IMG/VR virus record: IMGVR_UViG_3300032298_000091
Location: 1 to 33,343 of that record
Source: a virus
Strand: one strand, 5' to 3'
DNA length: 33,343 nucleotides
Position 1 is the first letter of the stretch; every line of letters begins with the position of its first letter. The notes beneath the pieces were generated by a model. It made no database searches. It was not told where the DNA came from and saw nothing but the letters and a program-made list of their open reading frames with translations. Shown here one piece after another: positions 1-33,343 of this stretch. The translations under genes were made by a program, and so were the position numbers.

Positions 1-1053
1 GCTTTTGGGTCGATGCCACCTATCGCCTGGAAGGGCCACGGCGGGCAGGTCAAGGAGGGTTTCCTTATCAGAGCCCCAAACAACGTCCGAAGGCCCCTTG
101 CTGGGGTCCAGAGGCATCACTGAAAAGTCGCTAAGCTTGAGGGGGAACTTGAGGGCATCCGAGAGGGACGTATCAAGTTGAAATTGTAAGGAAAAGTTTG
201 AACGAGACATGGATAATTCCCGTTCAAGAAGGTTGATTTCGGAAAACCGTGTGTCAGTTGGCTTCCAAGCTAACTTGTCAAGCCCTTCTTTTTTGATGTC
301 ATCTAGCAGTTCTTTTGCTAATGTTCCTTCGTACCCAACCAATGATTTTGGATAGCGAGCAGGCCATACCATTGGAACATAGTTACGCTCATGAAGAGTT
401 TTATAAATAGTAAACGTAGTTTGAGGCGTCCCAAGAAAAACGATACGACTGTCCAACTTAGGTGTCAGAACGGATTCAAACTCAGTAATTAATTGAAGGA
501 GTTTTTCCCTCATCAAATCTGTTGCGGAATTGTTCGGCGTTTCGCAATCGTCCGCGATTATAAGATCAGCACGACTACCGGTTAACTGTCCAGATATACC
601 AACGCTTTTGACGGATGGAGATTGGGCAGGACGACACCCGGCGATGTCGAATGATACCCGTGACCACCGTTGATCGTCGTCGGATGGACGCATGTGTGCC
701 AGCCATTCAAACTCCAACACACACCGTTGACAGAATATGCTAAAGTCATCAGCACGTTGCTTGCTGGCTGACACCACCATGATCTTTTTGTCCCTGTCGC
801 AGAAGAGTGTCCACAACACAAACGCAGCCGTTACCCAGCTTTTACCAAGTCCACGAAAACATTGAAGCATAATACGGTTACCCCCATGTTGAAGGTACCG
901 TGCCATGGCCAGCTGGGCTCGTGTTGGAGCTGGTAGGTCCAATGATTTCCAACATAGACGCAAGAAGAGACTAAAGTCGTCCTTCAATCTTTGCTCGTAA
1001 TCCACGGGTGATTTGCTCAAGCTCTTCAAGGGTTGCGTTTGATTTGATTTCAT
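1..1053 (-). CDS. terL: Large terminase subunit (T7 gp19-like), 3' end cut by window
   Basis: This is the ATPase/nuclease motor that packages concatemeric DNA through the portal. The frame is open from an ATG at 1053 to the window edge, giving 351 codons with the C-terminus missing. Visible features are a Walker A-like FRGLGKS at residues 66-72, a VVSASKQRAD stretch at 93-102, QSPSVKSVGISGQLTGSRAD at about 144-163 and Walker B LIIADD at 164-169. All align by eye with T7 gp19, including the FLGTPQT motif. The RNase H-like nuclease domain would lie mostly outside the window. The ATG overlaps the upstream HNH gene by 83 nt; a GTG at residue 17 is an alternative start. The small subunit lies about 3.6 kb upstream instead of close by, as in T7. 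Confidence 0.95.
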   Translation of the reverse strand, partial: MKSNQTQPLKSLSKSPVDYEQRLKDDFSLFLRLCWKSLDLPAPTRAQLAMARYLQHGGNRIMLQCFRGLGKSWVTAAFVLWTLFCDRDKKIMVVSASKQRADDFSIFCQRCVLEFEWLAHMRPSDDDQRWSRVSFDIAGCRPAQSPSVKSVGISGQLTGSRADLIIADDCETPNNSATDLMREKLLQLITEFESVLTPKLDSRIVFLGTPQTTFTIYKTLHERNYVPMVWPARYPKSLVGYEGTLAKELLDDIKKEGLDKLAWKPTDTRFSEINLLERELSMSRSNFSLQFQLDTSLSDALKFPLKLSDFSVMPLDPSKGPSDVVWGSDKETLLDLPAVALPGDRWHRPKS

Positions 1054-1432
1054 TAGCTCTGTTTGAAATTACCCAGATATTGTCTGGAGTGTAACCTTTG
1101 TCGGAATCTAAACGATCAAGAGATGGAGAATCGCGGCAATTTCCTCTTCCATTTCCTGTGTTGTCTTTTATCGGGATTCCCAATAACGGGCATTTATCGG
1201 GAATATGAATATCTTTAATTGTAATGGTATGCTCCAACCCTTTTGCTAGGGCCCGGCTTTTTGATCTTGATAACATTTTTTGCTCTAAAGATCTACGTGC
1301 ATTTCTTGCATATTGACAAATAGTGCAACATGAAGTGTATCCTGGCCATCGACCTTTTGTAGCTGCTTTATTTTTCGACCATTCGCTGAGAGGCTTGAAT
1401 ATGCCACACTGCGGGCATTTACGTGGGTCCAT
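971..1432 (-). CDS. HNH/His-Me-finger endonuclease-like protein with N-terminal zinc ribbon
   Basis: A 153-aa protein. The N-terminus has a CPQCG pair at Cys6/Cys9 and a second cluster at about 35-39 (CCTIC), probably one zinc site. The second half has CPLLGIPI, then SPSLDRLDSDKGYTPDN and WVISNRANEIKS followed by LEELE. That pattern is typical of a phage family of HNH-like putative homing endonucleases. The function would be DNA nicking or cleavage that spreads the gene, which is inferred from family resemblance. The gene sits directly before terL, and its last 83 nt overlap the terL start in another frame. It could be a free-standing homing endonuclease that recognises the adjacent terminase region. 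The ATG at 1432 follows a 63-nt intergenic gap containing a hairpin. Confidence 0.75.
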   Translation of the reverse strand: MDPRKCPQCGIFKPLSEWSKNKAATKGRWPGYTSCCTICQYARNARRSLEQKMLSRSKSRALAKGLEHTITIKDIHIPDKCPLLGIPIKDNTGNGRGNCRDSPSLDRLDSDKGYTPDNIWVISNRANEIKSNATLEELEQITRGLRAKIEGRL

Positions 1433-1456
1433 GCTAGATTGTACCTTAAGTGGGGT

Positions 1457-1478
1457 GGAGGCCCGTTGTAGAGCCTCC
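1457..1478 (-). other. Hairpin in the gap upstream of the HNH gene
   Basis: On the transcribed strand, GGAGGC and GCCTCC form a 6-bp perfect stem around a 10-nt loop, within the 63-nt gap between the 44-aa gene and the HNH gene. No U tract follows, so it is not a convincing intrinsic terminator. It could be an RNA processing site or a structure limiting endonuclease translation; both are guesses. Confidence 0.35.
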
Positions 1479-1495
1479 TAGGTGTCGCTAAACGA

Positions 1496-1630
1496 CTATT
1501 TCTTTTTCTTGGCCATTCCCGCTTTGCTCATGGCAATAGCAATGGCTTGTTTTTGGGGACGACCTTCCTTGACCATCTTGGAGATGTTAGAAGAGACGGC
1601 CTTCTTGGAGGATCCTTTAGAAAGGGGCAT
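1496..1630 (-). CDS. Small basic DUF6496-like protein (44 aa)
   Basis: A 44-aa reading frame, [12 protein letters not shown]... ending in AKKKK. The pattern of [20 protein letters not shown] followed by [18 protein letters not shown] resembles the DUF6496 family as I remember it, in which a short helical segment is followed by a lysine tail. The role is unknown; the charge and small size suggest nucleic-acid contact. The ATG lies 2 nt after the stop of the 201-aa gene, so the two are probably co-translated. It is one of a series of very basic proteins between the terminase genes. Confidence 0.7.
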
Positions 1631-1632
1631 GA

Positions 1633-2238
1633 TTACTTACCTGATTTTTTTTTCTTCATCATCGAAGCAGCCAGCTTTTGGTTATAAGCAAGCGTTCCAT
1701 CAGCAGTAGGCCGTGCCTTGAGGGTTTCGTAGGCAAGACCAGCAGGAGTCATCTTGCGAAGAGCCATAGCCGTAGAAGCTACCTTTGCAATATTCGCTGC
1801 CGGTTTACGAGGCATAGGCTTAGCTGCCTGAGCAGAGAGGCGATTAATCTTTGTGTAATTGCTATTACCACCCGTAGCACGGATAGTATTTGTCGTACCC
1901 GTTACTGGATTCTTTGGAAGACTTGGAAGACGCGGCGACTGAGTACGATTGCTGGTAGTTACTCGTGTCGAGGGCCGACTACGTTGGGCTGCTGGGCCTG
2001 AACGTGTTGTACCAGTAGTTTTACCACGTTCGTTTGCTGTGGTTACCCGTGCTGTTCCTGTGGTTTTACTACGTTGCGATGCTGTTGTAGTAGCTTTGGG
2101 CTTAAGGGGACCCTGTTGTTTCATGGTTGAAACTTGGGTTGGGCGGGGCCTTGGTTGAGAACCCCCCGCAGTACCCTTAATACGTGCTTGACGGGTAGCA
2201 GAGCTAGTCCGACGATTATCTTGACGCATGAATGCCAT
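1633..2238 (-). CDS. Very basic, low-complexity Thr/Arg/Lys-rich protein (201 aa)
   Basis: I do not recognise a family. The protein is rich in Thr, Arg, Lys, Ser and Ala and has almost no acidic residues. Residues 50-100 contain imperfect repeats of the type [10 protein letters not shown] and KTTGTTRSG, which suggests disorder. The C-terminal third looks more ordered ([20 protein letters not shown]) and ends MMKKKKSGK. Its start codon overlaps the stop of the preceding 312-aa gene as TAATG, so the two are coupled. A DNA- or RNA-binding or condensing protein, or a minor virion protein, is plausible by composition only. The N-terminal halves of this and the preceding protein share a GPL...TTT...QRS arrangement, a hint of common origin. 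Confidence 0.65.
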
Positions 2239-3176
2239 TAGCCTTTACCTTGACGCTTTTTGGATTCTTCAATCATCTTCTTGATGTCAGCCGTTTGTTC
2301 CCGAAGACTTTGACGCTTCTTAGGAGTCGGGGAAGACTCAGCAGCAAAAGTTTGGTTGACACGCATACCGTAACCCTTCATAATATCAGCAGCTGACATT
2401 GAGGATTCAGTGGCCATGTTTGCTGGGGCCTTAGGTTTAGCGGCAGGCTTAGCTGCGGGACGAGACGCCGGAGTACGAGCTGGGGCAGACGAACGGCTAG
2501 GGGCGGAAGGTGCCTTAGAGACTGTTGGTTTCTTTGGTTTAGGAACAGCAAATTTCTGCTGAGAAGCGTAAGCCTTTTCATTAAAGGACTTTGCCTTACG
2601 GCGAGCTTCGTCTTTGCTGTTAATGCCAGGAAGACGATTATCAATAGCACGACCAAGTGTCGTCAGAGGACCTTTACCAAGAGCCGTACCTGCCTTTTGC
2701 GCCAAAGGACCCAAAGTTCTTTCAGCAACAGCACCTACAATAGCTGAACGAATGTTTCCAGCTTTTGCAGCGCCCCTACCAAGTTTTGTAGCAACACCCC
2801 TTGCACGTTGGCCAATAGCAGCTCCAGCTGCCCGCGCAGCTGCCGCCGAACGACGTTCTTGAGCAAGTTGAGCAGCAGTACGGGTAGGACCACCCCGTTG
2901 AGGAGTTGTCGTCCCCTTGGGGGGTTTGCTACCACCACTTTGTCCAGCAGCGGGAAGGGACCTTTGCGGAGCTTTAGTAGTTGTTAACGGTCCACCTTTT
3001 TTACCAGGAGGAAGAGCCCGTTGTCCTGTAGTATTAGAAGTGCGAGTCCCCGGCTTAAAGGGACGTTGCATTGTTGTCGTGGGTCGCTTTTGAGGGGTAG
3101 AAGCGGCAACTTTTTTGCTACCGCTTGCCCTCTCCGCCCGACGACGTGCGTTTGTTACGGGGGGTTTCTTAGCCAT
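2238..3176 (-). CDS. Very basic Ala/Pro/Lys-rich protein with histone H1-like composition (312 aa)
   Basis: No family recognised. Three parts can be seen. Residues 1-100 are a Pro/Thr/Gly/Arg-rich, probably disordered segment. Residues 105-195 are Ala/Gly-rich helix-forming sequence with regular Arg/Lys (AAAARAAGAAIGQRARGVA, AGTALGKGPLTTLGRAI). Residues 205-262 are a Lys-Pro-Ala tract (KPAAKPAAKPKAPAN) much like linker-histone or algal-type tails. A mixed-charge C-terminal helix follows (LREQTADIKKMIEESKKRQ). Its ATG is 6 nt after the stop of the 179-aa gene, and its stop overlaps the next gene. A DNA-binding or virion-packaged role is possible, and the amphipathic middle could also contact membranes; neither is shown by the sequence. 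Confidence 0.65.
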   Translation of the reverse strand: MAKKPPVTNARRRAERASGSKKVAASTPQKRPTTTMQRPFKPGTRTSNTTGQRALPPGKKGGPLTTTKAPQRSLPAAGQSGGSKPPKGTTTPQRGGPTRTAAQLAQERRSAAAARAAGAAIGQRARGVATKLGRGAAKAGNIRSAIVGAVAERTLGPLAQKAGTALGKGPLTTLGRAIDNRLPGINSKDEARRKAKSFNEKAYASQQKFAVPKPKKPTVSKAPSAPSRSSAPARTPASRPAAKPAAKPKAPANMATESSMSAADIMKGYGMRVNQTFAAESSPTPKKRQSLREQTADIKKMIEESKKRQGKG

Positions 3177-3182
3177 GATAGA

Positions 3183-3722
3183 TCAACCTTGGGTGATGGT
3201 TGCCACGGGCAGGGCAAACAGAGTACCGCCACCAATAAGGGCACAGGACAGGGTGTCGCTAGTGGTGTACCATTGACCACCACGAACCAGGGTAGCAGCC
3301 GTCACAGCACCACCCGAAACGGTGATGTCAGCAGTAGCGCCATAGCCAGAACCACCACTTAGGGCAACGTTGGTATAGGTGCCGTTGGTATAACCAGAGC
3401 CGTTGACGCGGGTACCGAAGGAAGCAACAGCGCCAGTTTCCTTACGGGTAGCAGTTCCCGTTACCTTTGCGGTAGGCAGGGTGGAGGGGGTAGTGCGAGC
3501 ACGACGCACGGTGAAGATGGCAGCTTCGGCAGTATCAACAGTTTGGTTAGCGGCCAATACGGTAGAAGCAGAACCGTAAGAAGCAGCAACAGTTGTCGTT
3601 GTGGTGGTACCGCCCGACACGTTAGTAGTAGTGTGAACTTTGTTGGTCTGTTGGTTTTCGCAACGACGACCGGGGTCGTTAGAAATAGAACCGTAAGTAG
3701 TTCCGTTAGAAGTTGTAGACAT
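3183..3722 (-). CDS. Gly/Thr-rich beta-structured putative virion protein (179 aa)
   Basis: The C-terminal half contains NGSGYTNGTYTNVALSGG and then YGATADITVSGGAVTAATLV followed by GGQWYTTSDTLSC. This Gly/Thr-rich pattern is one I know from repeated beta-strand modules in structural proteins of cyanophages. The first 65 residues are Thr/Asn-rich and low in hydrophobic residues. A surface-exposed head or tail decoration protein is the best guess. The gene follows the small HNH gene after a 20-nt gap, and its ATG is preceded by AAAGAA. It has no acidic cluster and no cysteine pair, so an enzymatic role is unlikely. Confidence 0.6.
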   Translation of the reverse strand: MSTTSNGTTYGSISNDPGRRCENQQTNKVHTTTNVSGGTTTTTTVAASYGSASTVLAANQTVDTAEAAIFTVRRARTTPSTLPTAKVTGTATRKETGAVASFGTRVNGSGYTNGTYTNVALSGGSGYGATADITVSGGAVTAATLVRGGQWYTTSDTLSCALIGGGTLFALPVATITQG

Positions 3723-3742
3723 TTCTTTAAAAAGTAAGTGAA

Positions 3743-4060
3743 CTAGCTAGTTGTCCAAGAAAGGACTTTAGAAAAATTAGACTGGTCAAAACATTCTTGA
3801 CCAATCCACCAAGATAACCAATGGTTCGAACCTTTTGATTGGTTACACTTGAGACAGGCAGGAACCACATTGGACGTGGTATCGTGCCCACCACGAGCTT
3901 TTGGAATGACATGATCCAAAGTTAGATTATGATCGGATCCACAATAGACACACTGGTTGTTCCAATGTTCCTTAATTGCTGATCGCCAAAGTCTCTTAGC
4001 TTCTGAGGATGTCATGGCCTTAAGGTTAAAGAGATAGTCGGAAGGGGCTTCCAGAATCAT
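3743..4060 (-). CDS. HNH endonuclease (105 aa)
   Basis: A compact HNH nuclease. Cys37/Cys40 (CVYCG) and Cys69/Cys72 (CLKCN) form the structural zinc site. The betabetaalpha-metal core is LTLDHVIPKARGGHD with Asp49-His50 as the catalytic centre. SNVVPAC supplies the Asn (64), and NQSKG follows. This is a well-known pattern for phage-borne HNH enzymes, which may be homing enzymes or packaging-associated nucleases. It lies among accessory genes 22 nt downstream of the 49-aa gene. Phage HNH proteins sometimes help terminase cut DNA, mostly in cos phages, but here it is about 2.7 kb from the terL start. An internal ATG (residue 16) is a possible alternative start. Confidence 0.85.
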   Translation of the reverse strand: MILEAPSDYLFNLKAMTSSEAKRLWRSAIKEHWNNQCVYCGSDHNLTLDHVIPKARGGHDTTSNVVPACLKCNQSKGSNHWLSWWIGQECFDQSNFSKVLSWTTS

Positions 4061-4082
4061 TGGGCTAATGAATCCGAGTGGT

Positions 4083-4232
4083 TTACTTCTTCTTTTTAGG
4101 GAATCCAGCTTTCATATTCGCGTAAGCCTTCGGGGTAACCGTAGACTTACTCTTGGGCCGACTCTTACCCGCTGCCTTGCGAGCATTCATGTTGGCGTAA
4201 AGACCAGGAGGCTTAGCGTTTCCTTTGTTCAT
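4083..4232 (-). CDS. Small Lys-rich protein with a duplicated YANM motif (49 aa)
   Basis: A 49-aa frame starting MNKGNAKPPGLYANMNARKA and ending in AGFPKKKK. LYANMNARKAAG and AYANMKAGFP are two copies of the same short motif, separated by a Lys/Ser linker (KSRPKSKSTVTP). I recall similar small proteins in other cyanophages, but no function. Its ATG overlaps the upstream stop as ATGA, which strongly supports translation. It is near neutral only at its two motifs and otherwise strongly basic. Confidence 0.7.
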   Translation of the reverse strand: MNKGNAKPPGLYANMNARKAAGKSRPKSKSTVTPKAYANMKAGFPKKKK

Positions 4233-4507
4233 TTTTTTGTGGATTTACCGTTGGAACCATTACGGGCTCGATTCTTTGATGGCGATTCTTTAACTAGTCG
4301 GCCACTCTTGGTGTGGGAAAGATCGGACCCACCCTTACCCATCACACCACGTTTCCGTCGTGCGTCGGCAAGGTCAGCCCGATATTTCTTATCCGTTGGA
4401 GATTTGTTCTCCTTTGTATCGTAGGCAAGTTTCTTTGCGTATGCTTCGGGGTTAGTCCGATAATACGCAGCGCTACGCCTAGGGGTTGATGTTTTCTTTG
4501 GCGCCAT
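4229..4507 (-). CDS. Basic conserved phage protein (92 aa), function unknown
   Basis: A strongly basic protein with the order YYRTNPEAYAKKLAYDTKEN, a SPTDKKYRADLADARRKRG segment, then DLSHTKSGRLVKESPSKNRA and a Lys/Gly tail. I associate this arrangement with a widespread family of small phage proteins found near terminase and structural genes. The regularly spaced Arg/Lys and Tyr residues suggest nucleic-acid binding, but I know of no demonstrated role. It overlaps the upstream membrane-protein gene by 29 nt and the downstream 49-aa gene by 4 nt. Confidence 0.75.
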   Translation of the reverse strand: MAPKKTSTPRRSAAYYRTNPEAYAKKLAYDTKENKSPTDKKYRADLADARRKRGVMGKGGSDLSHTKSGRLVKESPSKNRARNGSNGKSTKK

Positions 4508-4706
4508 TGTTAAAATCCTTAAAGAATACTTCGTTTTCCAGGCGCTCGATTCTTGTGTTACTAGTACTTACCTTTTCGATGAGTACCTCAACAGAAGAAG
4601 CAATATTATGAAGGGTATAAAGATGCCAGCTAAACAAACCAAGAAATGCCATTATAATAGCATTCTTAATCATGTTTGCTGTGTCATCTGATGGCTCGTT
4701 CGACAT
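4479..4706 (-). CDS. Small membrane protein with TM segment and coiled coil; holin or spanin candidate (75 aa)
   Basis: A start at the ATG at 4706 gives MSNEPSDDTANMIKN, followed by one hydrophobic segment (AIIMAFLGLFSWHLYTL, about residues 15-32). A heptad-like stretch (SVEVLIEKVSTSNTRIERLE) comes next, then a polar tail. The longer frame upstream is a shadow of the small terminase gene. One N-terminal membrane span followed by a coiled coil is the layout of Rz-type inner-membrane spanins. In T7 the Rz gene (18.5) lies immediately after the small terminase gene (18), exactly the position here, with a 23-nt overlap. A holin role is the alternative. No partner Rz1 lipoprotein gene is visible. 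Confidence 0.65.
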   Translation of the reverse strand: MSNEPSDDTANMIKNAIIMAFLGLFSWHLYTLHNIASSVEVLIEKVSTSNTRIERLENEVFFKDFNNGAKENINP

Positions 4707-4911
4707 CCTCCAACTCCAATTCAAGACTACTAAATAGGTTAGCAAGTGGAGAACCGAGGACAGGAACGCCTGTGATATTATTTTTAGCAAGCCAATCAGC
4801 GGCGGCTTTGATGTCTTGCGTTGTAGCGGTGCCAGACTTAATGCGACCAATCAGTTCGTTGGTAACGAGTCCATGTAATTCATTGAACTGTTCCTCGTTA
4901 GCACGTGCCAT
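4684..4911 (-). CDS. terS: Small terminase subunit (T7 gp18-like), 75 aa
   Basis: Recognises phage DNA and regulates the large terminase. The sequence MARANEEQFNELHGLVTNEL, a SGTATTQDIKAAADWL segment and NNITGVPVLGSPLANLF match the pattern I know from small terminases of T7-like phages and cyanophages. Those have a short helix-turn-helix-like DNA-binding part followed by the ITGV...G.PL element. The length (75 aa) is close to T7 gp18 (89 aa). The start overlaps the stop of the 112-aa gene as TAATG. It is unusual in being separated from terL by seven genes. Confidence 0.8.
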   Translation of the reverse strand: MARANEEQFNELHGLVTNELIGRIKSGTATTQDIKAAADWLAKNNITGVPVLGSPLANLFSSLELELEDVERAIR

Positions 4912-5249
4912 TATTGAAGAAGTTCGCTAATGTAAAGAGTGCCTGATGCAGAGCCTTGAATGGCTGCGATGTTAGCGTTAGGAGGGACTGCAAGGGTAAT
5001 CCGTTGACCAGTAGTCAGGTGATGACTGGTGCTAGTTGCGGTTTGAGCGCCAACACCAATTTGATAATGAACATGCGTACCACCTGCGGCAATCATGGTG
5101 ATAAACCGGCAGGTAGTAGTCAGGGCAAGATTGGCAGTTGTTGCTCCATAAGACAGTTGACGAGCTGTGCCAACCTCAAACACGTTAGTCAGGGTTTGAG
5201 CTACGGAAGCTCCGGCAGTTGTACTGCCATCAGTTGTAATGGATGCCAT
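4911..5249 (-). CDS. Small beta-rich putative virion protein (112 aa)
   Basis: No named family. The protein is dominated by Thr, Ala, Gly and Ser with alternating hydrophobics (TLTNVFEVGTARQLSYG, ITMIAAGGTHVHYQIG, QRITLAVPPNANIAAI) and ends GTLYISELLQ. This looks like an all-beta domain of the kind used as a small capsid or fibre decoration. It contains no cysteine-based or acidic catalytic motif. It lies 18 nt after the C39-like peptidase and is coupled by TAATG to terS. Structural assignment is by composition and context only. Confidence 0.55.
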   Translation of the reverse strand: MASITTDGSTTAGASVAQTLTNVFEVGTARQLSYGATTANLALTTTCRFITMIAAGGTHVHYQIGVGAQTATSTSHHLTTGQRITLAVPPNANIAAIQGSASGTLYISELLQ

Positions 5250-5267
5250 TGTTATTAGGTAAAGTGT

Positions 5268-5822
5268 TTATTTAGAGGATAGTTTACGGAATGTCATGTA
5301 CCACCCAGACCCATTTCCGTCAACCATCCACCGTTTAGACCAGTTTTTCCAGGTATAAGAGACGTTTTTACCACCCCACCCTGGTTTTGGGTATCCTCCG
5401 TTGGCATTATCCATCTCTCCATAGGGGTCATGGCATACCACATGGGTATCAGTAAGACCCACAACCAACATCCAATGCCCACCACCCCTTGGGGCATGAG
5501 CAGGACCATGGTGAAGGATGCCACAAGCCACAGGATAGCCAGCATCTAACTCTTTTTCAAGAATAGTACGGGTTCCGTTTGTGTAAAAGGTTGCTTTGAC
5601 CCCATAATCAAAGGCAGCCCGGATGTGTGCGGTGGCCTCGGTGGTGTCCCCATACTTAAGCACCTGTTTCAGGTACTCATCATCCGCATTAACCCCAGAT
5701 AAAGCTTCTGGTTTGAAATACTTAATAGCCATAGCAGCCGTACTTGAGAAGCACATACGACTGCCATGACGGGTGGTACTATCAAGTTGAGGGTAATACT
5801 GCGAAACTTTAATAAGAGTCAC
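5268..5822 (-). CDS. C39-like papain-fold peptidase, candidate endolysin (184 aa)
   Basis: The visible triad is typical of C39-like peptidases: Cys24 (RMCFSSTAAM), His116 (GGGHWMLVVGL) and Asp132 (VCHDPYGEMDN). The conserved Gly-His-Trp/Met-hydrophobic strand is clear. Related phage proteins are annotated as amidases or endopeptidases, so cleavage of peptidoglycan cross-links during lysis is likely. It has no signal peptide and would need the neighbouring holin-like protein to reach the wall. The start is GTG at 5822, 4 nt after the stop of the holin-like gene. This is the likely lysis enzyme of the phage, since no T7 gp3.5-type amidase is in the window. Confidence 0.75.
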   Translation of the reverse strand: MTLIKVSQYYPQLDSTTRHGSRMCFSSTAAMAIKYFKPEALSGVNADDEYLKQVLKYGDTTEATAHIRAAFDYGVKATFYTNGTRTILEKELDAGYPVACGILHHGPAHAPRGGGHWMLVVGLTDTHVVCHDPYGEMDNANGGYPKPGWGGKNVSYTWKNWSKRWMVDGNGSGWYMTFRKLSSK

Positions 5823-5826
5823 TAGA

Positions 5827-6027
5827 TCACTTTAGAATTGAATTCTTGATCTTAGAGATCTTGTCATCTTCAGTACGGAAGGGCTTCAAAGAGTTAACAG
5901 CATTCAGAAGAAGCTGAACGATGCTATTTTCTTTAAGTTTGCTAGCTCCAACAACTTCAGAGCCAAGAAAAAGAGCAAAAAAAGCGAGGGTTTCGTAAGA
6001 AACTTTAAGTCCGAGAATGGTAAGCAT
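5827..6027 (-). CDS. Small membrane protein, holin-like (66 aa)
   Basis: One clear hydrophobic stretch (ETLAFFALFLGSEVVGASKL, about residues 12-31), a second weakly hydrophobic segment (IVQLLLNAVNSL) and a charged C-terminal tail (FRTEDDKISKIKNSILK). Size, topology and position directly before the C39-like peptidase fit a holin or other lysis helper. I recall similar small proteins in cyanophages annotated only as hypothetical. It begins 4 nt after the 42-aa gene. Confidence 0.6.
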   Translation of the reverse strand: MLTILGLKVSYETLAFFALFLGSEVVGASKLKENSIVQLLLNAVNSLKPFRTEDDKISKIKNSILK

Positions 6028-6031
6028 GGGT

Positions 6032-6160
6032 TTAACGGCCTTGACCGCGAGATTGTTTACGCCCGTGATTGGGCAAAGAGTGTTGTCCCTGTCCTTGACG
6101 GGTTTTCTTGGGGGGACCGGGTACGTGAAGGGTCTTTAGTTGTGATTTAGGCTTGCCCAT
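6032..6160 (-). CDS. Small basic protein, conserved-looking (42 aa)
   Basis: A 42-aa frame, MGKPKSQLKTLHVPGPPKKT then RQGQGQHSLPNHGRKQSRGQ with a final GR. It is rich in Lys, Arg, Gly, Gln and His with almost no hydrophobic core, so it is probably disordered and nucleic-acid binding. I recall the pattern KKTRQG.GQHS..NHGRK..RGQGR from short cyanophage proteins. The ATG shares its A with the upstream stop (TGATG), which supports it as a real gene. Function unknown. Confidence 0.7.
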   Translation of the reverse strand: MGKPKSQLKTLHVPGPPKKTRQGQGQHSLPNHGRKQSRGQGR

Positions 6161-6465
6161 CAGGCAAACACCCGATACGGGGCCACAGGGCTGACCAGGA
6201 ACTCATCCCAGCCGGTGGGTAGAGTGCCAACGAAATTGACGTGCCAACCAGCCATGGGTGTTGCTGGCGAAGTGACCTCGCCGGTCTCTGGATCAACCAC
6301 TGCGTCGTCGTTGTAGATGGTGCCAACGATGTCCATTGCGTGATCGTGGGTGTACTGGATGTACCCACCAGGGTTGTCGCCCTCAGGCTCATTGAAGAGT
6401 CCGGCAATGAATGCAGCCGAGCGGAACGTGGCCTCGTCGGCAAAGCGGAGATAGTTAGTCGTCAT
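6160..6465 (-). CDS. Tail-fibre-associated conserved protein (101 aa)
   Basis: The layout is MTTNYLRFADEATFRSAAF, then GGYIQYTHDHAMDIVGTIYN, a DPETGEVTSPATPMAGWHVN segment and a C-terminal LPTGWDEFLVSPVAPYRVFA. Short proteins with this pattern occur directly after tail-fibre genes in many phages, so a role in fibre assembly or as a small fibre component is likely but unproven. It follows the 408-aa fibre-like gene by 6 nt. By eye the DNA is clearly more GC-rich than the genes downstream, which may indicate transfer with the fibre module. Confidence 0.65.
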   Translation of the reverse strand: MTTNYLRFADEATFRSAAFIAGLFNEPEGDNPGGYIQYTHDHAMDIVGTIYNDDAVVDPETGEVTSPATPMAGWHVNFVGTLPTGWDEFLVSPVAPYRVFA

Positions 6466-6471
6466 GGGTCG

Positions 6472-7698
6472 TTAGGTGGCGGTGAGGGCCTGGAGTTGAG
6501 CGTCGGGCAGACGGACGGGGTAGTAGGCCATACGAGAATAAGATTGAGAACCTATGCCACGTATGGTAAAAGTATCCATGCCAGTAGGAACATTGCCTGA
6601 AGTATCTGTGAAGAGACTTCCGCCCCTTACTAGTGCAAAGTCATTGGTTGCATAAGCAAAAGCAATTTTAGGAGCGTTTGTAGCACTATTAGTGTCTACC
6701 TGTGTAACAGAGGCAGCAATAACTTGAAAACGCGTGTATGTAGGCGGAGAGCCGTTTCCGTATTTAATGCCATCGCCAGTGCTGAGGCTGGCTGCAAGGG
6801 TTCCTGTTGAAATGCCAAAATAACCTTGATTAGCGCTTGCGGTTGTCATGATTCCAGACGGCGTGGTAGCTACCAAGGTGCCTTGGGTCTGGTTATACCA
6901 ACTCGAAAAGTTAGTCCCCGTCATGCTCGCCACATCAGCAGCGCGGGTAACGGTGGCGGAAGTGGTGGGAATGTAGGAGGTAGGGAAGGAGCCAGTTTCA
7001 GCTTGAAAGCCCCAGACTTCCAAAGTCAATCCAGAAGAAAGTTGAAACCCTTGGTTTTGCAGTAAATAAATAGCAACAGTGTCAGTGGCCGCCACAGTGC
7101 TAGTAAGGGTTATTCTTTTCCATCCATTACCTACATTTGCTATGGTGCCAATTCCATTAGAACCATTAGCTTGAATGTTAAACGTAGAGTCAGTAGCAAG
7201 ATCAAAGCAGATGCGAGTATTTATATTGCCATTAAATTGAAGTTGGAGCTGTGTGCAGGTTCCAGGTTTTACATATGCAGAAACAGTTTGCGTGCCAGCC
7301 GCAACGGTGTTTGTGCCTGTGCTTGTTATGTACTGGGTGCTAGTCGTGGTAGCAGTCGTGAGCCTTGTAGCAGTTTGTGTTCCGTCCGGTGCGGTAGAAG
7401 CGTTATAAGTTGGAGTTGCCTGGCTAAATTGCCAGCTTCCAGCCTGACTAAAATCAGTGCTATATTTCAATACGTTCGTCCTCGCTTCCTCCACCAGCAA
7501 CCCAAGGCTTTCCCCCGTTGCGGGGTTGTGATCGAATCTTGCAGCACCGGAAGCAGCGGTCTGGATGAGACCATTGGAGCCAACAAACGTGGCGGTTGAG
7601 GCGCGGGTGAAGGTGATCCTGGGGTCCAGGGCCTTGGTCTGCGCGAAGTTCAGATTGAGAGTGGGCCGAACGTTGGGGTAAAGAGATTTAATGGTCAT
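6472..7698 (-). CDS. Accessory tail fibre / lectin-like carbohydrate-binding protein (408 aa)
   Basis: The N-terminus contains LDPRITFTRASTATFVGSNG, RFDHNPATGESLGLLVEEAR and TN, a motif set I know from phage fibre and tailspike proteins. The middle (ATRLTTATTTSTQYITSTG, VSAYVKPGTCTQLQLQF, GNGWKRITLTSTVAATDTVA) looks like a jelly-roll carbohydrate-binding module. SYIPTTSATVTRAADVASM then leads to a second beta domain. It probably binds host surface polysaccharide. It begins 11 nt after the main fibre, with a good GAGGA ribosome site just before the ATG, suggesting independent translation. The two ends of the gene are GC-richer than its middle, consistent with module exchange. Confidence 0.75.
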   Translation of the reverse strand: MTIKSLYPNVRPTLNLNFAQTKALDPRITFTRASTATFVGSNGLIQTAASGAARFDHNPATGESLGLLVEEARTNVLKYSTDFSQAGSWQFSQATPTYNASTAPDGTQTATRLTTATTTSTQYITSTGTNTVAAGTQTVSAYVKPGTCTQLQLQFNGNINTRICFDLATDSTFNIQANGSNGIGTIANVGNGWKRITLTSTVAATDTVAIYLLQNQGFQLSSGLTLEVWGFQAETGSFPTSYIPTTSATVTRAADVASMTGTNFSSWYNQTQGTLVATTPSGIMTTASANQGYFGISTGTLAASLSTGDGIKYGNGSPPTYTRFQVIAASVTQVDTNSATNAPKIAFAYATNDFALVRGGSLFTDTSGNVPTGMDTFTIRGIGSQSYSRMAYYPVRLPDAQLQALTAT

Positions 7699-7709
7699 GG
7701 TTAGGATCC

Positions 7710-10391
7710 TCAGGAAGCAACGGCTTTGATAACCGCAAAGTTAAACACGGGTTGCTCTGTTGTCGTGCCAGCCAATGTGGCAAACGTAAGAGCAAAACTG
7801 CCAGCAGCTACGGCAGTCACCCAGATTGCATATTTATCTGTGCCGGACTTTTGAGAAACCTTGATCACATCAGTTGCAGCAACCGTAGAGTTGGTCACAG
7901 TAAACGTTTGGAACGTTGTTGAACCTGCGGCTGACACCAGTGTAATGGCCCCAGTTGGAGCATTGATTGTGACGCCTGTTGTGCGGGACGTGAGTTGTGT
8001 CACAGCAAGACCGGCACCAGTTCCGTACCCAATGCCGCTAAGACCGTTGGCCAATATGCCACCAACAGAAACAGAAACAGAGTCTTGAAACGCCAAGGTC
8101 CCAAGGTACCCATTAAGCGGTATCTGGTTTGGGTCGGTGCCTACGTCAACCTGCGTTGCAATCGGGTAATAGACGCTGCTGAAAATCTCCTTGATCGGGG
8201 CCGTCGTGTCGTCAATCGTGGCCTTGGCTGTGCCGTTGGTCGTGAAGCCGATGACTTCAGCGCTAACCCGGTAAAGGCCGGTGTTGACATCAGACGTAAA
8301 AGTCAGACTTGGAGCAGCAGCAGTACCGTTAGAAGCTTGAATTGGTCCTGTGACATCCAGAGTATCGTTGATCTGGAGGTTGCCAGTGGAGTTTAGGAGT
8401 GGACCAGTGACATCCAACGTGTCGTTGATCTGGACGTTCCCCAGGCTGCTGTAGATGTTTCGAGTAAGAACATCCAGGTTTCCCCCAAGCTCAGGACTCA
8501 GGTCCGAAACAACGTTCGTGGCAACAGACTGCGGGTCAATGGTGACAAAACCCGTCTGTTGATCAACAGCAAACGTATCTCCAACCTTGAACTTGCCGCT
8601 CTGGTCGGTACTGGTCAGCCATACCCGGCCATTGTTGAGATTAACGGATTCGTTGGTTTCATTAGCCACGCCACCGTTTTCCGGTAAAGCGTTGTAGTTG
8701 GTGCCAGAACCTGCGTACTCCATCGTGTGAGATGCAGTGCTGATCATCGACCGCAGGAAGAACGACACAGCAGCGCCGTTGGCATGGCTGTTGATCAGGC
8801 CAAGGTTCTCAGCCCTGTTGCTGGGGTTCGGGCGACTGATGACGACGTTCCACCCGGCTCCGTTGGCTGTGGAGCTAAGGATCGGATAGATGTCAGAGCC
8901 GATTTGAACCAGCATGTTGATTGCTGGACGGGTCGCATCACCAAACCACGAACCACCTGCTGTCGGAGCATTGATGGCAAAGGTGGTGGCAGAAGCAGAC
9001 GCAGCACCGTTAGCGGTAGCTGTGAAGATCGCAGAGGAACTCTTACCATCAGCAATCAGGCCGTACCGACCGAAGTCAGTCGTGCCAACCTCCATGTTGA
9101 TCTGACCGCCGGACAACGCCTTGGCGTGGTAGTGACAGAAGAGGCCAAAGAACGACACGGCCTGGGCATAGCCGTTGTTGCACACCAGCAAGCCAGGACC
9201 ATCCAAGCAGATCTGGGTAAACTCGTTGACAACGAAGCTCCGAAGTGGGCTGCTGACACTAGGAAGAGATCCATCAACGATAATACCACCACCAGTCGGA
9301 GCAGACGTTACATCTCCACCAGTACCAGAGTAATTATTAGGATTAAAGTTGCTGTTATCAATAGAAGCATCAGCAAAGTTAGTTGCATTATTGATAAAGG
9401 GGCTCTTTTTAATAATACAACCAGGATAGAAGCCTGCTACCCAACCTTGATTGGTAGGCAAACCATACGTGGCGCTACTATCAATCGCATTACCGCCCCT
9501 AGCACCGGAAGCCTTTAGGCCAACAAAGGTAAACCCATCAATATACGTACCGCTATTACAGCGGAACATGATCTGGGTCTCAGTAGCAGGTGTTGGGTGA
9601 ACAAAGCAAGACCGCTGGGCATCACCAACAATTGAAAGGTTATCTACCGTAATATCAATGGGTAGAATCTCCTGATATACACCTGGAGCCACCTTAATGA
9701 TGTCACCAGCAGCAGCCGAGGCTACGGCGTTCTTGATGGTTTTCTTGGGATTGATAATCCGGTGACCATCATTAGCGTCATTACCATTAACGTTATCAAC
9801 ATAGATAACAGTAGGTTGTGTGGTAAACGTACCACCTGACGCAATACCTAACCAAGTGGTTCCATCCCAAATAGATAGGGTTTTATTGACATCATTTTGA
9901 AGCCAAGTCTTACCTAGTCGGTAACCACCACCTGCTGGAGTGCTTGTTTGAACAAGGGTATCATGCCGCAAATCCATCTGATTTGTGGTAGCAGCAGTTG
10001 TCCCAAGAAAATTATCACTTGATACCCAGGTTTCAACAGACTCAAGAGTGTCATCTGTTTTATTCCAGGTATTATCAAGGATTTCCTGACGGGTATAAAG
10101 GGCCTGATCAAAGTTATCGTTTAGATCAGATGCCCTAATGGATGAGCCTGGAAAGAATGTAGCTGCGTTGGTGTCGTTGGCAGTTGTACGAATAATATCA
10201 ACCTTAACTCCAGCACCTGGAGCTGCTACAAATTCAATTGTTGTAGCGTTGGCAAACGTGTATTGGGTTATAATTGTCTGAAGGACGCCATTTAGATAGA
10301 CATCTACATCAGTTGTATCAATGTATGGGAAAGTAATGGAGAACAGTTTGTTAGAACCGTTCCCCGTGTATGTGTTGGAGGTAGTTGCCAT
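7710..10391 (-). CDS. Tail fibre protein with T7 gp17-like N-terminus and beta-helix (893 aa)
   Basis: The receptor-binding fibre. Residues 1-150 resemble the T7 fibre N-terminal tail-attachment domain (SITFPYIDTTDVDVYLNGVL, SIRASDLNDNFDQALYTRQE). From about residue 195 a pectate-lyase-like right-handed beta-helix begins (YVDNVNGNDANDGHRIINPK, GDIIKVAPGVYQEILPIDIT). The C-terminal third has two near-identical 19-residue repeats (QINDTLDVTGP) and a VVSDLSPELGGNLDVLTRNI segment common in cyanophage fibres. Base composition falls sharply from about 60% GC near 9060-9180 to about 30% near 9361-9420, so the gene looks like a mosaic. No intramolecular chaperone motif was recognised. Confidence 0.85.
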   Translation of the reverse strand: MATTSNTYTGNGSNKLFSITFPYIDTTDVDVYLNGVLQTIITQYTFANATTIEFVAAPGAGVKVDIIRTTANDTNAATFFPGSSIRASDLNDNFDQALYTRQEILDNTWNKTDDTLESVETWVSSDNFLGTTAATTNQMDLRHDTLVQTSTPAGGGYRLGKTWLQNDVNKTLSIWDGTTWLGIASGGTFTTQPTVIYVDNVNGNDANDGHRIINPKKTIKNAVASAAAGDIIKVAPGVYQEILPIDITVDNLSIVGDAQRSCFVHPTPATETQIMFRCNSGTYIDGFTFVGLKASGARGGNAIDSSATYGLPTNQGWVAGFYPGCIIKKSPFINNATNFADASIDNSNFNPNNYSGTGGDVTSAPTGGGIIVDGSLPSVSSPLRSFVVNEFTQICLDGPGLLVCNNGYAQAVSFFGLFCHYHAKALSGGQINMEVGTTDFGRYGLIADGKSSSAIFTATANGAASASATTFAINAPTAGGSWFGDATRPAINMLVQIGSDIYPILSSTANGAGWNVVISRPNPSNRAENLGLINSHANGAAVSFFLRSMISTASHTMEYAGSGTNYNALPENGGVANETNESVNLNNGRVWLTSTDQSGKFKVGDTFAVDQQTGFVTIDPQSVATNVVSDLSPELGGNLDVLTRNIYSSLGNVQINDTLDVTGPLLNSTGNLQINDTLDVTGPIQASNGTAAAPSLTFTSDVNTGLYRVSAEVIGFTTNGTAKATIDDTTAPIKEIFSSVYYPIATQVDVGTDPNQIPLNGYLGTLAFQDSVSVSVGGILANGLSGIGYGTGAGLAVTQLTSRTTGVTINAPTGAITLVSAAGSTTFQTFTVTNSTVAATDVIKVSQKSGTDKYAIWVTAVAAGSFALTFATLAGTTTEQPVFNFAVIKAVAS
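8344..8447 (-). repeat. 57-bp tandem repeat inside the tail fibre gene
   Basis: Two imperfect copies start at 8344 and 8401, a 57-bp period equal to 19 codons. They encode QINDTLDVTGPLLNSTGN and QINDTLDVTGPIQASNG. A third, more diverged unit (NLDVLTRNIYSSLGN) adjoins them. Frame-preserving repeats suggest a length-variable fibre shaft. Confidence 0.7.
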
Positions 10392-10404
10392 TAGCTTTTA
10401 ATTG

Positions 10405-13400
10405 CTATTGTTGTGAGTACTGAATCAAGTCGTAAACACCGCCACCTTGAGTGCCAGTTCTTTGTAAGAACTCATTCTTACGTTTAATAAAATTAGGATT
10501 GGTTGCTTCAACTTCTTGTTGGGCAGCGTTAAGCGAAGCTTGAAAGATCTCAACAGTACGCCGCTTATGCCACGGATCCACAAGCCTTTCCGATGGTGCC
10601 AATGACCCCTCTTTCCACCGTTGCTCGTCAGCTTTGAATTCTTTAGACTCAAAGTGTTTTGCAAGAGCTTTTTCTAGGCCATTTTTAGCCATTAGTGCTT
10701 TAATTTGGGCCCGTTCTTCGCCCGTATAAATTTGGCCAGTAGTAGCAGATTTAAAATTTCCTTTATGCCAAACATTCATTTCAATCAATTTTTGGGCCAC
10801 TGGACTTTGATTCTCTTCAAGAGTTTCAAAGGGAATGTGAGCATTTACAAGACCACCAGTTGATCGAAGCATGGGTTTCCCCGTAAGAATATCCGGCTCA
10901 TAAGGAGCTAGTTTACTAATGCCAGGCCAAACTTGAGCAAGGGTTTTTTGAAACAGCGAATCGTATTCACGGTAATATGGATCAGAAGCATTGGCCCACG
11001 CTTTACGTTGACCAGTATACGGCACTAGATTATTGGCCATATTAAGTCCTGCTGATGCCATGGTATCCATAAAATTATTTGGATTACCAGGAATATTAGA
11101 ACCACCTGTCAGCTTTTTAAACCCATCTTGTGGGTTAAGAATGACAGAAATGCCGTCTAGGTTGGCAAGATAACTTTTTTCGGTAAAACTACCAGCAATA
11201 GCGTAGGTAAGTGCTGTAGCAAGTTGATTAAAGTCTTCAATATCACCATAGCGAGAAAGATGACCTAGATCAGCGGCAGCAGCTATCCAGTTAGACAGCG
11301 GATCAAACCAGGCATAAGAAACCCATGTATTTCCAACCTTGACGGATCGAGGTTGAATTCCTTGTTGTCTCCACCGTTCCCGTTCATTTGGATCGAATGG
11401 GGCATTACCAGTTACATTGCCACTGGTTCCCATTGAATAACCAAGGCTAAGAAGAAGAGAACCAACGGACTCTCTACCACGCAGTTCAGCCAAGGCCATT
11501 TCATCGCCAGACTTAAGGGCTTCACGGTAACCACCCATGAACTTACCAATCAATGGAGTGAATGAAAGCTGATACCCCATAATGTTGGCGGGTGTCCGAA
11601 TAAACGGCATGATGAACCGACCAACTGGAATCTTATTTTCAGGTCCACCACTAACAAGTTCTTCTAATTTTTTAGCATAGAACCCTGGGTCATTGGTAAA
11701 GGTCATGGTGTCGCCATACTCCTTAAGAGCTTTGTCAGTAATCTGACCAGAACGACTATCCACACCACGTCCCATAGCAATCATGGCATGTTCTAGATTC
11801 ATACCAAAATCTTTAGCACCTTTATCACTTGCGTATTTAAACGCATCCATAGAGATCTTTTGCCTTACTGCCACAGTACGGATATAATCATCTGATGACA
11901 TCATCAAACGACTAGGAAGTTCTGTCCATTGAGCCCAAGAATCAAGCCACCGAAGGTGACCAGCAATCATTCGTTGTGTGTCGTCCTTAGCAGCCATTTC
12001 AAGGCCATCAAGCATGGCATCAGATTCTGCCTTACTAATAACGGATGCGGCACTCCAAGAGGCAGGAACACCACTCCTAAAGGTTTTACCTGCTACCTGG
12101 GCAGCTTCAAGAGAACTATTGAACAGGGCGGCATAGCCAGCACCTGCGGCTCCGATAAACATATCGTTACCTTCAATCAAACCTTGAAGTCCAATTTTAG
12201 TTGGATACAACACAAGGCGCATGGTACCAGCCATGTTACGAATAAGGGTTTTGGTTCCTGAAAGAATGTTATTGTAGAACATTCCAAGGGTTTTCTTACC
12301 CGCATACTTAACAACAGTACCAGCAAAATCAATTGTTTTAGCTGGATCACCACCAGACAATGCCATAGCAAGAGACATCATACGCGCCTCATCACGGGCT
12401 GCTGGATCACCAGTACGCATAAGGTACTTAACATGATCAGCCCACTTACGCAGCATCTTACTGGTAAGGACATTGCTTGCTTCATCCGCACCTTCGGCAG
12501 ATACTTCATCCATAGCCTGCTGCCAACGCTTACCAAGGGCAAGACGACGACCAGCTTCAAGTGACCACGCCTCTTTACGAAGCATCACCATACCGGCTAC
12601 CTGATCCACCATACGGTCAAAGTGGTTACCACCTGTGATTCCGTTGGCTTCTGAATGAAGAGCATCCTGACCAATGTTACCTGCCTTTTCAGACAGACGA
12701 CGCATCATGGCTTGGGTAACCATAACTGCTTTAGATTTAAGTTGTTCCGTTCCTACTTCACCAGTAAAGGTTTGGCCCTCATTACGAAACGCATTAAGCA
12801 AAGCATCACGCACTTCTTCTGGAGATTTAGCAGTATTAAGAACATCTTGATAACCATCAAGAGCCTCCTTGTCGATGGCCTTCATGATCTGCTTGACTTC
12901 ACTTTGCTTATACTTACGATAAAGAGCATCCATCATGTCTTTATCATTAATCATCTCCAAAGCTTCATCAATCTTGGATCTCCAGCCAGCCGTCATGTTA
13001 GCCCGCTTTGTGGCAGCATCTGTAATCCAAACACGATTTTGAAGAATAGCATCAGGAATCTCAAACCTGCCTACATCAGCAGCAGTTTCAACCCTAGCTG
13101 TTGATCGGGAACCTTGTGGGGTACCATTGAGTCCATCAGCAATAGTGTTGTCAATGTCCTTAAGTTGGTCATTGGCATCATCAAGTTGCTTCTTAAGTTC
13201 ATTGGCATCTTCCCACGGATCAGTCTGACGTGTTTTAAGATCATCAATCTTGTTGAGAACTTCATCCCTACGCAATTGATTAACATCGTCCCAACGAATG
13301 GCTTCCTCTGCTTCTTTTCCTGATGCTTTTGCAGCTGTTGTATCTAGTTCTTTGTTAAGGGTTGAAACAGCGGCATCAATAGCTTCAGCAGTAGTTTCTT

Positions 13401-14457
13401 TGCCAAATGCTTTAGAGCGAATAGTTTTCTGAAAAATATCTAAAGCTTTAAAAGTAGCACCAATAGCCTCGGCTACCTTACCAAGACCCATATCTTCAAG
13501 ACCAGCAGCAATCCGATAACGTGCCTCGTTATCAAAGTCTGGATCGGCAATAAGAGCTTGTGGTACAAACTGTTTTAGATTAGCAGGAAGAGCTTCTTCA
13601 AGTCTAGAAGCAAGAGTAGGGCCACCCTTTTTGGTAGTGTCAGCATGGATAAAACCAGCAAAAAGATCAAGTCCACCACTACGCATAAGTTGCTTTACCT
13701 TACCAGCATCAGGTCCAACGCCTGGAACAACCCGACCAAGGAATCTAGCACCATTGATAAGCTTAAGCAATTCAGCTCCTTTGGCCATCATAGGATCCTC
13801 TGGAGTAAGTCCAAAGTCCATTTGAGCCTTGATGTACCTATCGCTTCTAGGGTCCTGTTCAGGGGCCACAGGCTTTCCGATAACTTCGCCTACGCGAGCC
13901 ATGCCTTCCTGGCCTGCTTTAATCAGTTGAGAACCATAATCCTCAATGATGCCAGCACCAGTTCCCTTAAGGATAAACTTAGCAGTTTCCGTTATGGGTT
14001 TTGCTTGTTTCCTAAGTTCTTTTTGTATTGGTTCTTGTTCTTTTTTAAGCTTTGTTACTTCAGTCTTGTCACCACTGCGCAACCGCTTACGCTTAGCAAG
14101 TTCCTGAGTATCTTTAATACCATAAATATTTTTGTCAACAAATTCTCCTGCTGCGGCTACCGTAGGACTCACAGCATTTGAAAGAGCATCAAAAGGAGCC
14201 TGTGCTGTTTTAAGAACTGCCTGGCCTGCTATTGCTGCTGGATTCCAAGTTTCCCTGTTTTTCCTGGTACGACCTTTAGCCTTAGCTGCTTGCTGTTGTT
14301 GTTTAATCTGTCTAGATTTTTTAATAGCAGCTTTAGTATTTCGCTCTAAGTTTTCCTTTTCAATTTGGTCATTGGTTTTACCAGTATCGGCAGCAGGAAC
14401 TGATGTGGTGTCCTGATATGAATACTGAGAATCCCACGAATCAGTAAGACTAGGCAT
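10405..14457 (-). CDS. Internal virion protein, T7 gp16-like ejection protein (1350 aa)
   Basis: The largest protein of the window, comparable to T7 gp16 (1318 aa). In T7, gp16 leaves the head and helps form the trans-envelope channel. The sequence is mostly helical with a long charged coiled-coil-like region near residues 370-430 (KIDDLKTRQTDPWEDANELK) and a conserved-looking second half (DPLSNWIAAAADLGHLSRYG). The T7 gp16 N-terminus is a lytic transglycosylase domain. Here residues 1-100 are Gln/Lys-rich with no such motif, and wall-degrading domains appear in the adjacent gp15-like protein instead. Assignment rests on size, order after gp15 and before the fibre, and helical composition. 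A GAGGGGG ribosome site lies 9 nt before the ATG. Confidence 0.8.
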   Translation of the reverse strand: MPSLTDSWDSQYSYQDTTSVPAADTGKTNDQIEKENLERNTKAAIKKSRQIKQQQQAAKAKGRTRKNRETWNPAAIAGQAVLKTAQAPFDALSNAVSPTVAAAGEFVDKNIYGIKDTQELAKRKRLRSGDKTEVTKLKKEQEPIQKELRKQAKPITETAKFILKGTGAGIIEDYGSQLIKAGQEGMARVGEVIGKPVAPEQDPRSDRYIKAQMDFGLTPEDPMMAKGAELLKLINGARFLGRVVPGVGPDAGKVKQLMRSGGLDLFAGFIHADTTKKGGPTLASRLEEALPANLKQFVPQALIADPDFDNEARYRIAAGLEDMGLGKVAEAIGATFKALDIFQKTIRSKAFGKETTAEAIDAAVSTLNKELDTTAAKASGKEAEEAIRWDDVNQLRRDEVLNKIDDLKTRQTDPWEDANELKKQLDDANDQLKDIDNTIADGLNGTPQGSRSTARVETAADVGRFEIPDAILQNRVWITDAATKRANMTAGWRSKIDEALEMINDKDMMDALYRKYKQSEVKQIMKAIDKEALDGYQDVLNTAKSPEEVRDALLNAFRNEGQTFTGEVGTEQLKSKAVMVTQAMMRRLSEKAGNIGQDALHSEANGITGGNHFDRMVDQVAGMVMLRKEAWSLEAGRRLALGKRWQQAMDEVSAEGADEASNVLTSKMLRKWADHVKYLMRTGDPAARDEARMMSLAMALSGGDPAKTIDFAGTVVKYAGKKTLGMFYNNILSGTKTLIRNMAGTMRLVLYPTKIGLQGLIEGNDMFIGAAGAGYAALFNSSLEAAQVAGKTFRSGVPASWSAASVISKAESDAMLDGLEMAAKDDTQRMIAGHLRWLDSWAQWTELPSRLMMSSDDYIRTVAVRQKISMDAFKYASDKGAKDFGMNLEHAMIAMGRGVDSRSGQITDKALKEYGDTMTFTNDPGFYAKKLEELVSGGPENKIPVGRFIMPFIRTPANIMGYQLSFTPLIGKFMGGYREALKSGDEMALAELRGRESVGSLLLSLGYSMGTSGNVTGNAPFDPNERERWRQQGIQPRSVKVGNTWVSYAWFDPLSNWIAAAADLGHLSRYGDIEDFNQLATALTYAIAGSFTEKSYLANLDGISVILNPQDGFKKLTGGSNIPGNPNNFMDTMASAGLNMANNLVPYTGQRKAWANASDPYYREYDSLFQKTLAQVWPGISKLAPYEPDILTGKPMLRSTGGLVNAHIPFETLEENQSPVAQKLIEMNVWHKGNFKSATTGQIYTGEERAQIKALMAKNGLEKALAKHFESKEFKADEQRWKEGSLAPSERLVDPWHKRRTVEIFQASLNAAQQEVEATNPNFIKRKNEFLQRTGTQGGGVYDLIQYSQQ

Positions 14458-14538
14458 TTAAAGATACCCCCTCAAGGGTGAAAGTGTTGTTGATTGTGGG
14501 AAGGGCCTCACCCGCAGGAAAGACCCTTTTGATTCCCA
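14458..14538 (-). promoter_or_regulatory. 81-bp leader of the gp16-like gene with strong ribosome site and hairpins
   Basis: The gap between the gp15- and gp16-like genes. On the coding strand GAGGGGG (14473-14467) lies 9 nt upstream of the ATG, one of the best Shine-Dalgarno sites in the window. Upstream, AAGGG and CCCTT can pair across about 18 nt, and ACCC/GGGT can form a small hairpin that would cover the ribosome site. No U tract and no recognisable promoter were seen. Confidence 0.4.
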
Positions 14539-17500
14539 TTAATTAAAAGATACGTGTAAATGAGTATCGTGGTCAGCGATTGCTTTGGACCTCGGCCCAC
14601 CAATCAACTGACCGTTTTGGTAATAACCTTTACGGTCCCAATAGATCTCACTGATACCTAATGCTTTTGAATTACGCAAAAGGTAATCATAAATACTGTC
14701 CAAGGTAGTAGGACTATTATCAGACAAAGGTAAGTCTAATGCTTGACCAGAATAGTGGAATGAAGTATCAGCATGTTTACCAACAACTCCACCCTTAGCA
14801 ATATAACCCTTACGTAGATCAAAATCTGGATGTTGCCAAATCTTACCCCCCATGTTAAGTAGCACTTTACCTACTTCAACAGAACGGGTACGTGCTGGAG
14901 CATTTGAAAGATTTGGATCAAACGGCATTGTCTTTTCATTACGAATGCCTCTCAGGTATTGACCAAGTTTAGCTGGCGTAAGATTATTCATTGAGGACCA
15001 TTCATTGCGAAGGTCCCCAATAGCATTGGTTAGATTACGTTCGTTATCCGGCACTCGTCCAGCAACGTAATCATTAAGAGAATTCCTCCATGGCAAAGCA
15101 CCATCCATTACCACCGCACGGAATGCCTTATCTTGAGTCTCCTTATTAAATGGAGCATCCATAGAAATTCCCGCAGCTTTAGCAACAGCAGCGAAGGTAG
15201 CAGCTTTGAATTGATACGCACCAAAATGAACCACCTGCTGACCATTGATACGATAGTCACCACGAACGATGTCCCGTACCTTTAGGTTAGTCATGGTTGC
15301 ATCACCAGGACCACTTCTAGCATAACCAAAGTTATACTGTCCATAGTCACCACCACTTTCTTTATTAACTAGGTCGTTCTGAAAAGTGGTATAGGTTCCC
15401 CCAGGCGATGAAGGTTGATTTTGTGTCCGTAATTGCTTAGCTTCTTCTGTGGCTTTAAGTCGTGAAATCCAATACCTACGGTCGGTAGGAGTGAGGTCAG
15501 ACCGAAGCTTGTCAGCAATGGCAGGAGAAGTTGATTTGGCATTAAGATAAAATGTTTGTTGATCTTTGTTGGGCGTCCACGTCATACCCATTCCAGATGC
15601 TTCTTTTGAAAGCAGGGCATTAGGATCTGTGTACCCAGCAAACTTTGCAATATTCTTAATATAGGTAGGTATAGGACCACCTGTATTAACTGCTTGTTGA
15701 GCAGCTTGAATTGCATCTGCTGTTAACCCAAAACTTGTAGAGGGACCAATCGGCATTGCCAATCCACTGATGCGTTTAGTGACGGCATCAACAGTACTTT
15801 TTGGCAGTAATGTATCAAAGGTCTCGTTTAAGTTAGGTGCTTTATTGGTAAGTTGATTAATATTAGGAGCCTGTTTACCAGTTACGTCCCAATAATAAGG
15901 TTTACCTTGTGTGTTTAATTCAGTTCGCGCAAGTGCTGCAAGTTCTTCTGCAACCCTTGTTGGATTAATTGGTTGGCCGGATTCAAGCCACCGTTGTAAT
16001 TTTGGTGAGTATTTGTCCATGGCAACAGCCATAGCAGCATCACGTGTACGTGCGGCTTGTGTAGTCTGTGTAGCAGTGGGAACTTGACCAGCGGTAAAAC
16101 TACTGGTTTGCCATTGTGCTACAAGACCTGAAGCATGGTCCTTTGCTGCTTTAAAAGCTTTCTCAACGGTGTCGTCACCATCGGGAATGCCAGGACTATT
16201 TTCTAGTTGACTAGCAACATTAGCATCAATAGTACCATCTGCTTTGTAAACCGCAACAATTTGTTTTGTTAAGCGGCCCTTTCCTCGGAAGATACTACCA
16301 TCCTGAGCACCCTTAAGAAGTGCCATCTCAAAGGATGTACTTCCACCTGTGCTAAGTTTGTTAATGTTTTCTTCGTCAATACCAGCAGCTCTCATTCGAG
16401 CTTTAATGCCAGTTGTAGGATTATCAAAGATTTCCTTACGTTGAGCAACAGGAAGCTTATCAGCCTGCTGTGCTTCAATGGTAAACTGACCAAGACGTTC
16501 CTTTGTAATAGCTTCCGACTTTGCCTGACCGGCTTTACTTACTTCTACATCTAATGCTTGGAATACATCCGAATGGTAAGTACGATAAGTACCAACCCCA
16601 CTAGGGTGAGGAACATTACCAAGGTTAGTAAGAAGAGCATAAGCTCCAGCTCCATCACCAGCGGCTAGCTTCTGAGTAACAGACTTTGTAAGAGTACTTT
16701 TAAACGTTTCATTACGTTCTTTAGTACCACCAACAAGACCTTGTTCAAGAGCATTTGATGCTGATTGAGCTGTCCCCTGATCAATAACACCATCGAGGAT
16801 TTTAATACCATTGACTTCGTTTTTAATGCGAAGATTTTCTTTGGTATTTTCATCGAGTTCCTTACCCCAATCTTCCATAAGACGGGACCGCATGATGGCA
16901 AGATTACCTCCAGCATGTTCCATCATAATGTTGGGACTGATGGTATTATAACCAGTTTCCTTTCCCCACATACCCGTAAGGATTTGCATGGCACGTTCGG
17001 CTTCAACTCGTCCCATGTCGGGTCTAAGTTGAATTGTACCACCTGTCTCAGGATCTTGAATGACCCTATTTTCTGCTCTGGCTTGGTTGATGTAGTTACC
17101 AAGAGAAACTGGAGCACCTTGAGCCGCCGCGATGGCCGCACCAACCGCTTCAAAGCCACGTAAGGCAGGAGATTGTGTACGGACAGTAGCAGCCATGCCA
17201 GCCATGCCTGGAGTCTGTTCTGCTTCACTGGCAATGCCACTGGCTCGATCAGCCTCAGCCTTTAGAAGAGTTGTTTGTTCTTTTTGTTTTTGAACTGCTT
17301 CTGGATTCAGTGTGACTTGTCCAGTGACAAACTTTGTAAAACCACTAGCAATTTGATTCTTTTTTTGTTCCTCTGCTCGGCCAATAAGAAATTTATTTAG
17401 GGTTTCGCTAAAGTTAGCAAAGGAAGCTAAGTCCTTTTCGGATTGAGCAGCCATAATCCGAGTTGGATCATAAGACTGTTCAGCTTGAAAAGAAGGACTT

Positions 17501-17556
17501 GTTTGGGTACCAGTAAGCTGTACTTGCTGTCCCCGCGATTCATAGATACTTGCCAT
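14539..17556 (-). CDS. Internal virion protein, T7 gp15-like, with C-terminal lysozyme-like and M15-like domains (1005 aa)
   Basis: By position and helical N-terminal two-thirds this is the gp15-type ejection protein; T7 gp15 is shorter (747 aa). The extra C-terminus holds two wall-active domains. About residues 722-855 resemble a lysozyme-like fold: NKESGGDYGQYN with candidate catalytic Glu733, then HFGAYQFKAATFAAVAKAAG and NKETQDKAF. About residues 885-1005 resemble an M15-type zinc peptidase: FHYSGQALDLPL (His934-x6-Asp941), IYWDRKGYY and the terminal HDTHLHVSF (His999-x-His1001). The virion would thus carry glycan- and peptide-cutting activities for local wall penetration. A clear AGGA site 8 nt before the ATG supports the start. 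Domain calls are from motifs only. Confidence 0.8.
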   Translation of the reverse strand: MASIYESRGQQVQLTGTQTSPSFQAEQSYDPTRIMAAQSEKDLASFANFSETLNKFLIGRAEEQKKNQIASGFTKFVTGQVTLNPEAVQKQKEQTTLLKAEADRASGIASEAEQTPGMAGMAATVRTQSPALRGFEAVGAAIAAAQGAPVSLGNYINQARAENRVIQDPETGGTIQLRPDMGRVEAERAMQILTGMWGKETGYNTISPNIMMEHAGGNLAIMRSRLMEDWGKELDENTKENLRIKNEVNGIKILDGVIDQGTAQSASNALEQGLVGGTKERNETFKSTLTKSVTQKLAAGDGAGAYALLTNLGNVPHPSGVGTYRTYHSDVFQALDVEVSKAGQAKSEAITKERLGQFTIEAQQADKLPVAQRKEIFDNPTTGIKARMRAAGIDEENINKLSTGGSTSFEMALLKGAQDGSIFRGKGRLTKQIVAVYKADGTIDANVASQLENSPGIPDGDDTVEKAFKAAKDHASGLVAQWQTSSFTAGQVPTATQTTQAARTRDAAMAVAMDKYSPKLQRWLESGQPINPTRVAEELAALARTELNTQGKPYYWDVTGKQAPNINQLTNKAPNLNETFDTLLPKSTVDAVTKRISGLAMPIGPSTSFGLTADAIQAAQQAVNTGGPIPTYIKNIAKFAGYTDPNALLSKEASGMGMTWTPNKDQQTFYLNAKSTSPAIADKLRSDLTPTDRRYWISRLKATEEAKQLRTQNQPSSPGGTYTTFQNDLVNKESGGDYGQYNFGYARSGPGDATMTNLKVRDIVRGDYRINGQQVVHFGAYQFKAATFAAVAKAAGISMDAPFNKETQDKAFRAVVMDGALPWRNSLNDYVAGRVPDNERNLTNAIGDLRNEWSSMNNLTPAKLGQYLRGIRNEKTMPFDPNLSNAPARTRSVEVGKVLLNMGGKIWQHPDFDLRKGYIAKGGVVGKHADTSFHYSGQALDLPLSDNSPTTLDSIYDYLLRNSKALGISEIYWDRKGYYQNGQLIGGPRSKAIADHDTHLHVSFN

Positions 17557-17566
17557 TAATTAATTC

Positions 17567-18145
17567 CTATGATTTTTTAGGGATGAAGCTTTTGTTCCAA
17601 CCTATACCTTCACCTGATCCACTACCAAGACTTGCAGCAGTAGTTGCACCACTAATGCCAGCCTGTCCAATACCCAGCAATAATCCAGCAGTACTAGGTC
17701 CTGCTTTACGTTGAGCAGCAGCTTGGTTGATTGCTGATTTGGTGGAAGTAAAGATTGAATCAGCTTGAAATAAATAATCTTGTTGAGCAGAAGCAAGATT
17801 TATACCAAGGGTAGCAAGATCTTTCCCTTCAACACGTTGAGCATCAGTAAGAAGACCACCAATAGATTGACCAGCACGACCAGCAGCAAGAGTAGAACCT
17901 TGCGCTTGAAGACGTTGAATAAGAAGTTGCTCTGCTTGTTGATCTGATTTGTCAAACTCGCTTTTAAGTTGAAGTTGAGCTTGTTCGGTAGCAACGTCTT
18001 GACCCCTTAGGGCATTTGCTCTATCACGTTGGTAGACACGTTCTGATTCCTTGGCTGCCTGCTTCTCGGCTGAATAACCAGCAATAGAAGACACAGCGCC
18101 CATTAAGCCTTGGGCTGCGCCTACGGCGATGGCTGGGGTACACAT
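17567..18145 (-). CDS. Internal virion protein, T7 gp14-like (192 aa)
   Basis: Begins MCTPAIAVGAAQGLMGAVSS and continues with a hydrophobic Ala/Gly segment, a long Gln/Ala-rich helical region (AKESERVYQRDRANALRGQD, QQAEQLLIQRLQAQGSTLAA) and a Gly/Ala-rich hydrophobic C-terminal part (AGLLLGIGQAGISGATTAAS). This is the typical layout of gp14-type ejection proteins, which enter the outer membrane in T7. T7 gp14 is 196 aa, essentially the same length. It overlaps the gp13-like gene by 25 nt and is followed by gp15 after 10 nt. Confidence 0.85.
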   Translation of the reverse strand: MCTPAIAVGAAQGLMGAVSSIAGYSAEKQAAKESERVYQRDRANALRGQDVATEQAQLQLKSEFDKSDQQAEQLLIQRLQAQGSTLAAGRAGQSIGGLLTDAQRVEGKDLATLGINLASAQQDYLFQADSIFTSTKSAINQAAAQRKAGPSTAGLLLGIGQAGISGATTAASLGSGSGEGIGWNKSFIPKKS

Positions 18146-18597
18146 TTTGTTAATTTAGCAAATTCAACATAAGTAAGATTGGTTGGAGTGATAGCATAAG
18201 CAAGCTTTTTAAATCCAAGCATATGAAGCAGTTTCATGTGCATCTTGTTTCTTGGATCAGCAATGTTATGTAACATCTCATAGGAGGTTTGTTGTTCGAC
18301 CCATTTCTTAGCCTCCTTAAAAAATAGTTTTGGATACGGGCGGACATGTGGTGTGGTTAACATCCAGATGGCTCCGCAATGGGCATCTGTTCTGGATACC
18401 CCCGCTACCCCGCAGATGTTTCCATCGGGGTTCTTGAAGGTTACAGCTGTCTCTGAATAGAAGACAGACAGGACTACGGTAAGTTCATGGTTGAAATGAC
18501 CAAGACCAGTAAGTTCCTGTCTATCATCTTCTTGTAGATTAGCACCTACATACATGGCATCTAATCTGGTGGCAGGGTGGATCAGCGGTGATGTCAT
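18121..18597 (-). CDS. T7 gp13-like internal protein with GNAT-like fold (158 aa)
   Basis: In T7, gp13 is needed for assembly of the internal core. The N-terminus (LIHPATRLDAMYVGANLQED), a central beta region with ICGVAGVSRTDAHCGAIWML and the C-terminal MLHNIADPRNKMHMKLLHML then GFKK resemble the GNAT-acetyltransferase-like phage proteins found at this locus. The helix with NKMHMKLLHMLGFKK is the characteristic end of that fold. Catalytic acetyltransferase activity is not implied. It starts 2 nt after the gp12 stop codon. Confidence 0.75.
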   Translation of the reverse strand: MTSPLIHPATRLDAMYVGANLQEDDRQELTGLGHFNHELTVVLSVFYSETAVTFKNPDGNICGVAGVSRTDAHCGAIWMLTTPHVRPYPKLFFKEAKKWVEQQTSYEMLHNIADPRNKMHMKLLHMLGFKKLAYAITPTNLTYVEFAKLTKCVPQPSP

Positions 18598-18599
18598 AA

Positions 18600-21554
18600 T
18601 TAAAGAACTTGAATTCCTTTGTTGTTGTAGGTGCCTTCCCAGGTAACAGAAGTGAATGCTGTTGGGAATGGTGCGTCCGCAATCAAGCTAAAGTTAAATT
18701 GATTACCCTTAGCGAGAATAGGCACAGTGCTTTCAGCATTCCGAATAATGGGAATGTTATCAGCAAGGTAATAGTTGGCATTAATCTGTGGAAGACTCAG
18801 GGAAAAGTCATCACGACCTTCCGAAACAACAAGAGCCCGGTAAGGACCAGAGTTGTAACTGTTAATCCTGAGTCGATTAATGCGTGGTACATTAACAGTA
18901 TCTTTATTACCTTCACCCTTTACAAAGTAGAACGCAGGTAATTCAGCCGTAGCTTCATACTTGTATCCAATGGCAAACTTAGAAGTGGTTTGATTGCCAT
19001 CAACTACTAAGTAGTACTTCTCGCCTGTTGGAGCACTAGCATCGTATTGAAGTGTCTGTTCTTCAAAGGCACCAGCAATGGCTGGATTAAGATACATCAG
19101 AACTGCTTGTTCCTCTGTGTTTTCAAACCCATCCTTAAAGCAGACACGTGTGGTATCGGTGGCTGATTTATAAACAAGAGTAGGATTGTAATCAAAGTAA
19201 TCAAGCCTTACGTCAAGATACTGACCCTCAAAGAGAAGCGATTGACTTGGAGTCTCTGTCAATAAGGACACGGTATTGAGAACGTAGTTGCTGCCTTGTT
19301 TGGTAACAACATACATGATGTCCTGATCAAAGTCAAAACTTTCAACAGTACCAGGAAGAACCCAACGGAACCAAGCTGAGATTCTATTTTCTCCAGCATT
19401 AAAGAAACGATAGAGGTAAATAGACTTTAGGTCTTGCTTGCTAAGAATAGCAAAAGTATTTGCTGATTGAGAAGTCTTTAAGTTATTGACCGCAGCTGGA
19501 ATATAATAAGGAATAGGTTTGGTTAGTTCTTGTACGATTGGTTTACCTCCAACATTATCTCCAATATTCATTTCATAAATAGCCGTAGCTTTATCTCCTT
19601 CTTCAAGGAAAATATAACTAGGACCAATATCAATTGGAGAAATATTATCAGATAAACTAAAGGCAGATAAAAGGTTAATTTCAGCTGTCTTTGGAGCAAA
19701 CGCTTCAGTAGTGGTTTCTAATATGTATTGAGCATTATCACCAAACAAGAGAAGACCCCTAGGTACTGGCAATAAATACTTAAACCGAATAGGTTTTAAA
19801 CTACTGGCACTAATGTCAATAGGGTCGCTATCAATAAGAGTAATAACTGTACTAGCAAAGAAATTAAAATAATCTCCTGCTTGTGAGCAGATGGCGTTTT
19901 GACGAGACGTAAAGATAATTCGGTTCTTAAAGAACGAGATACCATCAATTGTATGATCTACAAAAGAAGGCATTGGATTGGTGTCGGCTGCCCCAACTGA
20001 CCTCGGCTTCCAATACTCAAGACGAACGTCATCACCCTCTAGGTTTTGAGTGTTAACAGTTTCAATTCTAAAGGAATCTCCATTAGCATTAGATACTGTA
20101 TTTAATGCCGTATAACCTTGTCCTGCTTGAACAATGCTAATAGCATCAATAACTCCGTTCGTTACTTGTGTTGATGTAATGCCAGCCCGCAGTTCATTAC
20201 CAATGCTTTGAAAATCACCATTGCGGGTATAGAGAATATCACCAACAACTAACCTATCTTGGGTTCCAGTTCCGATTTTATTTCCAGCAAAATACCATTC
20301 ATATGTGTAACCGACAAGAACGGTCCTAGTAACTTGAGGCTGGCGAATTGTTTCATATCTAGCTATTTGCTTGACATGGCTACTAGAATTAGCAGCATAA
20401 CTATTGGCAACAGTAACAGTCTTTACCTTATCGACACGAAGTCTAAGGTTTTTACCAGTACCGCCAGTTGGGGCAAATTCCTCTCCAACAACGTGGCCTC
20501 CACTTACCGCAGAGGTGATACTCATCGAGGTTGGAATACCAGTAACTGCGGATGTACCAGCACTAGCAATAGCAGATGCTTCGTCTAACTGCCGATAGGT
20601 AAAGGTACCATTAGCTTCCCGAATAACAACGTGAGGAAGGGTTGTGGTGTCCATGCCAAGGACAGTAGAAGGGGCAATGGTTTCTTCCCAATGACCCACA
20701 CCACTTGTCTGTCCAGTTGTTGAAGGAACAAATACTACCCAATAATCATCACTGTTGCTTTCAGCCGTACCCTCAACTTTAATACGACGATCCGAAAAAA
20801 ATTCACGCGGTAGTTGAGAAACGGAAGTAACAATCTCTTTAAATGCTTCAACAGCATTACCAGCCGTACCACCGGTAGCCTTGAGGGAAAAGTCGGCATT
20901 ATTGGCACGACGAATAAAAATAGTATTACCAATGCCAGAGGCTACATAGTTGGCATTGCCATTGATGGAATTGACAAGAGCAGTGATAATGGTTTGAACA
21001 CTATTCTGATTGCTACCACTAGCATTATTTGGAGTTGTATGGCTAAAAGTATTGCCATCAATAGTAATAATATAATCAGTATTGAAGGCAACGGTATTAA
21101 TGTTTACAAAACCAAATGGATTATAAGATGAACTTGCTGAGGCACTTTGTTTTACAACAACCTTTCGATTAAGAACAAAGATATAGTCATTAATCTGAAG
21201 GGTAGCAAGATCATCAAAATTAGTATGGGTTGCATATGTAACGGATTCAGCAGCAACACTATTTACTGTTTGTTGAAGACCACTGTTGGCATCCCATACC
21301 TTAAGAGCACCTGCCTTACTAAACTGAAAGATGTACTTCTCTTTATCATCTCGAAAGATGTGGAACCAAGTACCGTCTGCTACAGCATTAGCAAGTTTGC
21401 CTTTGGCTTGAAGGCCCGGACGTTTAGCAAGACCTGCTGTAAAATCAGGATAATAATTATCGCAAGAACGAAGTTGATTAGAGTATTTAATGGTGTCTGG
21501 TTGTTGCGATACACCACCAACCAGATTAGCAAGTTTCTGAGAGATGGCTGCCAT
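18600..21554 (-). CDS. Tail tubular protein B, T7 gp12-like nozzle (984 aa)
   Basis: The tail nozzle through which DNA leaves the virion. The N-terminus MAAISQKLANLVGGVSQQPD and CDNYYPDFTAGLAKRPGLQA is diagnostic for gp12-type proteins, and DGISFFKNRIIFTSRQNAIC with LPVPRGLLLFGDNAQYILET is also typical. At 984 aa it is longer than T7 gp12 (794 aa); the extra length falls mainly in the first half, between about residues 150 and 480. The start codon overlaps the gp11 stop as TAATG. No Shine-Dalgarno precedes it, so it is probably translated by coupling. Confidence 0.93.
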   Translation of the reverse strand: MAAISQKLANLVGGVSQQPDTIKYSNQLRSCDNYYPDFTAGLAKRPGLQAKGKLANAVADGTWFHIFRDDKEKYIFQFSKAGALKVWDANSGLQQTVNSVAAESVTYATHTNFDDLATLQINDYIFVLNRKVVVKQSASASSSYNPFGFVNINTVAFNTDYIITIDGNTFSHTTPNNASGSNQNSVQTIITALVNSINGNANYVASGIGNTIFIRRANNADFSLKATGGTAGNAVEAFKEIVTSVSQLPREFFSDRRIKVEGTAESNSDDYWVVFVPSTTGQTSGVGHWEETIAPSTVLGMDTTTLPHVVIREANGTFTYRQLDEASAIASAGTSAVTGIPTSMSITSAVSGGHVVGEEFAPTGGTGKNLRLRVDKVKTVTVANSYAANSSSHVKQIARYETIRQPQVTRTVLVGYTYEWYFAGNKIGTGTQDRLVVGDILYTRNGDFQSIGNELRAGITSTQVTNGVIDAISIVQAGQGYTALNTVSNANGDSFRIETVNTQNLEGDDVRLEYWKPRSVGAADTNPMPSFVDHTIDGISFFKNRIIFTSRQNAICSQAGDYFNFFASTVITLIDSDPIDISASSLKPIRFKYLLPVPRGLLLFGDNAQYILETTTEAFAPKTAEINLLSAFSLSDNISPIDIGPSYIFLEEGDKATAIYEMNIGDNVGGKPIVQELTKPIPYYIPAAVNNLKTSQSANTFAILSKQDLKSIYLYRFFNAGENRISAWFRWVLPGTVESFDFDQDIMYVVTKQGSNYVLNTVSLLTETPSQSLLFEGQYLDVRLDYFDYNPTLVYKSATDTTRVCFKDGFENTEEQAVLMYLNPAIAGAFEEQTLQYDASAPTGEKYYLVVDGNQTTSKFAIGYKYEATAELPAFYFVKGEGNKDTVNVPRINRLRINSYNSGPYRALVVSEGRDDFSLSLPQINANYYLADNIPIIRNAESTVPILAKGNQFNFSLIADAPFPTAFTSVTWEGTYNNKGIQVL

Positions 21555-22153
21555 TATCGTGCGATAGTACGGAACGGGGTATAAGAGATGTAAAAGTTCT
21601 GACCGGTCTCAACACCAAAGATATTGACGGCAGAGGTATCAGTATCATAGGCGATACAGTTGGCCCGTAGGATGCCTTCGTCTTGTTGATTGAACTGGAA
21701 CATCTCCTTGGATCCTACCACACTTCCAGCAAAGACACGGGCAGCGCGTTGGGTAATGTAATCCTGAAAGACCTGAGGAAGGTCCTCAAAGCCAAACAAC
21801 CACACCACATCACACAGGATTGGATCGGTTGTGGGGAAAATATAGGTATGAGCAATCTTGTCGTAGAGTTTGCCACTACGAATTACGGTCTGGTATTGTT
21901 GTACGTTCGAATTCTTATTGTCTGAGATCTGAAGAACATTATCAGGAATAGTAATGGTTCCATCAATATCAGGAGTAAACGGGTAGTTAATCTCCGTATT
22001 GAAATGCCATCCTTCTCCTTGAACTTCTCGGTTAACAGAATCAAGAATTGAAAGTGCTGTGGCAATCTCTGGGTTAGCGATGTCGAGCGACACCACTGGT
22101 GCCTGCCCGATACCCGTTAGCATCTGGTTAATAGCTTGGAGTTGGGTTGTCAT
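21554..22153 (-). CDS. Tail tubular protein A, T7 gp11-like adaptor (199 aa)
   Basis: Connects portal to nozzle. The sequence begins MTTQLQAINQMLTGIGQAPV and contains GEGWHFNTEINYPFTPDIDG, PDNVLQISD, FPTTDPILCDVVWLFGFEDL and PQVFQDYITQRAARVFAG, all characteristic of gp11 homologues. The length equals T7 gp11 (196 aa) within a few residues. It is the first gene after the capsid terminator, so it should depend on read-through or on a promoter not identified here. Its stop overlaps the gp12 start. Confidence 0.93.
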   Translation of the reverse strand: MTTQLQAINQMLTGIGQAPVVSLDIANPEIATALSILDSVNREVQGEGWHFNTEINYPFTPDIDGTITIPDNVLQISDNKNSNVQQYQTVIRSGKLYDKIAHTYIFPTTDPILCDVVWLFGFEDLPQVFQDYITQRAARVFAGSVVGSKEMFQFNQQDEGILRANCIAYDTDTSAVNIFGVETGQNFYISYTPFRTIAR

Positions 22154-22169
22154 TGTTCGGACAGGTAAG

Positions 22170-22195
22170 AAAAAAGGGCCACCCGAAGGCAGCCC
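22170..22195 (-). terminator. Intrinsic terminator with UUCG tetraloop after the capsid gene
   Basis: On the transcribed strand GGGCTGCC, TTCG and GGTGGCCC form an 8-bp stem (two G-U pairs) closed by a UUCG tetraloop, followed at once by six T residues. It lies about 20 nt after the major capsid stop codon, the position of T-phi in T7. It would set the ratio of capsid to tail transcripts. Confidence 0.88.
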
Positions 22196-22216
22196 ATCAT
22201 AGCAAATAAAAATGGA

Positions 22217-23236
22217 TCAGGTGTTACGGAAGGCACCGGCAACGCCGACGCGCACGGCACCGCAACCATAAGCCAGACGGCCCACGATCACGTCACCCTG
22301 ATAGATCACTTTGGTGTCAGCACCAGTGGTCTGAACGCTGGGGCCAATGGCCTCAACAACGCCAGCAGCGTCACGGTGGAAGATCAAACCGCAGCTGTTG
22401 GTGAAGTCGGTAGCAATACCGTAGGTGTTGTTCTCACCGGTAACGGCAGCAGCGTCAATAGCAGCGCCAGAAGCCGAACCATACTTCCCAAGGAAAGGGA
22501 TGTTGTTGGACTTCTTGATCTTGATACCAGCAATTTCGAACAGGCCATCGCCAGTGTTCATAGAACCCTGGGTGTTGCCATACTCACGATAGAGGATGTT
22601 GGTGTCGACCTGAGAGATCAGGGCGTAGTACTGACGGGGGCTCAGAACGGCAACGCGACCATCCTTAGGAGCAGCCACTTCGTCAAGACGGGCAGCAGCT
22701 TCGAAGAAGCCGTCAACCAGGGCTTGAGCATCATACTCTTTGTTGGCGCCGAGGTTAATTTGGAAACCACCGGGCTCGCCGGTCACAGCAGCCGAAGCAG
22801 AAGAGGCTTTGTCCAGAACGCGGAAGATACGGCGATCATAGAATTCAGCCAGGCTTTGACCGATCTGACGGGCAATAGGACCACGAATGTCATACTGGCT
22901 CATGATCTCGTCAAGGTTATCGACGAAAGCAGATGCGACCAGCAGGTCATCCAAGTTGATGGTGGTCTCGGCTGCCGGGGGGTTGCCCGAACCAAGAATC
23001 GCCACGCCAGGCGTACGATAGCCAGCGCTGATGCGACCGGTGTGGATGAATTGGGCCTGTTTGCCACCACGCAGGGTCCGGTTCATGACCAGATCTTTAG
23101 CGATGGTGCTGTTACGGAAAGCCTCATAGACTTCGCCCGTGAACAGCTTGAGGAAGAGGTTAGTACGCTGAGCGTAAGTAGGAGAAGCACCGCCTGCTTT
23201 ATTGGCGGCGCCAAGATAAGTTACTGAAGCAGTCAT
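22217..23236 (-). CDS. Major capsid protein, T7 gp10-like (339 aa)
   Basis: Forms the HK97-fold capsid shell. Residues FLKLFTGEVYEAFRNSTIAK, RTLRGGKQAQFIHTGRISAG and YRTPG are characteristic of the T7-type capsid protein. NIPFLGKYG and FHRDAAGVVEAIGPSVQT are also family-like. The length matches T7 gp10A (345 aa). The gene is visibly more GC-rich and more even in codon use than its neighbours, as expected for the most abundant protein. No Shine-Dalgarno is seen; an A-rich leader precedes the ATG. It has its own upstream candidate terminator/leader region and a strong terminator behind it, so it can be expressed as a separate unit. I saw no frameshift site for a gp10B form. Confidence 0.95.
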   Translation of the reverse strand: MTASVTYLGAANKAGGASPTYAQRTNLFLKLFTGEVYEAFRNSTIAKDLVMNRTLRGGKQAQFIHTGRISAGYRTPGVAILGSGNPPAAETTINLDDLLVASAFVDNLDEIMSQYDIRGPIARQIGQSLAEFYDRRIFRVLDKASSASAAVTGEPGGFQINLGANKEYDAQALVDGFFEAAARLDEVAAPKDGRVAVLSPRQYYALISQVDTNILYREYGNTQGSMNTGDGLFEIAGIKIKKSNNIPFLGKYGSASGAAIDAAAVTGENNTYGIATDFTNSCGLIFHRDAAGVVEAIGPSVQTTGADTKVIYQGDVIVGRLAYGCGAVRVGVAGAFRNT

Positions 23237-23359
23237 TGTTTTTGGGAATGAAAAAAGTTAATCAGTTCCCTTCTAGAAGGAGTTGTTGCGCAAATAATAT
23301 TCAGTTTTTATAAGCAGTAGATGTGTTGTATTGGGTGTCCACCGCAGCGGGCCAATACT

Positions 23360-23371
23360 CCAACCGGTTGG
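23360..23371. repeat. Perfect 12-bp palindrome in the capsid leader
   Basis: CCAACCGGTTGG is fully self-complementary and is flanked by six T on the plus strand. It could be a protein-binding site. Read on the plus strand it forms a short CCAA/TTGG hairpin with a CCGG loop and U tract, resembling a weak terminator for antisense transcripts. Confidence 0.5.
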
Positions 23372-23400
23372 TTTTTTAATGAGGTATCCTTCCTCAATAG

Positions 23401-23429
23401 AAAAGGGGGTCCGACTCTGAGGTGCCCCC
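23401..23429 (-). terminator. Candidate terminator downstream of the RlpA-like gene
   Basis: On the transcribed strand GGGGG and CCCCC pair, a further GG/CC pair can form inside after a small internal loop, and four T follow. It starts 18 nt after the RlpA-like stop codon. The stem is short and the U tract weak, so termination would be partial. It would separate early head genes from the capsid transcript. Confidence 0.45.
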
Positions 23430-23446
23430 AATCAATAAATAAAGTG

Positions 23447-23806
23447 TTAACTAAGTCGGGTTACTTTGACTTGGCCAACTCCAGAGCCAGTGAGACCGAT
23501 GACATCAGCCGCACCTTTACTGAGATCTAATGACCTTCCATGAATGTAAGGACCTCGATCATTTACACGAACCACGGCACACCGTTTGAAGCAAACCCGT
23601 AGGCGTGTTCCAAAAGGTAGTGTCTTGTGTGCGGCAGTAAGAGCGTGTTGATTGAATCGTTCACCATTAGCAGTTGGATTACCCTGAAAACCAGGACCAT
23701 ACCAAGAACTAATGACGGATAGAGTAGTTAGCAAAGAAAACATGATGAAATTGCAAAGAACTTTAATATTGCTTACAGCGCGTCTTAGGTAAAGGTGGCC
23801 TGTCAT
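23447..23806 (-). CDS. RlpA-like double-psi beta-barrel protein with signal/anchor (119 aa)
   Basis: The core has SSWYGPGFQGNPTANGERFN, LTAAHKTLPFGTRLRV, VVRVNDRGPYIHGRSLDLSK and GAADVIG, the standard RlpA/DPBB pattern including the Asp-Arg-Gly-Pro loop and the SLDLS segment. Bacterial RlpA proteins bind or cleave denuded glycan strands. With the ATG at 23806 the N-terminus has RR...K then a hydrophobic run of about 17 residues (VLCNFIMFSLLTTLSVI), a plausible export signal. A start at 23743 would lose the positive part, and a GTG at 23818 is also possible. It lies between scaffold and capsid genes, an odd place for a wall enzyme. It may aid lysis, infection, or alter the host wall. Confidence 0.75.
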   Translation of the reverse strand: MTGHLYLRRAVSNIKVLCNFIMFSLLTTLSVISSWYGPGFQGNPTANGERFNQHALTAAHKTLPFGTRLRVCFKRCAVVRVNDRGPYIHGRSLDLSKGAADVIGLTGSGVGQVKVTRLS

Positions 23807-23816
23807 CCCGACGGTC

Positions 23817-23862
23817 ACCAGTTTATTCTACATCAAGTTACCAGTTTATGCTACATCAAGTC
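23817..23862. repeat. Tandem 23-bp direct repeat spanning the scaffold stop codon
   Basis: Units at 23817-23839 and 23840-23862 are identical at 21 of 23 positions (differences at the eleventh and last bases). Each unit carries ACTTGATGTAG on the coding strand, so the terminal codons and stop of the scaffold gene are duplicated just behind it. Probably a replication-slippage duplication. Confidence 0.85.
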
Positions 23863-24693
23863 GCCTGATGCGGCAAGCTTCTGTTCGATGTCATACCGAT
23901 AAGCAGGGTCGTTACGGTAGCGTGGATCACTGATAGCATTGGCCAACTCCGCATTAGAGCGGAACCCCTTAACGGTACTCTTTGGAGCACGACCAGAGAT
24001 CTGTTGACCTTCGAAACCAACCGAATCCTTATACCGTTGATTCAAAGCCTGAACGGCAAAGAAAATAGCATCCTTGTTACCACTGTTAACAACGTTGTCG
24101 TAAGCAGCAACTTCCTCTGGCTTGAGATTATCGGCAGCCCAGGCAAGAGTATCGTTGTAAGCATCCTGTCCACCCACAGAATCAACAATAGTCTTGGCAG
24201 CATCATCCGAAAGGGGTTGTGCTTGAACTACTGGGTTGTTCTTTTGGAGTTCTAGGTATGCTTCAATGAGTTCCTCAGAAGGCATTTCCTTAAGCTTCTG
24301 GATTGTCTCCGGCTTAAGTTCATTATCATTGGAGTAATACTCTTCTGATGCTTCCTTTAAAAAGTCCACCCGCTTTGAGATGGGGGACTGAACTTCCTCC
24401 TCCTCAGGGGCAGAGTCATCAGGGGCAGAGTCATCCTCCACATCACCTTCTTCCTTCTGCCCTAGTTTCTTCTGTAGTTCTAGGTAAGCCTTCTCAAGAT
24501 CCTCTGCTGATTTAAACTTACCAGCATATTGAGAATGATCTTGGGCTTCAAGTTCACTACGACGATACTGCTCAAGAGCATCAGCTTCTTGTTTATCGGT
24601 TAGATTGCTTCCTACTTCCAGAAGGCGTTGCTCTTCGGTTGCCCGAGCAGCAGTCACATCTGGATCAGTCGCATCAAAAACAATTTCAGACAT
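23851..24693 (-). CDS. Scaffolding / capsid assembly protein, T7 gp9-like (280 aa)
   Basis: Directs capsid protein assembly into the procapsid. The protein is acidic and helical with little hydrophobic core: a Glu/Asp-rich stretch near residues 80-100 (GDVEDDSAPDDSAPEEEE), the YAGKFKSAEDLEKAYLELQK motif frequent in gp9-type scaffolds, a related copy in the middle (EELIEAYLELQKNNPV), and a C-terminal positively charged helix (RYDIEQKLAASGDLM) of the type that contacts the capsid protein. It lies between portal and capsid genes as in T7, and its length is near T7 gp9 (307 aa). The start lies 3 nt after the 55-aa gene's stop. Confidence 0.9.
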   Translation of the reverse strand: MSEIVFDATDPDVTAARATEEQRLLEVGSNLTDKQEADALEQYRRSELEAQDHSQYAGKFKSAEDLEKAYLELQKKLGQKEEGDVEDDSAPDDSAPEEEEVQSPISKRVDFLKEASEEYYSNDNELKPETIQKLKEMPSEELIEAYLELQKNNPVVQAQPLSDDAAKTIVDSVGGQDAYNDTLAWAADNLKPEEVAAYDNVVNSGNKDAIFFAVQALNQRYKDSVGFEGQQISGRAPKSTVKGFRSNAELANAISDPRYRNDPAYRYDIEQKLAASGDLM

Positions 24694-24696
24694 GGT

Positions 24697-24864
24697 TTAG
24701 TGAATAACAATGGAAACTTTACCAACACCAGGAGATGTAACCTTGACATCACCATACTTAAACTGTTCCTTAGGGACAATTACAGTAGGCTCTTCAATTG
24801 CTTCCTCTTTATTGTTGAGGGGCTGGGGGTTGTTGGGTTGCTTGCGCGGTTGCGTTGACGACAT
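24697..24864 (-). CDS. Small protein between portal and scaffold (55 aa)
   Basis: A 55-aa frame starting MSSTQPRKQPNNPQPLNNKE and ending with VPKEQFKYGDVKVTSPGVGK then VSIVIH. The N-terminal half overlaps the portal 3' end by 56 nt in another frame and is Pro/Asn-rich. The second half, outside the overlap, has a beta-like alternation (YGDVKVTSPGVGKVSIVIH), which argues for selection on this frame. It fills the gap between portal and scaffold almost exactly, ending 3 nt before the scaffold ATG. Function unknown; no family recognised. Confidence 0.6.
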   Translation of the reverse strand: MSSTQPRKQPNNPQPLNNKEEAIEEPTVIVPKEQFKYGDVKVTSPGVGKVSIVIH

Positions 24865-26449
24865 TTTGGAGTGCTTCGAGTGAGCCAGGGTTTTTATCAG
24901 GATCCATCATAGGAGCTTTAGCAAGTTGCCCTGCTTGTCCCATGAGGGAAGTAGTCATATTCATTTGTTGCATTTGCTGCTTCTCTTGCTGACGCTGATC
25001 GGCAGTCTTAACTAGCTTCAGTGTGTCGATACCTTGGGCAGCAGCAAGACGCTTGACTGCTTCTTCGGGGTCGATATACTGAGCCATTGCTTCGGGACCA
25101 AGGGCTTGAGAGATCGTTTGAAGGAACATCATGAGAGACTCACGGTCCTGTCCACGACCAATGCCCTCTAGGCCAGCAATGATGGTTGGGAATACAATTC
25201 CCTTTGGTAGTTGAGGTAGTTCTTTCGAACGTTGAAGGGTAAAGAGTTTCCGTTGGAGGTACGGGCGAACCAACTCAGTAGTTAGGTTACCATAGATTCC
25301 ACCAAGTTGCTCGTTGAGTTCCTGCTGGGTAGCACGAATCTCTTCAGCAGTGGTCCGCTCACTTTGACGAACGGTCATAATGAGGAACGCTTCCGAAAGT
25401 CGCTGCGTCAGGGACTGGATCATTTGGTAAGCAGAAGAGAAATCTGCTTGCTTGCTTACTTGAACAGCAGTTACATCCTCAGCACGACCCTGGATGATAG
25501 CTCCATTGCCAGCCTTAGCCAGCGTAGAAGGCTTCACAGTAGCGGCGGGACTTACGAGGAATACCACTTTAGCAGCAGCAGCCGAACCCTCCACCATGGC
25601 TTGCATGAGGCCCTCAAGGGACTTCAGATCGCCAAGGAACTCTTCAATACGTCCACGTCCATAGTCTTCCCCATCAACCACATTGAAGCGGAGAGGAAGC
25701 CAAGGTGTTGTGGTCTTGGGCGCTTTGCCAAAGGAGTCAGGAAGAATCTTCCCATCTACTTCTTGACGCCAACGCCATTGTCCATCCTTGAGCTTAGCCC
25801 AAGTATAAACAGCAGCCTCACCTTCACCAACAGTAACATCAGTACTTGGAGCACTGGTATTGTCAGCTACATCATTTACATTCCGCGCTTGTTCCGTTTG
25901 GAATTCAGGCGGAAGAAATTGACGATCAATAGATTCAACAGTAACGACTTCGGTGGGATTACCCTCTCCATCACGGACGACCACAAAACGGTCAAGAGGA
26001 TAAAGTTTAACACCACTTGAACCCATGTAAATCAGGACATTGCCTGTCACGATCACGTGCTTCATTGCCTGGTGGAGGATAACTCGATCCTGTGACTCGG
26101 CAATGTTTTGCATGACCACCCGTTCCATTTTGGAAAGAGAAAGGTCAATCTCTGATTTAACAGTAGCACTTAGATCTGGATCCAAGCTGAGCTTACCATC
26201 ATTAATCTGAAGCTTGAAGAAAGTTGCGTTCACAGGGAACAAACTTAGCATCAGCTTAGATGCCATGACGTTAACGCCTTTAGCGCCCATGGATTGCCAA
26301 GGGGTTGGCAGCTTCTGTCCATTCACTACCCCAGTAGGAGTAAGAAGATAGGGAAGAGACAAAGCCGCACAGTCCCTAGCAGTATCAAGGAAGATCGTTC
26401 TGTCGCTGGCCAATCTTGCGTAACGACTTGCGGCAGATTGATTCTCCAT
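24809..26449 (-). CDS. Portal / head-tail connector, T7 gp8-like (546 aa)
   Basis: Forms the dodecameric channel at one capsid vertex. Recognised by ARDCAALSLPYLLTPTGVVN, LPTPWQSMGAKGVNVMASKL, MLSLFPVNATFFKL and TTAEEIRATQQELNEQLGGI, all typical of gp8-type portals. The length is close to T7 gp8 (536 aa). The C-terminus ends in a Gln/Pro/Ala-rich tail (ATAQATQQPPAPQQ). The start shares its A with the preceding stop (TAATG) and has no Shine-Dalgarno, so coupling is likely. Confidence 0.95.
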   Translation of the reverse strand: MENQSAASRYARLASDRTIFLDTARDCAALSLPYLLTPTGVVNGQKLPTPWQSMGAKGVNVMASKLMLSLFPVNATFFKLQINDGKLSLDPDLSATVKSEIDLSLSKMERVVMQNIAESQDRVILHQAMKHVIVTGNVLIYMGSSGVKLYPLDRFVVVRDGEGNPTEVVTVESIDRQFLPPEFQTEQARNVNDVADNTSAPSTDVTVGEGEAAVYTWAKLKDGQWRWRQEVDGKILPDSFGKAPKTTTPWLPLRFNVVDGEDYGRGRIEEFLGDLKSLEGLMQAMVEGSAAAAKVVFLVSPAATVKPSTLAKAGNGAIIQGRAEDVTAVQVSKQADFSSAYQMIQSLTQRLSEAFLIMTVRQSERTTAEEIRATQQELNEQLGGIYGNLTTELVRPYLQRKLFTLQRSKELPQLPKGIVFPTIIAGLEGIGRGQDRESLMMFLQTISQALGPEAMAQYIDPEEAVKRLAAAQGIDTLKLVKTADQRQQEKQQMQQMNMTTSLMGQAGQLAKAPMMDPDKNPGSLEALQNVVNATAQATQQPPAPQQ

Positions 26450-26673
26450 TACTGCCCACCAATCGTAAGGTTAGGGGTACCGGCAGACATGCCACCAGTG
26501 CTTAGAGGAATGGTCAGGGCAGCAGTTCCCTTGCTTGCTTGTTGAAGGGAAGCGCGTTTGGTCATTGAAGGCTTGACCGTAACTGGCTTAGCAGTTTCAG
26601 GAGCTGCGTATGGGGCTTGAGGGGGTGGAGCCGGGGCTTCAGGAGCCTTGGGCATTTTAGGAGCGAGACACAT
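26449..26673 (-). CDS. T7 gp7.3-like small virion/tail assembly protein (74 aa)
   Basis: Begins MCLAPKMPKAPEAPAPPPQA, a Pro/Ala-rich disordered segment, and ends with KRASLQQASKGTAALTIPLS and GTPNLTIGGQ. The T7 gp7.3 protein, encoded immediately before the portal gene, has a basic/Ala-rich first part and a C-terminus with a similar K-SL...GG-NI arrangement, so homology or analogy is likely. T7 gp7.3 is a virion protein needed for tail assembly. Cys2 is notable but there is no signal peptide for lipidation. Confidence 0.6.
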   Translation of the reverse strand: MCLAPKMPKAPEAPAPPPQAPYAAPETAKPVTVKPSMTKRASLQQASKGTAALTIPLSTGGMSAGTPNLTIGGQ

Positions 26674-26675
26674 GA

Positions 26676-26879
26676 TTAAGGATTGCGTTTTGATTTAAGG
26701 TATCGAATAATTTCAATAGCCCCAGCCATACGTCCAGTTTGCCATGCGTTCATTTCATGGTCTGGGTATTGGTCTGGGTACATAGTATCGAGTTCTTCGA
26801 TAAGACGGTCAAGATCAATTCTTCCCCCAACAAGATTTGTAAGGGGAATGGTTTCGGTGTCAAAGTAGGCGTCAGCCAT
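26676..26879 (-). CDS. Small acidic protein after RNR beta (67 aa)
   Basis: A start at the ATG at 26879 gives MADAYFDTETIPLTNLVGGR and DLDRLIEELDTMYPDQYPDH, then a helix EMNAWQTGRMAGAIEIIRYL and a basic end KSKRNP. The upstream extension of the frame is only a shadow of RNR beta. ATGGCTGA overlap with the RNR beta stop suggests coupling. No family recognised. The HEMNAWQTGRMAGAIEIIRYLK pattern resembles small helical regulators found in other phages, but no function can be given. Confidence 0.65.
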   Translation of the reverse strand: MADAYFDTETIPLTNLVGGRIDLDRLIEELDTMYPDQYPDHEMNAWQTGRMAGAIEIIRYLKSKRNP

Positions 26880-27600
26880 ATTGTGGAAGATCAGTGTTTG
26901 CCGCCTCAAAGAAGGCGGGCATCCGAGCACGTTTGGTATCGGATAGGCCGGGGGCCTTACCCTTTTCGTAAAGGGAATCTGATTGAGACAACCAAAAATC
27001 CTTGTCGAGATACTTATTCGTTGAGGATTTTAACCCATCAACTACCCATCCAACAGTCGCTCTGCGAAGTCGATTGAGGCTTGGTGTGGACTTAAGGCCC
27101 AGCTCAGAACACACCATCGAGTGGACGGCAACGTGGGTTTGCTCGTCCCTTGAGATGTCTGCTGCTGTGGTACGGATTCCGATGTCTCCATTGAATCGGA
27201 AGAAGGGAAGGATGACGAAGAAGACACTGCGTTCAAGGATAGCGGCTTTTAAAAGAGGATGCTCAGGGGCATCTAGCCATGCCTTAAGAATGTGCTTTGC
27301 TTCTGATTCAAACTTTTCATCTGAACCATGAGCAGCTACTACATAGTTAAGAGCTTGATCATGCCTTTCTTCATCCAGTTGATTAGACAGGAGGGCTTCC
27401 CTAACACCAGGAGTTTTGGGTAGTTCCTTTTCAAGTCCCTGTTGAAGGAACTCACGGACTGGTAGTTCAAGGTGACGGAGTCCGAGGGCCCGAAATAGGG
27501 CGTCCTCAGATCCATCAACTACCTTCCCGCGTTGGACAGCGACAGGAGTCCATTTTCGCTTTCTAGAAATTACTTGATCATACGGACTGCTGTGCTTCAT
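26872..27600 (-). CDS. nrdB: Class I ribonucleotide reductase beta subunit, radical generator (242 aa)
   Basis: A ferritin-like dimetal protein that supplies the radical to the alpha subunit. Metal ligands can be placed by motif: Glu45 (HLELP), Glu77-x2-His80 (DEERHD), Glu123 (AILERSVFF) and Glu153-x2-His156 (RDEQTHV). Four residues after His80, where E. coli NrdB has the radical Tyr122, there is Leu84, so the usual tyrosyl radical cannot form at that site. It is shorter than E. coli NrdB (376 aa). The chosen ATG at 27600 overlaps the alpha stop as TAATG. The alpha/beta pair should be one translational unit. Without the paired-motif check this protein would easily be left as hypothetical. Confidence 0.85.
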   Translation of the reverse strand: MKHSSPYDQVISRKRKWTPVAVQRGKVVDGSEDALFRALGLRHLELPVREFLQQGLEKELPKTPGVREALLSNQLDEERHDQALNYVVAAHGSDEKFESEAKHILKAWLDAPEHPLLKAAILERSVFFVILPFFRFNGDIGIRTTAADISRDEQTHVAVHSMVCSELGLKSTPSLNRLRRATVGWVVDGLKSSTNKYLDKDFWLSQSDSLYEKGKAPGLSDTKRARMPAFFEAANTDLPQYG

Positions 27601-29018
27601 TATTCTCCACAAGGAATACAAATGTTATCTTTGGTTGATTCGGAAACAGACTCGTCAAAATTAAATAGCTCGTGATAATCTTCATCAAGAGCAGCAAGGG
27701 CATCATCCTTTGCTTGGGTATCAGGCATCACTTGAAGAGCATAATAGAGTGAGGTCTGAGAAGATGCCATCCATTCCCGTAGGAACGAACGGTCATAGGT
27801 AACTACATCGGACCAACTATTAAAGGAGTACCCATGAAAGAGCATCGTGGAGCGGAACAGAGTTACTATTCCATCAACTACCTTTTTGTAATCAGCCCAG
27901 CCGACCTCTGCTGCAATCTCACAGTCCGGCGGGTACGAATACGATTGGACTCCAAACGTCCCAGAATCGCGGTCAACGTGGCGGCTAATAGGAGGAGCCA
28001 ACTCAGGGGTGGTAGTGTAACCCCGTAGATCCACGTTGTTGTAACTACAAGAAGCGGTAGGAGCAATGGCAAAGGCCCGATGCATACCTGCTTGACGAGC
28101 AATTTGAGCCGCAATCTCAATTGATTTAGCCAGCTCAGAAACGAGTATGTACGCAGGTGTGTGTACTGGGAGGTGCGAAATGTACGCATCAAGGGCTTCT
28201 CCAAATTGTTTGTAGGTTATGCCATTCTGGCAGAGGAAGTTGGCAAGACCCAACACCCCCAGACCAACTTGGCGATCAGTCTCGGGGGCTAGGTACTCAC
28301 CTGTTTCACCAACACCTGTCTTAGCATGAAGCGCAATCAAGCTGCTCATACCTTCAACAAACGCAGGGGTAAGATCACCTAATTGACAAGCACCCAAATT
28401 GACGTGCTGAAGAAGACAAGTGCCACGACTAGGTAGATAAACTTCGAGGCAGACATTTCCATAGATTCGATTTCCTTCTGCGTCGTAGCGGATCTTATTG
28501 AGCCAGATGTCGCCCTTCTTAATACCATCAATGGTAGCTTCGATCAGTTCAGGTGGAGCACTGGTTAAGAATCCAGCATCCACGTTAAGACATCGTTTGA
28601 CCCATGCCAGATCTGTGCGAGAGGCTTGGATAAACTTGATAGCATCAGGGTGCTGGTAGTCAAGATGCAACACCACAGCACCATTTTTGTAGACACCACC
28701 GCGACGAAGGGTTTCATTCAGAGCAGAATAAATACGAGCAAAAGAAACAGGACCAGAAGCAGTGAGCCCTCTACCGTTGTCAGCACCTTCTTCACGTAGT
28801 TTAGAAAGGTGAACAGCAACTCCTGCGCCATTTCGTAGCGCGTGAGATACAAAACGCCATGAGGCTTCAATGCCTTCTGGACCCTCCATAGAGTCCTCAA
28901 CAACGAAGACCGTACAGCTGACGGGAAGGCGCGATTCAGGGTTGTCAATCCAATTTTGAACACGTCCAGTTCGGGCAATGGTGTTGGGGGTGTCCCCGAT
29001 GTCAGCGTAGGCAGTCAT
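27600..29018 (-). CDS. nrdA: Class I ribonucleotide reductase alpha subunit, compact (472 aa)
   Basis: Reduces ribonucleotides to deoxyribonucleotides for phage DNA synthesis. Key residues by position: Cys35 and Cys201 (redox pair, like C225/C462 of E. coli NrdA), Asn188-x-Cys190-x-Glu192 (NVCLE, active-site N437/C439/E441), the radical-transfer Tyr425-Tyr426 (SLYYAL) and C-terminal Cys467/Cys470 (CIPCGE) for re-reduction. The Tyr-Tyr pair and the adjacent beta gene identify class I rather than the B12-dependent class II. There is no ATP-cone; the protein is about 290 residues shorter than E. coli NrdA, so allosteric control is probably reduced. The start overlaps the MazG-like stop as ATGA. 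Confidence 0.9.
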   Translation of the reverse strand: MTAYADIGDTPNTIARTGRVQNWIDNPESRLPVSCTVFVVEDSMEGPEGIEASWRFVSHALRNGAGVAVHLSKLREEGADNGRGLTASGPVSFARIYSALNETLRRGGVYKNGAVVLHLDYQHPDAIKFIQASRTDLAWVKRCLNVDAGFLTSAPPELIEATIDGIKKGDIWLNKIRYDAEGNRIYGNVCLEVYLPSRGTCLLQHVNLGACQLGDLTPAFVEGMSSLIALHAKTGVGETGEYLAPETDRQVGLGVLGLANFLCQNGITYKQFGEALDAYISHLPVHTPAYILVSELAKSIEIAAQIARQAGMHRAFAIAPTASCSYNNVDLRGYTTTPELAPPISRHVDRDSGTFGVQSYSYPPDCEIAAEVGWADYKKVVDGIVTLFRSTMLFHGYSFNSWSDVVTYDRSFLREWMASSQTSLYYALQVMPDTQAKDDALAALDEDYHELFNFDESVSESTKDNICIPCGE

Positions 29019-29392
29019 ACTAGGTCGTCAAGAAATGGTGGTTTGTAGTCGGGCCCCTTGAGAATCTTACCATCTTCGCGGCGGAGGGGCTTACCGTCAA
29101 CGAACTTACTCATGTTGGATTCGAATACCCGCTTCATAGCGGTGTCTAAATTCCAGTTACGAGCAATGGCATATTGATAGCAGACGAAAACAAGATCTGC
29201 TAGTTCCTTTAAGGTGTGTATCCTATCGGCTACAACATCCTCATTGATGTGAGCTTCCATCAATTCATCAAACTCCTCCTTAATCAGAGTGAGTTGCATG
29301 TCTTGAGTTAGTTCATCATCCGGGTCAATAGATTGTTCAGCGGCTAGTCGAAAAACGAAAGCCTGTTCAATCAGGTGTTCGGGGGTTTTCAT
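29015..29392 (-). CDS. MazG-like nucleotide pyrophosphohydrolase (125 aa)
   Basis: The all-alpha NTP-PPase pattern is present: IKEEFDELMEA (the EExxE metal site) and LKELADLVFVCYQYA (ExxD site), followed by VFESNMSKFVDGKPLRREDG and a KGPDYKPP tail common in phage members. These enzymes hydrolyse (d)NTPs or related nucleotides, possibly alarmones or damaged nucleotides; the substrate cannot be told from the sequence. It sits directly before RNR alpha in a dNTP-supply cassette. Its start overlaps the DUF3310 gene by 26 nt. It is smaller and different from the MazG of T4-like cyanophages. Confidence 0.8.
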   Translation of the reverse strand: MKTPEHLIEQAFVFRLAAEQSIDPDDELTQDMQLTLIKEEFDELMEAHINEDVVADRIHTLKELADLVFVCYQYAIARNWNLDTAMKRVFESNMSKFVDGKPLRREDGKILKGPDYKPPFLDDLV

Positions 29393-29594
29393 CGGTGCTT
29401 AGTGCTTTGATTTTGCGGTCAACATAGGCTCTAACCTTGAACCAGTCATCGATCTCAGTCTCCTGATCCTTGTGGCCAGCACGGCAGATATACTTAATGA
29501 TATTGCCAGCCAGAAAATCCAGCTGCTGATCCACAATAAAATCCCAAACTTGGATACTACCACGTTGGTAATGCGATGGATTGTACTTAGTCAT
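29367..29594 (-). CDS. DUF3310 family protein (75 aa)
   Basis: The family core is visible: YNPSHYQRGSIQVWDFIVDQ, then LDFLAGNIIKYICRAGHKDQ followed by TEIDDWFKVRAYVDRKI. DUF3310 proteins are common in phages near nucleotide-metabolism genes, and some are annotated as nucleotide-kinase-like; function is not established. I chose the ATG at 29594 because family members begin close to the HYQ motif and because ATGACTAA overlaps the stop of the upstream 92-aa gene. A longer frame from 29780 (137 aa) adds an N-terminus lacking family similarity and without a ribosome site. Confidence 0.75.
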   Translation of the reverse strand: MTKYNPSHYQRGSIQVWDFIVDQQLDFLAGNIIKYICRAGHKDQETEIDDWFKVRAYVDRKIKALSTDENPRTPD

Positions 29595-29865
29595 TCCGAT
29601 TAAAGAACTCGCGGTAGGCTGGGTTTCGTTGGATTGATCTGAGTTGTTGGTCCCGTAGAAATCGTCCCACTGGTCCCGGTCGTAAAGATTGTTTGTCATA
29701 CCATATTCGGACTCTAAAAAACCCTTGAGTAAACCATAATTGGGAACGGACTTTTGCTGTTTGAATGAGTAGATCGACATACCGGATCAGGTTAGGATCA
29801 AGAGCGTAGACTACCAGCAGTATCAGACTGATGTCAAGCCCTATGAGGACAGGGGTGGGGTCCAT
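29587..29865 (-). CDS. Small protein with N-terminal membrane segment (92 aa)
   Basis: Begins MDPTPVLIGLDISLILLVVY, a single hydrophobic segment (about residues 6-22), then DPNLIRYVDLLIQTAKVRSQ and a basic, Arg/Gln-rich second half (GRFLRDQQLRSIQRNPAYRE) ending FFNRND. An AAGGA ribosome site lies 9 nt before the ATG, better than for most genes here. It overlaps the exonuclease end by 25 nt and the DUF3310 start by 8 nt, fitting the coupled style of the region. If instead the DUF3310 protein starts at 29780, two-thirds of this gene would be double-coded, so a conflict must be resolved. No family recognised. Confidence 0.5.
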   Translation of the reverse strand: MDPTPVLIGLDISLILLVVYALDPNLIRYVDLLIQTAKVRSQLWFTQGFFRVRIWYDKQSLRPGPVGRFLRDQQLRSIQRNPAYREFFNRND

Positions 29866-30680
29866 AGGATTGGTTCCTTCGTTGTTGAGTTGTACTCTCC
29901 AGGGCGAAGGATCCGCGCCAAGCGAGTGTTGCGGAGGGCATCCTCCTCAGTCTGACCAGCCTTGATATAAGCCTCAAGGATGGCTTCCCAAGGATCTTCA
30001 GCCTTTTCTAAGATTTTCTTAGCTCCAACCGCACCGATACCTGGCACGCCTTTGTAACCATCAACTGGATCGCCAGTAAGGCACTGGGTCCAGAACCAAT
30101 AGTCAGCCTCCTCTGGGGTCACGTTGAACTCATCGCTGCCATTGAATAGGCGGCAGGAGATCTGCTTCATATCTTTGTCGGGGCTAACCAACACGAAGTC
30201 ACGAGGGTCTAGGTGGCACTCCAGACCAAGAGCGTCATCAGCCTCAAGGTTGGGGTAACGGACTACTTTGTAATGCTTGGAGCACCACTCTAAAAGGCGC
30301 CTGTATCCCACAGGTTTCCTTTTTGTACGCTTTCCCTTGTAGTCGGGGCAAACAACCTTTCGAAAGTTCTTGCTGTCGGAGAAGTAAAGGGTAACGTTGT
30401 TGGTGTCGAATCTTTGTTTGAGGCTTTTGAGTTCCCCTTCAAAGATGTCCAACACCACGCGGAAGTTACTAGCGATTGTAATGAGGTCATCACCCCAATC
30501 AAGTTCTGTTTCAGCAGATTGACAAGCACGATAAGCATAGAAATCAGCATCAACGCGAAGTTGAGTATCAGTGACAGTCTGCCCATGATGCCCCTTCTTT
30601 TGCTTCTGAAGCGAGGGGGACTTTGAGTTTGTAGTATTCTCCGGCTTGGACAATCGCCCATTCGAGTTGGAATTTGGCAT
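29841..30680 (-). CDS. T7 gp6-like 5'-3' exonuclease (FEN/PIN fold); start uncertain
   Basis: Degrades duplex DNA and removes primers or host DNA. Conserved sites: VDADFYAYRACQSAE (metal Asp44/46 in this numbering), SDSKNFRKVVCPDYKGKR then KPVGYRRLLEW, EADDALG, SPDKDMKQI and the helix-hairpin-helix-like GVPGIGAVGAKKIL; the end RLARILRPGEYN matches T7 gp6. The only ATG upstream of the core, at 30680, creates a 113-nt overlap with the polymerase and a Ser/Asn/Lys-rich leader of about 35 residues that looks like a frame shadow. The natural start, by comparison with relatives, would be near 30575, where a GTC codon stands. A TTG at 30653 is another option. The core call is firm; the N-terminus is not. 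Confidence 0.88.
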   Translation of the reverse strand: MPNSNSNGRLSKPENTTNSKSPSLQKQKKGHHGQTVTDTQLRVDADFYAYRACQSAETELDWGDDLITIASNFRVVLDIFEGELKSLKQRFDTNNVTLYFSDSKNFRKVVCPDYKGKRTKRKPVGYRRLLEWCSKHYKVVRYPNLEADDALGLECHLDPRDFVLVSPDKDMKQISCRLFNGSDEFNVTPEEADYWFWTQCLTGDPVDGYKGVPGIGAVGAKKILEKAEDPWEAILEAYIKAGQTEEDALRNTRLARILRPGEYNSTTKEPILWTPPLSS

Positions 30681-32355
30681 CGGCTACGAGGTGTGGTTGA
30701 ACAGCGAGTTGAATTTCATCGTGGATCCAACCAAGCCATTGATAGTCAATGTCCCAGTTGTAGCCAAGGTCTGTGAATTGTTGATAGGCAATGACATTCC
30801 ACCGCTTACAAACTATGGCCCCAGCAGATTGGAGCAGGTAGTTAAGGGCAGCGTGTTTCTTCCCTTGAAGACGAATAGGACGACCATCAAGACCCCTAAG
30901 GATGTCAGTGGCTGCTTTCTTTTGGACAGCAGTCAGTAACCCATCAAGGCCAGGAATAGCAGCAAGAAACTTCTGTCTGATTTCCTTACCAAGATCGGTT
31001 GCTTTCCGATCATCCAATGATTTATTTAAAGAGTATCCAATCTTTTTATCGGATGCTCCGTAGATAAACGCATACGTTAGGGTTTTGACATCCTTACGTG
31101 AACAACCAACTCGATCAGCATTCTGTTGATGAATGTCACCATTGACAACAACGTCAGCAAAAGACCCTCCATCAAAATGACTAAGGTAATGACCAAGCAT
31201 CCGAAGCTCCAGGCCAGAAGCATCCGCACCGACCTGCCTAAAACCCTTACCGGGTAGAAACAACGACCGACACCTAGGGTCGCTACTTGTCTGTCCAAGG
31301 TTTGGGCGTGAGTGTGCGTTACGACCTGTGTTAGTAGCAAGTTGACAAGTGTGGTGGATGCGACCCTTTTGGGTAACCATCTTAAGCCACGCATTGGTTC
31401 CATCTGATAGTTGTCCGAGGGCTTTTTGTAAGTCAAGGATTCGAGCAAAGATCAGAGATTCCTCTGTGTCAATACCCATCAACACACCTTCGTCAATCTT
31501 GGGGCGACCAGTGTCCGTAAAGACTTCTGGTTTCCAACCACGCCAGGTCATGAAGGCCCAGCCGATGTGATCGCGAGAAGTTGGGTTGAACTCCTTTAGT
31601 TTTGTGAAGGCAGCATCCTTGATGTAACCACGAGTAGAGTTAGGACGTTTGGGCGTCATTTCCCCACCGTCAACATAAGGAAAGACTTCCCGCATTTGAT
31701 CTGCTAGTTGATCCATCTCTGTTCTGAGAGTGGCTTCTAACTTTTGAGCAGCAGTTACATCAAAGGGCCAACCAGATGTCTCTTGCTTAGCCATGATGGC
31801 AGCAAGGTCATGCTCCAATCGGATAGAATCAGCAAACCGAGCAAGTCGATCATTCTGTTCCATTAGACGGAACAAACTATCACAAACGTGAACATCCTGT
31901 TCGCAGTAATCCTCCATCTCCATTGACCAGTCAGACCAGTCAGTGGTCTTACCAAACTCGCCCTTGTAATCACCAAGGCGGTAACCCCAAGCCTCCAGGG
32001 AATGACGCCCATAGAGTTTGGCTGGCATACCAATTGGTTTCTTACGATAGTCCCTGCTAAGGATGTCAGGAAAGAACATCCGGCTAAGGATTAGCGTGTC
32101 GTAGAAGACTGCTTTTGCTTGGAAGAACGGATATATCTGTTGGATAACTGGTATGTCAAAGCCAACAATATTATGGCCGATGAGAACATCAGCCTCTTGG
32201 AGAAGGGTAATACCATTGGTTACGGAATGGGTGGAGCCGGTGTCATTGAATCGGAAGACTTGCTCCGTATCAAGATCCTTGGCGACGATACAGTGGATAC
32301 AGTCCAGCCCCTTACGGGGTAGGCCGTTGGTTTCGATGTCGAATAGGAGTCTCAT
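30568..32355 (-). CDS. Family A DNA polymerase with 3'-5' exonuclease, T7 gp5-like (595 aa)
   Basis: The replicative polymerase. The proofreading exonuclease begins at residue 6 (FDIETNGL, Exo I), with YDTLILSRMF and an EQDVHVCDSLF segment further on. Polymerase motif A is ADASGLELR with Asp378, motif B is KTLTYAFIYGA with Tyr428 at the position of E. coli Phe762, and motif C is HDE at 545-547. At 595 aa it is shorter than T7 gp5 (704 aa), as usual in cyanophages; the thioredoxin-binding insertion is not obvious. I start at the ATG at 32355, which shares its A with the stop of the zinc-ribbon gene (TAATG), rather than at a TTG three codons upstream. Confidence 0.95.
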   Translation of the reverse strand: MRLLFDIETNGLPRKGLDCIHCIVAKDLDTEQVFRFNDTGSTHSVTNGITLLQEADVLIGHNIVGFDIPVIQQIYPFFQAKAVFYDTLILSRMFFPDILSRDYRKKPIGMPAKLYGRHSLEAWGYRLGDYKGEFGKTTDWSDWSMEMEDYCEQDVHVCDSLFRLMEQNDRLARFADSIRLEHDLAAIMAKQETSGWPFDVTAAQKLEATLRTEMDQLADQMREVFPYVDGGEMTPKRPNSTRGYIKDAAFTKLKEFNPTSRDHIGWAFMTWRGWKPEVFTDTGRPKIDEGVLMGIDTEESLIFARILDLQKALGQLSDGTNAWLKMVTQKGRIHHTCQLATNTGRNAHSRPNLGQTSSDPRCRSLFLPGKGFRQVGADASGLELRMLGHYLSHFDGGSFADVVVNGDIHQQNADRVGCSRKDVKTLTYAFIYGASDKKIGYSLNKSLDDRKATDLGKEIRQKFLAAIPGLDGLLTAVQKKAATDILRGLDGRPIRLQGKKHAALNYLLQSAGAIVCKRWNVIAYQQFTDLGYNWDIDYQWLGWIHDEIQLAVQPHLVADAKFQLEWAIVQAGEYYKLKVPLASEAKEGASWADCH

Positions 32356-32513
32356 TAGCTCCAATTGCCGGGTTCTTCCCGGTCGAGGGTGGCTTGAGTA
32401 AGGGCGCTAGGCGTCCCACACTCCTCACAGAACCAACCAGCGGGTTCCACCTCACTATACAGGAACTTGTTCCAACCGCAAGTGCGGCAGACTTCATTAG
32501 AATCCGGGGTCAT
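32355..32513 (-). CDS. Small zinc-ribbon protein between helicase and polymerase (52 aa)
   Basis: A 52-aa protein starting MTPDSNEVCRTCGWNKF. It has two CxxC knuckles (CRTC at 9-12, CEEC at 29-32) separated by 16 residues, the layout of a rubredoxin- or zinc-ribbon-type fold, and ends ALTQATLDREEPGNWS. It overlaps the helicase 3' end by 17 nt and the polymerase start by 1 nt, so the three are probably coupled. A longer frame upstream is a helicase shadow. A DNA- or polymerase-associated role is suggested by position only. Confidence 0.75.
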   Translation of the reverse strand: MTPDSNEVCRTCGWNKFLYSEVEPAGWFCEECGTPSALTQATLDREEPGNWS

Positions 32514-33343
32514 ACTCCTCATCAGGTGGTGAATTAAATGCCGAAGAGAGATCTTCGACCATGCGACCAGTAGCCTCATTAAACGTAATGGTCCCTGCTT
32601 GACCAGTTTTCCCATTGAATCGGTTTTTAAGGACTCGAATGTTGGCAAGGTTGTCTCCTGCTGAGAGATTACGCTCAAGAGCAATAACCATATCGGAAAG
32701 CTGGACAATACTGTGGCTTCCCCTAAGCTGGCCAAGACTAACCTGCTGTCCATCTTCGTGTCCTTTGTCTCCTTGGGGTCGCTTAAGGTGGCTGATAAGA
32801 ATCATTCCAATGCCTGTCTCCTCTACAAATGAGCGGAGTTTGGTCATTGTAACATCAATCAGCTTCCTCTCATCATGAGACTCATTACCAGACATGAGAA
32901 TGGATAGGTGGTCAAGGATAATCCAACCAACTTCCTTAGCAAGAGCCATGAATCGGCAGTCACTGAGGATGCTATCTGGATCAACAGAACCAAACCCATC
33001 TCTGAGGTAGACAGAACCAGTCCCCAGACTTGCGTCAAAGGCCGCTCTAAGCGTCTCCTCGGGCATCTCATTGTTGAGATGAAGGGGTTTGTTGGCTTTG
33101 ACCGACATCAGCCTTAGAGCGGTCCTCTGAAGGCTTTCCTCAAGGGCGATATAGCCAACCTTCTCGCCTTGATCGACAAGAGATTGAGCTACCTCACCAC
33201 AGAAGGTACTCTTTCCAACACCGGAACCGGCTGTGATCGTGACCAATTCACCCCGCCTAAGACCACTAGTGAGGTTGTTAAGACCAGCGTAGGGCCAATC
33301 AGCATCCCTACCATGTAGAGGCTTAGTTGCGAGAGTGAATAGA
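32497..33343 (-). CDS. Primase-helicase (T7 gp4-like), helicase domain; 5' end outside window
   Basis: The frame is open to the right edge, so only the C-terminal 281 residues are present. It contains WPYAGLNNLTSGLRRGELVT, Walker A TAGSGVGKSTF, a GYIALEESLQRTALRLMSV segment, Walker B WIILDHLSIL and ISHLKRP followed by GQLRGSHSIVQLSDMVIALE. This is the hexameric RecA/DnaB-type helicase core of gp4. A TTG near 33246 is not a real start; the same frame continues upstream without stop. The N-terminal zinc-binding and TOPRIM primase domains should lie beyond 33343. The stop overlaps the zinc-ribbon gene. Confidence 0.93.
   Translation of the reverse strand, partial: LFTLATKPLHGRDADWPYAGLNNLTSGLRRGELVTITAGSGVGKSTFCGEVAQSLVDQGEKVGYIALEESLQRTALRLMSVKANKPLHLNNEMPEETLRAAFDASLGTGSVYLRDGFGSVDPDSILSDCRFMALAKEVGWIILDHLSILMSGNESHDERKLIDVTMTKLRSFVEETGIGMILISHLKRPQGDKGHEDGQQVSLGQLRGSHSIVQLSDMVIALERNLSAGDNLANIRVLKNRFNGKTGQAGTITFNEATGRMVEDLSSAFNSPPDEEYDPGF

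Follow-up and report, generated by a model that had tools for sequence, protein, structure and literature searches.

How does a ribonucleotide reductase (RNR) begin its radical chemistry when its beta subunit has leucine at the position where the radical tyrosine should be? The question is raised by a gene pair in IMG/VR virus record IMGVR_UViG_3300032298_000091, all 33,343 bases of which make up the stretch of DNA analyzed here (the window), itself a fragment. Our preferred explanation, with a probability of about 0.7, is that the pair is a class Ø (Cyano SP) RNR of a T7-like cyanophage, in which a beta subunit without the tyrosine holds the oxidant on its metals and relays it to C190 of the alpha subunit.

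A minus-strand RNR pair in a T7-like phage genome

The gene content is that of a T7-like phage genome, with the RNR pair on the minus strand. DNA polymerase, exonuclease, DUF3310, and MazG-like genes come before the pair and portal, scaffold, capsid, and tail genes after it, an order that matches Syn5, SS120-1, and other cyanopodoviruses. The genes of the locus are as follows.

27600..29018, minus strand: alpha, catalytic subunit of the probable class Ø RNR, 472 amino acids (Pfam, PHROG, NCBIfam, and PDB searches; motifs)
26872..27600, minus strand: beta, R2-like ferritin fold, 242 amino acids (phrog_6799, conserved ligands, AlphaFold, Foldseek)
29015..29392, minus strand: MazG/PRA-PH-like nucleotide pyrophosphohydrolase, directly upstream of alpha and a usual neighbor in cyanopodoviruses

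The alpha stop and beta start share one base at TAATG, and an overlap of a few bases is also present in Syn5, SS120-1, and other cyanophages. A program-made list of open reading frames began beta at a TTG seven codons upstream; this start was set aside for the ATG at 27598-27600, which overlaps the alpha stop and from which beta residues are numbered here. An unannotated open reading frame of 84 amino acids (window positions 26676-26930) overlaps the end of beta, and Syn5, SS120-1, S-TIP28, and P-SSP7 have a short open reading frame at the equivalent place.

No DNA nearly identical to the window was found among the named phages in the collection searched, and to judge from that collection, the exact phage has not been cultured. 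The beta protein matched 56 phage records, nearly all from cyanophages and all but one at more than 50% identity. The nearest isolates, at about 61-66% identity, are Syn5, SS120-1, and S-CBS4 (64-66% for the beta of Syn5 and SS120-1). All three share the CXXC tail of the window alpha and carry Lys at beta position 49; S-CBS4, however, is not a T7-like phage and differs in gene order.

The alpha subunit resembles the class Ø enzyme of S-CBP4

The initial annotation, made from the sequence alone, described an alpha subunit with an NxCxE active site, two redox cysteine pairs, a Tyr-Tyr dyad, and no ATP-cone, and each of these features was recovered at the expected place.

28449-28451, minus strand: alpha C190, the catalytic Cys in the NVCLE finger loop (N188-V-C190-L-E192), from the codon
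27741-27746, minus strand: alpha Y425-Y426, the radical-transfer dyad, from the codons

The active-site pair C35/C201 and the C-terminal pair C467-IP-C470 (CIPC) were read from the sequence, and a Pfam scan of the 472 residues found no ATP-cone, with a barrel domain as the sole match. Against the PDB, alpha matched 7urg, the cryo-electron microscopy structure of the S-CBP4 class Ø alpha, at an E value of 4e-201, and the next match was at 4e-9. The homology extends over residues 13-447, within which C185, C30/C196, and Y420/Y421 of S-CBP4 (PMC9531940) correspond to C190, C35/C201, and Y425/Y426 of the window at a constant offset of +5. The NVCLE motif, which has been reported as a class Ø-specific, diagnostic finger loop (PMC9669993), was present in 212 of 213 alphas in which the motif could be read, and the dyad occurred in 228 of 231 alpha rows. 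In S-CBP4 the two tyrosines are stacked next to the catalytic Cys and occupy the space taken by the adenosyl group in class II enzymes (PMC9531940). The window alpha ends in CXXC and that of S-CBP3, a phage related to S-CBP4, in CXC; the pair is another member of the CXXC group, considered the more ancestral by Burnim 2022 (PMC9531940).

The beta subunit keeps its metal ligands and lacks the radical tyrosine

The metal ligands that had been proposed for beta, Glu45, Glu77, His80, Glu123, Glu153, and His156, were confirmed by codon at the numbering from the ATG, as was leucine at position 84. The residues that matter for the argument are the following.

27466-27468, minus strand: beta E45, metal ligand (codon read)
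27454..27456, minus strand: beta Arg49 (codon CGT), four residues after the first ligand Glu, as Lys71 is in class Id; the sister clade has Gly here
27370-27372, minus strand: beta E77, metal ligand (codon read)
27361-27363, minus strand: beta H80, metal ligand (codon read)
27349..27351, minus strand: beta Leu84 (codon CTT), at the position of E. coli Y122 and C. trachomatis F127 (alignments, codon read)
27232-27234, minus strand: beta E123, metal ligand (codon read)
27142-27144, minus strand: beta E153, metal ligand (codon read)
27133-27135, minus strand: beta H156, metal ligand (codon read)
26878..26880, minus strand: beta Tyr241, second-to-last residue, which presumably relays the radical at the interface as Y356 does in E. 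coli (alignment; S-CBP4 Y239, PMC9531940)

The only model that names beta is phrog_6799 (7e-115). Pfam and NCBIfam models gave no match to it, and a single-sequence search of the PDB gave none even at an E value of 10, after which a 90-row beta profile was used. The profile placed the Chlamydia class Ic NrdB (Mn/Fe, with Phe at the Tyr site) first, although weakly (E=0.11), with its E120, H123, and F127 on E77, H80, and L84 and its D226, E227, and H230 on D152, E153, and H156. At that E value, the alignment provides independent support for the register of the Tyr site and agrees with the motif.

Conservation was assessed in 227 distinct aligned beta rows from viral contigs, genomes, and named phages. 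Of the 225-226 rows with a letter at the six ligand positions (EEH/EEH), essentially every one keeps the ligand; W17, D152, Y241, and the second-sphere residue D76, which stands just before ligand E77, are invariant. Position 84, missing in 2 of the 227 rows, is Leu in 199, Phe in 26, and Tyr in none. Since the ligand set is kept and this position takes only Leu or Phe across the family, Leu84 is not a chance substitution. Mapping the Leu/Phe label onto a 59-row beta tree requires two changes; one gain of Phe within the CXXC side followed by one reversion to Leu fits this count and may be one history among others.

The missing tyrosine is not a new observation, because it was reported for P-SSP7 by Harrison 2019, who proposed a new class I subclass (PMC6370689), and for the whole group by Burnim 2022, who described Phe or Leu in place of the radical Tyr together with a C-terminal Tyr and separated the group as a clade of its own, class Ø (PMC9531940). 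The window adds one member to a published family. The initial annotation noted that the P-SSP7 enzyme had been moved from class II to class I; the kinship with P-SSP7 holds, whereas the class I assignment has been overtaken by the separate clade (PMC9531940). P-SSP7 (PMC6370689) has the same gene pair, the ligands E, E, H, E, E, H, Leu at the Tyr site, and second-sphere residues D70 and D146, equivalent to D76 and D152 of the window, but its beta is only 52% identical and it belongs to the other subclade, marked by CXC and Gly49. S-CBP4, whose beta is 55% identical, likewise has a small beta directly downstream with a penultimate Tyr and belongs to a family with Phe or Leu at the Tyr site; its clade has Gly49, in contrast to Arg49 of the window.

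The window beta has only five tyrosines (residues 7, 86, 197, 211, and 241). Y86 is the only one within a ligand-bearing helix, and it lies about 160 degrees around that helix from L84; it is conserved in 95% of the family, and some full-length relatives carry Phe, Met, Leu, or Asn instead. The sole invariant Tyr column is Y241 (223 of 223), in a tail modeled with pLDDT below 50. The residues at E123 +4 and +5 are invariant Phe, and that at +8 is Leu. In E. coli R2, the tyrosine pocket is lined by F208, F212, and I234, at E204 +4, E204 +8, and E238 -4; the corresponding beta residues F127, L131, and I149 are invariant or nearly so. A Tyr within 7 angstroms of the metals, the finding that the initial annotation had set against its own proposal, is judged unlikely from helix position and family conservation, because Y86 faces away and is replaceable, Y241 is in the low-confidence tail, and the pocket positions are not Tyr. 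Tyr134, found in the Phe84 lineage, was considered as a substitute radical site and rejected in the case of the window: its beta has Phe at this position, which is 11 residues, or about three helical turns, past E123.

Predicted fold of beta

The AlphaFold2 model of beta, built from the 90-row alignment, is an all-helical bundle (pLDDT 89.4, pTM 0.85). In a Foldseek search, seven of the eight PDB matches with E values of at most 0.001 were C. trachomatis class Ic NrdB, and the betas of classes Ia, Ib, Id, and Ie ranked after class Ic. The matches are modest (TM scores mostly 0.53-0.60, identity 17-19%), and the predicted structure supports an R2-like fold more firmly than it does a class Ic mechanism. 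Like the window beta, C. trachomatis NrdB has a redox-inert residue at the Tyr site and Glu as its first ligand; it differs in being about 100 residues longer, with 17-18% identity, and in having Phe rather than Leu and Glu119 rather than Asp76.

Class assignment and proposed mechanism

The alpha shows the class Ø combination of homology to 7urg, the NVCLE loop, a short chain without ATP-cone, and a CXXC tail, and the beta is a ferritin-like protein of about 240 amino acids, directly downstream, ending in ...QYG, with Leu84 and the E/EXXH ligands. Burnim 2022 described the beta as lacking the C-terminal extension by which class I beta binds alpha (PMC9531940), a point that counts against the preferred explanation. 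The first metal ligand is Glu in classes Ic and Id and Asp in Ia and Ib (PMC6370689, Table 3), and E45 places the window beta with the former two. As in class Ic, whose cofactor is Mn(IV)/Fe(III), the Tyr is replaced; the second-sphere Glu of that class (E119 in Chlamydia), however, is D76 here, and on this residue the pair does not qualify as class Ic. Class Id has a conserved Tyr at the radical site, kept back from the metals; all 225 rows have Leu or Phe there, and for want of the Tyr the pair does not qualify as class Id, but the basic residue of that class at the first ligand Glu +4 has a counterpart in R49. The initial annotation had offered both classes as precedents: both do store the oxidant on metals, but Id keeps its Tyr, and class Ic alone is a precedent for its replacement (PMC8463856, PMC6370689).

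The RNR pair would probably supply deoxynucleotides during infection. We infer a complex in which beta, a minimal R2-like helical bundle around a two-metal site, most likely keeps a one-electron oxidant on the metals, as Mn/Fe in the manner of class Ic or Mn/Mn in the manner of class Id; storage on the metals is favored because no conserved Tyr is near them. The oxidant would pass by way of W17/D152 to the C-terminal Y241 and across the interface to Y426/Y425 of alpha, ending as a thiyl radical on C190. Substrate reduction would fall to C35/C201, with the C-terminal CIPC then restoring this pair to its reduced state.

The older nrdJ annotation, still attached to the P-SSP7 alpha, would instead make alpha a cobalamin-dependent, class II-like enzyme and give the ferritin-like protein an accessory role in place of radical generation. 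The window alpha does score better with the class II model NrdJ_Z (5e-20) than with the class I model NrdE_NrdA (7e-16), an outcome that the initial annotation had counted against a beta-dependent enzyme. Given the conserved YY dyad and beta gene, however, the better score does not make alpha class II, and class II-leaning scores are the published behavior of class Ø alphas. The dyad fills the adenosyl space of class II in S-CBP4 (PMC9531940), the finger loop reads NVCLE rather than the usual NPCXE of class II (NrdJ), and beta, a subunit that class II does without, adjoins alpha with all its ligands in the cyanopodovirus records examined; a cobalamin-dependent enzyme is therefore highly improbable. 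It is only slightly easier to accept a class I beta with its tyrosyl radical elsewhere, either on another Tyr that nears the metals or stored on Y241. The invariance of Y241 and the strong conservation of Y86 speak for such a radical, but Y241 is in a poorly modeled tail at the place expected for the relay residue Y356, and Y86 points away from the metal side and is swapped for other residues in full-length relatives, so that we regard it as very unlikely.

Within the preferred explanation of a metal-stored oxidant, one sub-case is a class Id-like dimanganese cluster activated by superoxide that the basic residue 49 draws in. In class Id, Lys71 lies at ligand Glu67 +4 and has been proposed to attract superoxide (PMC8463856), and Arg or Lys has this same offset in the window clade; the Glu first ligand also agrees with class Id, as does, weakly because the window is a fragment, the lack of NrdI among the open reading frames scanned in it. 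Gly at position 49 in 136 rows, Gly in the Chlamydia class Ic enzyme as well (G93), the first place of class Ic in both the fold and profile searches, and the Tyr that class Id keeps all weigh against this cofactor, which is possible but less probable than not.

Position 49 divides the family

Among 226 beta rows, position 49 is Gly in 136, Arg in 56, and Lys in 31, with Arg and Lys marking the window clade. Gly93 of the Chlamydia class Ic protein aligns with this position in the weak profile alignment (E=0.11). Phe84 always occurs with Lys49, Tyr134, and His160 (26 of 26 rows), as in SS120-1, which unlike the window combines Phe84 with Lys49 and Tyr134. Leu84 occurs mainly with Arg49 and His160 in the window clade or with Gly49 and Asn160 in the P-SSP7/S-CBP3 clade. 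In a nonexhaustive search of the literature, we found no earlier description of this split.

It is conceivable, though doubtful, that class Ø beta has more than one type of active site, with class Id-like superoxide capture without a Tyr in the Arg/Lys49 clade and class Ic-like chemistry in the Gly49 clade. The residues at positions 49, 84, 134, and 160 largely follow the family tree, and inheritance alone may explain the pattern. If the proposal is true, the smallest known beta would, by either route, represent a metal-stored radical initiator of a distinct kind. The split between Arg/Lys49 and Gly49 offers a contrast by which the activation routes can be tested directly.

Significance and occurrence elsewhere

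No RNR known is more minimal than class Ø, which has been proposed as the ancestor of classes I and II. Burnim 2022 found the beta protein unstable and left the metals unresolved (PMC9531940), and a 2026 preprint still calls the class biochemically uncharacterized (PMC12918982). Because the family admits only Leu or Phe at the Tyr site and no Tyr column close to the metals is fully conserved, storage of the oxidant on the metals becomes the default hypothesis.

Burnim 2022 reported beta directly downstream in all complete class Ø operons (PMC9531940). In Microcystis phage Mic1 (MN013189.1), beta (61615-62385) and alpha (74745-76064) are about 12 kb apart, and the two genes are also nonadjacent in related IMG/VR contigs; the Mic1 beta is very divergent, at 35-37% identity to that of the window. 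In Limnothrix sp. CACIAM 69d (MKGP02000036, 3582-5711), a class Ø pair lies between metE and a prolyl-tRNA synthetase-like gene and is apparently chromosomal; this cyanobacterial metagenome-assembled genome (MAG) also has a class II RTPR, and a Chloroflexi MAG contains a close relative of the pair. Calothrix membranacea FACHB-236 has a class Ø beta (contig positions 4998-5717) and a class II RTPR; no class Ø alpha was found in its 8.8-Mb draft assembly, and the beta was absent from eight other genomes of the genus. MAG contigs labeled Planctomycetota, Verrucomicrobia, and others were set aside as cases of cellular class Ø: several group with phage sequences in the beta tree, and misbinning of phage contigs could account for them. 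Some deposited phage records, such as AY939843.2, annotate alpha as class II (nrdJ), and beta is annotated as hypothetical or, in S-B28, apparently as "periplasmic thiol:disulfide oxidoreductase."
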